Positions 1 through 64,000 of a DNA stretch of 64,000 bases are shown here, piece after piece. Numbering within the stretch: position 1 is the stretch's first letter; each line of letters begins with the position of its first letter. The notes below the pieces were generated by a model. That model saw nothing but the letters and a program-made list of their open reading frames with translations. It ran no database searches and was not told the DNA's origin. The DNA is from Laspinema palackyanum D2c (lineage in GTDB: Bacteria; Cyanobacteriota; Cyanobacteriia; Cyanobacteriales; Laspinemataceae), in assembly GCF_025370875.1 (NCBI RefSeq), contig NZ_JAMXFD010000008.1, positions 1 to 64,000 of the forward strand, written 5' to 3'. The position numbers were made by a program, and so were the translations under genes.

Positions 1-503
1 GACCGTACCTACCGTATTGAGTTCAAAATACATACTTACAAGTATCCGCCTGACTAAGTTTTGTCAGTCAACCAGGGCGTAAGCTGTGGCCTTCAAGGGG
101 TTGATTAGGATTGCCCAGGACCCGTGTAGTAACGTTTTGACCGGGAGTCTAATCAAACTTTTGGCAAAGGGGGCGATCGCCTATAGACAGAGCGAATTTA
201 CCTTGTTATAGTAAGTGTATAACGAAGTCTATTGGGTGCTAGATCTGGGAGTAGAATCCATTGGGATTCATTCAGCCACTTGAGGGTAGTTATTTGTAAA
301 TTACTAGCCAGGGCAAGCCAATCGAGTCAATCAATCAGCAGAATTTCTCACTCCGGTGAGAAGATGACTTGCCGATTAAGCCAAATTATTTTAGAGATCG
401 GTTCGTTGCTGTGAAAAGCAACCTTGATCCCTAAAATTCAGAAACCTTAGAGAGGCGTTAACCCTGAGTCCCCCCCATCGAATCATTAAAAGGTAGCAAA
501 ATC
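1..503. other. Gene-free left edge
   Basis: No convincing gene is seen here. A 60-codon open frame at 232-414 has no ribosome-binding site and a low-complexity, non-family-like translation. There is a HIP1 octamer near 173-180. The last bases before the DUF928 gene contain an AAAGG-type ribosome-binding site (about 489-494), so the segment near 400-500 is probably that gene's leader. Confidence 0.5.
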
Positions 504-1256
504 ATGACCCGTAAAAATTACCAGGGTTCCTGGGCACTCTGTTCTATCGCCCTATCTTTCAACTTAGCTTGGGTGGCCGCTTTACCGAGTCGAGCACAGG
601 TTTCGTCCCCCTTGCCCGGTCCTCAAACCCTCGCCCGAGTGACCTTTGAGCCACCCAGCAATGAACGGCTGAGTGATTCAGCCGGAGGTGCCTCTCGGCA
701 AGGAGGATTCTGCCCCCAAGATGGGATGGTGGAAGGTCCTTCGTTGATGCCCATTCTGCCCGATAGTAAGGAAGGGTTAACGATATCCGAGCGCCCAACG
801 TTGTTCGTGTACGTTCCCCAAACTAAGGCAGAGCAAGGTTATTTTATCCTCAAAGACCAAACGGAAGATTATTATTACCAAACCCAAGTCAGCATTCCCC
901 AGGAAGGAGGGATCGTCCGCCTCACCCTTCCGGAAAGTGCTCCGGCCCTAGAAATTGGGACAACCTACCAGTGGTCCTTTGTTGTCGCCTGCGAACTTCC
1001 GGCGCGAGCGGATAGTCCCCGGGTGGAGGGGTGGTTACAGCGAGTGGAACCTACGGCTAATCTGAATAATTACCGGGGAGTGGACTCGATTGAAGCGGCT
1101 ACTTCCTACGGCGCTGCGGGGATTTGGTATGATGCGGTGACCACCTTAGCTCATCTGCGGCAATCACAGCCCCAAACCTACAATCAAGAGTGGGTAGACT
1201 TTTTAAGCTCAGTAGGACTCGAAAACATCGCTAACGAGCCGATTTTGGAACCCTAA
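504..1256 (+). CDS. DUF928 domain-containing exported protein
   Basis: A 250-residue protein with an N-terminal signal-like segment (residues about 10-31, ending near PSRAQ) and a C-terminal region with the layout of cyanobacterial DUF928 proteins. A GGxSR...CPQDG segment (about 61-76) leads into a strand-rich domain with PTLFVYVPQT (about 98-107), a TTYQWSFVVAC strand (about 157-167) and a helical tail with GIWYDAVTTLAHLR. Function is not known for the family; members are often near TPR/CHAT or CHASE2 genes. Here a CHASE2 cyclase lies 345 bases downstream on the same strand, but a terminator separates them. The start at 504 is supported by AAAGG 10-14 bases upstream. Confidence 0.8.
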   Translation: MTRKNYQGSWALCSIALSFNLAWVAALPSRAQVSSPLPGPQTLARVTFEPPSNERLSDSAGGASRQGGFCPQDGMVEGPSLMPILPDSKEGLTISERPTLFVYVPQTKAEQGYFILKDQTEDYYYQTQVSIPQEGGIVRLTLPESAPALEIGTTYQWSFVVACELPARADSPRVEGWLQRVEPTANLNNYRGVDSIEAATSYGAAGIWYDAVTTLAHLRQSQPQTYNQEWVDFLSSVGLENIANEPILEP

Positions 1257-1315
1257 GACTCTGGAGGGGACACAAATCCCTCAAGCCCCTTAGGGTAACA
1301 ACAAGTTCCACAGAG

Positions 1316-1345
1316 ACCCGGTTTTGGAAAAAACCGGGTTTTTCA
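1316..1345 (+). terminator. Rho-independent terminator after the DUF928 gene
   Basis: Inverted repeat ACCCGGTTTT / AAAACCGGGT with a short loop, followed by a T run. It lies 60 bases past the DUF928 stop codon. The stem is a variant of the AGAAACCCGGTTTCT palindrome found elsewhere in the window. Confidence 0.75.
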
Positions 1346-1600
1346 ATCCCTTCCGAGAGTTGAGATAGGACCAGAGAATTTCACCGACCGGCGATTGATT
1401 CCTGAACCGATTTTATCTCCAGGAATGCCGCAATTCGGGGAACCGGGAAAGATACTAGAAGATAGAGACAGATCAGGACAGTGAAAACCTTGGGTTATCC
1501 TTAGAATGTAAAGTGGGGGAAAAACTGGGGGATCCTATTTAGATCTCATGACCTAATTTTCTTTTGGCGATCGAAATCAATTCTGGGTTCAGCGAAATCT
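1346..1600. other. Intergenic leader of the CHASE2 cyclase
   Basis: No gene is seen. This probably holds the promoter and leader of the cyclase gene; no clear ribosome-binding site is visible just before 1601. Confidence 0.4.
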
Positions 1601-4186
1601 ATGTGCCACAAGCTCAGAGTGAGCTTCAACCGAAAAGTATGGCAATGGCGTGCTCCATTGATTACTGCACCTGTGGTAGCCGGGATTGCGATCGCAATCA
1701 ACTCCCTGGGATGGCTTGAGACTCAGGAGTTGGGAATGCTCGATCGCTTTTTTCGCTGGCGTCCGAAAGAAGCATCAGAGGAACGTATTGTCATCGTCAC
1801 CATTGATGAGTCGGACATCCGCCATGTGGGACAATGGCCCATGCCCGATCGCGACTTAGCCCAATTAATACAAACCATCAAAGCACAAGAACCTGCTGCC
1901 ATTGGGTTGGATCTGTATCGAGATCTTCCGGTGGAACCAGGACATCAAGAACTGGTGCAGGTGCTCAAGTCCACGGATAATCTGATCGGCGTAGAGAAAG
2001 TCATTGGGGCCCCGGTCGCCGCGCAACCGACCTTAAAGAGCTTAGACCAGGTGGGGATTGCGGATGTGGTCTTAGATGACGATGGCAAAATCCGCCGAAC
2101 TTTATTGTCTCACAAAAATACAAAGGACGAAACCCAGCTAAGTTTTCCCGCGCTCTTGAGCTTGCTCTATTTGGAAAAACAAGACATCCACTTAGAAATG
2201 GTCGATCCTGAGCAGAAGCATCTGAGATTGGGAAAAGCCCTATTTGTCCCCTTTAGTCGCAATGATGGGGGGTATGTTCGCGCCAATGCCGGAGGGTATC
2301 AGATGTTGCTGAATTACCGAGGCCCCCTGGAAAAGTTCGGACAGATTTCCATGAAGGAGGTGTTAGAAAACCAGATTCCCCCGGATCTGATGCGCGATCG
2401 CATTGTGCTGATTGGGGCCACGGCACCCAGTCTGAATGATTTTTTCTTTACTCCTTATATCAGTGAGTTTCACCGCGATCGCAATCTGTTAATCAACTCC
2501 GAACGGACCTCGGGAATTGTCATCCATGCTAACACCATCTCTCAGATGATCAGGGGAGCCTTAGAAGGACGACCCTTTTTACAGGTGTGGTCCAATGGGG
2601 CTGAGGTTGTATGGATTATGGTGTGGTCCGGCATCGGGGCCGCGATCGCATGGCGGTGGCGATCGAGTAGTGTCACTGAACAAAAAAGAATCTGGTCCCC
2701 CCTCCTGCTCATCAATGTTTTTTTTGGGGGATTGAGCACCATCGCTATTGGATTCGGGGCCTTTTTGCACAGTTGGTGGATTCCCGTTGTTACTCCCCTC
2801 GTCGCCTTGGTCGGGTCTGCCATTGTGGTGACAGATTATCAGAGTCGGAAATTGCTGCGCGATCGCGATCGCAAACTCACCGAATTTTTAGAAGCCGTCC
2901 CCGTGGGTATTTCCATCGTTGATGCCCGAGGCAACTCCTATTTTATCAATCATAAAGCCACGGAAATCCTAGGGCCAGGAGTGCTGCCCTCGGAGCAAAA
3001 GAATGGTAAAAAACCCCTTTATCACAACTATCTAGCCGGGACGGATCACCTCTATCCCCTCGCGAATTTGCCCGTGAGTCGCGCCTTAAAAGGAGAGTAT
3101 GCCACAGCGAATGATATCGAAATCCGTCAAGGGGATAAAATCATTCCCATTGAAGCTTGGGGAACCCCGATTTATGATGAAGAAGGCAATGTCGCTTTTG
3201 CAATTGTGGCCTTTCAAAATATTAGCGATCGCAAACAAGCCGAATCTGAACGGCAAGCCTTTGTTCAAAAACTCTGTGAGCTCAATGAAGATTTAGAACG
3301 CTCCTTAGACGCAGAAGAACGCTTAACCGAAGTCGCCGAACGCTTTGTCCCCAATCAATTCCTCTCCTTCTTAGGCTATGAAAGCCTTGTAGAAGTCAAA
3401 GTGGGCGATGCCGTAGAACAAGAAATGTCAGTATTATTTTCCGATATTCGCAACTTTACCACCCTCTCCGAGAGCATGACCCCGGATGAAAACTTTAAAT
3501 TTATCAATGGCGTCCTTTCCCGCCTCGAACCCGCCATTATTGAAAACAATGGCTTTATTGATAAATATATTGGCGATGCCATCATGGCTCTATTTGGCGG
3601 AGAACCGGATAATGCCGTCAAAGCCGGGATTGCCATGTTAGAAAAATTAGTCGAATATAACACCACCCGAGGTAGACCGGGACGACCTCAAATTAAAATT
3701 GGCATTGGCATCAATACGGGTTCCTTAATGCTAGGAACCGTTGGCGGCCAGAACCGAATTGATGGAACGGTGATTGGGGATGCGGTGAATTTAGCCTCCC
3801 GCATTGAAACCCTCACGAAATCTTATGGCGTTTCCTTATTAATTACCCAAGAAACCTTTGTAAACTTAGAAAATCCCAATCATTATCACATCCGCCTGAT
3901 TGATCGGGTCACGGTCAAAGGCAAATCCCAAGAAGTCACCGTCTATGAAGTCTTTGATGCCGACTTGCCAGAGGTTCGCGAAGGAAAATTAAAAACCAGA
4001 CCCGACTTTGAACAAGGGATTTTATTATTTTATTTGAATAATTTTAAGGAAGCACAAGTTCTGTTTGAACACTGTCTGAGTATCCACCCCGGAGATACCG
4101 TCGCCCAAATTTACCTCGATCGCTGTCAGCAAAAAGAGGCCGAAAGTCTCCTGGATAACCCTGAACACTCGGAGAATCACTCCTAA
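1601..4186 (+). CDS. CHASE2-PAS class III adenylate cyclase
   Basis: An 861-residue membrane receptor cyclase that should make cAMP from ATP in response to an extracytoplasmic signal. In order: a TM segment (about 18-36), a periplasmic CHASE2 sensor (about 45-320), three closely spaced TM segments (about 328-412), a PAS domain (about 425-545), a short coiled coil, and a class III cyclase domain (about 605-795). Visible catalytic features are the metal-binding FSDIRNF (about 613) and GDAIMALFGG (about 657), with the Lys of IDKYIGD and the Asp of RIDGTVIGDAVN (about 719) forming the pair typical of adenylate rather than guanylate specificity. The NLASRIE Asn/Arg pair is intact. A short TPR-like tail follows. 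The ligand is unknown. The next gene on the same strand starts 218 bases further on. Confidence 0.9.
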   Translation: MCHKLRVSFNRKVWQWRAPLITAPVVAGIAIAINSLGWLETQELGMLDRFFRWRPKEASEERIVIVTIDESDIRHVGQWPMPDRDLAQLIQTIKAQEPAAIGLDLYRDLPVEPGHQELVQVLKSTDNLIGVEKVIGAPVAAQPTLKSLDQVGIADVVLDDDGKIRRTLLSHKNTKDETQLSFPALLSLLYLEKQDIHLEMVDPEQKHLRLGKALFVPFSRNDGGYVRANAGGYQMLLNYRGPLEKFGQISMKEVLENQIPPDLMRDRIVLIGATAPSLNDFFFTPYISEFHRDRNLLINSERTSGIVIHANTISQMIRGALEGRPFLQVWSNGAEVVWIMVWSGIGAAIAWRWRSSSVTEQKRIWSPLLLINVFFGGLSTIAIGFGAFLHSWWIPVVTPLVALVGSAIVVTDYQSRKLLRDRDRKLTEFLEAVPVGISIVDARGNSYFINHKATEILGPGVLPSEQKNGKKPLYHNYLAGTDHLYPLANLPVSRALKGEYATANDIEIRQGDKIIPIEAWGTPIYDEEGNVAFAIVAFQNISDRKQAESERQAFVQKLCELNEDLERSLDAEERLTEVAERFVPNQFLSFLGYESLVEVKVGDAVEQEMSVLFSDIRNFTTLSESMTPDENFKFINGVLSRLEPAIIENNGFIDKYIGDAIMALFGGEPDNAVKAGIAMLEKLVEYNTTRGRPGRPQIKIGIGINTGSLMLGTVGGQNRIDGTVIGDAVNLASRIETLTKSYGVSLLITQETFVNLENPNHYHIRLIDRVTVKGKSQEVTVYEVFDADLPEVREGKLKTRPDFEQGILLFYLNNFKEAQVLFEHCLSIHPGDTVAQIYLDRCQQKEAESLLDNPEHSENHS

Positions 4187-4219
4187 TCCTTCCCTCAATA
4201 CCCCCGGATTGTAACGGTG

Positions 4220-4283
4220 AGAAACCGGGTTTCTGGCCAAAGATTCTGCCCAGCAAGCCTTTTGGAAGAGAAACCCGGTTTCT
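4220..4283. repeat. Two inverted AGAAACCSGGTTTCT palindromes
   Basis: Two copies of the 15-base palindrome (4220-4234 and 4269-4283), each extended by CTGG on the right, between the cyclase and the GTPase genes. Each can form a hairpin. The same palindrome recurs at 17641 and about nine times between 51.2 and 54.0 kb. Confidence 0.75.
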
Positions 4284-4403
4284 GGTTCTGGGGTAGGGTC
4301 CCGATGCCCCAGGGTCGATCGCCCTCTCGGATCTCCCCTTGCCGCCACATCCACCAAGCCACGCATTAAGATCAAAGCAGACTCCATCCCATCACAAACT
4401 CCC

Positions 4404-6113
4404 ATGCGTTTAACTCGTCTGTTAACCCTATTCGGCGGAATCCTCCTCATTTTGGGGATGGTCCTATGGTTGGTGAGCTCTATTTACCAGCTTTATGTGC
4501 AGATTAGCTTTACCGCCCCGATGCTGGCAACCTTACTGCTGTTGCTGGTGATCGCCCTGCTAATCGTCCTGATTGGGGCGTTTATTTACTATCTGCAACT
4601 GTTTGCCGGGGGTTCGACACGATCGCGTCGGGGTCGGGGGAAACGTCGGGTCAAAATCCCGGAACGAAAGTCAGATGCGGCAGGACAAACCCTACAGGTG
4701 GTCCGTCAACAGGTCGATCGCATCCAAGATGAAGTCACCAAAAAAGCCTTATTGCAGCGATCGCGGGAATTAGAACAAAATCTCTCCCGAGGAAACATTC
4801 AGGTAGTGATTTTCGGCACCGGGTCCTCGGGGAAAACCTCTCTAATTAATGCCTTGTTAGGACGAATGGTGGGACGAGTGGATGCACCAATGGGGACAAC
4901 GGAGGTGGGAGAAACCTATCGGTTGCAACTGCAAGGACTGGAACGGGAAATTGTGATTACAGATACTCCCGGAATTTTAGAGGCAGGAGTCGCCGGAACG
5001 GAACGGGAAAAATTAGCCCGATCGCTGGCAACGGAAGCGGATTTATTATTATTTGTGGTTGATAATGATTTAACGAGATCGGAACATCAACCCTTGGAAG
5101 TTTTAGCCCAAATTGGCAAACGGTCCATTGTGGTTTTAAATAAAATTGACCTCTATCCCGACGAAGAACGAGAATATATTTTAGCAAAACTCCGAGAACG
5201 AGTGACAGGATTTATCTCAGCAATGGATGTGGTGGCGATCGCTGCTAATCCCAAAGCCGTTCCTTTAGATAATGGTGGTCTTTTCCAAGCAGACCCGGAT
5301 ATCATGCCCTTAATTCGTCGGATGGCAGCCATTTTGCGGGCAGAAGGGGAGGATTTAGTGGCAGATAATATTTTATTACAATCTCAACGCCTCGGGGAAG
5401 AAGCGCGCCGGTTAATTGATTCCCAGCGTCGCCGCCAAGCAGAAAAGGTGGTTGATCGCTTTCAATGGATTGGCGCTGGGGTAATTGCTTGTACTCCGGT
5501 CCCGGTGATTGATGTTCTCGCCACTGCCGCTGTTAATGCCCAAATGGTGGTAGAAATTGGCAAAATTTATGGCTGTGAAATTAATCTCGATCGCGGACGG
5601 GAATTAGCTTTATCTTTGGGTAAAACCCTGGCGAGTTTAGGGATTGTGGAAGGGGCGATTAAGTTAGTAACCGCAGCCTTGCAGTTAAATTTAGGGACAT
5701 TTGTGGTGGGGAAGGCTATTCAAGGGGTAACGGCGGCTTATTTAACCCGAATTGCCGGAAAAAGTTTTATTGAATATTTCCGCCATGACCAAGATTGGGG
5801 GGATGGGGGAATTACGGAAGTGGTGCAGCGACAATTTCAATTGACGAAAAAGGAGGAGTTTGTCAAGGTTTTTGTTAAAGATGCGATCGCCCGGGTGGTT
5901 GATCCTTTAAAAGAGGCATTTGAGTCGGAGGATGATGAGGATGCAGGAGGGTATGAACCAGATTATGACCGAGATTATGACCGAGATTATGATAAAATAC
6001 CCGTCATGCGCGATCGGGAAGACTATCCAGAACGAGCCCCGCTGGTTCGTTATTTAGGAGATGAACCGGAGGATGATTGGCAAGTTGATCGCCGCCGACG
6101 GGATGATTGGTAA
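4404..6113 (+). CDS. Membrane-anchored DUF697 GTPase
   Basis: A 569-residue protein with two N-terminal TM helices (about 8-28 and 37-62), a basic linker, a coiled segment, and an Era/dynamin-type small GTPase domain: P-loop GTGSSGKTS (about 138-146), switch GTTEVGET (about 159-166), DTPG (about 186) and NKID (about 247). A DUF697 domain (about 345-490) with hydrophobic stretches follows, then an acidic tail with a tandem DRDYDRDYD repeat. Cyanobacteria carry several such YcjF/DUF697 GTPases; they are thought to act in membrane or envelope stress, but the exact role is not established. The gene ends 34 bases before the convergent neighbour. Confidence 0.85.
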   Translation: MRLTRLLTLFGGILLILGMVLWLVSSIYQLYVQISFTAPMLATLLLLLVIALLIVLIGAFIYYLQLFAGGSTRSRRGRGKRRVKIPERKSDAAGQTLQVVRQQVDRIQDEVTKKALLQRSRELEQNLSRGNIQVVIFGTGSSGKTSLINALLGRMVGRVDAPMGTTEVGETYRLQLQGLEREIVITDTPGILEAGVAGTEREKLARSLATEADLLLFVVDNDLTRSEHQPLEVLAQIGKRSIVVLNKIDLYPDEEREYILAKLRERVTGFISAMDVVAIAANPKAVPLDNGGLFQADPDIMPLIRRMAAILRAEGEDLVADNILLQSQRLGEEARRLIDSQRRRQAEKVVDRFQWIGAGVIACTPVPVIDVLATAAVNAQMVVEIGKIYGCEINLDRGRELALSLGKTLASLGIVEGAIKLVTAALQLNLGTFVVGKAIQGVTAAYLTRIAGKSFIEYFRHDQDWGDGGITEVVQRQFQLTKKEEFVKVFVKDAIARVVDPLKEAFESEDDEDAGGYEPDYDRDYDRDYDKIPVMRDREDYPERAPLVRYLGDEPEDDWQVDRRRRDDW

Positions 6114-6147
6114 ATGGGGGTTTGCCGATGACAGGAATCAGCTAGAC

Positions 6148-7548
6148 TCACCGCAGGCGATCTCGTTTAATCGTGAGGCGTTTTGGACAAAACCAAGGGA
6201 TACAAACCGATGCAACGAGACATCCCAGCAACCCGGCGATCGCACTTAAAGACAAAGCGAGGCTAAAATTGGTCCAGGGTTCGGGGACTTTTAAGTGATT
6301 CAGAGTCGTGGCGATCGGGGGGGATTCTTTGAGGGGAGTCACCCAAGCGGGAGAAGCGGAAGCGACTACGGCAGCGGTCCCGATTCCCGTCCCTACAAGA
6401 CAAGCAAAAGTGTGAAAATCGCGATCGCTTTGCGCTTGGGAAATCTCCACAATCGAGGTAATCGTCCCCCGCAGATGTTCTAAAATATTCAAATAAGGAC
6501 GTAAACTGGCATAATCTTGTTCAATTTGCTTTTGATACTTCGCCCTAACAATGGCGCTAAACTCTTGTAAAAACTTGAAATCGTTACTGACCTGAAAAAC
6601 GTTCCCTGCTTTGTTAGCAATGGATTGAACGGATTTTTCATATTGATGTAAATTTAGGTCAATCTCATGCTGTCGGACTTCAATTTGATTAATATTTTTA
6701 ACAAAGTTTGATAAAGCGACAGAGTTCTGGTATAATGCTAACTTTAATTCTGAAAACTCTAAATCATATAAGCCCTTAATTGAAGCGGAAATTTCATTAA
6801 ACTCCTCCACCATTTTCTCCTTGAGTTCTCGACTTTCCCCGTAAGCCCCGAGAATTTTGTTGCGGTAGCAAAATAGCGATTTCCAATCTTCATAAAATTC
6901 CGCCCCAGTTTCCATTGCTTTTGGGTTGGGATATAAAATCAGAACCAAATGACTCTCGGCTTCCATTTTTTCCCAGCGTTGGGGGGAAGAACGCCAAAAT
7001 TCAAAGACAGAACCCCCTAAAAATTGCCCTTTTTCTTGATATTGCCATTCTTCGTTGATTAAAGATTTGTAAATATTATTAGCGAGAATTTCGCGATCGT
7101 CCTTATCGGGATTTTCCACCCAACCGGATACTATCAAAGTTTGTCCCAAGTGACCGGGAAGATGACCAACTTTTGGCATCAAGGTCAACAGGACATCCAG
7201 GCATTGGACTAATTCATCCCCGGTAAACTTACCCTGAACCGATGCATTCCAAGCTAATCCATAATTTTCATCTAGGGTAAAATGACGGAATGAACCCTGA
7301 AGTGGGTGTTGGTGGTTGAACTTTCCTTCAAATTTAACCAGGGATTGATCCACGGGGGTGACTTCGAGGAAATCGAGAGGTTTGGGGACTGATGGACTGC
7401 TGCGATCGCCACCATAAACCGCCAGGGCCTGGGCCAATTGTTCTAAACTATTTGCACTACAACATTGGGGGTGATTTGCATCCTTAACCCATCCTTCCGG
7501 GAGATGATAAACAAATAGAGCGAGGGTAGGACAAACTAAATTAATCAT
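6148..7548 (-). CDS. Conserved membrane protein of unknown function
   Basis: About 466 residues when started at the ATG at 7548; a TTG six codons upstream is also in frame. The N-terminal half is soluble and starts with VCPTLALFVYHLPEGW. The middle (about 230-370) is a long helical, coiled-coil-rich region, and two TM helices lie near the C-terminus (around LVGTGIGTAAVVASASPAW and SLSAIAGLLGCLVASVCIPW), followed by a short basic cytoplasmic tail. No family is recognised. The topology suggests a large cytoplasmic domain anchored by a C-terminal hairpin. It is convergent with the DUF697 GTPase gene, so the two are not co-transcribed. Confidence 0.65.
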   Translation of the reverse strand: MINLVCPTLALFVYHLPEGWVKDANHPQCCSANSLEQLAQALAVYGGDRSSPSVPKPLDFLEVTPVDQSLVKFEGKFNHQHPLQGSFRHFTLDENYGLAWNASVQGKFTGDELVQCLDVLLTLMPKVGHLPGHLGQTLIVSGWVENPDKDDREILANNIYKSLINEEWQYQEKGQFLGGSVFEFWRSSPQRWEKMEAESHLVLILYPNPKAMETGAEFYEDWKSLFCYRNKILGAYGESRELKEKMVEEFNEISASIKGLYDLEFSELKLALYQNSVALSNFVKNINQIEVRQHEIDLNLHQYEKSVQSIANKAGNVFQVSNDFKFLQEFSAIVRAKYQKQIEQDYASLRPYLNILEHLRGTITSIVEISQAQSDRDFHTFACLVGTGIGTAAVVASASPAWVTPLKESPPIATTLNHLKVPEPWTNFSLALSLSAIAGLLGCLVASVCIPWFCPKRLTIKRDRLR

Positions 7549-7566
7549 AACCGTTAAAGGCGTCAA

Positions 7567-7912
7567 TAGTGGAGCATAAACCCAGAATGAGTCGGACAGG
7601 ATAACCTGTAGATGCTTGCCCTGTAATGAGATAAAATGGACCGACGAAGGGAGTTAAATGATGTTACCCTCACCGTGAGAGTGGAACCGGATCATCTTCA
7701 AATTGCAAGGGGAACCGAGGCTTTGACCGGAATGACTCTTGTCTGTTTCTGGATTGTACTCAATAAAGGAGTCCAGTGGCCAATCCGGAAAAAACCCTGA
7801 GTAGAAATAAGCGTCCGAGGGAATCACTAAACTGCCGTAGTGGTCATCCCTACCGCACCCTAATTATCCCTCTGAACTGGAGAAACGGGTGAGGGTGTAA
7901 ACCCCCTAGATT
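7567..7912. other. Intergenic region without a recognised gene
   Basis: About 350 bases between two minus-strand genes. No open frame with a plausible start is seen and no known RNA motif is recognised. It presumably holds the promoter of the 6148-7548 gene. Confidence 0.4.
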
Positions 7913-8152
7913 TTATTTTCTCAAAAATGGGGCTAACAGTTTTTCACCTTTCTCCCAGGTTTGAGATAAAAAGCCTTGCACTGGACCCCATAATTCAGTC
8001 ATGCCAATGCCAAAAATGAGCTGCAATCCTAACACTAATAGGGCCATCAAAATAGCAGTTTTGACCGTAGCTTTGAGGACGGTGACCAGCCAAGTAAAAA
8101 TCAGCCAGGAAACAACGATCGCCGCAATAAGAATCAGTAGATCAATGGACAT
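7913..8152 (-). CDS. Small two-helix membrane protein
   Basis: A 79-residue protein made mostly of two TM helices (LLILIAAIVVSWLIFTWLV and TAILMALLVLGLQLIFGIG) with an amphipathic, lysine-containing tail (WEKGEKLLAPFLRK). This layout is common in cyanobacterial genomes but has no assigned function. The start lies 20 bases after the stop of the TPR gene, which is transcribed the same way, so the two probably form one operon with the TPR gene first. Confidence 0.65.
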   Translation of the reverse strand: MSIDLLILIAAIVVSWLIFTWLVTVLKATVKTAILMALLVLGLQLIFGIGMTELWGPVQGFLSQTWEKGEKLLAPFLRK

Positions 8153-8172
8153 GAACTGAAAACTGGGAGAGA

Positions 8173-8859
8173 TTAATTATTACCTTGTTGAATTTCCCGA
8201 GCAATGGCTTCTGAGCGTTGGGCTAAAGCCATATTACCTTGAGCGCGGAACAGTTCTGCCGCCTGTTGAAAATCAGCGATCGCCTCTTGGTTTTTTTCCT
8301 GCAACAACTGAACCCCACCGCGATTATAATAGGCTGCCGCTTCAGCAGGATTCAGGCGCAAGGCTTGATTAAAATCATCCATCGCCTTTTTATACTCTTC
8401 CTTGAAGGCATAGACCCCACCGCGACCAATATAAGCCTCACCATAATTGGGATTTAACCTTAATGCAGCATTATAATCCTCCAGGGCTGCATCATAATTT
8501 TGCATCATGGAATGGGCGCTGGCGCGTCCAATATAGGCATCAATGTTATTCCCATTTAACCGTAACACTTGAGTATAATCGGCGATCGCGCCTGCTTGAT
8601 TTCCCGTGCGTGACAGCAAATTCCCCCGACTAATATAGGCTTCTGGACTATTGGGATTCTGGGCGATCGCCTGAGCATAATCCTGAAGCGCCCCCTGCAA
8701 ATCCCCCTGACTGGCTTTTTGCTGTGCCGAAGTCAGCCAATTTTGAGCATTATTTTGGGCAATTGCTCCTGGGGATACCGTTGTCCCCAAAACCGGAGAA
8801 ATTCCCCCTAAAACCGCGAGGAGTCCTAACAGAGCAATGTTCGGATAAAGGTTCTTCAT
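8173..8859 (-). CDS. Exported tetratricopeptide repeat protein
   Basis: A 228-residue protein with a signal-type N-terminus (LLGLLAVLGGISPVLG, about 10-25) followed by about four TPR units (residues about 45-185). The conserved pattern xxDYxxALRLNPNxxxAYIGRG recurs with 34-residue spacing. A final partial repeat ends in a Gln/Asn tail. TPR arrays bind protein partners; this one should act in the periplasm or at the thylakoid lumen or outer face. The partner is unknown. It is probably co-transcribed with the small membrane protein just downstream. Confidence 0.8.
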   Translation of the reverse strand: MKNLYPNIALLGLLAVLGGISPVLGTTVSPGAIAQNNAQNWLTSAQQKASQGDLQGALQDYAQAIAQNPNSPEAYISRGNLLSRTGNQAGAIADYTQVLRLNGNNIDAYIGRASAHSMMQNYDAALEDYNAALRLNPNYGEAYIGRGGVYAFKEEYKKAMDDFNQALRLNPAEAAAYYNRGGVQLLQEKNQEAIADFQQAAELFRAQGNMALAQRSEAIAREIQQGNN

Positions 8860-8945
8860 GGCTTATTTGGATTCCAGAAAAAAATGGCTAGGCATAAGTT
8901 ATAAGTTTACTCGCTCTTTTATCCTTTACCGGATTGAAAATCCAG

Positions 8946-8973
8946 CCCTCACCCGGAACGGGTGGGGCTTTTT
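8946..8973 (+). terminator. Hairpin with T run between dxr and the TPR gene
   Basis: CCTCACCCG / CGGGTGGGG stem with a 3-base loop, then CTTTTT on the plus strand. Both flanking genes read on the minus strand, where the stem has no U run. It may therefore stop antisense transcription, or only mark the end of dxr mRNA by its stability. Confidence 0.45.
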
Positions 8974-8988
8974 CCGGTGGAGATGGGA

Positions 8989-10224
8989 CTATCCAGCGGT
9001 TGCCGGAGTCACACTTTCCAAAGGCTTGACCCCAGGGGTAAAGGATTTAGGCTCAGATTTTAGGGTAGCACTTGCTTCTAAAACTGCTTGTCTCGCCCAG
9101 CGATCGGCCGCGAGAATCTCCTCTAAACCGGGTTCGGCACAGTTATCTGCCTGATGGCGATCGCAGACCCGTTCAATCACCCGAGGAATCTCTAAAAACC
9201 CAATTTTCTCCTCTAAAAATAACTCCACTGCCTGCTCATTGGCTGCATTTAAAACCGCAGGCATAGACCCCCCGGCCCGACCGGCAGCATAAGCCAATTT
9301 CATGCAGGGATACTTCTGATGATCCGGCGATCGGAAGGTCAAATCTCCCGCTTTTACTAAATCTAACCGTTCCCAATCCGTATTAATTCGCTCCGGCCAA
9401 GACAAGGCATAAAGCAACGGCAACCGCATATCCGGCCAACCCAATTGGGCTAGAACTGAGGTATCCTGTAACTCAATTAAAGAGTGAATAATACTCTGAG
9501 GATGAATCACAATATCAATATCATCATAATCCATTCCAAATAAGTAATGCGCCTCAATGACTTCTAATCCTTTATTCATCAAAGTGGCAGAATCAACGGT
9601 AATTTTACGACCCATTGACCAGTTAGGATGCTTCAGTGCATCCGCCACTTTTACGGTGGCTAATTTCTCCACCGGCCAATCTCGGAAGGCCCCTCCGGAA
9701 GCGGTTAAAATAATCCGACGTAACCCTCCAGGCGGGACCCCTTGCAAACATTGAAAGATGGCCGAATGTTCCGAGTCTGCCGGGAGTAACTTGACCCCAT
9801 GCTTCTCAATCAGGGGATTAACCACAGGTCCCCCAGCAATCAAGGTTTCCTTGTTTGCCAAGGCGATATCTTTACCCGCTTCGATCGCGGCGATCGTGGG
9901 AAGTAATCCCGCACAACCGACAATTCCTGTGACAACCGCTTCCGCATCCCCGTAACGCGCCACTTCCACCACCCCCTGTTCTCCTGCCAGGATAATCGGC
10001 TGCGGGTCCAAATCTGCGATCGCCGCGAGCAGTTCCGGCAGCTTGTCTTCCTGGCAGATAGCAACGATTTCGGGGCGAAACTGGCGAATTTGCTGCGCCA
10101 ACAGTTCCACATTCCCCCTAGCTGCTAACCCCACAATCCGAAACCGATCGGGGTGGTGTTCCACAATATCTAAAGTCTGAGTCCCGATTGAACCAGTGGA
10201 TCCGAGGAGTGTAATCGCTTTCAC
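8989..10224 (-). CDS. dxr: 1-deoxy-D-xylulose 5-phosphate reductoisomerase
   Basis: Converts 1-deoxy-D-xylulose 5-phosphate to 2-C-methyl-D-erythritol 4-phosphate with NADPH, the committed step of the MEP isoprenoid pathway that feeds carotenoids, phytol and quinones. The NADPH-binding [12 protein letters not shown] lies at the N-terminus; [10 protein letters not shown], the metal-binding [11 protein letters not shown] and [21 protein letters not shown] follow in family order. Length (about 411 residues) is normal. The start is chosen at a GTG giving [11 protein letters not shown], matching the usual MKAITLLGS start; an in-frame GTG 11 codons further upstream adds a lysine/isoleucine-rich stretch not typical of the family. 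The gene is monocistronic as far as can be seen. Confidence 0.95.
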
Positions 10225-10655
10225 AATCTTAATTTTTATGATTTTCTGCCCCTCCACTATAAATTCTTTGGTCTCCCTCTTAACAGGGGTGATCCCGCTT
10301 TTCCCGTTCAGGGCCGGTGGGTCCCGGGAGTCAATGAGCAGTTTTGCTCAGGTTGAGTCAGAATCTGCAGAGGGGGTTCAAAAAGTTTTGCATCTTATCA
10401 CAGCCAATATTTAAGTTATGTAAAATTCTCTCAAAAATCTTTAATTTTTGTCAAGGAATCATGAATTTTGGGTTTAAATCGTTTATGCTGTCACTACATC
10501 AGTCGTTCAGCCGACATCTTAAGTCAAGAGGGTAAAGATACCTATCTGAAGAAAATGGGTGTTTTCGACCCTCTTTTACCCACCCTGATTGGTGGGAATA
10601 GATGCTCCCCTGGGCGGCAACTTTTTAAAATTTGATTGACCTGGAGTTTAAATTT
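10225..10655. promoter_or_regulatory. Divergent regulatory region between dxr and the Nif11 gene
   Basis: About 430 bases holding the promoters of both divergent genes. A TATGCT box near 10485-10490 is a candidate -10 for the Nif11 transcript. Between it and the gene lies an inverted repeat (about 10526-10573: AGAGGGT pairing with ACCCTCT, with a run of T after the right arm), which would sit in the leader and could act as an attenuator. A second small hairpin (CACCCTGATTGGTGGG) follows at about 10580-10595. Confidence 0.45.
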
Positions 10656-10889
10656 ATGACTCAGAAAAACGCAGCAGCCCTTTTCAAAGCAGTTAAAGAG
10701 GATTTAGCACTTCAACAACAAATGCAAGCGGCTAAAAATCCAGCAGCTATCAGAAAATTGGCTAAAGAACGAGGCTATAGTTTCACCGATGAAGAATTGA
10801 ATCATGAAATTAGCCAATTATCGGACGAAGAGTTATCCCGCATGATCAATCCGGGCATTGCCCCTCGGGAACACCTGATTCGCCGGTAA
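10656..10889 (+). CDS. Nif11 family leader-like peptide
   Basis: A 77-residue Nif11-domain protein. The pattern AAALFKAVKEDLALQQQMQAA, then IRKLAKERGYSFTDEELNHE, is the hallmark of the family, which includes leaders of ribosomally made peptides in cyanobacteria. The ATG at 10656 is preferred over a start eight codons upstream because CTGGAG lies about ten bases before it and the domain starts right there. No Gly-Gly cleavage motif or Cys-rich core follows the domain (it ends GIAPREHLIRR), and no modification enzyme or transporter gene is nearby. It looks like a stand-alone Nif11 protein with an unknown, perhaps regulatory, role. Confidence 0.8.
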   Translation: MTQKNAAALFKAVKEDLALQQQMQAAKNPAAIRKLAKERGYSFTDEELNHEISQLSDEELSRMINPGIAPREHLIRR

Positions 10890-10953
10890 GGTTTCACCGT
10901 GATTCCCATTGCACCCATTGGGACACTCGCTTGGGGTTAAAACCCTTTAGCCT

Positions 10954-11175
10954 GTAGAGGCGCTTCTATAAAGCGCCTCTACGGCGGGGGATAAATCCCC
11001 CGCCTAATAGCTTAAGTCGGTTAAAACCGACTGCTCATCTTATCCGGTGGTTTTTTTAGTCGTCTTTAGACGACTTTAGCTATTAGGCGGGGGATTTATC
11101 CCCCGCCGGTTGTTGAGAATGGTGCAAGATGTCAGTTTTAACCGCCTTAAGGGATTTATCCCCCGCCGGTTGTTG
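10954..11175. repeat. Cluster of five palindromes and a direct repeat
   Basis: Successive perfect inverted repeats: 10954-10982 (GTAGAGGCGCTT arm), 10983-11004 (GGCGGGGGAT arm), 11015-11032 (AGTCGGTT arm), 11058-11075 (AGTCGTCT arm) and 11086-11107 (GGCGGGGGAT arm again). The 25-base end of the last unit is directly repeated at 11151-11175. It fills the space between two convergent genes and looks like nested cyanobacterial interspersed repeats that would also end transcription from both sides. Confidence 0.75.
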
Positions 11176-11179
11176 CCAC

Positions 11180-12562
11180 TCAACCCACAATGGTTTGTTC
11201 TAAAGCCGATCGCAAATCTTGGGTTAAGTCAGCGATCGCCGATCGCCGACTGTTTTTGTAAGAATCCCAGCGATCGCTCACCCAAATGGGTTCCCCGATC
11301 GTCAACTGAACCGACTGCTTGCCTAATTCTGGACGAGAAGCGGGACGTTCTCCCTTAATCCGAGCAATAGTATCCCACACTAAGAGGGTCGTCTCTGCAA
11401 ACCGCTCAAAGGTGGGTTTTTCCCGCACATATTGTCCCGTAACTGCCACAAAACATTCCACCAATCTCATGTGCCACATTCGCAAATTGGCTTCTTCTGC
11501 CACGCGATCGGCGAGTCCTCGTTCCAAGGGAGACAATGCCTCAATATTCTCAAGATCCTCTCGATAAATCCGATCCCATCCCGCTTGTTCTAACCGTCTA
11601 CATCGGTCAATGACTGTCCCCTTAGATGGCAGTTTAAAATAGTCTTCTGCCACCTGTAGTGCCATATCCAGCAGTGCAGGAAGTCGAGTGGTTAAATCAT
11701 TTGGGTCTCCTGCCGTATCGGGTAAAGTACGATGATAAAATCGGCGATAGAAATCTTCCATTAACGATAATAAATGTTGTCCCAATCGAATTAAACGCGG
11801 GTAAAGGGAAGCCAGAGAAGGGGTGAAAGCCTCATGTTGAGGTTCTCCAGGAATGGGGAGAGAAGATAAACCGCAATCTAACTCCATTTGAGTGAGTAAC
11901 GCTGCTACAGCATCCCATTCTTCTTTTTCATATTTGTAGCGAATCCCGATGGGGAGAATTGCCACGCGATCGCCTCGATTTTCCTTCTGTAAATCCTCCA
12001 TACACCAGAATGCCAACTGAGCAATCCCCGGTTCCAACGGACTAATAATTTCATTATGTCCATTGGTCCCCCCTTCCGGAGAAGCCGCCAGAGGAAATTG
12101 ACCTTTCGCAAACAATTCACGGGCCGATCGCAACCCCTGGCGGTCTATTTTCCCTCGCACAATGGGAGTACCACCCAGTTTAGGTAAGAGAGATTCCAAC
12201 CATTTTCCCGCCCATAACGGAATGCCGCGATCGTACATAAAATGAAAATGCACCGGAGAAGCGAGGGCGATATTTTTCGACCGCGCCATTTGGGGAACTT
12301 CCTGCCAAATTAAGTGAGCAATCGGAAATGGGTCGTAGGTACTCGGATGGCGAAAAGCCATCAAAAAGCGCACTTTCTCCCCTTTAAACTGCTGATACAG
12401 TTCCACCAACTGCTCGACATTTTCCGTTGAGATCTGCGTAATCGGAGTCCGAAATTTTCTCCATAAAGGCATCACCAATTTTGCTACCTGTAACACCAAG
12501 GGATTAAAATTCGGGGGAATAAATTCTAAAGGCGGATGAGCGCCATCAATGGATTTAATCAT
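11180..12562 (-). CDS. Glycerol-3-phosphate/lysophosphatidate acyltransferase-like protein
   Basis: About 460 residues with a PlsC/GPAT acyltransferase domain in the N-terminal half. Visible motifs are RHPSTYD (the HX4D catalytic block), RGKIDRQGLRSARE (block II-like) and ASPEGGTNG (block III, acyl acceptor binding), in the right order. The C-terminal half is helical and of unknown role; the protein is longer than bacterial PlsC (about 240 residues). It probably acylates a glycerol-phosphate or lysophospholipid in the membrane, but the acceptor cannot be told. The start is taken at the ATG at 12562 (MIKSIDG); an upstream in-frame TTG is less likely. Confidence 0.8.
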   Translation of the reverse strand: MIKSIDGAHPPLEFIPPNFNPLVLQVAKLVMPLWRKFRTPITQISTENVEQLVELYQQFKGEKVRFLMAFRHPSTYDPFPIAHLIWQEVPQMARSKNIALASPVHFHFMYDRGIPLWAGKWLESLLPKLGGTPIVRGKIDRQGLRSARELFAKGQFPLAASPEGGTNGHNEIISPLEPGIAQLAFWCMEDLQKENRGDRVAILPIGIRYKYEKEEWDAVAALLTQMELDCGLSSLPIPGEPQHEAFTPSLASLYPRLIRLGQHLLSLMEDFYRRFYHRTLPDTAGDPNDLTTRLPALLDMALQVAEDYFKLPSKGTVIDRCRRLEQAGWDRIYREDLENIEALSPLERGLADRVAEEANLRMWHMRLVECFVAVTGQYVREKPTFERFAETTLLVWDTIARIKGERPASRPELGKQSVQLTIGEPIWVSDRWDSYKNSRRSAIADLTQDLRSALEQTIVG

Positions 12563-12714
12563 AGGTTTAGAAGCAATCAACAATCATTAAAAACAAAGTT
12601 GTCTAGCAATTGGAGGGTGGGATTTTTCCCATCTCTTCGGAGTAAATAGGCTTTTTCCCACTCTACAATTGCTCTATGAGATTAGCCCGCGCTTATCGGG
12701 CTTTGTCCGTATAG

Positions 12715-12760
12715 ACCCCCCATTTCCTAGCGGAACGCTGCGCGAACAGGGTGCGGGTTA
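12715..12760. repeat. Cyanobacterial dispersed repeat fragment (AGCGGAACGCTGCGCGAAC type)
   Basis: The segment around 12728-12747 matches the common cyanobacterial palindromic repeat built from GCGGAACGC and GCGCGAAC. It lies just downstream of the large membrane protein gene. A small AGCCCG/CGGGCT hairpin (12684-12702) lies close by. Confidence 0.5.
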
Positions 12761-12785
12761 AATCCGAAGAGTACCGGATTTGATA

Positions 12786-15700
12786 TTAATCCCAAGAGTC
12801 TAACTCTACCCGCCAATTTTGGAGAAGTGTGACCAATTGTTCTCGACGAGTTTCCACCGTTGCGGCAATCCAAATACAGCCAATCCCCACGAATAACCCA
12901 ATCACCCATCGCAAAAAGGGATAAAGGGAGTTGAGAATGATCAGTTGATAGATGGCATTGAGTAAAAATGTGACGGTTGCCACATAGAGAAAGGCGCGGA
13001 TTCTCAAGGTTAACCCAGCCACGCCAATCAATAAACTGACGATGCCTGAAATTAGCCAGTGAGTTGTGAGTAAACAGGTAAAGCTAATACTGCCGATCGC
13101 CAATACCCTGATCCCGTGACGGAGTTCTTTGCGATCGGGGGGTTGGAGGGTGGGTTCAACCTGGGCAAAGTATAAAATACCGGCAGCAATGGGAATAATA
13201 TAGGCGATCGGATCAGTGACGAATTGCTCCAAAAGCCCCCGCAGAATCACCCAATTGAGTAGGATAGCACTCCAATAAGTCAACCGAATTTGACGATGGA
13301 AATAACTCAGGAACACATAAAAAGCAGCGACGATCAGCGCAGAAACTGACCAAACTTGATTGGTGTCCCCGAAAAACCCGAGTCCCGTGGTGATAATCGC
13401 CAATGCGGGGAGGAGTCGCGCCATCAACCGCCAAGGTTTGAGGGGCCATCCCCAACGGTCCCAGGGGAAAACATCTAAGAAATAAGCGGCAACACAGGCG
13501 ATCGCACCCCCCCAGGCGATGAACATTTCCTGTAAATTGCCAGGAAGATATCCAAATACATAAAAGCCCACTGCTGCGGATTCAGCCATACTGATATACA
13601 CCCAAGTTTCAGCAGATTGAACCGCTTCGGGGCGATCGCGCGGATCAGATTCACCCGCTTTGAATTCGGGGAACCGACCCTGCAAGAGGGCATAATTGGT
13701 TAAAAACACCCCAGTTCCCACTCCAATCAGGTCAATCGACCCCAGGGAACTGGCTTCTGTCACACTTTCGGAGAACAGGATAATGGCACTCAACCAGACA
13801 AAACTACTCAAACCCCAGTGAGTGTGAGCAAAAAATTCGACTTCCTTTTTGGTCAAATTCAGGTAATCTGTTAACCAAGGTTCCAGCCATCGATAGTTAT
13901 AAACAATCCCTGCACCCAAGGTGGCAATGGCAATGAATTGAGCCGCATCAGGTAACCCAGAAATTTGATAATAGAGAAACTCATAAGCGGAAACAGAAAT
14001 GCCAATTAGGGCTAAATAAACCAAGGGTTTCATTTCCCGGCTGCGGCGTCCAATAGTCAAGGCAATCACCACTAATGTCAAGGTGGTTAATCCACTCCAA
14101 CTGGTGAGAGTGCCCCACCTTAATGCCTGTCCCAACACCCCATAAATTAACGGAATCACCTTCCAACTGGTGCGTAGGGGTCTGCCGGTGCGACGAATCC
14201 ACCATTCACCGGCTAAGGCGGCAACCAATCCCAGGACTAGGTTAGCGATCGCCAAACTCATCAGCGATCGCCCGAAAAATATCAAGGTTTCTGCGGCGAT
14301 TAATTCAACCGCCCAACCCAAGGCATAAAAGGTCCAAACCGCCGGAGATAACCACATCCGATAGGTGAGGGTTCCAGCTATCAAAATGGTGGCGATTAAA
14401 ATCGGCACCGAGGATTCCGCAAATCCCCCGAAATACAGATTAGAGGAATGAGTAGAAATGGCCGTTAATGCTAAACCTCCCAACCCGATCGCCCATCCTT
14501 GATAGGCTTTTGCATAAATTTGAGCCAGAGAACTGGACCGCTGTCTCGTCAAGGCATAACTGACGCACAAGGCAGCGACGGCGATCGCACTCACGACAAA
14601 CCACCCCTCTGCGGAAATGGGCGGTAGTCCAAATACCTCCATGTTTAATAACAGGGATACAAAACATAATCCAAAGCCAATGGCGATCGCCGCTACAACG
14701 GTCCGTTGCCATAACCGGGTATTCACCAGCATCAACACTGTGGCGATTCCCCATCCCAATAACGAGGTGGGTGCGGTCAAGGACACTAAAGGCTGGGCCA
14801 GAATTAACGTTGCAATACTCAAGCCCGTTGCCACCGGGCGGCGATCGGGGGAAAAATGTGCGATCGCAGTCAATGCCAAGGGAGTCGCCAACCACGGGAT
14901 TCCCCAATGTGCGGCATCAACATAGAATAACCCCTCATAATTGCCCACCCAGAAGATATAACTGACACTCGCCAGTCCTAAACCAATGGGCCAACAACTT
15001 TCAATCCAAGCTGAAATCCGCAGATTCAACGCCAAATCAGGCTTGAATTCTAAAGTGAGAGAAACTGCCCATTCTGCGATTGCCAGAGCTAATAAAATTA
15101 GCCCCCAAAGGAAGATGGATAACCGGGGAAATCCCCAATGAACAAAGGACAACAGGGCCAGCAGTCCGCTCACATGACTTAGGTAAACCAAAAAGTCAAA
15201 AGGCCCAAACTCTCCTGGACGGATGGGACGAGCAGGAGTGGGGCTGTGAGTTCGCCACTTTAACCGGCGATCGGTCACCACGGCTAGAGTGAGAGTAGAA
15301 GCCAATAAATTCAGCGATCGCATGGAAGAGGCGGGGATACTCAACAGGGTGAGAATCACTCCAAATCCCAAGGCCCAAATATCCCCGGCTTTGGCTGAAA
15401 CTTTCGCCCCCTGCTCTAATTGAGCCGGTGGGCGACGATACAACCAGTCGGTTAGCCAGACGACAAAGAGTAGATAGGGAAAGAAGGTTAAGCCCAGCAA
15501 TGCCCAAGGACTCTGTTGTGCCTGAGCCAGTTGTGTCCCCGTGGCGATCGCACTGGTGCGAACGGTTGGGGGAATAATATCGCGAATTAACCAATAGGCT
15601 TGTAAGGTGATTGTAAAAATTGCAATCGTATCAAACAAGTGGAAAAATCGAGGGAGGCGACGACCCAGCCACCATAAAGCTAAAGCACTAATCGCGATCG

Positions 15701-16865
15701 CCTGCCAGGGTTGCTCTCCCACGGAAACTAACCAACCGGCAAACATCAACCATCCCCCTAAATAACCGAAGAGTTGAGGAGGATTAGCTCTCACTGGAGT
15801 GGGGAGAATTGCCACTCCAGTGAGAGGGGGTATAGGCTCTCTAACGGGGGTAGGGTCTTTTGTGAGGTCCGATTCCAAGATGATCCAACCGCCAATAGCG
15901 ATCGCCAATCCTAACTGAGCGATCGGCACCCCGACTCCAAAAATTGCCCGTCCGCAGAGAATCGCTAAAGCGTAGGAGAAGAGGAGAATCTTAAAAGGTT
16001 GAAGGTTAGAAGGTAAGGGGGATTCGGAGTTAACAACTGATTTTTTCTTCTGAGGAGACACCGTAGCCAAAGCTGTTGCGATCGTTCCCAGATAAACGGC
16101 GATCGTGGCCAATCCCGGGAATGACCATCCCCAATGGAGATAACACAGGACGGGGTAAACCGCCAAGGGAAACAGAGTCCGTCGGGATTGGCGATGATCG
16201 CCCAAAAGCAAGGGAAGAACCTGCCAAGCGATGAAACTTAGGACAGGGGTAGCAACGGCGATCGCCCCCCATCCCAAAGGCGACTGCCACAAGCCAAACC
16301 CATCCATTGTCCAAAAATTCACCGGCAGCAGCAACAGACTCACCCATTGCAAGGTTTGAGCCGTCAGCCGTAATTGAGCCTGTCGCTGCGCCCAAACACT
16401 CACTCCCCAGAAAATAAGAGTATAGGCAAATAAGACCAAATACTGACCGGCTGGGGGAAATCGCTCCCACTGGGTGGCCGCCAGGACCCCAGAAGAGAGC
16501 ACCACCATAAACACCCCCAGAAACAGTAACCAGCGAACACTCAGTTCCGCCATCAGAGACTGTATCCATTGAGGTTTAGGCGGTTGACGCGGAGTCGTTG
16601 TTTTAGTCGCGGCGACAGGAGATGAAACGGGAAGGAGTACAGGCTCATCCGCCCACTCCTCCTCCTCCACCTTCTGAGCGATCGGTGATACAATCACCTG
16701 GGGTTCCGGTAACGGTTCACTCAGATAGGTTCGGCACAGAACTTTTACCTGTGCATCCGAGAGTAACCCCAGACTCACTAAAGTATCAAGCTTTGCCAAG
16801 AGACCGGGTTCACGGAGTCGGAGTTTTACTTCAAGTTCAATCGGTAGCTCAGTGTCAGAAGACAT
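12786..16865 (-). CDS. Very large polytopic membrane protein
   Basis: A 1359-residue protein. The first about 110 residues are soluble, with a short helical start (KLDTLVSLGLLSDAQVKVLC) and a Pro/Thr-rich linker; the rest is a near-continuous series of hydrophobic helices, about 35-40 by eye. The layout (short soluble N-terminus, then DUF2157-like helix pairs) resembles uncharacterised cyanobacterial membrane proteins. No transporter signature, catalytic motif or cofactor site is visible. Function unknown. Codon use and HIP1 density match the surrounding chromosome, so it is not obviously foreign. The gene appears monocistronic. Confidence 0.75.
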   Translation of the reverse strand: MSSDTELPIELEVKLRLREPGLLAKLDTLVSLGLLSDAQVKVLCRTYLSEPLPEPQVIVSPIAQKVEEEEWADEPVLLPVSSPVAATKTTTPRQPPKPQWIQSLMAELSVRWLLFLGVFMVVLSSGVLAATQWERFPPAGQYLVLFAYTLIFWGVSVWAQRQAQLRLTAQTLQWVSLLLLPVNFWTMDGFGLWQSPLGWGAIAVATPVLSFIAWQVLPLLLGDHRQSRRTLFPLAVYPVLCYLHWGWSFPGLATIAVYLGTIATALATVSPQKKKSVVNSESPLPSNLQPFKILLFSYALAILCGRAIFGVGVPIAQLGLAIAIGGWIILESDLTKDPTPVREPIPPLTGVAILPTPVRANPPQLFGYLGGWLMFAGWLVSVGEQPWQAIAISALALWWLGRRLPRFFHLFDTIAIFTITLQAYWLIRDIIPPTVRTSAIATGTQLAQAQQSPWALLGLTFFPYLLFVVWLTDWLYRRPPAQLEQGAKVSAKAGDIWALGFGVILTLLSIPASSMRSLNLLASTLTLAVVTDRRLKWRTHSPTPARPIRPGEFGPFDFLVYLSHVSGLLALLSFVHWGFPRLSIFLWGLILLALAIAEWAVSLTLEFKPDLALNLRISAWIESCWPIGLGLASVSYIFWVGNYEGLFYVDAAHWGIPWLATPLALTAIAHFSPDRRPVATGLSIATLILAQPLVSLTAPTSLLGWGIATVLMLVNTRLWQRTVVAAIAIGFGLCFVSLLLNMEVFGLPPISAEGWFVVSAIAVAALCVSYALTRQRSSSLAQIYAKAYQGWAIGLGGLALTAISTHSSNLYFGGFAESSVPILIATILIAGTLTYRMWLSPAVWTFYALGWAVELIAAETLIFFGRSLMSLAIANLVLGLVAALAGEWWIRRTGRPLRTSWKVIPLIYGVLGQALRWGTLTSWSGLTTLTLVVIALTIGRRSREMKPLVYLALIGISVSAYEFLYYQISGLPDAAQFIAIATLGAGIVYNYRWLEPWLTDYLNLTKKEVEFFAHTHWGLSSFVWLSAIILFSESVTEASSLGSIDLIGVGTGVFLTNYALLQGRFPEFKAGESDPRDRPEAVQSAETWVYISMAESAAVGFYVFGYLPGNLQEMFIAWGGAIACVAAYFLDVFPWDRWGWPLKPWRLMARLLPALAIITTGLGFFGDTNQVWSVSALIVAAFYVFLSYFHRQIRLTYWSAILLNWVILRGLLEQFVTDPIAYIIPIAAGILYFAQVEPTLQPPDRKELRHGIRVLAIGSISFTCLLTTHWLISGIVSLLIGVAGLTLRIRAFLYVATVTFLLNAIYQLIILNSLYPFLRWVIGLFVGIGCIWIAATVETRREQLVTLLQNWRVELDSWD

Positions 16866-17133
16866 GGGAAGGCCCTCATAGCGCTTAACCAGATTATGCG
16901 CTATCTTTTCTCAATTGGGCGATCGGCCAGAGCCAAATTCATAAACTGTCACAAGCCCCAACCCCAGCCCCCTAAAAGTTCGTAGTAACGACTTCAGTCG
17001 TTATCCCCCCGTCGGTGTCACAACTGCAAACATTCCCCAGATTAATAACCGTTAAAGAATCTGAAAAATTGCCCCAATTCACTCATATCCCCTGTTTAAG
17101 GTTCAAACGTCCACAAACTAACTCATCCAACCT
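16866..17133. other. Intergenic region with a TAACGACT palindrome
   Basis: Contains TAACGACT/AGTCGTTA at 16986-17003 inside the common cyanobacterial repeat type TTCGTAGTAACGACTTCAG. A partner toxin gene for the upstream antitoxin would be expected here but no PIN-domain frame is present. Confidence 0.5.
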
Positions 17134-17550
17134 TTACCCCCGTTTTTCATCAATCTGTTTCTTGTAGTCCAGCACATCTTCATACCGCACCGATCGCGTT
17201 GTCTCCACTGTTTGGGAGGGTATTTCTCCCGAGTCCAGTAATTCCACCAAATACGGATGGGACACCTCTAAAATATTGGCCGCTTCTTGAGTCGTGAGTT
17301 CTGCGGGGAAGGAAACAAGGCTAACGGCTCTCCCCTGAGCCATCTGTTCTAAAATGTCAACCAACATCAGAAAAGCCGACTCAGGGATTGCGATCGCCTG
17401 AGTTTTCATTTCATCAGTCTTGATTATAATTTCGGGTTTCTTTCCCTCGGTGTAAAGTGCCAAAATCTGGCTAATTTCCTTCGCTAATTTAGCCTCTTCC
17501 TCTGTCGGAGGTAAAGGATACACAGATGTAAAATTAGAACCGTTCATCAT
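17134..17550 (-). CDS. HTH (excisionase-type) antitoxin, orphan
   Basis: About 138 residues from the ATG at 17550; GAGAGG lies just upstream of a run of three ATG codons at 17553, 17550 and 17547. The C-terminal half carries an MerR/excisionase-type DNA-binding fold (ELTTQEAANILEVSHPYLVELLDSGEIPSQ, then RSVRYEDVLDYKKQ). This is the known antitoxin architecture usually paired with a PIN-domain (DUF3368/VapC-like) toxin encoded directly downstream. No such toxin is found within the next 270 bases, so the partner is lost or elsewhere. The gene probably binds its own promoter. Confidence 0.75.
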   Translation of the reverse strand: MMNGSNFTSVYPLPPTEEEAKLAKEISQILALYTEGKKPEIIIKTDEMKTQAIAIPESAFLMLVDILEQMAQGRAVSLVSFPAELTTQEAANILEVSHPYLVELLDSGEIPSQTVETTRSVRYEDVLDYKKQIDEKRG

Positions 17551-17592
17551 CATAACCTCTCGTATGGCTTCAGTACAGCAGCAGGAAGACAA

Positions 17593-17882
17593 GCGAGCTT
17601 TTTGACAAAATCTCGGCCAAGAAAGCCCACAATTATCGCCAGAAACCCGGTTTCTTATCCCCTTTCTCTAAATATAAAGCCTCTAAAAACCCATCTCAAA
17701 AGGCAGCGTCTTAAAGGCTTTAGCTTGTCTTAAAATCATTAGTTAACAAGAAACAACCTTAACCTAAAACCCCCTAGAATTGTTGCAAAATTCTAAAAAG
17801 CCCCCCTTAAAAAGGGGGGTTGGGGGGATCTCTACAGTATTTTGCAAGAGGTCTATTAAGTGTGGGTTCAGGCAAAAAGCCC
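17593..17882. repeat. Intergenic repeats between the RNase gene and the antitoxin
   Basis: Holds one AGAAACCCGGTTTCT palindrome (17641-17655) and, at about 17797-17824, a GCCCCCCTT/AAGGGGGG hairpin followed by TTGGGGGGATC, a widespread cyanobacterial repeat. The latter lies about 60 bases past the RNase stop codon and probably serves as its 3' end structure. Confidence 0.6.
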
Positions 17883-19898
17883 TTACAATTGAGCGGTTTG
17901 ATACACCATCTCTTGGAAATGGATCTGATCCTCTCGGGGATCCGCATAAGCGACTTGCAGATCTAGCCGATCGCCCAAGGAAACCGCCCGAGGGAAACGC
18001 CATGCCAACTCGATGCCAATATCTTCCAACAGAATCAACCCGAGATTTTCATCCTCACGCAACCAGCGCAACACCACCGCCTGCCACACTTCCCCGGAAT
18101 GACGGCGCAGATATTCCAAAATCCAATACCGATTGGTTTGGCGTTCCACCAAAGATGCCTCTCGCACCGCCATCCCGATACTCTGGACAATTTCCTGCAC
18201 CTCTAACACCCCCAAGGGTAACGGGTCCCCCCGCAGGTGCGCTTTAATCTGGAAATGGGCCAATAAATCGCTATAGCGGCGAATTGGAGAAGTCACCTGG
18301 ATATAAGCATCCAACCCCAAACTGGCATGACGGGAGGGAGTTGTTGCCATCTCGCTTTTTGGCATACAGCGCCGGATCGCACTCGATCGCACCGGACCCG
18401 CCGGTAAAATCAGCAATTCCTCTTCCGGAGGCAATTCCGGCTGAGGTTGGCCCCGAAAAGGAACCGGAATATTGTGGGTTTGGGCATAGCGTGCACCCAG
18501 TTCCCCAGCCAAAATCATCATTTCCGCCACCAATTGCCGAGACGGACAATCTTCCAAGAGTTGGACCGTGATTTCCTCATTCTCATCTACCTTGATGGAG
18601 GAATCCGGCATGGAAATAGTAATGGCCCCTTGAGCCACCCGCCACGCATGGCGACGTTTTGACCAAGCGGCGATCGCGCTAATTTCCGGTTCCGCTTGTA
18701 ACCCGAGTTGCAACATCTCATCCACATCATCGTAAGTCAGCCGATAAGTCGGCTTAATCGTAGACACATGGATGCTATATTCCGCTACCGCGCCACTCTC
18801 CTCTAAAATCACCGAAAAACTTAGGGCCGCGCAAAGTTGCGACTGCACCAAACTCATGGGACCCGTTGCCAGTTCATGGGGAAACATGGGCACCATCCCC
18901 GTCGGCAGATAAACCGTAGTGCTGCGCCGACGGGCTTCTAAATCTAATTCATCCCCCGGAGACAGCAAGCGCGTCGGGTCTGCGATATGAATCCACAGCC
19001 GTTGACGGCCATCTTCCAGGTATTCCAAACTCACCCCATCATCGATTTCTAGGGTGCTTTCATCATCGATGGTATAGACCTTGAGATGGGTCAAATCTAG
19101 GCGGTTGTTTGCATCCAGATCAGGAGGCGGAAAATTCAAACACCGTTGGGCCACTTCCAGTACCTTGATAGAAAAATGAGTTGGGATCTGAGTTCGCCGT
19201 AAAACTAAATTTTCGTGTTCAGACCACACCTTTAACTCTACCAAAAGCTTAAAGGCAGCTTGGGGCGTATCGGTCCGGCCTAGAGATGAGAGAGTTTCCT
19301 TGGCTTGATTGCGTTCTCGCGCTTCTTCTGCCAGGGCCGCATATTTTTCTAGGGCTTCAATGCGGATGCGATCGCTACTTTCCCACTCCACCAGATCCCC
19401 AGCGAGTCGTTGCTGCACCCGGGCCACAAAATTGCCCCACTCTTGCTGTCGTTGGGTTTCTACTTCCTGTTGGTGCTTGAGTTCCGCAACCTGCGTGGCC
19501 GATCGCGGCTCATAGCGGTCCCCTTTTTGCTTGAAATAGAGCTTATCCTCAGACAGCAACAAGTAAGAGGCATAGCGATTAGGCGGCTCATTTTCTGAAA
19601 AGAGCAACATCGCCATTTCCCCGGGGTCAACCCCCCGGTTTTCCTCGACCAAGATTTCCCACGCCACCTCTAAACTATCCGGGTCGAGATATTTCTCTAC
19701 TTCCTTGCGGAAGTTCGGGATATCGGAGGGTTTATAGGAACCTCCACCGATTTCGTAGGCGATTTGTCTGGGTGGAATGCTATTGGCTTGACCGTTTTCA
19801 TCCACCACAACCCAGTTTTTCTTGCCATCCGGACGGTCGGCTACGGCTAGACGTCGGTCCCCGTTCAGCCGATATTCGAGCAGCGTTCCCTTTTCCAC
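17883..19898 (-). CDS. rnb: RNase II/R family 3'-5' exoribonuclease
   Basis: A 671-residue RNB-domain exonuclease that degrades single-stranded RNA from the 3' end. The N-terminus is a cyanobacterial/plastid-type domain instead of classical cold-shock domains. The RNB core starts at about residue 270 with DLTHLKVYTIDDESTLEIDDGVS, holding the Asp cluster that binds catalytic magnesium, followed by WIHIADPTRLL, the PTGMVPMFP segment and SPIRRYSDLLAHFQ near 530. An S1-like C-terminal domain (about 590-660) follows. Length and layout fit the cyanobacterial RNase II/R group. It lies 81 bases downstream of rpsR on the same strand and could share its transcript. The II versus R choice cannot be settled from sequence. 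Confidence 0.88.
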   Translation of the reverse strand: MEKGTLLEYRLNGDRRLAVADRPDGKKNWVVVDENGQANSIPPRQIAYEIGGGSYKPSDIPNFRKEVEKYLDPDSLEVAWEILVEENRGVDPGEMAMLLFSENEPPNRYASYLLLSEDKLYFKQKGDRYEPRSATQVAELKHQQEVETQRQQEWGNFVARVQQRLAGDLVEWESSDRIRIEALEKYAALAEEARERNQAKETLSSLGRTDTPQAAFKLLVELKVWSEHENLVLRRTQIPTHFSIKVLEVAQRCLNFPPPDLDANNRLDLTHLKVYTIDDESTLEIDDGVSLEYLEDGRQRLWIHIADPTRLLSPGDELDLEARRRSTTVYLPTGMVPMFPHELATGPMSLVQSQLCAALSFSVILEESGAVAEYSIHVSTIKPTYRLTYDDVDEMLQLGLQAEPEISAIAAWSKRRHAWRVAQGAITISMPDSSIKVDENEEITVQLLEDCPSRQLVAEMMILAGELGARYAQTHNIPVPFRGQPQPELPPEEELLILPAGPVRSSAIRRCMPKSEMATTPSRHASLGLDAYIQVTSPIRRYSDLLAHFQIKAHLRGDPLPLGVLEVQEIVQSIGMAVREASLVERQTNRYWILEYLRRHSGEVWQAVVLRWLREDENLGLILLEDIGIELAWRFPRAVSLGDRLDLQVAYADPREDQIHFQEMVYQTAQL

Positions 19899-19979
19899 GA
19901 TCGATACCCCAGCGTTTAGGTTTTAGACTTTAGATATCAGATCGCACCTAAAATCTAAAAGCCTTCAGTGCCACTATTT

Positions 19980-20195
19980 TTATCCTTCTTGGTTCACAAA
20001 TGGCAACAAGGCGACAATTCTGGCGCGCTTAATTGCTTGGGTGAGTTCCCGTTGCTGCTTGGCGGTTAAGCCTGTAATCCGCCGAGGCAGAATCTTTCCG
20101 CGCTCGGTGATGAATTTTTGCAGCAGTTCTACATTTTTGTAGTCGATGGGTTCATCCGGTTTAATTGGCGAAACACGCCGACGGTAGTATGCCAT
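19980..20195 (-). CDS. rpsR: 30S ribosomal protein S18
   Basis: A 71-residue protein with the S18 signature ([43 protein letters not shown]). It binds in the platform of the small subunit. It is preceded by rpmG, giving the rpmG-rpsR order typical of cyanobacteria and plastids; the gap is 110 bases. A complete gene of normal length. Confidence 0.97.
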
Positions 20196-20305
20196 AGCAG
20201 TTCAATCTCTGTACAGTTTTTTGAATGGACAAGTCACAGACTCTTAACAAATTGGGAGACGCCCCCTCAAAGCCCCAGTTGTTGCCTTGAGGATAAACGT
20301 CTCAT

Positions 20306-20494
20306 CTATTTGATTTCTTTATGAACCGTCGGTTTGTTACAGTACCGGCAGAATTTTTTAAGTTCTAAGCGTGCGGTAGTATTTCGACGGTTTTTCTGAG
20401 TCGTGTACCGAGACACTCCAGCGGAGCGCTTGTCCGGATTAGTCCGGCACTCGGTACATTCCAAGGTAATAATGATTCGGACACCTTTAGCCAT
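20306..20494 (-). CDS. rpmG: 50S ribosomal protein L33
   Basis: A 62-residue protein with the L33 fold and two CxxC pairs (CTEC near residue 13, CRYC near residue 49), i.e. the zinc-binding version. The N-terminus [15 protein letters not shown] and the C-terminus [15 protein letters not shown] are family-typical. It is the first gene of the rpmG-rpsR pair; the AT-rich stretch at 20520-20600 probably holds the promoter. Confidence 0.97.
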
Positions 20495-20658
20495 TAGGTC
20501 TCCCCGCTCCCAATAAGGACAGATTTAGACACGATTTATGATTATCTCATAGAATTGTCTATTTCGCCCATTTTCACTAGATTAAGTTTTCTTATTAGTC
20601 CGACTTCCGGTTAACAATCGTTAACCCACGCGGATTTGCTCTCCCGACTCCCCCAAGT

Positions 20659-21330
20659 TTAATCCTCGAAGTCGTCAAAGTCATTGCGATCGCCTCGATA
20701 TGGGCGAGTGTCTTGAACCTCATCGCGATCGCCTCGATATTGCCGAGTGTCCTCAAACGAGCGACTGCTGCGATTTTGCTTAAATTCTTGATAGGCGCGG
20801 CGAAGTTTGCGATACGCCCGTTTTAACTTGATATCCAGGGAAAATCCTCGGAGGGTCCCGATAATCATCGTGTTGGCAATGCGATCGTGAAACGCTTGTC
20901 GGCGAAAGGGGTCCGAGGAAACTGCGCTACAGTCGATCGCCAAGGGAACGAGTAACAGCATCCCCACACCATGCCCGGGGTTCAGGTGGCTCAACCCGAT
21001 CGCCACCAACACTGCACCGACACCGGCGATTGCCTCCCGCTTAAATAAATTCAGCAATAAGGGAGTCCGCCCAGATCGCAACTCGACTAGGGTAATATCC
21101 AGCGCCCAGCGCCCTAAACTTTGACCGTGATTGCGCCCGGGAAGGAACACCCGCATTACCAACCACAGGAGAAGGAACCAGAAGACTTGACTCCATGACA
21201 TCCCCTCAACCGTGCGATCGCCTCCCAGGGAACTCAACAGCAACACAACCCAATAATCGATAATAAAAGCCGCCCCCCGTCGGGGGATCTCAACTTTAGG
21301 AAAGCGCTTATAAAAAGGATCCGTATCCAT
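20659..21330 (-). CDS. RDD family membrane protein
   Basis: A 223-residue protein with the RDD-type start (IPRRGAAFIIDYWVVLL, residues about 14-30), a second TM around SWSQVFWFLLLWLVMRVF, the HGQSLGRWALDI motif of the family, and two further TM helices. The tail (about 160-223) is basic then acidic and holds a duplicated YRGD(R)xxxxDTRxYRGD segment, created by an internal DNA repeat at about 20682-20750. Function unknown; RDD proteins are proposed to act in transport or ion exchange. Confidence 0.8.
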   Translation of the reverse strand: MDTDPFYKRFPKVEIPRRGAAFIIDYWVVLLLSSLGGDRTVEGMSWSQVFWFLLLWLVMRVFLPGRNHGQSLGRWALDITLVELRSGRTPLLLNLFKREAIAGVGAVLVAIGLSHLNPGHGVGMLLLVPLAIDCSAVSSDPFRRQAFHDRIANTMIIGTLRGFSLDIKLKRAYRKLRRAYQEFKQNRSSRSFEDTRQYRGDRDEVQDTRPYRGDRNDFDDFED

Positions 21331-21497
21331 GATCCTGGAATAATCCTGAATGCTTACCCCTCTATAGTGACACGCGCCTCACTCCCCTGGGGAGTAACCC
21401 CGCCGAATCGAGTCCGGGTTTAAGAGCGCTATCCCCGCGATCGCCACAACCGAAACCCTCTCCCCGACAGAATTTCAGCCTTTGTTAAAAAAACATC
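21331..21497. other. Spacer upstream of tRNA-Gly
   Basis: No gene is seen between the RDD gene and the tRNA promoter. Confidence 0.4.
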
Positions 21498-21525
21498 TTG
21501 CAATTTAGAAAAGTCATGCTATATT
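21498..21525 (+). promoter_or_regulatory. Candidate promoter of tRNA-Gly
   Basis: TTGCAA (21498-21503) and TATATT (21520-21525) with a 16-base spacer, 26 bases before the mature tRNA. A good match to a sigma-70-type promoter. Confidence 0.55.
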
Positions 21526-21551
21526 GGATCATGTAGCTAACGCTGCCAACT

Positions 21552-21622
21552 GCGGGCATAGTTTAGTGGTAAAACCATAGCCTTCCAAGCTATTGATGCG
21601 AGTTCGATTCTCGCTGCCCGCT
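21552..21622 (+). tRNA. tRNA-Gly (anticodon TCC)
   Basis: A 71-base cloverleaf. The acceptor stem GCGGGCA pairs with TGCCCGC (21615-21621). The anticodon stem ATAGC/GCTAT closes a loop CTTCCAA with anticodon TCC. The T loop is GTTCGATTC. CCA is not encoded. It forms the left border of the mobile element that starts 12 bases downstream. Confidence 0.95.
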
Positions 21623-21633
21623 TTTTAGATATG

Positions 21634-22001
21634 TTGTCGGTTACCACATGATGGGTCGTCTTGCCCAATTAATGTGACTGAAATTGATAGACTGAATCCC
21701 TCTAGGCATAAAGGTTCAGGCTATTTTTACACGATCACGCGACCCCAAACTGGGGTTGACAAATTAAATGTCGTCTTTTGGAATTTTGACAAATTAGATA
21801 TCGTTTCTTGTCAAAGGTAGTGGCAGGGGATTGTAAGTAGGCTCTTCTGCCCTGTGCGGCAACTGTTTAATCATTAATCAGATTGTCGCCACCGTGGGAG
21901 AAGCACCGACAACCTGATTGATTGCTAGGCGATATTAATTTGTCAACACCCTTTCAACGACATTAATCTGTCAAGACGAGAATTAATGTGGCAACCGATA
22001 A
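21634..22001 (+). repeat. Left 368 bp miniature unit with its own terminal inverted repeats
   Basis: Begins TTGTCGGTTACCACAT and ends ATGTGGCAACCGATAA, so the unit itself has imperfect terminal inverted repeats of about 50 bases. Motifs of the TGACAAATTAnnTGTCG type are at 21662-21680, 21757-21775 and 21787-21805 (direct) and at 21931-21945, 21958-21973 and 21976-21993 (inverted), with a degenerate one at 21641-21660. It looks like the left and right ends of a transposon joined with only about 120 bases between them. Confidence 0.8.
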
Positions 22002-22165
22002 AAAGGGTATGAGACGGTAGCGATCAAATCTCTATCAATGGAAAGGTGTATGCGGCTGACTGGTTCGTTATCGTGAAATGAAGTAGCCATCATCCTCAGC
22101 AATCTGGAACAGGTTGGCTGTTTGGGTAGGCAGCACAATAATTAGATTTAGCATAACTTGATTCC

Positions 22166-23263
22166 ATGCCAAACACGATAGAGATACTTCCTTCTTCACA
22201 CTCGCCGAGTCTTTCCAAAAAGCAATCCCTACTAAATTATGAAGCAGCCGAGCGGCAATTTGTCAATTTGCTAGAAGTCGAGGACTTAGACAAGACGCTG
22301 GCGACAAAACCGTTACTGGTCAGCGATTTTGAAAGCGCGATCGCCGATGCAATTCAATCGGCTTACCAACAGGAACCGGGGGATGAAGCCGCTCACCGCT
22401 TCTTGCAGCGTGTGCTTTACCGCATCAACCGCCTCAACTTGTTTTGGTACGACGATTTAAGCCGCTACAACAACGAACGATCGCACTATTTGCGTTCTGT
22501 GCGCGATCGGATTGAGGAACCTTGGCAGCAGTGGGAAATCGCGCAAATCGACGTTGCAGCGCTGCAAAAATTGCCGGATATCAAACAAGCGCTGCGCGAT
22601 CGCGCCGCCGCTGATGTCGATCCTCCTTTGAACGAGAGCGATCGCTATTTGCGGGAACAGATGACAGCAGACGGATACAGACACCTGCTGGCGATCGCCT
22701 CTTTCGACGGTTTAGTTGAAGCCAGCCGCCTTTCTCGCATCCTCGGCGGTGCTGGCAACGAAATTCAATGCACCCTTACCCGAGTGCTGATCGAAGAATA
22801 CGGCGGCGGTCGCCTCCCCCGCAAGCACTCGACCTTTTTTGCTCAAATGCTGGCTGAATTCGATATGAGTACGGAACCGGAAGCGTACTTCGATTTAGTG
22901 CCTTGGCAAGTGCTCTGCGGCATTAATCACAACTTCCTGCTTACCGAACGCAAGCGCCATTTTCTGCGCTACAACGGCGGACTCACTTATTTTGAGGTGG
23001 CAGGGCCTGTCGCTTACCGCAATTATCTAGCCGCCGCCCAGCGTCTGGGCCTCTCGCAAGCTGCGATGGGGTATTGGGAACTACATATCAAAGAAGATGA
23101 GCGTCACGGTCGCTGGATGTTGGATGAAGTGGCGATCCCGCTGGTTGATAGATACCCGCAGGAGGCGTGGGAGCTGGTGTTGGGGTACGATCAGGAGAAG
23201 TCGATCGGCGATCGGGCTGCGGCTGCTGTAGTGCGATCGATCCAAGCCACAGAACAGAATTAA
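22166..23263 (+). CDS. Heme-oxygenase-like diiron oxidase family protein (iron-containing redox enzyme)
   Basis: A 365-residue protein of the HO-like diiron oxidase/iron-containing redox enzyme family. Candidate metal ligands are in the expected order: the Glu of LIEEYGGG with the His of RKHSTFF (about 207-220), the Glu of LTYFEVAGP, and EDERHGRWMLDE near residue 310, matching the D/ExxxH...D/E helix of the family. Known relatives carry out N-oxygenation, C-C cleavage or decarboxylation of amino or fatty acids with O2; the substrate here cannot be told. The start at 22166 is 164 bases inside the left unit. It faces the methyltransferase gene and shares its terminator. It is cargo of the element. 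Confidence 0.8.
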   Translation: MPNTIEILPSSHSPSLSKKQSLLNYEAAERQFVNLLEVEDLDKTLATKPLLVSDFESAIADAIQSAYQQEPGDEAAHRFLQRVLYRINRLNLFWYDDLSRYNNERSHYLRSVRDRIEEPWQQWEIAQIDVAALQKLPDIKQALRDRAAADVDPPLNESDRYLREQMTADGYRHLLAIASFDGLVEASRLSRILGGAGNEIQCTLTRVLIEEYGGGRLPRKHSTFFAQMLAEFDMSTEPEAYFDLVPWQVLCGINHNFLLTERKRHFLRYNGGLTYFEVAGPVAYRNYLAAAQRLGLSQAAMGYWELHIKEDERHGRWMLDEVAIPLVDRYPQEAWELVLGYDQEKSIGDRAAAAVVRSIQATEQN

Positions 23264-23264
23264 C

Positions 23265-23313
23265 AGCTATATCCTAGGGTGGGTCAGAGACTGACGCACC
23301 CTAGGATATAGCT
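23265..23313. terminator. Shared bidirectional hairpin between the convergent cargo genes
   Basis: A 17-base perfect stem: AGCTATATCCTAGGGTG (23265-23281) pairs with CACCCTAGGATATAGCT (23297-23313) around a 15-base loop that contains GTCAGAGACTGAC, itself palindromic. It overlaps the first base of the methyltransferase stop codon and starts one base after the oxidase stop codon. Confidence 0.85.
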
Positions 23314-24032
23314 TAAAATGCTGTTATTAACTTAATTAGCTCCATCGACAAATCTCTTTGCGCTTTTTGCTGCTTCTTAAACAAAACTCCAGCCAGCAGA
23401 TAGATATTTTCCGAATAAAAAGCCCTTCCCTGTTCTCGGAGAGTGGCGATCGCTCTTTTCACTTTGGGTTCCGAGCTATAATAGCCAAAATTTAAAGGTG
23501 CAATCTCAAAATTCGCAACCGAGTAGCCTCGCTTCAAGGCATAATCGAGCAAACCCACCGGATTAGAATAGCTAGAAACCATCAGCAAAACTTCGTCGCA
23601 GCCGAGAGATAAAAGTTTTTTAGCAATTGTACAACCATCACTCCCCCCGTGCAACAGCGGCTGGTAAATCTTATCATCCACCGCTGGCAAGTAAGGCGGA
23701 TTTGAGATGATACAATCCGCTGACTCGTATAAAGGCGAATCAAAAAAAGAGCAATTGTTGACGCTGTATTGTTCGCTCAGTTCATATTCCTTAATTTGAG
23801 ACTGAGCAATTTTCCACGCTACTTGATTTAGCTCAAATCCCTGTATTGTCCCGTCAAAATCCGTTCTCAGCAAAGACTTAATAACTGGACTTCCCTCTCC
23901 TGAACCAAACTCTACAATAAGTCGAGAATTATCGCTGGCATTTAACACTAAACTTTCCAAGCAGTGCGCGTAAAAATCCGATTCTTCCGGGCAGTGGAAT
24001 ACCTGTTTAAGGGGAGAAGATAAACTGAGCAT
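23313..24032 (-). CDS. PrmC-like SAM-dependent methyltransferase
   Basis: A 239-residue class I methyltransferase. Motif I is VEFGSGEGSP (about residue 41), the acidic end of strand 2 is QGFELN (about 79), and NPPYLP (about 113) is the NPPY signature of N6-adenine, N5-glutamine and related amide/amine methyltransferases. It lacks the N-terminal helical bundle of PrmC and is not next to prfA. Base composition is more AT-rich than the chromosome around it, fitting transferred DNA. It converges on the diiron oxidase gene inside the element, which suggests the two act on one small-molecule or peptide substrate; that link is inference. Confidence 0.75.
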   Translation of the reverse strand: MLSLSSPLKQVFHCPEESDFYAHCLESLVLNASDNSRLIVEFGSGEGSPVIKSLLRTDFDGTIQGFELNQVAWKIAQSQIKEYELSEQYSVNNCSFFDSPLYESADCIISNPPYLPAVDDKIYQPLLHGGSDGCTIAKKLLSLGCDEVLLMVSSYSNPVGLLDYALKRGYSVANFEIAPLNFGYYSSEPKVKRAIATLREQGRAFYSENIYLLAGVLFKKQQKAQRDLSMELIKLITAF

Positions 24033-24322
24033 AAATTCTGGACCAAAGTTGACTATTTTAAAAGTTGACTATTTTAAAAGTATCTAATCATTAATATTGC
24101 CGCCATCTATCCCCAGAGCTATTTTATCAAATTGGGAAATCTCTATTCCTGTTTTACAGGCTGTCATCTAGTAACTCTTACTTCAGACATATAATAAATT
24201 TAACTAGATTAATCCGATGGACAGATTGCAATTAGAGCGATTGCTGTTGAGATAGTACCTAAGCAACTAATTGTAAATTTAAAGAGTGTCAGATATGACC
24301 TTTTCTAATTATTTAGTTCCGC
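24033..24322. other. AT-rich spacer inside the element
   Basis: Upstream of the methyltransferase gene. It contains a direct duplication of AAAGTTGACTATTTTAAAAG (about 24049-24080) and no gene. It probably holds the methyltransferase promoter. Confidence 0.4.
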
Positions 24323-24690
24323 TTATCGGTTGCCACATTATTTGTCGTTTTGACAGATTAATGTCGTTGAAAGGGTGTTGACAAATTAATATCGCCCAGC
24401 AATCAATCAGGTTGTCGGTGCTTCTCCCACGGTGGCGACAATCTGATTAATGATTAAACAGTTGCCGCACAGTGCAGAAGAGCCTACTTACAATCGCCTG
24501 CCACTACCTTTGACAAGAAACGACATCTAATTTGTCAAAATTCCACAAGACGACATTTAATTTGTCAAACCCAGTTTGGGGTCGCGTGATCGTGTAAAAA
24601 TAGCCTGAACCTTTATGCACAGAGGGATTCAGTCTATCAATTTCAGCGACATTAATTTGGCAAGACGACAAGTAATGTGGCAACCGACAA
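24323..24690 (-). repeat. Right 368 bp miniature unit, inverted copy
   Basis: The reverse complement matches the left unit with roughly 20 differences by eye (about 95% identity), most of them in the outermost motif. It holds the same TGACAAATTAATGTCGTC-type motifs, including an exact-looking TGACAGATTAATGTCGTTG at 24351-24369. It ends CAACCGACAA at 24690. Confidence 0.8.
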
Positions 24691-24734
24691 TTATCCATCC
24701 TTAAGCTTATATTTATAAAATGTAATAATACTTT

Positions 24735-24764
24735 TTTACAAAACTTATAAGATAAAATTATAAT
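24735..24764 (+). promoter_or_regulatory. Strong sigma-70 promoter for the small YjzC-like gene
   Basis: TTTACA (24735-24740), an 18-base spacer, then a perfect TATAAT (24759-24764), 32 bases before the start codon. It lies just outside the right end of the mobile element. Confidence 0.7.
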
Positions 24765-24796
24765 ATAGGAGTATTGTTAAACAATAAGGAGGAGAT

Positions 24797-24979
24797 ATGA
24801 AGCCACTTTACAAACCAGGGAATATAACGCCTGTGAGTGGTCAATACGAGTTGACGGGGCCGCGCGGCGGCAGTAAGGGGCCGGAAATTACGTCGATTAA
24901 AGGAAACCCCCTGCCCCCTACACCCGAGCCTAACCTATATTACAAGTTAGTGGATAAAACCAAACACAAAGGTGGATAA
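24797..24979 (+). CDS. YjzC-like small protein
   Basis: A 60-residue protein of the type LYKPGNITPVSGQYELTGPRGG...KGNPLPPTPEPNLYYKLVDKTKHK, a small conserved family resembling YjzC and found scattered in bacteria. No function is established. The gene has a perfect promoter, a perfect AAGGAGG ribosome-binding site eight bases before the ATG, and its own strong terminator, so it is a self-contained, probably highly expressed unit. It sits between the mobile element and the restriction operon. Confidence 0.7.
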   Translation: MKPLYKPGNITPVSGQYELTGPRGGSKGPEITSIKGNPLPPTPEPNLYYKLVDKTKHKGG

Positions 24980-25009
24980 GCAGTTCCTGGCTGCTGTCCA
25001 TTAATTGCT

Positions 25010-25046
25010 AATGGCTCATCAGTTTGCGTCTGATGAGCCATTTTTT
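25010..25046 (+). terminator. Rho-independent terminator of the YjzC-like gene
   Basis: AATGGCTCATCA / TGATGAGCCATT stem (12 pairs) with a 9-base loop and a T run. Confidence 0.9.
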
Positions 25047-25109
25047 ATGATAATCGGTGACGCCCTCAACGATCCATAAAAATCGCCTTTCCAGTGGAAA
25101 ATTGCCACC

Positions 25110-26777
25110 CTACTCGATTCCCGGTAGCGTTAACTGAATCGGTTCTGAGTTGTCCGATTCGGGGGGTTCAGGCGGTTGTGCTTTCTTCCTTCCCCGCTTT
25201 CCTGTTCCTTTGGGGGTTTTCTCCGTGGATTTTTTAGCGGTTTTGGCTTGGGGTGGGTTGGCGCGTTCCTCGCGAATGCGATCGAGGAGTACCGAGGCGG
25301 GTTCGTCGTTGGGGTCTTGGGGGACGAGTTCACCTCGAAAGGCTTTGGCGAGAATGGATTGGGTGAGTTGGTCAATATGCGCTTTGGCTTTTTCGTAGCG
25401 TTGTTCGATGCGATCGGCTTTTTGGAATAGTGCTTCCACTCGCCGGACAATTTCTTGTTGTTCGGGGAGGGGAGCAAGCGGAATAACAATATTATTAATT
25501 TTACTAACACTAAGTGTATGCAAACCACTTGTAGAACTAGATAGTTGCATCATCACCACGATTGCTTGAGGGGAATTTAGATAAGTTAGCAAGAAGCTTG
25601 GCTGAACTATAGATAATGGCCTGCTTCTAATAATGTGATTTTGATGAACACAGTTTTCTATATCCCCATTCCAAATAGCGCATCTCCCAATTTCTTTGGA
25701 GCTACCATTGCCTTCGACAATAAGTAAATCGCCTGCTTGTAATTTCCATGTATTTAATTCTCTGGAATTGAATATTTCAAAATACTCAATATTATCAAGA
25801 TTTAGATAGCCTCGGTAAACGTTGGCAACTCGCAGATAAGGATAAGGATTATTTTTAGGTTTTCTTTTGGGTGTTTTTTGAATTCCTCCCTGAGTTTCCG
25901 TAATAGAACCTAGAGAGGTGACACACCAAGAACAGGGTAAATTGATATCCAGTTCAAAATCTACAGAAGAATCTTGATTGAAAGGAGTTTTCGGTTTTCT
26001 CCTTCCCTCTGCTTTAGCCTTGGCACACTCCTCCTCATAACGCTGTTGACTTTCCTCCTGAATCCGCTTTAATAGTTCTGATGCGGGTTCAACATCGGGA
26101 TTTTGTTTGCGCCAATCGGCTGTGAGGCGACCGGAACAAGCCGCAGCTAAGACCGATTGACGAAAGCGAGTCAGGATGGTGGGGATTTTCTCTAATCGCT
26201 GTTTGCAGGCGTCCACTTTTGCCAGCAGCTTTTTCAGCTTGGCAACAATGCGCCGTTGTTCGTTGAGGGGTGGTAAGGGGACTGGCAGAACTCGTAGATA
26301 TTTTAAAGGAATAAATTTTTGTGTACTTCCCTTTAAAAATTCTTCATTTTCTAGAAAGTTTTTTAAAAATTCGCTTTGTAGCCAATGTTTTAGATATAAG
26401 GAATTTATAGCAGATTCATTTTTTTTAAAAAGCGCTACATTTTTAATACTAAATTCTATCTCGGTCTCAACAACTACAGGATTCCCAATTGTTCCAATCA
26501 TTGCCATCAATATATCACCTTTATCTACTCCTGAACGTAGGCTTATTTGTTGATGATCTTCATCGCTAATTTTTTTAGTATTTACAAAATCTATACAATT
26601 ATTTTTTAGATTTTTTGAAGTAACTAATGGAACTCCATTAACAACATATTTTGGGGTATCATGTGTCCCGTCTCTGACGGAAGCACAAATCTCGCTGGTA
26701 ATAGTCCAAACCCACCCCTGAGAAAGTTCAGGTAAATTTTGGAGACCTCGACTTCGATCTGTCCTACTGTCAACCAT
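25110..26777 (-). CDS. hsdS: Type I restriction-modification specificity subunit
   Basis: A 555-residue HsdS that sets the DNA target of the methylase and nuclease. Two target-recognition domains are visible (about 15-165 and 285-425), each followed by a conserved helical spacer beginning LPPLNEQRRIVAKLKKLL (about 175) and APLPEQQEIVRRVEALF (about 430). The first repeat ends in a characteristic SVLAAACSGRLTADWR, the second in SILAKAFRGELVPQDP. The C-tail is Lys/Pro-rich. The start codon lies two bases after the stop of a relic hsdM 3' end (26780-26863), the native operon junction. The whole gene looks intact. Confidence 0.92.
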   Translation of the reverse strand: MVDSRTDRSRGLQNLPELSQGWVWTITSEICASVRDGTHDTPKYVVNGVPLVTSKNLKNNCIDFVNTKKISDEDHQQISLRSGVDKGDILMAMIGTIGNPVVVETEIEFSIKNVALFKKNESAINSLYLKHWLQSEFLKNFLENEEFLKGSTQKFIPLKYLRVLPVPLPPLNEQRRIVAKLKKLLAKVDACKQRLEKIPTILTRFRQSVLAAACSGRLTADWRKQNPDVEPASELLKRIQEESQQRYEEECAKAKAEGRRKPKTPFNQDSSVDFELDINLPCSWCVTSLGSITETQGGIQKTPKRKPKNNPYPYLRVANVYRGYLNLDNIEYFEIFNSRELNTWKLQAGDLLIVEGNGSSKEIGRCAIWNGDIENCVHQNHIIRSRPLSIVQPSFLLTYLNSPQAIVVMMQLSSSTSGLHTLSVSKINNIVIPLAPLPEQQEIVRRVEALFQKADRIEQRYEKAKAHIDQLTQSILAKAFRGELVPQDPNDEPASVLLDRIREERANPPQAKTAKKSTEKTPKGTGKRGRKKAQPPEPPESDNSEPIQLTLPGIE

Positions 26778-26779
26778 TC

Positions 26780-26863
26780 CTAATCCTCCCCATCCAACTC
26801 CATCAATGCCAAAATATCCTTTAAATCATCCACCACCGCTTCTAACTCTGCGATCGCCTCTCC
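26780..26863 (-). pseudogene. Relic duplicate of the hsdM 3' end
   Basis: The reverse strand translates to GEAIAELEAVVDDLKDILAL...ELDGED and a stop, matching the last codons of the intact hsdM (SEAITELEAVVDDLKDILAL...) about 0.9 kb upstream. The stop codon at 26780-26782 is two bases before the hsdS ATG, as in a normal hsdM-hsdS junction. The reading frame is cut off at its 5' side. Confidence 0.85.
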
Positions 26864-27002
26864 AGTCTTGCAGTTCCAGAAAAGCGATTACACCAACGTA
26901 TTAGGTAAACTCTTCTGGAAAACATCCCCATTCCCTTGCATCCCTTTCAGAATACTTGTCAAAAATTTTATCATCTATTCTGTATTCTATAGCATCTCAG
27001 TT

Positions 27003-27404
27003 TTAGGCTTCCCAGTCTTCTAGGCGTAACCCTTCCACTCGTTCAAACTCCCGAACATTATGGGTTACTAAAATCAGATTATTCACTAAAGCGATCGCGG
27101 CAATTTGGAGGTCATAGGGACCGATGGGCATTCCTAAAGCGGCCAATTGAACACGAATCCTCCCAAAAATACTCGCTGCGGCATCATCAAACGGTAAAGA
27201 AATAAACTGATTTAAAAATACCTCCTGTAGCGCCCGTGTGCGAGCAGGGTTTGAGATTCTCATCGCTCCATAAAACAATTCTGCTTTAACTACAGAACAC
27301 ACCGCAATATCCCGGGGAGATAAATGCTCTCAATGTTTCTGTATTCCAGAATTGCGACGATTTAGATACAGAATACAGACATTTGTATCTAGCAAATAAA
27401 TCAA
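27003..27404 (-). pseudogene. VapC-like PIN toxin broken by an in-frame TGA
   Basis: Reading from a TTG at 27404 that overlaps the antitoxin stop (TTGA), the frame gives LIYLLDTNVCILYLNRRNSG, the normal PIN N-terminus with the first catalytic Asp, then TGA at 27330-27332, and continues in the same frame with EHLSPRDIAVCSVVKAELFYGAM, the acidic cluster, and a C-terminal GPYDLQIAAIAL...LVTHNVREFERV. All PIN acidic residues are present across the break. A GTG restart at 27302 would give a 99-residue protein lacking the first Asp. So the toxin is probably dead unless TGA is read through or it is a sequencing error. Confidence 0.75.
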
Positions 27405-27655
27405 TCAAATACCTCCCTAACCTCATATTTCCCTTGATCATATCTGACCAAGGGCTCATCTGCTAAACAGCCTGCGGTCTGTTCAAAAAAACCAGGAGGC
27501 CAGCCTAATTCCTCTGGGCGTTGAGTGACGGGGGGTGGACAAGTGGCTTGATAAATAATAGCTATTTCCAACTCTTGATTCGCTAAATTTTGAGGCACTT
27601 GTAAAACTACTTTTCCTTCCCCATCAGCCCGGATTTTGAGTTTTAGAATTTCCAT
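27401..27655 (-). CDS. VapB-type antitoxin
   Basis: An 84-residue antitoxin of a cyanobacterial type: an N-terminal strand-rich DNA-binding half (LKIRADGEGKVVLQVPQNLANQ) and a toxin-binding tail with the characteristic GWPPGFFEQTAGCLADEPLVR. It overlaps the start of the PIN toxin frame by translational coupling (TTGA). It should repress its own operon and neutralise the toxin; since the toxin frame is interrupted, its present use is doubtful. The pair sits between hsdM and hsdS. Confidence 0.8.
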   Translation of the reverse strand: MEILKLKIRADGEGKVVLQVPQNLANQELEIAIIYQATCPPPVTQRPEELGWPPGFFEQTAGCLADEPLVRYDQGKYEVREVFD

Positions 27656-27746
27656 TTTATATTTTGCAGGTTCAATTTATAAAGGTTGAAAAAATTATAG
27701 CTTAATTTTATCTAACGGTGTGGAGTCCGCCATCATCATTGAGGTT

Positions 27747-29159
27747 TTATAAATAGTCATTGCCATCCAACTCCATCAAAGCCAAAATATCCTTCAAATC
27801 ATCCACTACTGCTTCTAACTCAGTAATAGCTTCACTCGCCAAGTCTTGGGGTTCCGGCAAATTATCCGCATCCTCTAAACTCTCATCCCTGAGCCAAGTC
27901 AAATCCAGTTTGTAATCCCGTTCCTGAACTTCCGCTAGGGAAAACCGTCGAAACCGCCCTTCGAGTCCCAAATCTTCCCGCTTGCTATTTCCATTCGGGT
28001 CATCCCCATAACAGCGCTCGAATTCCGCAAAATGCTGGGATGTCAAAGGGCGCTCTTTCTTCGTTACCCCCGGCACATTGGAACGGGCATCAAAAATCCA
28101 CACCGCCTCAGTGGGTAAACCTTTCTGCAAAAACACCACATTCGCTTTCACCCCTTGAGAATAAGGCGTAAAGGTTCCCCGAGGCAAGCGCAATACAGTA
28201 TGCACGTTGCAATCCTGCATCACAATTTTAAACACTTCTCCCGCCTTATCCTCAAACAAGCAATTATCCGGCAACACCATCGCCGCGCGTCCCCCGGGTT
28301 TGAGCGTCGTCAAAACGTGCTGGATAAAATTTAACTGTTTGTTACTCGTCTCAATGGTAAAGTCATCCCGTCCCGGCGCTTGATTCGCCCCTTTTGTGCC
28401 AAAGGGCGGATTGGTCAAAATGCAATCATAACGTTCTGCGCGATCGGCTTCGTAAATCGCATCCCCGAGATAAATCGTCGGTTCCAACCCCTGCAAAAAT
28501 AGATTCATCAACGCCAAACGCCGGGGACGGGGCACCAAATCTTGTCCGTAATAGGTTTGGGTTTTGATTCGCTTAATGTCCTTGCGGTCAAAAACGCCCC
28601 CCGTCTGTTCCATCAACCACTGATACGCCACCACCAAAAAACCCCCAGTCCCACAGGCAGGGTCGCAAATCTTGAAATGGGGACTCACCCGAGGGTCTGG
28701 TTTCATTAACCGGACGATGGATTGAATCAGTACCCGAGGGGTAAAATACTGTCCCGCGCCTTTTTTCCCTTCGCTTGCCGCCTTTTCCAGCAATCCCTCA
28801 AACGCCTGCGCCTTCACGTCCACATTTAGGGAGGTCCACTCTTCCTCATCAATCATGGCAATCAGGCGTTTGAGGTTCACTGGATTGTTAAACCTCGGCA
28901 TTGCCTGGGTGAAAATATCCCCCAGTAATCCCCGTTCCTCCCGCAATTGCCGCAGGATATCCAAGTAATAGTCAGCTAAATCCGTCCCGGAATAGGATTT
29001 AAGATTGTCCCACTCGCACCCCTGGGGAATCTTAATCCCCTTCTCATCCGCCATTTTCAGAAACAGCAGATAGGTCAACTGTTCGATATAGTCGCCATAG
29101 TCAATCCCATCATGGCGGAGGGTATTGCAAAATCCCCAGAGTTTATTTACGACATCCAT
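27747..29159 (-). CDS. hsdM: Type I restriction-modification N6-adenine methyltransferase
   Basis: About 470 residues from the ATG at 29159 (MDVVNKLWGFCNTLRHDG), the family-typical start; an upstream in-frame start would add 24 hydrophobic residues. The N-terminal helical domain (about 1-130) is followed by the methyltransferase core with DPACGTGGFLVVAYQW (SAM binding) and NPPFGTKG (catalytic NPPF). The C-terminus ends ELDGNDYL. It methylates adenine in the site chosen by HsdS, protecting host DNA. The gene starts 40 bases after hsdR. Its last codons are duplicated next to hsdS. Confidence 0.93.
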   Translation of the reverse strand: MDVVNKLWGFCNTLRHDGIDYGDYIEQLTYLLFLKMADEKGIKIPQGCEWDNLKSYSGTDLADYYLDILRQLREERGLLGDIFTQAMPRFNNPVNLKRLIAMIDEEEWTSLNVDVKAQAFEGLLEKAASEGKKGAGQYFTPRVLIQSIVRLMKPDPRVSPHFKICDPACGTGGFLVVAYQWLMEQTGGVFDRKDIKRIKTQTYYGQDLVPRPRRLALMNLFLQGLEPTIYLGDAIYEADRAERYDCILTNPPFGTKGANQAPGRDDFTIETSNKQLNFIQHVLTTLKPGGRAAMVLPDNCLFEDKAGEVFKIVMQDCNVHTVLRLPRGTFTPYSQGVKANVVFLQKGLPTEAVWIFDARSNVPGVTKKERPLTSQHFAEFERCYGDDPNGNSKREDLGLEGRFRRFSLAEVQERDYKLDLTWLRDESLEDADNLPEPQDLASEAITELEAVVDDLKDILALMELDGNDYL

Positions 29160-29199
29160 TCTTAATATCCATTGAGCTGACAACCCTGGAAAAGGGATT

Positions 29200-31872
29200 T
29201 TAAAGGGCAATTTCCCGATTAATTTGGGCAATCAATGCCTCTAACTGTCCCTGAAACACTTTTTGCGCTTTTCCCAATCCCCCATAACGCTCGAAAATCG
29301 GGGCATATTCAAAATCATCTATCTCAACTGTCAAGTTTTGCACCAGATATTCGCCGATGTAACCCAACCACTGCAACTGTTCCGGATTAAACTCCTTGCC
29401 TGCCATCACCCGCGCTAACGCCCGGTTTACCCGTTCCTGTGCGGTGTAAATCGGTTCATCTGGGCGCGTGGCGTGTTTCACCATTGAGATGATGTCAGCC
29501 AAGGCTTTATTATGCACCAATTGGTGTGCGCGTTGAAGTTGCGGTTCAGAAAACTGATTTTTCTGCAAAACCTGCCGCAGTTCCTCCAGGACCTGGGAAT
29601 TCCATTCCTGGGGACGTTCCTGTAAAATCCGCATCGCCTCAATCTGGGAACTATTCTCCCGCACAAACCGAGAAAAGCTATCCAGGTAATCTTCGGGTTT
29701 TTTGCCTTGAATCACGACTTCAGACGAGACTTGATCCTCACCCTCATACCCCACTAAAAAGGTCTGTTTGGCTTTGGGGTAATTCTCCAAAACATCCTGA
29801 AACCCAGGATTTTGCAGCAAATTCAGGGTATTGGCGAAGTCGGTTTCCATCCGTTCCGGCAGACTGCGGGCAAATCCCCCGATATCCCCATCCGGGATAT
29901 AGTTAGCAAACTGCTGTCTCGCCTCTTCACTCATGTTGCGATGGATGCGATGCAGTCGTTTCGTAAATGCTTTGAGAGAAGACTCGCGATCGCGATTCTG
30001 CACGATATTTTCCATCACCTGTTTCACCGAGACACTCTGCTGACGCAGGGGTTCGATTTTAAAATTGCTAACCTCGGCAAAATACTCGATTAACGACCCG
30101 CCAAAACAATCGAAAATTGTGAAATGAGTTTTGTTGATATCCCCACAGAGGCGCGTCCCCCGTCCCAACATTTGCTCCCAGAGAATTCGCGATTTCACCG
30201 GGCGCATAAAGACAATAAATTCTAAACTCGGAATATCTACCCCGGTACTGAGCATATCCACAGTAACCGCAATTTTAGGCTGAGGACGGTTGCGAAACTC
30301 CCGAATACATTGCAAAGGTCGATCCACTTTTCCGGTGATTTTCTGTACGAATTCATCCCCTCTGGCAAAGACTTCCTTGCAAATTCTCACCACTTGGTCT
30401 GCATGGGAAATATGGGCTAAATCATTCACCGCAAATATCAAAATTCGGGGAAACCGCCCGGTTTCTTGTTCATGGCGAGACGCATATTTAGCAATCTCTT
30501 CAATAATCTTGCGATTGCTGTCAGGAATAGTAATTTTTCGCTCAATGTCAGTGGTAGAAAATTCCCGCTCGTCTTCTAATTCATCGTAAACCTCTTCACC
30601 CGTTTCCCGGTCAATTCTGCCCACCATTTCCCCTTCACGGACAAACGTGCCATTTAAGCGGATATCGGAATGAATATCGATGCGCTCATAATCCACTAAC
30701 CACCCATCTTGGATTGCCTGTTGAGTGGTGTAGCGATACACCACTTCGCGAAATAGAGAGACGGTATGCGCTGCCGGGGTAGCAGTCAAGCCAATTTTAA
30801 TCGCATCAAAATAGTCAATGGTTTTGCGCCAAGAACCCACCTCGCTAGAGGTATATCCCCGATGGCACTCATCGGCAATAATTAAATCAAAGGCATGAAT
30901 GGGGATATCTAGTTGTTCGGCATCGCTTTCCTCTTCAACATCCCCCGTTTCCCCTTCGGCACCTGTCCCTTTCCCAAACAGATTGATCGTCATCCGTTGA
31001 ATGGTGGAGACATAGACAAAGGTATGGGTTTCGTTGGGATTCGTTAAGTAAGCACTGGGTAATACTTCCGGGTTAAAGGATTCTTCTTCCCCAAAATCTT
31101 CTCGCCGAAATTGCTGGCTGTAAACTTCGTATTCTTTATTAAATTTGTTGCCGCGTGGGGTATCAAATGAGGCAAATTCTCGGACGGCTTGCGCTGCCAA
31201 AGCACGGCGATCGACTAAAAATAAAATCCGCCGAGCTTTTTTGGATGCCAGCAAACGGTAAACTTGAGACACGGTGCAGAAGGTTTTCCCGGTTCCGGTT
31301 GCCATCGCAATCAATAAATGTCGCAACCCTCGGGATATCGCCTGTTCCGTTGCTGCGATCGCCTTTTCCTGATAGGGACGCAATCGGGTATTTTCGGCGA
31401 TCGCATTCTCCAGAAACCAGCGATCGCAGCTTTCCTCATCCCGCTTGAACAACTCAGTTAAGGCATCGGCAGAATGAAAGGTGGTAATCTGACGAGACAG
31501 ATTATTTTCCTGGCGCACATCGAGAAAATAAATCAATTCTCCATTACTGGAAAATAAAAACGGCACTCGATACCCACGCCAGTTCCCCACCCCCTGAAAC
31601 GTTGTTTTAGAATACCGCTTTGCTTGCGTTAACACCCCTTCAGCACCCAAGGATACTCGCTTCGCCTCAATGAACCCCAGCAACTGACCCTGGACGAATA
31701 AAGCATAATCCGCAGGACCACTGGCAGTCGGATATTCCTCAACGGCATGGCATTTCAGTTGGCTGGTATCCAATCTGTCACTATAGGGGATGATTTGCCA
31801 AGGGGGATTGAGTGCCTGGAGCTTTTTGTTAATGCGATCGCGTCTGGTAATGGATTCCGGTTCTTTGCTCAT
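29200..31872 (-). CDS. hsdR: Type I restriction endonuclease/translocase subunit
   Basis: About 890 residues. The N-terminal PD-(D/E)xK nuclease region is visible as ADYALFVQGQLLGFIEAKR (about 55-75 from the ATG at 31872). The SF2 helicase motor follows: Walker A MATGTGKTF (about 190), DECHRGYT (motif II), GLTATPAAHT (motif III), and GRGTRLC (motif VI). The C-terminal helical region should bind HsdM. It cuts unmethylated foreign DNA after ATP-driven translocation. It is first in the operon hsdR-hsdM-(vapBC)-hsdS. No clear ribosome-binding site precedes the start. Confidence 0.92.
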   Translation of the reverse strand: MSKEPESITRRDRINKKLQALNPPWQIIPYSDRLDTSQLKCHAVEEYPTASGPADYALFVQGQLLGFIEAKRVSLGAEGVLTQAKRYSKTTFQGVGNWRGYRVPFLFSSNGELIYFLDVRQENNLSRQITTFHSADALTELFKRDEESCDRWFLENAIAENTRLRPYQEKAIAATEQAISRGLRHLLIAMATGTGKTFCTVSQVYRLLASKKARRILFLVDRRALAAQAVREFASFDTPRGNKFNKEYEVYSQQFRREDFGEEESFNPEVLPSAYLTNPNETHTFVYVSTIQRMTINLFGKGTGAEGETGDVEEESDAEQLDIPIHAFDLIIADECHRGYTSSEVGSWRKTIDYFDAIKIGLTATPAAHTVSLFREVVYRYTTQQAIQDGWLVDYERIDIHSDIRLNGTFVREGEMVGRIDRETGEEVYDELEDEREFSTTDIERKITIPDSNRKIIEEIAKYASRHEQETGRFPRILIFAVNDLAHISHADQVVRICKEVFARGDEFVQKITGKVDRPLQCIREFRNRPQPKIAVTVDMLSTGVDIPSLEFIVFMRPVKSRILWEQMLGRGTRLCGDINKTHFTIFDCFGGSLIEYFAEVSNFKIEPLRQQSVSVKQVMENIVQNRDRESSLKAFTKRLHRIHRNMSEEARQQFANYIPDGDIGGFARSLPERMETDFANTLNLLQNPGFQDVLENYPKAKQTFLVGYEGEDQVSSEVVIQGKKPEDYLDSFSRFVRENSSQIEAMRILQERPQEWNSQVLEELRQVLQKNQFSEPQLQRAHQLVHNKALADIISMVKHATRPDEPIYTAQERVNRALARVMAGKEFNPEQLQWLGYIGEYLVQNLTVEIDDFEYAPIFERYGGLGKAQKVFQGQLEALIAQINREIAL

Positions 31873-31957
31873 GATGGTGTCGCTACAGAAGTGCAAGTCT
31901 CAGAGGTAGGATGCCACCCCAAATCGACTCGTTACAATCTCCCTCCCAGCTTAACCC

Positions 31958-33535
31958 TCAACGGGCGATCGCCCAGGTTTCGCGATCGCGTGATGTTCCG
32001 GTCAGTTTTTCTAAAGGCGATCGCCTTGACAGAGGATTAAACGTCACTGGAGACAGTTTTTTCCATTGGTTAATCACAATTAATCGGATATCTCGGAGTT
32101 CTTCGCCACAGTGAATATCCGGGTGTTCACAGGTTAAAAAAGCTAAGTTTTGTTCTCTGCCTTCTACTAAAAATTGAGGGAGAACAACGGTGTAAGTTTG
32201 AGTGGGTTTGAGGAGGCGATCGGCTATCATCCAATTATTATCGATATCCTGCTGGACATTCGCCGTTTGCAAATAACCCCCAGTCCCTTTATTCTCGATT
32301 CCTTGGTTCAAAACTTGTTCTAGCAGACTCCCTTTCATTTCAACTGCCATCACCAAACCCGGAAAAGGCAACAGTCTGAGGATATCATATTGGGTAATCG
32401 GACCGGGTTCAATCACGTCATCGATCCGAATTGCGCCACTATTCAGAATTGCTAAATCAGCATTCTTTACTTCATTTAACAGAAATTGAGTGAGTAATCT
32501 GGTCAAGTTGGTGGGTTGATGGCGAATGCGGCTATCTAACCCATCCAGGGACTCGGTGAGGGTGGCAATCACTTCATCAGGATTAAATCCATTATCTCGA
32601 AAGGCTTGATATCCTTTTTCTAGCCATTCATTGATGATTTGCCTCACGGTTAAATCTTCAGGGATGGATTGAGTAATGGGGACTAATTCTGAAATAATAT
32701 TGAGCTGTTGAGTGGTCGTATCATAGCTTAAACGGTGAACATATACAGTTTTCGCATTGGCATCGGACTTAAAAATCGGGGTGAGATTAGCACCGCGCCA
32801 AACCTGAATATTTTCATGTTCATGACCCCCGAGAATGAGGTCAATTTCTGGGATAGATTCGGCTAATTGTTTATCCTGTTCAAAGGAGAGATGGGTGAGG
32901 GCTACCAGAATATCCACTTGGCCTTGCAATTGCTGAATTTGAGTTTTTGCTGATTCAATTGGGTCAGTATAGGTTACATAATTTCTCCGGTTTAAATCCA
33001 GGGTTACCCCGATTAATCCGACTCTAACCACTGTACCTTGTTCGCCCGCTATTTCAAAGATGATAGACCGAGGGACTTGCTGAAAGGGTTCTGCAAATTC
33101 ATTGGAAACGTTTGTGGAAAACCATTGAAAATTAGACTCTTGCAAGCGAGCATAAAATTGTTCTTTTCTGAGGTCAAATTCGTGATTGCCAAAGGTGGCA
33201 TAGTCGAGTCCCAGGGTATTCATCACGGCGACCATTTGCTGACCGGCGATCGCCTGTCCCTCGATTTGAGCATTTCCCAGTCCAGAAGGACTCAACAAAT
33301 CACCCGCCAACAGGGTAAAAGTATGGGGGTTTTCCCTTAGTAATTGCTGTCTCAATGTAGCGACTCGCGCCAATCCCCCCCGAGCATTTTCATTCTGAGG
33401 TGGTGTGATTTCATTGATGTCATTGAGATGAAGCAAATTCAGGTTAACAATTTCAGCAAAAACAGGAGTGGCGAGCAGAATGCTGAATCCAGATAAAATG
33501 AGGCTGCAAGTTTTCCAAATCTGTAGGCGTTTCAT
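31958..33535 (-). CDS. UshA-like 5'-nucleotidase/metallophosphatase, exported
   Basis: A 525-residue protein with a signal peptide (about 1-28, ending TPVFA). The N-terminal calcineurin-like phosphoesterase has NLLHLNDINEI (first metal site, with Asn-Asp-Ile in place of the usual Asn-Asp-x-His), GDLLSPS, GNHEFD (about 115) and GGHEHE (about 218). The C-terminal 5'-nucleotidase domain (about 320-490) binds the base. It hydrolyses extracellular nucleotides or related phosphate esters. The His after the first Asp-metal motif (normally DxH) reads Ile, so activity may be altered. It ends 86 bases upstream of the hsdR start. Confidence 0.82.
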   Translation of the reverse strand: MKRLQIWKTCSLILSGFSILLATPVFAEIVNLNLLHLNDINEITPPQNENARGGLARVATLRQQLLRENPHTFTLLAGDLLSPSGLGNAQIEGQAIAGQQMVAVMNTLGLDYATFGNHEFDLRKEQFYARLQESNFQWFSTNVSNEFAEPFQQVPRSIIFEIAGEQGTVVRVGLIGVTLDLNRRNYVTYTDPIESAKTQIQQLQGQVDILVALTHLSFEQDKQLAESIPEIDLILGGHEHENIQVWRGANLTPIFKSDANAKTVYVHRLSYDTTTQQLNIISELVPITQSIPEDLTVRQIINEWLEKGYQAFRDNGFNPDEVIATLTESLDGLDSRIRHQPTNLTRLLTQFLLNEVKNADLAILNSGAIRIDDVIEPGPITQYDILRLLPFPGLVMAVEMKGSLLEQVLNQGIENKGTGGYLQTANVQQDIDNNWMIADRLLKPTQTYTVVLPQFLVEGREQNLAFLTCEHPDIHCGEELRDIRLIVINQWKKLSPVTFNPLSRRSPLEKLTGTSRDRETWAIAR

Positions 33536-33683
33536 GAGTCACCTCGTTATCATCAAGACCGGAAAGACGCAATTCGAGTGATTTAAAAAGGCTTGAATGG
33601 AGTGATACTAGAAATAGGTCGTTATTTTTTTAAAATAAATACTCTATCCAAGCCGATGTTTTAAAATTGGGAGTTAACCCGGG

Positions 33684-34289
33684 TTATTTTTCGCTGAAGA
33701 CGACATCTTCATAAATCAAGTCTATAGGAACCCGAAACTCTATACTGGTCAGTTCTATTTCATCCCCTTCTCCATAAGTAGAAAGTTCCCATAACCCTTT
33801 TTCATTCAATCGGAAACACTCCACCATTTTTTGGTTTGCGCTCACTAGGAGATACTCGCGTAAGGTAGAAATCTGCCGATAGTTCTGAAATTTTTGGCCT
33901 CGGTCAAATCCCTCGGTTCCTGGAGAGAGAACCTCGGCAATTAAACAAGGGAAGTTAATCACCGTTTTGGCAAGTTTATCCTGTTCATTGCAGGTGACCA
34001 TGACATCAGGATAATGGAAAGGTCCAGATTCAGAAACCCCGAGTTTGGAATCGGCCATTAGCACCTTAAATCCTTTTCCCCGCAGATGATTTTTGAGTGC
34101 AGTGGTTAAATTAACGGCTATTTCGTTATGAGCAATTGTTCTTCCAGTTAGGGCCAGATTTTCACTATTTATCTCTTCATTTTTAGCAAAAACCTTGCCA
34201 TTCATATATTCATATTTGAGGGGTTGTTTTTCCTCCCATTCTAAGTATTCTTCTGGACTCATATAATTGTGGTTGGGATTAGCAATCAT
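33684..34289 (-). CDS. Uma2 family (putative restriction) endonuclease, copy 1
   Basis: A 201-residue Uma2/DUF820 protein with a PD-(D/E)xK-like core (PDVMVTC, then LIAEVLSPGTEGFDRGQKFQNYRQI). The family is hugely expanded in cyanobacteria and is thought to be nuclease-like, often mobile-element-linked; the actual substrate is unknown. It starts with MSPEEYLEWEEKQPLKYEYMNG, the standard Uma2 N-terminus. It belongs to a different branch than the two copies that follow it upstream. Confidence 0.85.
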   Translation of the reverse strand: MIANPNHNYMSPEEYLEWEEKQPLKYEYMNGKVFAKNEEINSENLALTGRTIAHNEIAVNLTTALKNHLRGKGFKVLMADSKLGVSESGPFHYPDVMVTCNEQDKLAKTVINFPCLIAEVLSPGTEGFDRGQKFQNYRQISTLREYLLVSANQKMVECFRLNEKGLWELSTYGEGDEIELTSIEFRVPIDLIYEDVVFSEK

Positions 34290-34340
34290 GATATTCTCCT
34301 AAGTTTTGATGCTTTATTTTAATTTTTTATGACTTTCAGT

Positions 34341-34913
34341 TTACCAAATCGGTTGTAACGTTAGGATAAAACCCGGTAATACTTCTTCTCCGGATAGGGT
34401 GGAAGGAGACTGTAATACTTCCACTGGGCGATTTTTACGATAAATCTCGACGGTTTTGGTTTCGGGGTCGATTAACCAACCTAAGCGCAATCCGTTGGTG
34501 AGGTATTCTTGCATTTTGGAACGGGTGGTTTGAATTTCATCGGTTTCCGAGACTAATTCCACGGCGAAATCGGGACATAAGGGTAAAAATTTCTTCCGTT
34601 GTTCTGGGGTTAATGCTTCCCATCGTTCTAGTTTGAGCCAACTGACATCAGGCGATCGCACTGCACCATTCGGCAACCTAAACCCAGTAGAGGAATCAAA
34701 GGCTTTCCCCAGGCGGTTTTGGCGGTTCCAATCCCACAATTGGCCGCTTAATTCAAAGTTGCGATCGCCTGTTTCACCTCCAGTGGGTGGCATAATGATT
34801 AACGCTCCATTTGCAGTTAATTCTAACTGTAAGTTTTGATTGATTTGCGCTAATTCTGCGAACTGTTCTACAGTCATTTTTAACGCGGGTTGTAGATTTA
34901 AAGTAACTTCCAT
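34341..34913 (-). CDS. Uma2 family endonuclease, copy 2
   Basis: A 190-residue Uma2 protein with MPPTGGETG, SPDVSWLKLERW and FAVELVSETDEIQTTRSKMQEYLTNG, the conserved acidic and basic residues of the fold. It is a close paralogue of the next gene, with which it shares length and long identical stretches, so the two arose by a recent tandem duplication. Function of the family is not established. Confidence 0.85.
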   Translation of the reverse strand: MEVTLNLQPALKMTVEQFAELAQINQNLQLELTANGALIIMPPTGGETGDRNFELSGQLWDWNRQNRLGKAFDSSTGFRLPNGAVRSPDVSWLKLERWEALTPEQRKKFLPLCPDFAVELVSETDEIQTTRSKMQEYLTNGLRLGWLIDPETKTVEIYRKNRPVEVLQSPSTLSGEEVLPGFILTLQPIW

Positions 34914-34958
34914 CCTTCCCCCTAAACCTTTTTCTCTTGTTTTTTTATAGATTAACAG

Positions 34959-35531
34959 TTACCCAATTGGTTGTAAATTTAGGATAAAATTTGGTAATAC
35001 TTCTTCCCCAGATAGGGTTGGAGGAGATTGCAAAATTTCTACTGGCCGATTTTTACGATAAATCTCGACGGTTTTAGTTTCGGGGTCAATTAACCAACCT
35101 AAGCGCAATCCGTTGGTGAGGTATTCTTGCATTTTGGACCGGGTGGTTTGAATCTCATCGGTTTCGGAGACTAATTCCACGGCGAAATCGGGACATAAGG
35201 GTAAAAATTTCTTACGCTGTTCTGGAGTTAATGCTTCCCATCGTTCTAGTTTGAGCCAACTGACATCAGGCGATCGCACGGCACCATTTGGCAACCGAAA
35301 CCCCGTGGAGGAATCAAAGGCTTTACCCAGTCGTTTTTTGCGGTTCCAGAGTCCTAAATCGATATAAATTTCAAAGTTTTTATTTCCCGTTTCTCCTCCA
35401 GTGGGTGGCATAATGATTAACGCTCCAGTTGCGGTTAATTCTAGTTGTAATTCTTGATTAATTTGCGCTAACTCGGCAAACTGTTCTGGAGTCAGTTTGA
35501 GCGCCGGTTGTAGATTCAATGTGACTGCCAT
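34959..35531 (-). CDS. Uma2 family endonuclease, copy 3
   Basis: A 190-residue near-duplicate of the adjacent Uma2 gene. The two differ mainly around residues 45-70 (IYIDLGLWNRKKRLG against LSGQLWDWNRQNRLG), while the C-terminal half is almost identical. It is 45 bases upstream of its paralogue in the same orientation. Confidence 0.85.
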   Translation of the reverse strand: MAVTLNLQPALKLTPEQFAELAQINQELQLELTATGALIIMPPTGGETGNKNFEIYIDLGLWNRKKRLGKAFDSSTGFRLPNGAVRSPDVSWLKLERWEALTPEQRKKFLPLCPDFAVELVSETDEIQTTRSKMQEYLTNGLRLGWLIDPETKTVEIYRKNRPVEILQSPPTLSGEEVLPNFILNLQPIG

Positions 35532-35607
35532 TCTTCCTCCGGGATGCTTGTTTAGGGACTCAGGCAGGACAAGGGTATCCCCTGTCCTTACCTGTGATTT
35601 TTAGGGT

Positions 35608-37399
35608 TTAGAATTCATCGGAATAACCCCCTTTCATATTTCCTCCACCCTGTTCGTTATCCTGTTTAGAACCGAGCAAATCTAGGCGTTCGACTCTGAT
35701 TACGGGTTTAGAACGTTGGACGCCGCTGGAACGGTCATTCCAATATTCAAATTTTAAACTTCCGCTGACACCGATTAAACTCCCTTTTCGGACATATTGA
35801 GCGGCAACGTCTGCTGTTTTACCCCTGAATTGTTACAGTCGATTAGCCAGTCACCTCGCTAACCTCTGATTCAAAACCGCACATGAGAGTTTCCCCTCAT
35901 ACGGCTCCTCAGTGATTTGGTGCGCTGATATAAAAAGCCTCTTTTTGGGGTCAATTTCCGGTTAAAGAATGCCCTTAACTGGGTTGTTTTCCCCGTTTGA
36001 CTCTGCCATTTAGTTGCTCCCAGTAGAGATGATATGCTCGGTGATAACTCCCGGTCCTTCTGCGTCCCCAATGCATGACGATTTGGTGCAAATCATGATG
36101 GAGTCTCTTCAGGAGTTTCGTGCTGCCTGGATGCGGATTTTGGTTGCGCCAATCTTGAATAATGGTGTGGATTTTGGGGATTAAATCTTCCAGTTTAGCG
36201 GTTTTATTGGCTTTGAATAGCCGTGATATTTGTTGGGTACAATTGCGAATTTTTTTGGCAGCCCGAACCGAGCGATCGCCTTTTTTCTCCCCCAATTTTT
36301 TATCCACCCCTTGGAGTTGAGATTTCCTACAGTTCCCCTGACAACCGGCTCTATTTCTATCCGGGTAGGGATGAACTTTTTTCAGGTTTTCTCTAATTGC
36401 CAGACATTTTGCGGACCAAGAGCGTGCCAGGGTTTTTTGCAGCTTGCAAACGGCTTTTTCATCTCCACGTTGAGCGGCTCTTAAAATTCTGTTTTGCAAC
36501 TTAAACACGGCTCGTTCTAGCTTACGCCAGTTGAGGTTGTTCCATTCCACCGGAGTCGATTGACTGGTATTAGACATTTGCATTGCAATTGATGAATTTT
36601 TCTCCAAATCACCGTGAGACTATCAGCATATCCATAACCATTACAGTTAGGCTTTGGCTTCGGTCTCAATCCTCGTCGGATGACATTATCCGGTTAGCAC
36701 CTACTTAAAATATCGACCGATTTTAAGAAATGTCATCGACTCCCCGTTCCGAATGTTCATTGATTTGAGGCGTTAGGGTGGTACTATCCGCCGAGGGTGT
36801 GGGGGATGCAAATTGCTCCATTTAGATGAGCAATTCCAATCTGTCAAACTTCGGTTGAAGATGACAATTTAACCCTAGGTCATTTTGACGCCAGCGTATC
36901 AACCTCTTTCGCTGGGACTGGTTAACGACGGTTGCATACCTTTGCATTCAGCTACCCATAACCTCTTGCTAGAAGGGATTTTCGGTAAGGGTCCGAATGA
37001 CCTCCGTTTCCTCCTTTGCTGCCACCGTTGAATCTGCTAGTTTCAAGGGTGAGGAGGATGCTTTCACTCTTGCATCCGAGAGGGTTGGACTTGAGGGGTT
37101 GAAGGATGTTGTTTTCTCTTCAACGGGATATTATAATTTGCTCTCACCAACATGAACATTCAGTTATCAAGGGTTTGGGAATTTCCCCAATTTCCTTGTA
37201 GTTAATCCCCCTTATTTTTGGAAAATAAGGTTTCTAACTAACGGGTCACACCTAAATTAAACCAGTCGGGGGTGTCACTGTTCCGAGTAGGACGATTGAC
37301 GGCTAGGGTAACATTACAAACAACATCGCCCGACTCGAAATATTTGACATTTGGATCTTGGCCTGCTCGACCAACTAAGGTGACTACATTTAAACTCAT
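35608..37399 (-). CDS. ssb: Single-stranded DNA-binding protein, split by a group II intron
   Basis: Exon 1 is 37252-37399 (MSLNVVTLVGRAGQDPNVKY to DWFNL) and exon 2 is 35608-35831 (EFRGKTADVAAQYV to YSDEF). Joining them gives 372 bases, a 123-residue OB-fold SSB with a short Gln/Gly/Asn-rich tail; the sequence across the junction (TPDWFNLEFRGKTADVAA) is continuous with the family, with the split Glu codon made of G from exon 1 and AA from exon 2. SSB coats single-stranded DNA in replication and repair. The C-terminus is DEF rather than the canonical DDIPF tip. Expression of a full protein requires intron splicing. Confidence 0.85.
35873..35907 (-). ncRNA. Group II intron domain V
   Basis: A 34-35-base hairpin with the AGC catalytic triad near its 5' strand and a GAAA tetraloop-like tip, starting about 40 bases from the intron 3' end, the conserved distance. 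Confidence 0.85.
35975..36577 (-). CDS. Intron-encoded protein with RVT_N-like domain, no RT core
   Basis: About 200 residues from the ATG at 36577. Residues about 5-70 (VEWNNLNWRKLERAVFKLQNRI...LQKTLARSWSAKCLAIRE) match the N-terminal domain of cyanobacterial group II intron maturases. After this the sequence turns into KKIRNCTQQISRLF..., a Lys/Arg/His-rich helical region ending HWGRRRTGSYHRAYHLYW, which holds none of the reverse transcriptase motifs (no YADD) and no HNH motif. It could be a relic of internal deletion or a specialised splicing cofactor. The frame is open to a stop at 35975. Confidence 0.65.
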   Translation of the reverse strand: MSNTSQSTPVEWNNLNWRKLERAVFKLQNRILRAAQRGDEKAVCKLQKTLARSWSAKCLAIRENLKKVHPYPDRNRAGCQGNCRKSQLQGVDKKLGEKKGDRSVRAAKKIRNCTQQISRLFKANKTAKLEDLIPKIHTIIQDWRNQNPHPGSTKLLKRLHHDLHQIVMHWGRRRTGSYHRAYHLYWEQLNGRVKRGKQPS

Positions 37400-37738
37400 A
37401 AGCATGACGAGTAAGGGTCAATTTATTAGTTTAGCATTCGGTTCTGTGGAGAAAGTGAGGATTCAAGATTTTAGCCGATCGCCTCTCGTTGCCTCTGCTT
37501 GCCTCCCAGGAGAATCCAGTCCAGGGATCCCGATCAGGGGTGGGCACAGGCGTAAGCAACCCGAGGTAAAACGGGTAACCCCAGGCAAAATCCCGGGTTG
37601 ACATCCGGAAAAGGGGCTTGCATCCCTGGGCGATCGCAACTTTTCCCGGGAATGTTCTAACCCCCCTACCCAGATTGGGTACTATTGATTGAGGGTGGTT
37701 ACTCAGACGGTGGGGCGAAAGGAGTTTATTGTAGTGTT
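37400..37738. other. Divergent regulatory region between ssb and the REC-GAF gene
   Basis: About 340 bases with no gene. It includes a GC-rich CCCGGG-containing stretch near 37595 and a GGAG motif at 37721-37724 before the regulator start. Confidence 0.4.
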
Positions 37739-38686
37739 ATGGATAACGCAATCCCTGAACTAGATAACATCAAGAGTCAATTGAAAAGTCGAGAGCGCAG
37801 AAAAAAACCGAAAATGCTGGTTGTCGATGATGAACCCGATAACCTGGATTTGCTCTATCGCACCTTCCGGCGAGAGTTTCAGGTCCTTAAAGCCGATAGT
37901 GGGGCCAGTGCTTTAGAAATCCTCTCTCAAGAAGGGGAAGTGGCGGTGATCATCTCTGATCAGCGGATGCCGGAAATGAAGGGAACCGAGTTTCTCAGTA
38001 AAACGGTCCCCCAGTTTCCCAATACCGTGCGGATTATCTTGACTGGATTCACCGATATTGAAGATCTCGTTGAAGCCATCAACTCCGGACAAGTCTATAA
38101 ATACATTACTAAACCGTGGGACCCCAATGAACTCAAAACCGTGGTTCAACGGGCGGCAGAAACCTACGAACTCCTCAAACAACGGACAGAGGAACTGCGA
38201 CGCGCTCAAGCGCAAACCAATCTCCTGATGACCATTGTCGGCGTTGCTCGCTCTGCTAACAGTTTAGAGGCTTGTCTACCTCCCTTGGCTCAAGCATTTG
38301 GGGAAAACTTTTCTCCGGATTACTGTATTTTACAGTTGGTGGAGAAAAATGCTTTAACTGAGGCCCAAAGCTCCTACAGTAAAGATGGCACCATAGAGAA
38401 CTGGTTGCAGGATGACCCGTTGATTGCCCAGGCGATCGCCTCGGGGAATGTTCAGATCGCCGTGGATATTGCCAAAGACCCCGATCTTGCCGCAGTCCCC
38501 CACTACCAAAGTTGTGGGATCCAAGCCCATCTCGCCATCCCGATTGATTACCGCAACGAGCAAATCGCCGTCTTATCCCTGCAATGGAAAGAACCCTCTA
38601 TCCTGCGCGAGGATGAACTGGAATTGTTGCATCTATCCGCCCAACAGGTGGCCCTAGCCCTAACTTGTACTCGATATCATCCATGA
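37739..38686 (+). CDS. Response regulator with REC and GAF domains
   Basis: About 315 residues from the ATG at 37739. The receiver domain (about 25-145) has VDDEPDN, the phospho-acceptor in IISDQRMPEMKG, the conserved Thr of ILTGFTD and the Lys of YITKPWDPNEL. A short helix then leads to a GAF-like domain (about 185-310). There is no DNA-binding domain, so the output is through protein contact or the GAF ligand. The stop codon overlaps the ATG of menG (ATGA at 38683-38686), implying coupled translation with phylloquinone synthesis. Confidence 0.85.
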   Translation: MDNAIPELDNIKSQLKSRERRKKPKMLVVDDEPDNLDLLYRTFRREFQVLKADSGASALEILSQEGEVAVIISDQRMPEMKGTEFLSKTVPQFPNTVRIILTGFTDIEDLVEAINSGQVYKYITKPWDPNELKTVVQRAAETYELLKQRTEELRRAQAQTNLLMTIVGVARSANSLEACLPPLAQAFGENFSPDYCILQLVEKNALTEAQSSYSKDGTIENWLQDDPLIAQAIASGNVQIAVDIAKDPDLAAVPHYQSCGIQAHLAIPIDYRNEQIAVLSLQWKEPSILREDELELLHLSAQQVALALTCTRYHP

Positions 38687-39411
38687 CCCCTCCTGCTGTT
38701 GAAACAACCACAGACGCCGATCGCATTCAAACCCTCTTTAACCGCATCGCCCCCGTTTACGATCGCCTCAACGATTGGTTAAGTCTGGGACAACACCGGA
38801 TCTGGAAATTGATGACCGTCAAATGGAGTCAAGCCAGTGCCGGTGATACTTGCTTAGATTTGTGCTGTGGCAGTGGGGACCTCGCCCAATTGCTGGGGGA
38901 ACGAGTCGGCAAAACCGGACAGGTATTCGGCGTGGATTTCTCCTGTGCTCAACTGGAAATCGCCCGTCAGCGATGCGCTCGCCTCTACCCCCCGCGAACT
39001 ATCCAATGGATAGAAGCAGACGCCCTCCATCTCCCCTTTGCCGACAACTTTTTTGATGCGGCAACAATGGGATATGGATTGCGGAACGTCACCGATATCC
39101 CACGCAGTCTGCGGGAACTCCATCGCGTTCTCAAACCCGGTGCAACCGCAGCCATTTTGGACTTCCATCGCCCCAACAATCCCACCCTCAACGCCGTTCA
39201 GCAGTGGATTCTTCAAACCATCGTTGTCCCCGTTGCCACCGCCAATGGACTCCAGGATGAATATGCCTACATCCTCCCCAGTCTAGAAAAATTCCCCCAA
39301 GGACCCGAACAAATCCGTCTGGCAAAACAAGCCGGATTCGCCCAAGCCACACATTACCCCATTTCAGGTGGCATCATGGGAGTATTAGTCGTCACTAAAC
39401 GTCTCAGTTGA
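38683..39411 (+). CDS. menG: Demethylphylloquinone (menaquinone-type) C-methyltransferase
   Basis: About 242 residues; UbiE/MenG family. SAM-binding motif LDLCCGSGDLAQLLGE (about 55-70), GVDFSCAQLEIA, EADALHLPF and MGYGLRNV..IPRSLRELHRVLKPG are all present in family order. In cyanobacteria it adds the last methyl group of phylloquinone, the electron carrier in photosystem I. The ATG at 38683 overlaps the stop of the upstream regulator; an in-frame start six codons before lies inside the regulator's end and is less likely. Confidence 0.9.
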   Translation: MTPPAVETTTDADRIQTLFNRIAPVYDRLNDWLSLGQHRIWKLMTVKWSQASAGDTCLDLCCGSGDLAQLLGERVGKTGQVFGVDFSCAQLEIARQRCARLYPPRTIQWIEADALHLPFADNFFDAATMGYGLRNVTDIPRSLRELHRVLKPGATAAILDFHRPNNPTLNAVQQWILQTIVVPVATANGLQDEYAYILPSLEKFPQGPEQIRLAKQAGFAQATHYPISGGIMGVLVVTKRLS

Positions 39412-39488
39412 GTATTGAGGAGGAGGGGTCAACCATTCACCGTTACCCGTTAACCCGCGATGCTTAACGAGGAAACGCTGAATTGCGA

Positions 39489-40718
39489 ATGGATCTCTTG
39501 TCTCTTTGGCCTTACATTTTACCCCCGATCGCCGGGGGAATTATTGGTTATTTCACCAACGATTTAGCCATTAAAATGCTATTCCGTCCCTACCGTGCCT
39601 ATTCTTTCAAGGGACGGCGCGTTCCGTTTACCCCAGGTTTGATTCCCCGCAACCAGGAACGATTAGCCGAACGGATTGCTGCTACAATTATGGGGTCTCT
39701 GCTCACCCCCAGCGAGTTGCAAAAGTTGGCGAAACGACTGCTGGAAACCGAACGAATCCAGGCAGCGATTCTCTGGTTACTGGAATTGGCCCTGACTCAA
39801 CTCAAATTGGATACGGAGCAGAAAACCGCTAAAATCCTCTCCGGTATCCTGCGGGATTTGTTGGGAGAATCCTTCCCTCGGATGATTCGAGTCCTAGCCC
39901 GATCTGAAGATTTCCTAGAACCCCAGATTAACCAAATTTTCGACCTGGTGCTGCTGGAGTTTCAACTGACTGAAAATCAAGCCCAACAACTCTCTGACTG
40001 GTTACTCACGGCGGTTCTGCCTCCGGATGTGGTGCGGCAAACCTTGGTTGATTTTCTGACCGATCGCAATATTACCGCCATTGATGAGGGGTTTCGCGAG
40101 AAAAGTAGCGGGACCTACTGGGTGGTTGCCAATTTACTGGGGTTGCGGAATACCCTCACCCGTCTGCGGACCTTTTGCCTAGACGAGAAAGAAGATGCTA
40201 ATGCTCGGATTGCGGAATTAATCAAGACTTTGGGGATACGCGCTCGTTTGCAGGAATGGTTGCATAATGTTTCCCTGCAAAATTTACCCGTCTCTACGGT
40301 TCGCCAACTGAGAAAAACCCTCAAAGAAAGTATCCGCACTTATGTCCAAACACGCGGGGGAGACTTGATTCAGGGGTTAACTCATTCGGTGAATTGGGAA
40401 AATGTGGCAAACTTAATTCTCAAGCGTCTCCAAGCCTCTTCTGTGGTGAATGCCTCGTTAGGATTGGTCAGTAAAGAATTAGCGTTAATTTTAGAACGGT
40501 ATTTGGAACGAGATTTAGAAACCCTGGTTGCTAAAGCGATTCCGATTATGAATATCGATCGCGTGATTGTGGAACGGGTGCGGAATACTTCAGCAGAAGA
40601 ACTCGAAGGCGCGATTCAAGGCATTGTCAAAAGTGAATTGCAGGCGATCGTCAATTTAGGCGGCATCCTCGGGGTGGCGATCGGGTTGTTGCAAACGGTG
40701 ATTCTGCTGTTGCGTTAA
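39489..40718 (+). CDS. DUF445 family membrane protein
   Basis: About 409 residues. The N-terminal membrane segment ([25 protein letters not shown]) is the typical DUF445/YheB-like start, followed by [18 protein letters not shown] long helical soluble part (about 60-380) and a C-terminal TM helix ([18 protein letters not shown]) complete it. Function is unknown. The ATG at 39489 is preferred over a TTG two codons upstream. Its stop codon overlaps that of the convergent kinase gene by four bases. Confidence 0.8.
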
Positions 40719-43378
40719 AAACCCTCCGAGGTCCTAAAATTTTCCCCAGACAGGTCCTCTCCTTGACCGGGGGAAAGCTCGTTCGCCAAGCGTCTCGGAA
40801 CGAGAATCGCCTCTTTGGGAAGGGTGACAATAAAGGTTGCACCCTGTCCGAGTCCGGGACTTTCAGCGGCGATCGTGCCCCCGTGGAGTTCGACTAAATG
40901 ACGGACGATCGCCAATCCCATGCCTAGACCCCCATGCGATCGGGTAATCGCGCTATCAGCTTGGCGAAATCGCTCAAATATATAGGGTAAAAACTCCGGC
41001 GCAATCCCTGAACCCGTGTCCCGAATGATAATTTGCGCCTGGGTGCGATCGCCTTGTAAGACCACATCCACCCGTCCCCCCGTGGGAGTAAACTTAATCG
41101 CATTGGACAACAGATTCCACACCAACTGCTGTAAGCGAGCTGGATCTCCTGAAACTAGGGTGACTTCAGGTGCAAAAGCCGCGCAAATGGAAATTTTTTT
41201 AGCATCCGCTGCCGGTTGCACCGAGGCGATCGCATTTTCAATCGGTGCAGTCAAGTCCACCGGACGCACTTGAATCCGAAACTGACCCGTCATCATCCGC
41301 GAAACATCCAATAAATCCTCAATTAATTGAGTCAGCGCCTTAGTATTGCGCTCGATGCTTTCTAAAGCTCGTCCGGTGGTAGTCAGATCTAATTTCCGCA
41401 TTTGCAACAACTGACTCCACCCCAGCATAGAATTCAGAGGGGTTCGCAATTCATGAGATAAGGTAGCTAGGAACTCGTCTTTCATGCGATTGGCTTGGGC
41501 GAGTTGTTCGGCACGCGCCGCCAATTGTGCCTCTAAATTCTGGCGTTCTGTGATGTCTTCATGAACGATCACCAGTTGGCGAATATTGCCGTCGCGATCC
41601 TTGACGGGATACATATAAGCTTGAACCCAAAACTCTTTCGTGGGATCTGGAACAGTCTCGGGTAAGGTTTTATGGAGTTCATACCGGACTGCTGGAATCG
41701 CGACGCCTTCTCCCTCGAAAGCTTTTTTGATATAAGGCATGATGCCTTTTTCCACGAGTTGCTGATCCTGGAGAATATTGTAATCTCCCAGTTCTGCTAA
41801 GGTGATTCCCCAGAGTTGTTCCCAGGCGCGGTTTACCTGGAGTGTCTGACCCTCGGGGGAGAGAATTTGGGTGCTTAAGGGAGACTGCTCAATTAAGGTC
41901 CGGAAACGGGTTTCAGAATTTTTTAGAGAAAGCTGGGCTTGTTTATTTTCGCTCAAGTCGAGGACAAAACTAACCGCCAATTCCTCGGTCCCGCCCAAAT
42001 ATGCGGTGCCTTGGAGGACGGGAACTCTTGTGCCATCTTGGCGGATATATTCTTTCTCGAAGGGAGGATGAGACCCGGTGGCTTTCATTTCAGCGATCGC
42101 TTCTTCATCGCCCTGGCGATATTCCAAGGGGGTAATGTCCCACCAATTCACTTCGGAGACGGAGGTATTGGAGTATCTCAAAAGGTTGAGAAAGGCATCA
42201 TTAGCTTCGACGATGTTGCCTTGGGTATCGTGAATAATGATGCCGATAATATTGGCATCCACGAGGCGGCGTAGTCGAAATTCGCTTTCCTTCAGAGCAG
42301 TTTGGGAGGCGCGCAGTTGCATGGCGACTCGTTCTGCTGCATAACGAGCTTGGGTTTGCGATCGCGTTAGGAAAAATAAGATTGAGGCGATAATGAGTCC
42401 ACTGACAAAGATATAGGGAACCAGGTTTCTACCGGAGAGTTGGTCGAATTCTGGGGTGGAGACAAAGGCGATCGTCCAGGTTCGTCCCGCCACATCCAAG
42501 GTTCGCATTCCCCGAAATCGGGGGCGATGAGAGTGGCTATTTCTCCCTTGATATTGCTGGGAGGAGTGCAGTAGAAACTCGGGGTTGAGCTCAGTTCCGT
42601 CATAAATTTCAAAATCCACCGTGGGATATTTTTCTTTGGCGAAAATTCCCATGAGGAGATTATCAACGCGAAAGGGACTGTAGATAAAACCCAACAATTG
42701 CGCTCGGCGATCGTCAACACTCTCAGGGATGCCGCCAGTGCGATAAATCGGCAGATATATCAGAAAACCGGCTTGTTTGTATTCGTCCTCAACCTCCTGG
42801 ACCAACGTCACCGGCCCAGATGCTGCCGCCACCCCGGTATCCCGGGCCCGTTCCATTGCCGCCCGACGCACGGGTTCAGTGAACATATCGTATCCGATCG
42901 CCCCTCGGTTCCTGGCATCTAACGGTTCCAGATATAAAATCGCATGATATTCCGATCGCTCATACTCTGGGGTAATCGCCAAACGTCCTGGATTGTAAGT
43001 TTGAATTTCTGCTAGGATCCTCTCGGTTTCTTCCGGATTGACGCGCAGGGAAAAACCAATCCCCTGGATTCCCGGATACCGTTCTGGCAGTTCCAGATTA
43101 TAAATAAACTGATGGAATTGCTCGCGACTAACCGTTTGATTCGCTGCAAATAATCCCCTCCCCGCACGCAGTAAGGCCAGGTAAGTGTCAAGCCGCTTCT
43201 CTATGCTGTCCGTCGTCCGCTCGATGGCATTCTGGAATCGCAACCGCTCTTTAGATTGGGACGTTCGGTCAACCGTATAAGAGGCCAGAGCAGTCAGCAG
43301 CAATGTTACGACTAACACGAAATACGGGATCCATGTCCGGCGCGAGCCTGCCGATTTCCAGGATAGGTCCGATCTCAT
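40715..43378 (-). CDS. CHASE-PAS-PAS sensor histidine kinase
   Basis: An 887-residue hybrid of an extracytoplasmic CHASE domain (about 55-290, between TM helices around 18-38 and 315-335), two PAS domains (about 365-490 and 495-625, the second with a PAC end), a coiled linker, HisKA with the phosphorylated His in [18 protein letters not shown] (about 650) and a HATPase domain with the N box [34 protein letters not shown] and [19 protein letters not shown]. No receiver domain is attached and no response regulator lies beside it. The signal is unknown. Confidence 0.9.
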
Positions 43379-44083
43379 GAGTAGTTTATCTGTTTATGAT
43401 GGGTTGGCCTGACATTTTTTGACTGACTTTTGAGGTCCGTTTCGATGGGTAAGGGGATGATTCAGGCTATGCTTAGGCAAACTCTTTGCGAATCTGGAGT
43501 TTTAAAAGCTACTTTAGATTTTTATCTACTGCTTGATCGCTCCTATCCCCGGTTGAGAATTGAGAGACTTTTATCTAGTCCATATCTCTGGCGAAAGTTC
43601 CGATCCCCTTTTCTGTTATAATACTACAAAACTATTGTTAGGATGCTAAGGCTTTCCTCTATCCCTGGATAGAAATTCTGTTGGCTCTCCACTGGGGTTT
43701 TCAGCCCAGAGTATCAAGAGTTTGAGATGAAGGGGGGATAATCCCGAAAGCGTTGTAGGGCCAGTTGTAGGGCCAGTTGTAGAGCGGGAGAAACTGCGCG
43801 ATCGCCGGATTCAGATGCACCAAAAATTGATCCGGAGTTGCAGATAGTCATTTCACCTGAATAAAAACTCACTTCAATTCGTCATCATCGTGAATTATTT
43901 ATCTACCCCTAATAGATGACCCCAGGCGCGGTAAGCGCTTAGCTATGCCGTAGGCTGATCGCCACTCAATCCACTTCCCCAATTTTTTAATTTTTTGCTG
44001 AATACACTCTTCCTTTTTACCAATTCCCGGAGGAATTTATGATGTTAAAATCTCGCGCTTATTCCCTTCGATTGCTCGGGTTT
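43379..44083. other. 700-base gene-poor region with repeats
   Basis: A 63-codon open frame at 43430-43621 has no ribosome-binding site and is not convincing. There is a tandem AGGGCCAGTTGT repeat near 43756-43785 and a dispersed repeat of the GTAAGCGCTTAGCTATGCCG type near 43930-43960. At 44028-44034 a strong CGGAGGA site precedes an ATG (44040) opening a 22-codon frame (MMLKSRAYSL...), which runs into the 3' end of the next gene on the other strand; whether it is used is unknown. Confidence 0.4.
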
Positions 44084-44485
44084 TTAAACATTAAAAGAGC
44101 GGTATGAGGCAATCCGGCGTCTAGCTTGTGCACGCTTTTCATTAGTATCAGAGGCTTCCGGTTCCGGTTCAGGAGCATCATTCCAAACCGGGGTCAGCGG
44201 ATCCCGCTGAACCGCAGCAAATCCTTGACGGACAGCCATGACAATTTGGGGCCTTAATTTTTGGGCCTGATGTTGTTGAAATTGCCAGCCGCGATCGCTT
44301 GTCGCATACAAAGCCGGGAGTCGATTCAGAGCATAAGCCACAACCTGAGCTAAAACTCGCTCAGGCTTGAGAGACCCTAGCATTTTCGGCGGGAGTTGTC
44401 GCAACTGCCGTTGTGATTCTTCAACCACAAGGGGTTCAAGGGCATTCCGGTACAGGGGGCTATGATTCGATGGTACGTTGGTCAT
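44084..44485 (-). CDS. ComFB-like (late competence) protein
   Basis: A 133-residue protein. The core NALEPLVVEESQRQLRQLPPKMLGSLKPERVLAQVVAYALNRLPALYATSDRGWQ (about 14-67) has the layout of ComFB domain proteins, where YALNRLPPLYATS is the conserved part. Cyanobacterial ComFB proteins bind c-di-AMP or c-di-GMP-type dinucleotides in some studied cases, and link to natural competence and phototaxis; which applies here is not known. A polar tail of about 40 residues follows. Monocistronic. Confidence 0.75.
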   Translation of the reverse strand: MTNVPSNHSPLYRNALEPLVVEESQRQLRQLPPKMLGSLKPERVLAQVVAYALNRLPALYATSDRGWQFQQHQAQKLRPQIVMAVRQGFAAVQRDPLTPVWNDAPEPEPEASDTNEKRAQARRRIASYRSFNV

Positions 44486-44784
44486 GAATGATTCTCCAAA
44501 CCGAGCAAGGTTAAATAATCTTTTCCCTTAACGGGGACTGATTTACACGGCACTTGTGGAGATCATAACGTACCCTTTTTCTATAGGAGACCTTCCAAAG
44601 TATGGTTTCTTTTAATAAAAAAAAATATTTCCGCCCTGGACTCGGTGAACCCTCCGATCTCTGGCTCATCCCCCAGTGATCCGCCGAACCACTGGAGAAC
44701 TGGAGAGGAGGTTGCGAAAATCACCCTCCCAGGGGAGAGAGGCATCTTTGACCCTCTCCCTTCTAACCTTAGACTGAGCCGCGT
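44486..44784. other. Intergenic region
   Basis: No supported gene. AT-rich near 44600-44635, probably a promoter for the ComFB-like gene. A short open frame at 44645-44784 is not convincing. Confidence 0.35.
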
Positions 44785-45318
44785 TTATGAGGTCGCCGTG
44801 GGTAGTCGCTTGCGAAGGGAAGCCACTCGTTTATTGGCGGTTTTATTGTTCGGGTCGAGTTCTTGGGCTTTTTCGTAGGCTTCTAATGCCTGAGCGGTTA
44901 ATCCTTTGCGATCCAAAGCAAATGCGAGATTATTCCAGGCGGTGACATATTCAGGATTCAACTTTAAGGCATCTTTATATTGCCGAATCCCTAAGTCGTA
45001 CTGCTCCAATGCCGCATAGCTATAGCCTAACGCATTATAGATGAGCGCTTTACTTTCCTCATCAATCGGGGCTTTAGATTTTAAAGCCTTTTGGAACTGA
45101 ACAAGGGCTTGGGTATAGAGTTGCTTATCCAAGTAAATACTGCCGAGTTCATAATATTGTTCTGCGGTTCCTTTGTCTTTGGAAAGGGTCTGTTGCAACC
45201 GAGAAAGGTTCAGTTCGATCTGGCGAGTTCTGAGGACTTGGCGCACCACTGCCCAAGCTGCAACTCCGAGTAATCCCAGCAAAATCGAGAGGTAAAGAAG
45301 GGGAAGAGAGGTATCCAT
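44785..45318 (-). CDS. Membrane-anchored TPR protein
   Basis: A 177-residue protein with an N-terminal TM helix (LLYLSILLGLLGVAAWAVV, about 6-24) and about three TPR units (about 50-165; AEQYYELGSIYLDKQLYTQALVQFQKAL and two more). It presents a helical scaffold on the cytoplasmic face of the membrane. It is similar to a family of conserved cyanobacterial TPR proteins; the partner is unknown. The start lies only about 35 bases downstream of the right end of the TnpB element, so the insertion separates the gene from DNA that could have held its promoter. Confidence 0.8.
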   Translation of the reverse strand: MDTSLPLLYLSILLGLLGVAAWAVVRQVLRTRQIELNLSRLQQTLSKDKGTAEQYYELGSIYLDKQLYTQALVQFQKALKSKAPIDEESKALIYNALGYSYAALEQYDLGIRQYKDALKLNPEYVTAWNNLAFALDRKGLTAQALEAYEKAQELDPNNKTANKRVASLRKRLPTATS

Positions 45319-45339
45319 GCCGTTTTAAATTGACTGATT

Positions 45340-45460
45340 CAACTGCCCTAGAATTGTAAACTACCCGACACCGACCGCTATAGCGGTACGATGCGGGCTT
45401 TTGGTAGCCCTCAAGACAACATCTTGTAAAGAACAAGACATGACCTCGGAGCCTCTGGGA
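45340..45460 (-). ncRNA. Predicted omega RNA of TnpB
   Basis: Inferred from position: in this family the guide RNA comes from the 3' end of tnpB and the right end. The CCGCTATAGCGG hairpin (around 45378-45389) and GTCGGTGTCGGG just before the end fit the scaffold; the guide would be the about 20 bases starting at 45353 and reading on toward 45332. The 5' border is a guess. Confidence 0.4.
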
Positions 45461-46560
45461 TTGTTTACAATAACCCCCAAAGTAGCGATATTATTCGCTC
45501 CATTCTCATCAGCATCGCCGACCCATCCACACTTTAGGTTTAGGCACTCAAATTTCTTACCTTGTCGGTTGCCAATTACTTTGCAGCAATGACAAGTTTT
45601 CGAGGTGTAGCGAGGGTCTACTATCCGGACATCTACGCCAAATTTCACCCCTTTGTAGGTCAAGAATTGACGCAACTGATAGAATGCCCAACTATTAGAC
45701 CGTCGTCGCTCCGTCTTAGAGCGTGGCAATTCATTCGTGCGTTCTCTGATGCCCGTCAAGTCTTCAAGTGCAATCGCCTGGTTTGAGGCTTTAGCGGTAC
45801 GGGTGAGTCGATAGCTGATGGTATGGTTCAGCCATGTTTGGAATCTTCGTTCACGTCCACTTAACCGTTGCAAGACCGGGCGGCATCGACGCCGCGTTGA
45901 CCTTGTGCCTTTAGACGCTTTGTGTTGCAACGAAGCCCTTACACGGCTGTATCTGTCTCTAGTCTGCGTGATTTGTTGGCCACTGAATTTTTCTCCCTTG
46001 GATGTGCAGACCAGATCTGTGCGGCCAAGATCGATTCCCAACACATCATCCGTATCGGGGATAGCTGGTGGTTCAGACTCTAGCTGAATGTTTAGATAAA
46101 ATCTGCCATCATTGCGCTTTACCAGGGTTGCCGATTTGGGTGTTTGCCCTTCTAGTAAGCGCTTCTGGTAATTACCGATGTGGAGATTGAATTTCTCCCG
46201 ACCTTTGAGCATGGTCAAGCTAGCCATCCAATCCGTTTCCTTAAAAGTGAAGGTGCGAACGTCGTAGGTAGCAGAAGTTGGAGCAAAGCCTTTAACGGGT
46301 CTACCTTTTTGTTTTGCAACCTTCCGATTCGCACAAACGCGCCGGATAGCGTGAATGGTCATCTGGGCAGACAAACCAGAATGCGCTCTAGCTTCCTTGT
46401 AAATTAAAGACTGGACAGCCTTCTGATTGGTCAGTTTCTCAGGGGTGTTATCATTCACGAACTTACAGCAACTGGCAAAAGCAGCAAGTACCGCATCAAG
46501 TTTTTCTACCTGCTGTGGTGTAACCGTCAATTTACAAGAGACCGTAAGTACCTGACTCAT
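45361..46560 (-). CDS. tnpB: TnpB RNA-guided endonuclease (OrfB)
   Basis: A 399-residue TnpB. It has an N-terminal HTH and wedge region, then the split RuvC domain: GIDLGRTDLVCTS (catalytic Asp, about 201), ALEDLTGIRER (catalytic Glu, about 282) and DADENGANNIA (catalytic Asp, about 360). The zinc site CHCC ... CLNLKCG lies between the last two. All three acidic residues are present, so the protein should be an active omega-RNA-guided nuclease that cuts the empty donor site. The omega RNA should overlap the 3' end of this gene. Confidence 0.92.
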   Translation of the reverse strand: MSQVLTVSCKLTVTPQQVEKLDAVLAAFASCCKFVNDNTPEKLTNQKAVQSLIYKEARAHSGLSAQMTIHAIRRVCANRKVAKQKGRPVKGFAPTSATYDVRTFTFKETDWMASLTMLKGREKFNLHIGNYQKRLLEGQTPKSATLVKRNDGRFYLNIQLESEPPAIPDTDDVLGIDLGRTDLVCTSKGEKFSGQQITQTRDRYSRVRASLQHKASKGTRSTRRRCRPVLQRLSGRERRFQTWLNHTISYRLTRTAKASNQAIALEDLTGIRERTNELPRSKTERRRSNSWAFYQLRQFLTYKGVKFGVDVRIVDPRYTSKTCHCCKVIGNRQGKKFECLNLKCGWVGDADENGANNIATLGVIVNNPRGSEVMSCSLQDVVLRATKSPHRTAIAVGVG

Positions 46561-46701
46561 TTTTCAATGGGTGAACTTTATCAATGTATATAACTATATA
46601 CTATTTGCAGATTGTGGGGTATCGAACCCCACAATTTGCCCAGCATTCCTCCCGACGCTCAATCAAAGATTAGAGCGCGGGACTCCTGCTGGTTTAGTTG
46701 A

Positions 46702-47556
46702 TTATCTTGAGTGCTCAGGGAGGAGGTATTGACCCTCACTCCAGGGGAGAGCAGGGGTGACTTCTACCACGGGTAAACCCCAGTATTCTGCCCGTTCTTG
46801 TAACCAGCCTTCTTGATGCCACTGGGCGATCGCCTGATTGACTCGGGAGTGCAGTTGGGCATATTGCAATCCTTTCGGCATCACCACCGCCAGGGGTTGA
46901 GTAGACAACTGGAATGGCAGCAGTCTGTATTGGGGATATTGCTGCACCCATCCGGTCAAAATACTGGCATCCGCAGCGAAGGCACGGGCGGAACCCGATT
47001 CGAGTAGCCGTTGTGCCTCTTGGTAAGAGTCTACGGGGACTAACTGGGATTGGGGAAGTCGAAATTCCAACAGGGGAATGGTACTGGAGGCATTGAGGAC
47101 GGCGACTGCTTGACCCGCTAGGTCCGAAAGTTGACGGATTGAGGGGTCTCGGGTGATAATTTGGGCCCCATCTAGGTAGTAGGCTGGGCTGAAATAAACC
47201 ACCCGCGATCGCGATGGCGTTGCCGTCACTCGGGCGATCGCCAGATCTACTTCACCGGACATCACCACCGCAAGGCGATCGCGATTTTCCACCGGGACCA
47301 GTTCCACCGCCTCGGGACTCCCCAGCAACTCCTCGGCTAATCGTCGCGCAATATCAATTTCAAAGCCTTGCAGACTGCCGCTACCCTCTTTAAATCCCAT
47401 TGGGCGGACATTATCCTTCACCGCCACAATCAGTTGACCCCGTTGCTGAATTTCGGCGAATTCCGCCGCATTCCCAACTTGGCCCCAGGGCCAAAGGCAA
47501 AAGGCAACAACAAGCAAAAAACCCTTGATCCTTTTGCCCTCTGGCTGCATCATCAT
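46702..47556 (-). CDS. Amino-acid-type solute-binding protein
   Basis: A 284-residue periplasmic binding protein of the SBP_bac_3 family. It has a signal peptide (about 9-30, ending VGNAA), then IQQRGQLIVAVKDNVRPMGF, GFEIDIARRLAEELLG, SGEVDLAIARVTATPSR (the family's DxxxxGxxxTxxR-like site with Arg for ligand carboxylate), and a second lobe with GQAVAVLNASS. It binds polar amino acids or related ligands. No ABC permease or ATPase lies nearby. Its first ATG directly follows the rplT stop codon (TAAATGATG), so it is probably translated from the rpmI-rplT transcript. Confidence 0.8.
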   Translation of the reverse strand: MMMQPEGKRIKGFLLVVAFCLWPWGQVGNAAEFAEIQQRGQLIVAVKDNVRPMGFKEGSGSLQGFEIDIARRLAEELLGSPEAVELVPVENRDRLAVVMSGEVDLAIARVTATPSRSRVVYFSPAYYLDGAQIITRDPSIRQLSDLAGQAVAVLNASSTIPLLEFRLPQSQLVPVDSYQEAQRLLESGSARAFAADASILTGWVQQYPQYRLLPFQLSTQPLAVVMPKGLQYAQLHSRVNQAIAQWHQEGWLQERAEYWGLPVVEVTPALPWSEGQYLLPEHSR

Positions 47557-47913
47557 TTATGATTTGGCTTGAGCGGCCAGTTCTACAACTTTGGCAAAAC
47601 TAGCGGGGTCTAAAATTGCCATTTGAGAGAGCATCTTGCGGTTGAGCTGAATATTGGCTTTCTTGAGATTGCCAATCAATTGACTGTAGCTCATGCCATG
47701 CATCCGAGAGGCGGCGTTAATCCGGGCGATCCACAGACGGCGAAAATCACGCTTGCGATTGCGGCGATCGCGATAGGAATTCCGCAGGGCTTTCATCACC
47801 TGCTGATTGGCTGTCCGGAACAGTTTCGAGTGCGAACCCCGAAATCCCTTGGCCATTTTCAGTATCTTTTTGCGGCGGTTGCGAGCAACATTCCCGCGTT
47901 TTACCCGTGTCAT
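47557..47913 (-). CDS. rplT: 50S ribosomal protein L20
   Basis: A 118-residue protein with the L20 signature ([43 protein letters not shown]...). It binds 23S rRNA early in assembly and in many bacteria represses its own operon. It follows rpmI; infC, which starts this operon in many bacteria, is not next to it here. Confidence 0.97.
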
Positions 47914-48076
47914 GGTTACTTTCCTTTATTTGTACAAATCTGAACAATCAATCCATTCCCTCGATTGGAGAGGGGTTTTACCCCCGCTACCGGACTAGGA
48001 AGCCAGAGATGATCCGACCTTTCGAGGGGTGTGAAGCTATCTGACTTCTGTCGCCACAAATCGAGCTTCTAGCTTT

Positions 48077-48274
48077 TTACAAATACGGCATCATTAAATG
48101 CACGTTTTTTTCATCCTGCTCACTGACAAGGGCGCTCTTGGACAAACGATTTCTGCGAGCAGCCGATTTGTGTTCGAGGAGGTGGCTTTTGTAGGCTTTC
48201 CGACGCTTGATCTTACCACTGCCTGTGGCTTTAAAGCGCTTGGCAGCAGCCTTTCTGGTTTTCAGTTTAGGCAT
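48077..48274 (-). CDS. rpmI: 50S ribosomal protein L35
   Basis: A 65-residue protein with the L35 signature ([42 protein letters not shown]-type). First gene of the rpmI-rplT operon; the gap to rplT is 163 bases, long enough for a leader that L20 could bind, though no structure is recognised. Confidence 0.96.
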
Positions 48275-48488
48275 GGACTTCCATTAATTCGGCACAATCA
48301 ATTAATATATCACACCCCTGACTTCTAGACAAGGAAATACCAGGAACTGGCGATCGGCCGTTAAACTTCCCTAGGGTCCCTGCTCACCCTTGGCTTGTTG
48401 CTACCGTATTTCTGCCTCACCCAGATGCTTGGTCCGTTGGATTGAGCCTAATCAACTCAAACACCCGTCCCATTTTGAGAATCCGCCC

Positions 48489-48525
48489 AAATGTAAAGGC
48501 GATTCGCTTGCTCGCCCTTACATTT
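48489..48525. repeat. Hairpin AAATGTAAAGGCGA / TCGCCCTTACATTT
   Basis: A 14-base inverted repeat with one mismatch and a 9-base loop between the divergent-looking rpmI leader and the convergent dedA end. The loop is a HIP-like GCGATTCGCTTGCTCGCC cyanobacterial repeat. It may act as a terminator of dedA. Confidence 0.6.
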
Positions 48526-48581
48526 GTAGATTCTCCAAATCTGCGTAAGTCCTGCTCCTACCTGTGGGAACCCCTATCCGG

Positions 48582-49184
48582 CTACTGCCTTTTCCGCTGG
48601 ACTACCCAGATAATAAAGAAAAGTGCCAATCCAACCAGCACAACTGCCGCAACTGGACCTAAAAACTTCTCAACCAGCCCATAATTCTGCCCCAATACAA
48701 AGCCCGCATAAGTGAGCAAAAGATTCCAGCAGAGTGACCCAATTAACGAGTACCCTAAAAATTCAATAAAAGGCATCTTTTGCAAACCCGCTGGAACCGA
48801 AATAAAGGTACGAATTCCCGGAATTAGTCGTCCAAACAAAACAACTAATGACCCATATTTTCTAAACCACTCTTGAGATTTATTAATATCTTCACTGTTC
48901 AATTTTAGCCATTTTCCATATTGGTCTATCCATTGTTTTAATCGATTCTCCCCCAGCTTTCTGCTCACATAATACCAAGGTAAGGCCCCGAGAAGAGAGC
49001 CGACCGTTCCCGCAACTACTACCCCCCAAAAGACGAGTTTACCTTGGGTAACAGTAAATCCAGCCAAGGGCATAATAAGTTCCGAAGGAATTGGCGGAAT
49101 AATATTCTCTAGGAACATCAACAAAGCGATGCCCCAATAGTTAAAAGCGGTAATTGTGTTCGTAATCCAATCCAGCATAATCAA
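48582..49184 (-). CDS. DedA family membrane protein
   Basis: A 200-residue DedA/SNARE-associated protein. It has the family motifs: ENIIPPIPSELIMPLAGF (about 27-44, with the essential acidic residue and PSE), the re-entrant G-rich GTVGSLLGALPWYYVSRKLG, and FGRLIPGIRTFISVPAG (Arg and Pro-Gly pairs) before two C-terminal TM helices. DedA proteins move lipids (undecaprenyl phosphate or phosphatidylethanolamine) across the membrane and support envelope homeostasis. Normal length. Confidence 0.88.
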   Translation of the reverse strand: MIMLDWITNTITAFNYWGIALLMFLENIIPPIPSELIMPLAGFTVTQGKLVFWGVVVAGTVGSLLGALPWYYVSRKLGENRLKQWIDQYGKWLKLNSEDINKSQEWFRKYGSLVVLFGRLIPGIRTFISVPAGLQKMPFIEFLGYSLIGSLCWNLLLTYAGFVLGQNYGLVEKFLGPVAAVVLVGLALFFIIWVVQRKRQ

Positions 49185-49250
49185 AAAAATAATAAACTTA
49201 AAACAGTACCCCCGAAATTTCTGCCCCAGAGAGCATCAATGCTTAATGTT

Positions 49251-49281
49251 GTACCTCAAATCAAAGGAATCCTTGAGGTAC
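49251..49281. repeat. Hairpin GTACCTCAA / TTGAGGTAC
   Basis: A 9-base perfect inverted repeat with a 13-base loop upstream of dedA on the other strand. No T run follows. Confidence 0.5.
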
Positions 49282-49659
49282 TATAGGCCAGGGGTAGGGC
49301 ATGATTTATTTAATTGTAGCGGCTGTTTATAGCGATCGCCTCGCTGGTCTGGTTCAAGTTTTGCCCTGGCCCGAGTGGAACACCCAATATAGGCTAAAAA
49401 CGGGGTTTGTTTTTCCAAGGATCTCATTTAGAGTAGCCCAAGTCGGATTTCAACCCATTTCCCCCTTTAACTGCTTATTTATGTCTAAAGAAATACCCAA
49501 AATTATGTCTGTAGATAGATGTAGCCGCCAGTTTGATGACCCACCTCAAATCTAACCTGCGACGTATGGAACATTTCAGCAGGAGTAGGTTATATTACGA
49601 GTAGTTCAATAAGTCAGCCTAATTCAGTTGGGGGTTTGCATAACCCCGTGTAATGTGTG
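49282..49659. other. Gene-poor region upstream of the riboswitch
   Basis: An 84-codon open frame at 49301-49555 has no ribosome-binding site or family-like sequence; I do not call it a gene. The promoter of the glycosyltransferase transcript probably lies near 49570-49640. Confidence 0.4.
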
Positions 49660-49795
49660 GGATAAATTGTGCTAATCCTATCCAACAACTGAAGCGGGGG
49701 AACCCACTCAGGGGCTTATTTTCTCAAGGGAGAAAAGGGATATCTCTCAATCCTTGCCCATCAGCTAACCCCGTCGGCCTTGAGACGAGACTGAA
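49660..49795 (+). ncRNA. Probable c-di-AMP riboswitch (ydaO/yuaA type)
   Basis: The order of conserved blocks fits the ydaO class: GTGCTAATCC (49669), GAAGCGGGGGAACCCA (49691-49706), CAGGGGCTTAT (49709), a variable TTCTCAAGGGAGAA hairpin, GGGATATCTC, then TTGCCCATCAGCTAACCCCG (49754) and TCGGCCTTGAGACGAG. It lies 140 bases before the glycosyltransferase start on the same strand. c-di-AMP usually switches such genes off. Exact ends are approximate. Confidence 0.8.
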
Positions 49796-49935
49796 AGATC
49801 GGTAAACTTTATTCATTTGCGCGATCTCATTAGTGTCCTTAGACGAGTAATTTGTTCGGTTTGCCTGAACCTCATGGGATTAACCCCATCGAGCCATTCA
49901 GCAAGCTAACAAGGCATGAGGTGAAGATCAAAGTT

Positions 49936-51216
49936 ATGCTAAACCTAAACCAAAATCGGATTGCTTTAATTTCTGTTACTGGCGACCCCGCCGCAGAAAT
50001 CGGTAAGGAAGAGGCCGGAGGCCAAAACGTTTACGTTCTCCAAGTCGGCTTGGCCCTTGCCAAACTCGGATGGAAGGTGGATATGTTTACCCGCCGAAAC
50101 CATCCCGAACAAGCGGCAATTGTGAATCACCATCCCGATTGTCGAACTATCCGCCTAAGTGCAGGACCCGCTAGGTTTATTGGTCGAGATAAAATATTTG
50201 GATACCTGCCTGAGTTTGTGAAAGCGTTCCAGGAATTTCAAGACAGAGAAGGTATTCAATATTCCCTGATTCATAGCCATTACTGGTTATCCTCCTGGGT
50301 GGGAATGGAACTATCCAAGCATCAACCCCTGCGACTGGTGCATACCTATCATTCCCTGGGTGCGGTTAAGTATCAATCTGTCACGGATAAACCGGCGATC
50401 GCCTCTACCCGACTGGCAACGGAAAAAGCCTGTTTGGAAACAGCCGATCGCATCATTGCCACCAGTCCTCAAGAACAACAGCACATGAGGAAACTGGTCT
50501 CAACCAAGGGTGAAATCGAAGTGATTCCCTGTGGGACGGATATCAACCGATTTGGCAGTGTCTCTCGGACGGAAGCAAGAGCAGAATTAGGGATTAAACC
50601 CGATGCGAAAGTGGTGCTTTATGTGGGTCGGTTTGATCGCCGTAAAGGAATCGAGACTCTGGTGCGTGCCGTGGGACAGTCTAGCTTATTAGAGAGCGAT
50701 CGTGACAAATTGCAACTGATTATCGGAGGCGGTTATCGTCCCGGACAAAGTGATGGTATCGAACGCGATCGCATTCACGGCATCGTCAAAGACCTGGGAA
50801 TTGATGACATTACCACCTTCCCCGGACAGTTAGGCAAAACGAATCTGCATCTGTACTATGCTGCCGCCGATGTCTGCGTCGTCCCCAGTCATTATGAACC
50901 TTTTGGATTAGTGGCGATCGAAGCAATGGCAAGTCGGACCCCCGTGGTTGCCAGCGATGTGGGTGGATTAAAATTCACCGTCGTCCCGGAAATCACCGGA
51001 CTCTTGGCCCCTCCCAAAGATGAACGGGCCTTTGCAGTGGCGATCGACCGGATCCTCAGCAATCCCGAATGGCGCGATGAACTCGGAGGTTCCGGTTGCC
51101 TGCGAGTAGAATTAGCCTTTAGCTGGGAGAGTGTCGCCAACCGACTCGCGCTGGTTTATAACCAACTCCTGTCGGAACCTGTTGTTCCGATGACTTCCCC
51201 AGTTCTCGCCGCTTAG
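49936..51216 (+). CDS. GT4 family glycosyltransferase (sucrose-phosphate-synthase-like)
   Basis: About 426 residues from the ATG at 49936; an upstream in-frame ATG (49852) would add 28 atypical residues. Two Rossmann domains: the first with GDPAAEIGKEEAGGQNVYVLQVG (sugar acceptor side), the second with VGRFDRRKGIETLV (about 234), GGYRPGQSDGIERDR and the nucleotide-sugar site PSHYEPFGLVAIEAMASRTPVVAS (about 316-340) with the E(x7)E motif. It transfers a sugar from a nucleotide donor; similarity to sucrose-phosphate synthases and MshA-type enzymes is partial, so the product is uncertain. The c-di-AMP riboswitch suggests a link to osmotic balance. Confidence 0.82.
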   Translation: MLNLNQNRIALISVTGDPAAEIGKEEAGGQNVYVLQVGLALAKLGWKVDMFTRRNHPEQAAIVNHHPDCRTIRLSAGPARFIGRDKIFGYLPEFVKAFQEFQDREGIQYSLIHSHYWLSSWVGMELSKHQPLRLVHTYHSLGAVKYQSVTDKPAIASTRLATEKACLETADRIIATSPQEQQHMRKLVSTKGEIEVIPCGTDINRFGSVSRTEARAELGIKPDAKVVLYVGRFDRRKGIETLVRAVGQSSLLESDRDKLQLIIGGGYRPGQSDGIERDRIHGIVKDLGIDDITTFPGQLGKTNLHLYYAAADVCVVPSHYEPFGLVAIEAMASRTPVVASDVGGLKFTVVPEITGLLAPPKDERAFAVAIDRILSNPEWRDELGGSGCLRVELAFSWESVANRLALVYNQLLSEPVVPMTSPVLAA

Positions 51217-51231
51217 AAAACTCAAGGAACA

Positions 51232-51297
51232 AGAAACCGGGTTTCTGCCTAGATTTTGGCTTGGTTGCCACAGATTTGGGATAGAAACCCGGTTTCT
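51232..51297. repeat. Two AGAAACCSGGTTTCT palindromes
   Basis: Copies at 51232-51246 and 51283-51297, plus a degenerate one near 51318. They lie right after the glycosyltransferase stop codon and could form the 3' hairpins of that gene. Confidence 0.7.
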
Positions 51298-51342
51298 GAC
51301 TTTACGTGGGGGGCCAGAAACTGGCTTTCTTTCCTGCTGACT

Positions 51343-51630
51343 TCAAATGACCTGATGATTTTTCGGAAACAAACTAATCAAAGTGCGTAAAGCCCTGTTC
51401 ACCGTTTCAGCATCAGGGAAATATTCCCGCACATCTGGATCGAGCATAATTGCTCCATCTTCCAGGGTAAAATATTGAACAATATCCTGGCGATCGGTTT
51501 GATGAATGGTGACCGTATGTCCTCGGCGATATGCCTCGTAATGCTTGCCGCGATCGCCCCCGGTAAAATCATATTCCGGAAGCATTTCATCATCCGTGGT
51601 ATCTGGCTGGTCAAAATTAGGATTGTGCAT
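51343..51630 (-). CDS. Conserved small cyanobacterial protein
   Basis: A 95-residue protein of a type common in cyanobacteria: EYDFTGGDRGKHYEAYRRGHTVTIHQTD followed by a strand-helix region with LEDGAIMLDPDVREYFPDAETVNRALRTLISL. This arrangement is often the antitoxin half of small two-gene modules, but no partner gene adjoins it here. Function unknown. The downstream side (toward 51343) has only the palindromes. Confidence 0.65.
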   Translation of the reverse strand: MHNPNFDQPDTTDDEMLPEYDFTGGDRGKHYEAYRRGHTVTIHQTDRQDIVQYFTLEDGAIMLDPDVREYFPDAETVNRALRTLISLFPKNHQVI

Positions 51631-51776
51631 AGATTTTCCTAAAAACTAATTCCGTGTTTTTTGAGGTTATTTTTCGGCTTTTTCTTCATGCCATTCAAAC
51701 CTCAACTGCATATCATCGCCTCTTGGAGAATTGAGAAACCGGGTAATTGACGAAAATCTCGTTTAGGATACATAAA

Positions 51777-51917
51777 TTATCGCAGAAACCCGGCTTCTTG
51801 GCTCTGGACCGGTTTCTTGTTTGGAGAGGTTAGAAACCGGGTTTCTTAATTTAAGTTTTGGCTAGGTGGCAGGAGTTATCGCAGAAACCCGGTTTCTTGT
51901 CCCTGGGGCGGTTTCTT
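51777..51917. repeat. Direct repeat built from AGAAACCCGGTTTCT palindromes
   Basis: A block of about 40 bases (TTATCGCAGAAACCCGGYTTCTTG, then a CCGGTTTCTTG or GCGGTTTCTTG) occurs at 51777-51820 and again at 51877-51917, with another palindrome at 51832-51846 between them. Confidence 0.75.
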
Positions 51918-51977
51918 GAGTCGCTGCAAATAGGTAAAGGGTAAAAAAAACAGGGCAAGAGGGCAAAGAGTAAAGAG

Positions 51978-53687
51978 CTACGGAGTCCCCGGGAGGAAGC
52001 AGGAGACTCGAAAACCGCTGCTGGAGGACCGGTGGTTCGCGCCGACCCATTTGAGACTACCGCAATGATGGTAATCACGGTGTTTATCCCAACAACCACC
52101 CCGCAGGATATGTCGTTTTTTGGCGTCTAATAAGGTGACTAATTGTTCAATATGTTTGGATATATCATTAATATCCCAACCTCGGCCATCAGTCGGCACT
52201 CCGTTATAGGTATCATGCAAAGGGTCAGCGCACCACTCCCAAACATTCCCGTGAATGTCATACAAGCCAAAAGCATTGGCCTGTTTAAAATATCCCACTG
52301 GGGTAGTTTGTCCGTTATTACTGCCATAATTAGCCAGGTCAGTTGTCAGGGTTTCGCCGATGTGAAAGGCTGTGGTAGTTCCGGCGCGTGCCGCATATTC
52401 CCATTCAGATTCACTGGGCAATCGGTAGGGTTTGCTTATTCTTTTAGAGAGGCGGGCACACCACTCGATCAAGTCATACCATGAAACTTGTTCAACGGGA
52501 AGATTTTCTCCTTTAAAATATGACGGATTGGGGTGGAGGTCCCTTTGTAGCTTTGGAAAACTGGCCACCTGTCGCCATTGGGCTTGGGTCACAGGATATT
52601 TGCCCATCAGGAAAGGTTTAATGGTGAATTGATGCTGCGGATTTTCATCATTGTCTCCTTTAAAGAAATGCGAAGTCATTGTAAATCTGCCCCCTGGGAT
52701 GAGTACCATTTCCAGGGTGATGCCATTGCCCAGGTCTTCGATGATTTGTTGGGCTTGCCCTTGAATGCGGCTGATTTCTTTGCCCTCGGCGTTGACTTTG
52801 ACGATATCAAAGGTAAAGGTAACGCCCGGTTGGGGTGGGGTTTTGCCAATGCCTAATAACTTTAACCACTCAGCGACGGACTGGGGGCGTTTTGCCGCTT
52901 CTAATTCCAACCCTTTGAGAAGGGCGGCATTTTCCCAGTCAGCGATTTGCGGATTATGCTGTTTCGGTTCCGGTAAGGGGATTTTCAACTCATCCCGAAA
53001 ATTAGCCGGTATCGGGCTTTTTTCCGTCCGCAAATTATATAGAGTAGCTGCCAAAGCATACACATCAGTATAGGGGCCGAATTCTCCTTGACGTTTATAT
53101 TGCTCAATGGGAGCATAACACTCGGTTCTGGAGTTGGTCATGCTGCCGGTTTCACCGTATGCGAACTGTCTGGCTAACCCAAAATCAATTAACACAGCCT
53201 TGCCATCACTACGGCGCAACATTATATTGTGGGGTTTGATATCCCGGTGTAATAAATTCTGGCTATGCACATAACTCAGGGCGGAACCAATTTGCTCCAT
53301 AATTTTCATGGCTTGGTCACATGACATGGGGCCATTGTCTTCTACGAGTTCCGCTAAGTTCTGCCCTTGGATATATTCCATGACCATGCCCATGAGTCCT
53401 AGAGATTCCACAACCTCGTAAACTTGGACAACATGAGGATGATGACAACTTGCCAGCCGCAATGCTTCGTTAACAAATTTAACTTGGAGGCTAGTAAATT
53501 CGGCGGTGGTTTTGTTGGTTTGCTGTCGCGTATTCAGGGTTTTGATGGCGACGATTTCGCCGCTTTTCTTTTTAGCAGTGTAGGTGCTGCCGAAGCCACC
53601 CCCACCGAGGATGCCGGTGATGGTGTATTTACCTTTGTCTAGTTGCTGGTTCGGTTGCCAGATGACGGGTTGCCAGTATTCGGTCAT
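51978..53687 (-). CDS. Ser/Thr protein kinase fused to a formylglycine-generating (FGE) domain
   Basis: About 569 residues from the ATG at 53687 (MTEYWQPVIW); the upstream 14 codons overlap a dispersed repeat and are not family-like. The Hanks kinase (about 20-290) is intact: GGGGFGSTY, the Lys of VAIKTL, HRDIKPHNIM, DFGLA and the APIEQY activation-loop end. From about 335 the FGE-sulfatase domain follows: IPGGRFTM, GKYPVTQAQW, PVEQVSWYDLIEWCARLSKRI, PSESEWEYAARAG, YDIHGNVWEWC and, at the end, LRGGCWD...SSSGFRVS. No linker homology other than a short hydrophobic strand. Neighbouring genes give no clear substrate. Confidence 0.9.
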   Translation of the reverse strand: MTEYWQPVIWQPNQQLDKGKYTITGILGGGGFGSTYTAKKKSGEIVAIKTLNTRQQTNKTTAEFTSLQVKFVNEALRLASCHHPHVVQVYEVVESLGLMGMVMEYIQGQNLAELVEDNGPMSCDQAMKIMEQIGSALSYVHSQNLLHRDIKPHNIMLRRSDGKAVLIDFGLARQFAYGETGSMTNSRTECYAPIEQYKRQGEFGPYTDVYALAATLYNLRTEKSPIPANFRDELKIPLPEPKQHNPQIADWENAALLKGLELEAAKRPQSVAEWLKLLGIGKTPPQPGVTFTFDIVKVNAEGKEISRIQGQAQQIIEDLGNGITLEMVLIPGGRFTMTSHFFKGDNDENPQHQFTIKPFLMGKYPVTQAQWRQVASFPKLQRDLHPNPSYFKGENLPVEQVSWYDLIEWCARLSKRISKPYRLPSESEWEYAARAGTTTAFHIGETLTTDLANYGSNNGQTTPVGYFKQANAFGLYDIHGNVWEWCADPLHDTYNGVPTDGRGWDINDISKHIEQLVTLLDAKKRHILRGGCWDKHRDYHHCGSLKWVGANHRSSSSGFRVSCFLPGTP

Positions 53688-53694
53688 GGGAGTC

Positions 53695-53985
53695 AGAAAC
53701 CGGGCTTCTTTAGATAAGCTTTGCCACATAGCCTAGAGTAACATAGAGAGATTAGAAACCGGGTTTCTTGATTCCAATACCTTCGCCAAAAAGGGAGGGC
53801 TAATGTAGATGTCACTTGTTGTTTACCACAACTACAAATGGCATCTACATTACCCCAAAGAAGACCCTGTTTTATGGAGTCAGATTTTCAAACGATTATC
53901 CAGTCTGGGTTGTATTCACCAACATTCCTCTGGGGCCAGTGACTATTCAATTGGCGAAGGGATTGCGGCTAAAAACCGGGTTTCT
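53695..53985. repeat. Dispersed palindromes upstream of the kinase gene
   Basis: AGAAACCGGGYTTCT copies at 53695-53709 and 53754-53768 and a variant at 53972-53985. The first lies within the in-frame upstream extension of the kinase, so it sits in its leader. Confidence 0.7.
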
Positions 53986-54101
53986 GAACTGTAGTAGGGA
54001 GCTAAAAACTGGGTTGGTGCCTCGAAAGAAAAAAAGACCAGCTAGAATTCTAGCTGGTCGGCATAAAAAATACCCTTTGCGTTGTCGTTTCTTTTCGAGG
54101 A
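53797..54101. other. Region with two inverted repeats, no clear gene
   Basis: Between 53799 and 53852 AATGTAGATG and CATCTACATT form an inverted pair about 30 bases apart. At 54036-54059 GACCAGCTAGAA/TTCTAGCTGGTC is a perfect 24-base palindrome nested inside a wider pair CCTCGAAA.../...TTTTCGAGG (about 54020 and 54093-54101). Short frames (54 to 62 codons) cover parts but have no ribosome-binding site. Confidence 0.5.
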
Positions 54102-54257
54102 AATCCTAACTGCGCGTTCCCAACCTTGCAGAAGGCGATTGATTGTTAAATCTGTTCCTCAAGGCGTATTGTAACAGAAGACACGATCGCATCCTTCCGT
54201 ATTTTTCCCTATAAGTCAGTAAATTTTATTGAAGCTTCTGACTTCAATAATCAAACA

Positions 54258-56009
54258 TTAAGTCGGAGGGGTAAAATGCTGAGGACAGCCCCAGAGAATG
54301 CGCTCATGCTTATAGATGACCATTCCGGGTTTTGCCCCCTTGGGTTTATAAACATTTTTCGGTTCCGTGTACACCACCGGGACTTGCTCACTCTGACGGG
54401 CGCGGCTATAGTAAGCGGTTAAATCCGCTGCAAATTGTAAATCCGGTTCATCAGCAACGGCCCCCGGGGGTACGCGCAACAACCCATGACTTCCAGCAAT
54501 CTCCTGGGTGTGGAACCACAAGTCATAATCCGTCGCTACCCGAAAACTCAACACATCATTCTGGCGATTGTTCCGCCCGATTAGCAGTTCAAACCCACTG
54601 GGAGAGACAAAGCGATAAAACTCTGGGGTAGATTCTTGGGTTTGCCGCTTGTAGTCGGGGTCGCTGAGATATCCCTGCTGGATGAACTCTTCGCGAATTT
54701 CTGCCAATGCTTGTAAATCTGCGGGTTCGCGGTAGTCGTCGATTTGGGAAATGGCGACTTCGATCTGTTCTAAGTAGTCGATTTCTTGGCGAACTGCCGC
54801 GAGTAAGGGTTCGACTGCACCCCTTGCCCGTTTGAGTTTTTGGTGGCGTTTGTAGAGGGATTGGGCATTTTGGACGGCATTTTTTTCTAAATCCAGGGGA
54901 ATGGTGACGGGTTTGCCGGTTTCAAAGTCGGGAAGCGCGATCGCCTTCATCCCCGGTTGCCACTCATGGAGGTTCGCCATCAATAAATCCGCTTTTGCTC
55001 GATATTCATCCGCTTCGGAAGATTCTTGCAAGCGGTTTTCAAATCCCTGTCCCTTGACTCGCAATTTATTCAGGAGATTGGAGAGTTTTTGACTCAGTTG
55101 ATGGCGCAGTTGCTTAAAGTCAAACCGATTCAGTTCATCGGTATAGTACCGATTTAATAAGTCTTGGACTGACTTGAAATCCGGGGGTTCTGGATTGTGG
55201 TTCCAGTTGATGACTTGATATCCGGTTTCTGTCCAATGGGGATAGATTGCGGATAAATCGCCGGTTTGGCAGGTTTGAATAAAGTTTAGCCACTGTTGCC
55301 AGGAAGCAAATAGGCGGTTCCAATCGTCTGGAGTCAGACTGTGGGTGGATTGTTCAAAATCGAGTTTGGCAGAGGCGATCTCCGCTTTGACCAGATGGGA
55401 ACTCAGACCCTGATAACTTTTGAGCATTTGCCGTCCCAAGGCATCGGGAATCAGGGCAATTCGTTCTTGCCAGCGAGATTGCGGTTCCGTCAGATTGGGG
55501 ATCGGGTCCGTTAGGGAAGGAGGCAGGGCGTAGGGTGCGCCGGTGAGGATGGGGCGGATACTCGACTGCTTTTCGCTGACTTGGTGGGCGGCAGTCACGA
55601 TTTGATTGTCCGCATTGGCGAGAATAGCGTTACTGCGTTTGCCCATGATTTCGATATATAAATGCCAGAGCACCGGGTCCCCCGGACGTTTGGCAAATTG
55701 GAGGTCCAGGGCGCGTTCCCAGGGGGAGACGGGGGCGATCGCCACAAATGCCAAACCCCCCAGTTGATGGCGCAATTGGTCACTAAAAGTAAAGGTATCC
55801 GGTTTACGCGGGGGAGGGTCACTCAGATGCAACCTTGCAGCGGTGGGATGCCAAGAAACCGCCAACCATCCGCGCCCGGTGAGGGTTCGCAGGGCTAAAA
55901 AAATGGTATGGCGATCGCGCTGATAAACCTGTTCGAGTCGCGCCGGTAACCAGGTGGTTCGCAACTCGCAATAGGAGGCGATCAGGGTAGTCAAGTCAAC
56001 AGGTTGCAT
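54258..56009 (-). CDS. rqcH: RqcH/NFACT family ribosome-associated quality control protein
   Basis: A 583-residue NFACT protein. The N-terminal NFACT-N domain starts QPVDLTTLIASYCELRTTWLPARLEQVYQ and includes ELSP-like ALDLQFAKRPGDPVLWHLYIEIMGKRSNAIL; a long coiled-coil middle (about 275-440) carries the helical arms; the C-terminal NFACT-R domain (about 470-580) has GFELLIGRNNRQNDVLSFRVA, YDLWFHTQEIAGSHGLLR and VYTEPKNVYKPKGAKPGMVIYKHER. The homologue in other bacteria adds alanine tails to nascent chains on split large subunits. Length is normal for the family. Confidence 0.88.
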   Translation of the reverse strand: MQPVDLTTLIASYCELRTTWLPARLEQVYQRDRHTIFLALRTLTGRGWLAVSWHPTAARLHLSDPPPRKPDTFTFSDQLRHQLGGLAFVAIAPVSPWERALDLQFAKRPGDPVLWHLYIEIMGKRSNAILANADNQIVTAAHQVSEKQSSIRPILTGAPYALPPSLTDPIPNLTEPQSRWQERIALIPDALGRQMLKSYQGLSSHLVKAEIASAKLDFEQSTHSLTPDDWNRLFASWQQWLNFIQTCQTGDLSAIYPHWTETGYQVINWNHNPEPPDFKSVQDLLNRYYTDELNRFDFKQLRHQLSQKLSNLLNKLRVKGQGFENRLQESSEADEYRAKADLLMANLHEWQPGMKAIALPDFETGKPVTIPLDLEKNAVQNAQSLYKRHQKLKRARGAVEPLLAAVRQEIDYLEQIEVAISQIDDYREPADLQALAEIREEFIQQGYLSDPDYKRQTQESTPEFYRFVSPSGFELLIGRNNRQNDVLSFRVATDYDLWFHTQEIAGSHGLLRVPPGAVADEPDLQFAADLTAYYSRARQSEQVPVVYTEPKNVYKPKGAKPGMVIYKHERILWGCPQHFTPPT

Positions 56010-56514
56010 CGCTAATGGTCCAAAATACCCGTAAATTTACAATCCCAGTCATCAAATTCTTAAAAAGTACCCCAAAACTCTCAAAACTCCCTGAATTGCC
56101 TTGCGGAGTGCAGCGGATTGTCGAGTTTACCCAAATTTTGTAGATACTATGGAAATTAGAGCGCGATCGCGGTCAATCCAGGAGGAGTCTGAAATCGGTC
56201 ACGATTCTAAGGGGCGATCGCAATTCGGCTACTTCCAGGGAGGGCGGCAGGGAATACTCATTCTGCCCCTATTCAGGGTATCATTCCCTGCACCTAAATT
56301 CCTGCCCCCTCTGTTGCCTCTTGGGGAGAACTCTTCTATCCCAGAAGCTGCAAAACCTGCCTGCTGAGGTTTCCAGCATTTTTAGTAAAAATCCTCCCCA
56401 CAACAGGGGGACCGGAGGAGGTTCCCGGACCCGAACTTTCCTGAGATCTCATTTTTAGGGTTCAAACAGCTTTGAGAAGAAAACAAGTTTTACATCCCGA
56501 GGATGGTCCTAGTT
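56010..56514. other. Intergenic region upstream of remA
   Basis: An 88-codon frame at 56101-56367 has no ribosome-binding site or family-like sequence. Two hairpins are visible: GGGAATAC...GTATCATTCCC (about 56249-56288) and CCTCC.../...GGAGGAGG (about 56391-56420). The remA promoter probably lies at 56420-56490. Confidence 0.4.
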
Positions 56515-56766
56515 ATGGATATTCAACTGATTAATATCGGGTTTGGGAATATCATTTGTGCTCATCGAGTGATTGCCATTGTCAGTCCAGAATCTGCCCC
56601 TATCAAGCGCATTGTCACGGAGGCGCGGGAGGGAAATCGGCTGATTGATGCGACTTACGGCAGGCGGACAAGGGCGGTGATTATTATGGATTCGAGTCAT
56701 GTGATTCTTTCCTCAATTCAGCCGGAGACGGTTGCGAATCGGTTCGTTTCCAGTAAAGATAGTTAA
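56515..56766 (+). CDS. remA: RemA/DUF370 family regulatory protein
   Basis: An 83-residue protein of the DUF370/RemA family. The start [12 protein letters not shown] is family-typical, followed by [49 protein letters not shown], the conserved core with the Arg cluster seen in the DNA-binding octamer of RemA in firmicutes. In those bacteria it activates matrix and osmoprotection genes; the role in cyanobacteria is not known. It lies 122 bases before gmk in the same direction, a pairing seen in many bacteria. Confidence 0.88.
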
Positions 56767-56888
56767 GCCAATCTAGGAAAAGCTTGACTGGGTTTTCCTA
56801 GGGGTCGGCGTTAAAGTTATCTAGCGTTCCGGTGGCCTCTTTTGGGAAGACGGGGCAATTTTGGGTCTAGGAAGGGATTATCTAAGTG

Positions 56889-57449
56889 ATGCAGATGGGT
56901 CAATTAATTGTGTTTACGGGTCCGAGTGGGGTAGGGAAGGGAACGTTGCTGCGATCGCTGTTGGCACGTCACCCAGAACTGGAGTTGTCAATTTCGGTAA
57001 CAACTCGTGCACCTCGCGAGGGAGAAATTGAGGGGCGGCATTATTATTTTGTAAACCGGGAGCAATTTCAAGGGTTAATTGCGACGGGTCAACTCTTGGA
57101 ATGGGCAGAATTTGCGGGAAATTGTTATGGGACTCCCCGAACCCCGGTGGAAGAGATGATCGTCCAGGGGAAATTAGTGGTTTTGGAAATTGAGTTAGAA
57201 GGGGCGAGGCAAGTGCGCGAAACCTTTCCCGGGGCGTTGCAATTGTTTATTTTACCGCCCTCACCGGAGGAGTTGGAACGGCGGATTCGGGTGAGGGGTC
57301 AGGATTCTGAGGAGGCGATCGCCCGTCGTCTGCACCGGGCTCAAGTGGAAATTGCTGCGGCAGATGAGTTTGATATTGTGATTGTCAATGATGATTTTGA
57401 CCGGGCATTAGAGGCGATCGAGATGGCCTTATTTGCCCCAGTTTCCTAA
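56889..57449 (+). CDS. gmk: Guanylate kinase
   Basis: About 186 residues. P-loop [11 protein letters not shown] near the N-terminus, [19 protein letters not shown] (GMP-binding region), and [17 protein letters not shown]-type and a lid with [18 protein letters not shown]. It phosphorylates GMP to GDP, feeding GTP, (p)ppGpp and DNA precursors. A GTG codon three bases before the ATG at 56889 is in frame; ATG at 56895 also matches the family start. Followed by a bidirectional terminator. Confidence 0.95.
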
Positions 57450-57489
57450 GTCTGATTAACTTCGACATCCGTTACACTCAATCTGCCTT

Positions 57490-57543
57490 AAACAAAAAGC
57501 GATCGCTTCTATCTCATCAAATAGAGGCGATCGCTTTTTGTTT
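57490..57543. terminator. Bidirectional terminator between gmk and psaJ
   Basis: A perfect or near-perfect stem: AAACAAAAAGCGATCGC at the left pairs with GCGATCGCTTTTTGTTT at the right around a CTTCTATCTCATCAAATAGAGG inner hairpin. It holds two HIP1 octamers, with T runs on both strands. Confidence 0.85.
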
Positions 57544-57588
57544 AACATCAATCCAAACCAGTCGGACTTGATTCGTCTTTAGCAAACC

Positions 57589-57714
57589 TTAGAACGGAGG
57601 AACTAAGGCATCAGGATAGATTTTGTTAGCGACAATCAAGACAGTGGCGGTTAAGGACAGCCATACGATTAAAACAACTGGACCGAGCGATAGATACTTA
57701 ACGAAAGAATCCAT
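57589..57714 (-). CDS. psaJ: Photosystem I reaction centre subunit IX
   Basis: A 41-residue PsaJ too short for standard gene calls. The translation (start [13 protein letters not shown], one TM helix, end [10 protein letters not shown]) has the PsaJ layout with the conserved FPDAL-type C-terminus. It binds chlorophyll and carotenoids at the edge of photosystem I next to PsaF. It lies 90 bases downstream of psaF in the same operon. Confidence 0.93.
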
Positions 57715-57751
57715 GAACGCTTCTCCTAAATTGAACAAGGGTTAATATTGA

Positions 57752-57786
57752 GATTTTAGATCTTAGCTGGGCTAAAATCTAAAATC
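57752..57786 (-). promoter_or_regulatory. Hairpin between psaF and psaJ
   Basis: GATTTTAGAT / ATCTAAAATC, a 10-base perfect inverted repeat with a 15-base loop in the psaF-psaJ gap. It could be a processing or stabilising element that sets the two mRNA levels. Confidence 0.55.
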
Positions 57787-57804
57787 ACTTTCAACGGTGC
57801 TTTC

Positions 57805-58293
57805 CTAACGGGGTGAGACAGTAATCTCATTATTTTTGGCTGTTAATTTACCACTGGTAAATTCGCCTAAAGCGGCCAAGGGCCAAACGGCACTACCTAA
57901 AGAACATTTGATTGCCAAAGGAATGTCAATGATAATTTCTTTTTCTTCAGGACTGCCACTGCCACGAACTGCAATCAGGTAAGAACGGCCAGCCCAGCCG
58001 ATCCATCCGGCAATATAGAGAAACAGCAAGCTAGGAATTCCAAACTCATTAACGTGGGCCAAGTTGCCATCCACAATCAAATGAGGATAGCCTTCAGGTC
58101 CGCACAGCAAGCTGGAATATTTATCAAAGCGAGCTTTTGCGCCTGGATTTTTAGCAATAGAATTCTTAGCCTTTTGAACGAATGCCGGATTATCACTGCA
58201 AGGAGTGAGGTTTTGGTACAAGTCAGCAGATGCAGCAGGGGCAAAGCTGAACCAAAGGCAAATCGTCAGAACCAACGCGAACAATCGTCCCAT
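57805..58293 (-). CDS. psaF: Photosystem I reaction centre subunit III
   Basis: A 162-residue PsaF precursor with a lumenal signal peptide (about 1-23, ending PAASA), then [35 protein letters not shown] (two conserved Cys) and a TM hairpin with [18 protein letters not shown], the hallmark of the family. It lies at the lumenal side of photosystem I and, in plants and algae, docks plastocyanin or cytochrome c6. First gene of psaF-psaJ, divergent from tsaD, an arrangement common in cyanobacteria. Confidence 0.97.
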
Positions 58294-58579
58294 AGAATTG
58301 TTTCCTTTTGTTACGAAACATCAAGATTGTTAACAAAACCGGAGGCTGCTTTGTTACTCGATCTAGTTTATCCATCTGTGCGTTCTTTTGCTCAGTCTGT
58401 GGAAGAAAGAGGGTTGAAGTCATTCTCCCCCGGACAGAAGGGCGACACCGAGGATCAAACGCGATCGCGTAAGAGCAGGTGAGTTCTGGGAACTTCCAGA
58501 AAATCATACTCTGCTAAGACAACCTCGTAAAGATTAAGCTAGGCAATAGTTAACCTAATATTCCAAAAATTACCAGCCA
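58294..58579. promoter_or_regulatory. Divergent promoter region of psaF and tsaD
   Basis: About 285 bases between two divergent genes; it should hold both promoters and any light-response sites. No perfect operator repeat is recognised by eye. Confidence 0.5.
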
Positions 58580-59635
58580 ATGGCAACCGTTTTAGCAATT
58601 GAAACAAGTTGTGACGAAACTGCGGTAGCAATTGTAAAGAATCGTGAAGTGAGCAGTAATGTGGTTTCGTCGCAAATTGCGGTGCATCAGCAGTATGGCG
58701 GCGTAGTTCCAGAAGTGGCCTCGCGATCGCATTTAGAAGTCATTGATGGGGCGATCGCCCAAGCTTTAGCGGAAGCCCAACTCAATTGGTCCGACATTGA
58801 TGGCATCGCCGCCACCTGCACCCCGGGACTCGTCGGTGCTCTGTTAGTCGGCCTCACCGCTGGCAAAACCCTCGCCATGCTGCATCAAAAGCCCTTTCTA
58901 GGCATCCATCACCTGGAAGGACATCTCTATGCCTCCTACCTCACCGAACCTAGCCTTGAACCCCCGTTTATTTGCCTCTTAGTCTCTGGGGGTCACACCA
59001 GCTTGATTGATGTTCAAGCTGGGGGCGTTTATGAAACCTTGGGACAAACCCGGGATGATGCTGCCGGGGAAGCCTTTGATAAAGTAGCGCGATTGTTAAA
59101 GTTGGGGTATCCCGGAGGGCCAATCATCGATCGCCTTGCCAAATCCGGGAACCCCAAAGCCTTTAAACTCCCCGAGGGCAAAATTGGACTGCCGGAGGGG
59201 GGATATCATCCTTATGACACCAGTTTTAGTGGGTTAAAAACTGCCGTTCTGCGTTTAGTCGAAAAACTCAAAGCCACCGGGGAGGAACTGCCGGTGAATG
59301 ATATTGCTGCTAGTTTTCAGGATACGGTGGCCAGAGCCTTAAGCAAACGGGCCATTGCCTGCGCCCGCGATCGCAGTCGGGATACCATCGTTGTCGGGGG
59401 TGGAGTGGCCGCCAATAGCGCCCTGCGGGAGCATCTGCTGGCTGATGCCGCCCCTTACAATCTGCGAGTGCTATTTCCGCCCTTGAAATACTGCACCGAT
59501 AACGCCGCGATGATTGCCTGTGCTGCTGCCGATCGCCTCAACCGAGGCGATCGCAGTCCCCTGACCCTCGGCGCTCAATCCCGCATGGCCCTAACCGATG
59601 CCAATCAACTGTATTTAGGGAACTCCCAAAAATAA
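58580..59635 (+). CDS. tsaD: tRNA N6-adenosine threonylcarbamoyltransferase
   Basis: A 351-residue ASKHA-fold TsaD. Visible motifs: [13 protein letters not shown] (N-terminal phosphate-1), the iron-binding [42 protein letters not shown] and the C-terminal [11 protein letters not shown]. With TsaB and TsaE it makes t6A at position 37 of ANN-decoding tRNAs from threonylcarbamoyl-AMP. Length and start are normal. Confidence 0.96.
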
Positions 59636-59717
59636 AATCCCCAAAACGTTCGTAGTGAGTCCTTCACCGAGTCATCTTAAAGAAACCCCTGAAGGGGTGA
59701 CTACAAACCGCATGGCC

Positions 59718-60575
59718 CTAACTATGATTGCCGAGAATCTGGCGAATTTCCGTCGCCACCACCTCCGGTTGCTCCACCATCGATAAATGGCCGCAGTCGG
59801 GAATTTCAATCACATTCATGCCTTCCTGTTCAAAAAGGGCGTGAAAACTGGCCAAATGCCGAACATACTTCGGTTCCATCACCTTGTCCTTGGTTCCGGT
59901 GATGAAATAAACAGGCTGAGTGAGTTGGGAAACCAGTTGAGGAAGCTGGTGGACCTCGACTTCCGTCGTGGAATCGAGCAAGGCCCCGATCGCCGCTTCT
60001 GGGTGAGCCATGACAAAATCCAGAAGTCTTTGCCTTGCCCAATGGCGGGGGAGGGGACTGGCGACACTATCGCGAGTAAATAACCAATCAATGCCGGGAA
60101 GGTAGCACAGCCAACGGGGGCGCATTTTCACAAAGACCTGTCCAGCAGCTCGAAAGCGTTCAAATTCTTCTTTGATATAAATGCCGCCTCCGGAATTGAC
60201 GCAGAGCGCCCCTTTCACCTTAGAGGGGAGTTGAGAAGCGCCCCATAGGGCGATACTGCCCCCGAGAGAGTGACCAATCAGCCATGCGGTGGAGATATTG
60301 AGTTTGTCCAGTAAGACTTCCAAATCTCGGGCATAGGCGCTAGGGGTGTAGCCTGCATGGAGCTGGGGGGTGGGGTGGGGATAGGGTTGAGAGTCGCCAA
60401 ATCCGCGCAAGTCATAGGAGAGGCACTGGTAATCCACCGACAGGCGATCGATTAGGGGCTGCCAATAGCGGCGGCTGAGGAGCCAACCGTGGATAAAAAC
60501 CAGAACATGGGGAGAGGGGCGAGGATCTGTGAGTTCATAAGCGTGAGGAACCCCCAGGATGTCAATCGTTTCCAT
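59718..60575 (-). CDS. Alpha/beta hydrolase
   Basis: About 285 residues from the ATG at 60575 (METIDILGVPHAY). The catalytic triad is visible: nucleophile in GHSLGG (about 118), acid in TGTKDKVME (about 233) and His in DCGHLSMVE (about 264); HGWLLSRRYW forms the oxyanion loop. It is a typical single-domain esterase/hydrolase of unknown substrate. The region 59640-59717 between tsaD and it holds TTCGTAGTGAGTCCTTCA-type dispersed repeat sequence. Confidence 0.85.
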   Translation of the reverse strand: METIDILGVPHAYELTDPRPSPHVLVFIHGWLLSRRYWQPLIDRLSVDYQCLSYDLRGFGDSQPYPHPTPQLHAGYTPSAYARDLEVLLDKLNISTAWLIGHSLGGSIALWGASQLPSKVKGALCVNSGGGIYIKEEFERFRAAGQVFVKMRPRWLCYLPGIDWLFTRDSVASPLPRHWARQRLLDFVMAHPEAAIGALLDSTTEVEVHQLPQLVSQLTQPVYFITGTKDKVMEPKYVRHLASFHALFEQEGMNVIEIPDCGHLSMVEQPEVVATEIRQILGNHS

Positions 60576-60784
60576 GTTGTTATCAAGAGCGAAGAAATCG
60601 TCTGAATACAATCACTTAGGCGATCGCAGACCAGGGAGAAGCCAGCGATCGACACAGCCGGTCCAAGGGGACCACCAGAGTAGCGGGAGGAGAATAAAGC
60701 CTCCTTCTGTTCAAGAATCAAACCCTTGGGTTTTCAGGCTCAAGGTTGAGATGGGTTTGGGGATGGCGAGGGCCAAAGTAACGA

Positions 60785-61483
60785 TTAAAAGCGCCTCCCG
60801 AGCAATCGCTGCCGCACGCCTTCAGCAATCTTTTGTCCGAGGTATTCGGGAATCAGACTTTCATTGGGTCCCAGTAAATACAGAATCAGACGGGTGCGGC
60901 CCCGCCAAACCAGTAAATTCGCATTGACGACCAGCAAATCCTCTTGCCAGATGGCGTACATCACTTTATAGAACAATCCCGGCTGGTTATCCGCTTCAAT
61001 CAGAAGGGCGGGAAGATGGAAAACCGGATCGACATAGAACTCGGTTTCCACATCTTCTAAACCGGCATCCAGATTGAATTCGACCGCCAGCATCTCTTCC
61101 ACTTCAAAGTGACCCGCCAGGGCTTCACGAACAGCCCGACAGACATTTTCTGCGGTCTTATCAGTGAGTGCTTTACCCCCCCGAGACACCACCAACTTGA
61201 TAAAGACCAACATCGGTGGATAAATTTGGCCGTAAAGACTCAGACTGTGGATCGTGAGTCCGTAGGCAGCCAGAACCCCAAAAATGTCACTCAGCAAAAA
61301 AGATTGATTGCGGTAGGCAAAATGCAGAGCACTTTTGGTCCCTTCGGGCCTGAGTTCAATGACCGCTTGTTTAGTGCGGTAAAGCTGGTAGGCGAGCTTG
61401 AGGTTTTGGAGCTGAATTTCACTGCTGACAAATTGTTCGTAGAACTGCGGAAACGCTCGATTAAAGCGCTTGAGCAGGTCCAT
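60785..61483 (-). CDS. ACT-like domain protein
   Basis: About 232 residues from the ATG at 61483 (MDLLKRFNRAFP); an in-frame start nine codons upstream is possible. Two ACT-type folds are suggested: SFLLSDIFGVLAAYGLTIHSLSLYGQ (about 68-93) and ALLIEADNQPGLFYKVMYAIWQEDLLVVNANLLVWRGRTRLILYL (about 158-202). The pattern resembles the C-terminal ACT pair of GlnD uridylyltransferases but no nucleotidyltransferase domain is present. It could be a stand-alone small-molecule sensor. Conserved in cyanobacteria; no assigned role. Confidence 0.7.
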   Translation of the reverse strand: MDLLKRFNRAFPQFYEQFVSSEIQLQNLKLAYQLYRTKQAVIELRPEGTKSALHFAYRNQSFLLSDIFGVLAAYGLTIHSLSLYGQIYPPMLVFIKLVVSRGGKALTDKTAENVCRAVREALAGHFEVEEMLAVEFNLDAGLEDVETEFYVDPVFHLPALLIEADNQPGLFYKVMYAIWQEDLLVVNANLLVWRGRTRLILYLLGPNESLIPEYLGQKIAEGVRQRLLGRRF

Positions 61484-61510
61484 CGTGGATGATTTTAAAC
61501 CCGGTGCCAT

Positions 61511-62236
61511 ATTGGGGTGTGGGAGAACTCGCTAGATCCTGTCAAAAACACAAAGGAAGACAGCAGCCCGGGGTCCTTTACGATAGAACAATGATTGGAC
61601 GGCGAAAACTATTAAAGTTTCGTCGGGTTTAACCCTAGCTGGAACTATCATCCCCTGGGATCCGAGCCAATACACGACTCGCAACGATATGCTATTTTGC
61701 ATCTCCCCAACCCAAGGAGGGCCTTTTGACAAGTTCAAGCCGAGGCTAATCTCACGGGGGACGGGTTGAGCCTCGGCTAATCTGGACAAAGGGGGTGCGT
61801 ACAGGGTCTTGTCAGCTCCCGATCGCAATTGGGAGCCTAGCTCAAGACAGGGGTGCATCAACTGGGTTGAGGTAGATTGCTATATTAATCCTATGCCATC
61901 ATGGGGGACACTCTTACGATCGCCACGGGGGATTGCGATTCTCAAAGGGCTTTTGCCTGAAACTTAGGGCCATTCATCCCGCTTACTCCTAGGGATTTCA
62001 GTCTAGCCATTTCCCTGATGGAAGGGTTAGCATCTTTAGGGCGATCGGCGTAAGTCGCGACTTGCCACTGTACAATCATAAACGGGTACGCCATTCCGTT
62101 GCACCGTCAGGCAGCAGTTTACCGTTTGTTCAACCTCGCGATCGCCCCAATTGGGTCGATCTCTTGGCATCATAAGCTTATCCTCGGTGGGGGATAGCGC
62201 TTGTCCACCCCGTTCTCCTAACCTAACCAAACCTTC
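61511..62236. other. 725-base region with two strong hairpins, possible structured RNA
   Basis: No gene is supported. A perfect hairpin AGCCGAGGCT ... AGCCTCGGCT spans about 61738-61778. Immediately after it a nested pair GTCTTG ... CAAGAC around GCTCCC ... GGGAGC spans about 61805-61855, with GGGTGC at one end and GGGGTGCATC at the other. The two lie head to tail over 120 bases. Frames at 61532-61861 and 62036-62230 have no ribosome-binding sites. Confidence 0.5.
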
Positions 62237-62767
62237 ATGGGTTTTTGGAAAAATTTATTTAGCGGTTCTGATACGTCTTCTGTGCCGATCGCGGCGCAAA
62301 TCGATGGATATCAATCTGCCGGGACGAGCGATCGCCCCGGCACCAATCCTCGTGTCTATTTCAGTACAGATCGAGATATCGACCTTTATGAACTAGAAGA
62401 ACTCTGTGATGCAGTCGGCTGGTCTCGTCGCCCCCTGCGTAAGGTTAAAAAAGCCATTCAATACAGTTTTCTCGTGGTTTCTATGTGGGAAATGCGCGGA
62501 AAAACCCGTCGCTTGATCGGCTTCTCCCGCGCCACCTCAGACCATGCTTTTAATGCCACCATCTGGGATGTCGTGGTTCATCCCGAATACCAAGGCAAAG
62601 GGTTCGGTAAGTCCCTGATGAATTACACCATCAAGCGTCTGCGAAGTGAAGATATCAGTAATATCACCTTGTTTGCGGACCCTCATGTAGTCGAGTTCTA
62701 CCGCACCTTGGGATTTATGTCCGATCCCGAAGGCATTAAAGGAATGTTTTGGTATCCCAATCGTTAG
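62237..62767 (+). CDS. GNAT family N-acetyltransferase (Ycf52/NSI-like)
   Basis: A 176-residue GNAT enzyme with the acetyl-CoA loop [15 protein letters not shown] (Q-x-x-G-x-G type, about 116-130), [16 protein letters not shown] (about 148-163) and the strand [24 protein letters not shown] before it. The start [10 protein letters not shown] and a low-complexity segment lead into the domain at about 40. Sequence layout matches the cyanobacterial/chloroplast Ycf52-NSI group, where plant members acetylate proteins for state transitions; the role here is inferred only. Confidence 0.8.
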
Positions 62768-63026
62768 AAAGTCCCCCCTAGGCCGCCGTTCGAGTATTTG
62801 ATCCGTCGATGAACGCCCTAGATTTTCCGAATGGGAATTTTTGCCGATTCACCCGGAAAATATTCAGGATGAAAACGGGTTTCACCTCCTTTTGAGTCAG
62901 GGCAACAGGTATCCTCACTGGAAAGTGGAAAAGCTGTAGGGATTTGTACGATCGCTTTTACCGTTTGGTACTAGAATGCAACAGCTAGAGCGATCAAGAT
63001 CTCTATATTTGGAGTGGATTAAGGTG
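62768..63026. promoter_or_regulatory. Leader region of argC
   Basis: About 260 bases with no gene. A TAGAAT box near 62972-62977 could be a -10, and AAGG lies just before the argC ATG. Any ArgR-type site is not recognised. Confidence 0.4.
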
Positions 63027-64000
63027 ATGGGTGAATTAGAAACTATCCGGGTTGGTATTGTTGGGGCATCAGGATATGGTGGCGTCCAACTCGTTCGACT
63101 GATTAGAGATCATCCCCAACTGGATTTAGTGTACTTAGGTGGGGATAGCAGTGCGGGTAAACCCTTTTCCGATCTGTATCCCCATCTTTCTCATGCCACT
63201 GACCTGATCATTGAGTCAGTGGATGTTGACACGATCGCCGATCGCTGTCAAGTGGTCTTTCTCTCCTTGCCCAATGGGTTAGCCTACCAAATGGCCCCCC
63301 GGTTACTGGAAAAAGGCTGCAAGGTTCTCGACCTCTCTGCCGATTATCGATTTAGTAATTTAGAAACCTATAAAAATTGGTACGGTGGCGATCGCGCGGA
63401 TGCTGAAACCGCTGCGGTGGCTGTCTATGGCTTGCCGGAATTATATCGCGATCGCATCAAGGATGCCCAACTCGTCGGCTGTCCCGGTTGCTATCCCACC
63501 GCCAGCATTCTCGCCTTGGCCCCCCTGCTTAAACAAGGCATGATTGTCCCCAATAGCGCCATCATTGACGCTAAATCAGGCATTTCCGGTGCTGGACGCC
63601 AAGCGAAAACCAATCTCCTCCTCGCCGAAGCGGATAACTCCGTCTGTGCTTATGGGGTAGCGCGTCATCGCCACACCCCAGAAATCGAGTCTATTGGTAG
63701 CGATCTCGCCGGACAGGATATCCTCGTCCAGTTCACCCCCCACCTAATGCCGATGGTCCGGGGAATTCTCTCTACCGTCTATGCTACCTTGCGGGATCCC
63801 GGTCTCGTCCGGGAAGATTTGGTCACCATTTACACCGCATTTTATCGCAATAGTCCTTGGGTGCGGGTCCTCCCTGCGGGAGTCTTCCCTCAAACCAAGT
63901 GGGCGATGAACAGTAATATGTGTTACCTCGGGGTAGAAATTGACCAACGGACCGATCGCGCGATCGTGATTTCTGCCATTGATAACCTCCTCAAAGGTCA
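63027..64000 (+). CDS. argC: N-acetyl-gamma-glutamyl-phosphate reductase, 3' end cut by the window
   Basis: At least 324 residues, running off the right edge with no stop codon. It starts [25 protein letters not shown], the NADPH-binding Rossmann start; the catalytic Cys lies in [15 protein letters not shown] (about 152), followed by [10 protein letters not shown] and HRHTPEIES. The protein reduces N-acetylglutamyl phosphate to the semialdehyde in arginine synthesis. Only the last 25-30 residues should be missing. Confidence 0.95.

Follow-up and report, generated by a model that had tools for sequence, protein, structure and literature searches.

Type V-K CRISPR-associated transposons (CASTs) are without TnsA, and their transposition is replicative. 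In the available text of PMC9938897, V-K attachment uses a GTN PAM and a 17-nt anchor spacer with mostly tRNA targets, and in natural elements the PAM lies 46-82 nt from the element end, with one exception. ShCAST yields mainly cointegrates, i.e. it transposes replicatively (PMC8188705, available part), and how native hosts handle these cointegrates is given as unknown in the available part of the review PMC11406308. IS-flanked composites occur inside Tn7-like elements, according to the accessible text of PMC8649781. V-K CASTs are described as gene-bearing, and a gene-less V-K mini-element family such as the one proposed here would depart from that picture.

The window (the whole stretch of DNA that was analysed, 64,000 nt of Laspinema palackyanum D2c, contig NZ_JAMXFD010000008.1) carries two such mini-elements, inverted round a gene pair and placed behind a tRNA-Gly gene. 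Its source genome, G000, is a draft of 7.03 Mb in 81 contigs. The features of the locus are the following:

21552-21622, + strand: tRNA-Gly (tcc), the attachment gene (ARAGORN); a CAST-like end comes next in G007 and G008 too.
21569-21588, + strand: GTA PAM (21569-21571) and 17-nt protospacer AAACCATAGCCTTCCAA, a 16/17 match to a spacer of G008:C47.
21634-22001, + strand: unit 1, miniature V-K CAST element, tnsB-side end outward beside the tRNA, CRISPR-side end inward.
22001-22005, no strand: left inner junction AAAAG; G002/G007 read GTTG-AAAAG-GGTATGAG / GTTG-AAAAG-GGTAGAG, and in the window unit 1 stands before AAAAG.
22166-23263, + strand: cargo gene 1, haem-oxygenase-like iron-containing redox enzyme (PF14518), 365 aa.
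23313-24032, - strand: cargo gene 2, small methyltransferase (PF05175), 239 aa; PrmC/HemK-like matches fall below cut-off.
24319-24323, no strand: right inner junction CCGCT; 4/4 relatives read TTCCGCT-TCTG, and in the window unit 2 stands after CCGCT.
24323-24690, - strand: unit 2, miniature V-K CAST element, inverted relative to unit 1, tnsB-side end outward.
24690-24765, no strand: right outer junction, about 700 nt missing relative to G005 and G006.

A first-pass annotation of this DNA had described two inverted 368-base units, about 95% alike, round a cargo of 2.3 kb. Recomputing the arms and their spacing gave the same picture: the arms at 21634-22001 and 24323-24690 are 368 nt each and 95% complementary, with 2321 nt between them, and 19 of the 368 sites distinguish one unit from the other. 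Comparison with relatives set the true ends at TG..TA/CA, so that the copies proper span 21635-22000 and 24324-24689. Each unit is a miniature element with both ends joined, as had been claimed, and the pair is oriented with both tnsB-side ends outward and both CRISPR-side ends inward. The inverted ends attributed to each unit were recovered in full for unit 2, whose terminal inverted repeat is 50 nt long (88%); in unit 1 this held for the outermost 16 nt, inverted with two mismatches, the repeat being weaker or decayed further in. When the tnsB-side end was scored against the unit's own other end, values of 22.5 (unit 1) and 36.5 (unit 2) were obtained.

Candidate TnsB sites, recognised by their likeness to V-K TnsB motifs, are arrayed at both ends of the units. 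The annotation had counted about seven in each; by sequence, TnsB-like 19-20-mers (at most 5 mismatches) number seven in unit 2 and five in unit 1, for a chance expectation of 0.02 on average (200 mononucleotide shuffles), and a 17-mer version of the site has five matches window-wide, all within the units, with 0.20 expected. A search at no more than 1 mismatch found no V-K CRISPR repeat inside the units. Nor does the unit-cargo-unit block contain an ORF for Cas12k, TnsB, TnsC or TniQ: its two long ORFs encode the Haem_oxygenas_2 protein and the small methyltransferase, in agreement with the claim that no transposition gene lies inside. A hairpin is found at 21876-21919 and in the matching part of unit 2, with a 22-nt core that is very constant across mini copies and was not found in either CAST locus read (L031, L072). 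A search of all retrieved loci with up to 4 edits placed this core in the mini copies; L063 and L205, two loci that look unrelated, also matched, at 4 edits.

The units are not unique to the tRNA-Gly locus and are members of a Laspinema mini-element family. Besides the pair of full copies, a search of G000 gave a 71% copy on contig C34 and a fragment on C20, and full or partial unit matches occur in 7/14 family genomes. In an eight-row alignment the mini copies have their interior in common, which favours the spread of a single family over ends that fused again and again. The units have the attributes of MITEs, being short, non-coding, bounded by terminal inverted repeats and present in several dispersed copies. 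Within the alignment, each of the two window units has the other as its nearest relative, and the two have private changes in common. Derived changes number 13 in unit 1 and 3 in unit 2, with 3 undecided, and unit 2 is nearer to the other family copies; unit 1 is either older, or at a site under less constraint.

The annotation had read the ends as those of type V-K CASTs, a reading borne out by relatives of the same genus, where similar ends flank TnsB-TnsC-TniQ genes (G006 and G002). The G006 element, on contig C185, reads in order tnsB-side end, TnsB, TnsC, TniQ, cargo, V-K CRISPR remnant and CRISPR-side end; its ends match unit 2 positions 2-184 at 79% and unit 1 positions 275-361 at 82%. 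For its TnsB, the match to the TnsB of a solved V-K complex covers residues 21-582 of 582 (E 8e-254), its TniQ matches TniQ of the same solved entries (E 1e-64), and its CRISPR repeats are common to the Cas12k-bearing CAST of G007. The solved protein we take to be that of ShCAST, the PDB rows naming it TnsB only and one TniQ row ShTniQ. The TnsBs of the G006 and G007 elements are only 60% alike.

The annotation had called for a TnsB transposon with matching ends in the same or related genomes, and relatives supplied it: among the 14 family genomes, a TnsB protein query matched in G002, G006 and G007, and Cas12k exceeded its cut-off (NF038191) in G007. Two Cas12k matches of G009 lie below cut-off (E about 5e-4) and were counted as none. 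The protein served as transposase query in place of PF09299, which had no match even in controls. The rest of the draft genome G000, where the annotation had also proposed to look, yielded neither Cas12k (NF038191) nor TnsB (protein query).

In the order as a whole, unit-end matches were found in 76 of 388 genomes, eight of the 76 being from the window's family. Cas12k was listed above its cut-off for 49/76 genomes with an end match vs 50/312 others (Fisher p 3.6e-16, kinship ignored; 99 Cas12k genomes among the matches listed, 100 found in all). The count took in 89 end places, after removal of duplicates (overlapping or on the opposite strand) and of all rows from the family to which the window belongs; 35 of the 89 lie on the same contig as Cas12k and 26 within 30 kb of it, at 0.6-21 kb. 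That the ends of the units are homologous to V-K element ends, and the units probably non-autonomous V-K CAST derivatives, is well supported by these sequence comparisons; we regard a V-K-derived MITE family as highly probable.

Several further loci are worth recording. The G006 element occupies 4567-14039 of L031, with a V-K CRISPR remnant, no Cas12k found there, and an MBL-fold protein plus a weakly MAD2-like DNA methylase as cargo. Compared by eye, this element and the G007 CAST have almost the same CRISPR tail and the same outer flank, and in both CASTs a CRISPR spacer matches the outer flank. In G002:C1 (L032, 7000-14000) several unit ends in both directions surround a TnsB-TnsC-TniQ set, forming an island; the tnsB-side end of this set is without the terminal site. 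A second recurrent CAST neighbourhood, with end remnants or mini units beside one common flank, is seen in three genomes (G000:C20:17093-17147, G004:C438:3061-3484 and G002:C1:3277525-3278588). In G009 a mini unit is split by a 364-aa ORF (L033, 5739-7203) which, named by eye, presumably belongs with IS630-type transposases.

The true start of unit 1 lies 12 nt from the end of tRNA-Gly. The anchoring to a tRNA gene proposed by the annotation agrees with what is seen in relatives: the tRNA-Gly flank was located in 7/8 genus genomes (the G004 contig stops short of it), and CAST-like ends stand behind it in G000, G007 and G008. At the other four sites no CAST-like end was seen, which gives tRNA-Gly sites without the unit, of the kind that the annotation had wished to see in related genomes. 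The G008:C47 spacer, which sits behind a truncated V-K-like repeat beside a CRISPR-side end, fits tRNA-Gly at 16/17 nt, adjoining the GTA PAM. From PAM to element the distance is 63 nt in the window, 59 in G007 and 56 in G008. The locus thus has a tRNA target, a GTN PAM whose distance falls within the 46-82 nt of natural elements and, in G008, a matching anchor spacer. When the tRNA-Gly guide pattern was searched in 14 genomes at no more than 3 mismatches, it was exact in G008, had one 3-mismatch place in G001 and was found in 0/12 others, G000 included. G008 showed neither Cas12k nor TnsB, so its tRNA-Gly structure is a remnant; and as the searches of G000 for Cas12k, TnsB and a tRNA-Gly guide were all negative, the machinery was either supplied from outside or has been lost.

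The end nearest the tRNA is the CRISPR-side one in G008 and the tnsB-side one in the window. At the G007 site the best scores were 27 (tnsB-side) and 29.5 (CRISPR-side). Given the G008 arrangement, one would not expect a single unit to turn its tnsB-side end to the tRNA, whereas a composite that worked through its outer ends could present no other; this argument is suggestive only.

The two cargo genes are convergent. A 35-nt inverted repeat lies between them (23253-23325), in relatives too, and is terminator-like by position. The stretch corresponding to 22001-24324 is contiguous and unit-free in G002, G003, G007 and G008, and beside tRNA-Gly in none of these four. In all six pairwise comparisons of their cargo loci, the alignment stops about half a kilobase or less beyond the cargo, so the neighbourhoods differ between relatives. 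The pair is widespread: of 150 loci 80 were kept, the methyltransferase being in the same locus in 76 of them and a unit match in 0. As the cargo has a different place in each relative, it also moves by other means, and no donor site can be named. The G002-type cargo site exists in G000 (C4) without the cargo; G002 was considered as the ancestral site and dropped, the context differing between relatives.

At the left inner junction, the flanks of G008 and G003 already diverge at 22004-22006, which places the cargo's left edge within 6 nt of unit 1; the junction thus lies near an edge that the cargo has elsewhere, and the argument from exactness is weaker on this side. The outer junctions are less regular. 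For a 5-nt target duplication, 2/5 nt match in the composite and 1/5 in each of the units. Among five other mini copies compared, one (G007:C24) has a perfect 5-nt duplication and four have 0 to 2 of 5 nt duplicated; at the G006 TnsB element 4 of 5 nt agree. As a check for unit copies placed at rearrangement breakpoints, five joined flank pairs from other unit copies were compared with 14 genomes; among the matches listed, 0/5 gave a contiguous empty site, with repeats and islands complicating the reading. The roughly 700 nt lost on the right are those between tRNA-Gly and a small ORF in G005/G006. Downstream of the insertion, at 25110-31896, are genes that, named by eye, we take to be type I restriction-modification-like.

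We propose the following history. The unit would be a MITE made from two joined V-K CAST ends, which TnsB working in trans would have spread through Laspinema. A mobile cyanobacterial gene pair may then have become enclosed between two inverted sister copies, and the whole block most likely landed behind tRNA-Gly via its two outward tnsB-side ends, another CAST having provided TnsB/TnsC/TniQ, Cas12k and the tRNA-Gly guide. Replicative V-K transposition followed by a local rearrangement, the loss of ~700 nt, could have erased the duplication. Against a composite one can set the lack of a target duplication, a unit 1 whose outer end has degenerated, and the missing right flank. Since V-K transposition gives cointegrates and their handling by the host is unexplained, flank loss beside such an element would be unsurprising, though this is not proof. 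The annotation's composite carrying enzymes as cargo therefore stands as to structure and inner junctions; movement as one is no more than possible, given the absent outer duplication and the missing flank. That TnsB binds the units, that a guide directed their arrival, that the block moved as one, and in which order all this happened, we infer from sequence. Taken whole (MITE units, a sister pair round the cargo, guide-directed landing at tRNA-Gly), the account seems to us slightly more probable than not, and composite transposition is about evenly balanced. The fuller statement, that a V-K transposase in trans may carry a chromosomal gene pair via two mini-CAST tnsB-side ends to a tRNA site named by a guide, G000 having lost or never had the machinery, is put forward tentatively.

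The most serious alternative is accretion: unit 1 would have inserted alone at tRNA-Gly, cargo and unit 2 arriving later through recombination between unit copies or further insertions, and the block would never have been one transposon. This sits well with the lack of a target duplication, the excess of derived changes in unit 1, the replaced flank of about 700 nt, the clustering of unit ends in the G002 island and the movement of the cargo without units; it sits badly with units 1 and 2 being mutually closest with private changes in common, with a cargo that stops at both inner ends, and with the failure to find in G000 a third full copy for recombination. We consider it possible and rather doubtful. 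Less probable still is an adjacent inversion, in which one intramolecular replicative transposition leaves two inverted copies round an inverted segment. Inverted sister copies are what such an event is expected to give, and the replicative, mainly cointegrate-forming behaviour of ShCAST (PMC8188705, available part) would allow it. The shared flanking 5-mers that it predicts are nevertheless absent: compared by hand, AAAAG calls for CTTTT and ATTAT is found, CCGCT for AGCGG and TATGT is found, and the cargo adjoins tRNA-Gly in none of the four relatives. This origin was disfavoured as improbable. A misassembly in which the repeated units wrongly link the cargo to tRNA-Gly and to the right flank might be suspected in a draft of 81 contigs; with units that differ at 19/368 sites and lie within a contig of 251,906 nt, it is very improbable. 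A MITE family unrelated to CASTs, to which only the failure to find the 22-nt core in L031 and L072 lends colour, is hardly conceivable and was rejected, because either end of the unit gave matches to TnsB-bearing elements and to ends linked with Cas12k, the same ends standing at TnsB/TniQ/CRISPR elements of the genus.

If the proposed composite history is true, RNA-guided transposition can move host genes outside any CAST. The locus bears, too, on the effects of replicative V-K transposition in native genomes and on the end pairs that the V-K transposase accepts.

In a literature search conducted mostly without subscription literature, none of the titles and abstract openings listed dealt with MITEs or composites derived from V-K CASTs, and none are described in the available parts of PMC11406308, PMC9938897 and PMC8649781. 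MITE-flanked class 1 integrons and MITE-297 regions of Acinetobacter resemble the present block in having MITE pairs round genes, composite-like, and differ in their ends and in belonging to plasmids and strains of that genus, with no tie to a tRNA site or CRISPR noted in the available text (PMC6382973). With V-K CASTs, as far as the accessible parts of PMC11406308, PMC9938897 and PMC9527255 describe them, the locus has in common its end sequence with arrayed TnsB-like sites, a tRNA gene pointing at the element, a GTN PAM about 60 nt from the end, TnsB, TnsC and a short TniQ with similar ends in relatives, and a 5-nt duplication at one mini copy. Unlike V-K CASTs, it has no tnsB, tnsC, tniQ, cas12k or CRISPR repeat found inside, and consists, twice over, of just the two ends with a short interior between them. 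To our knowledge, RNA-guided target choice is no part of Tn3 transposition. The TIMEs and TIME-COMPs derived from Tn3 (PMC4133298, PMC13367494, available parts) are alike in architecture, two MITE copies bounding a cargo in composite-like fashion, and differ in carrying Tn3-family ends and antibiotic resistance genes as cargo.
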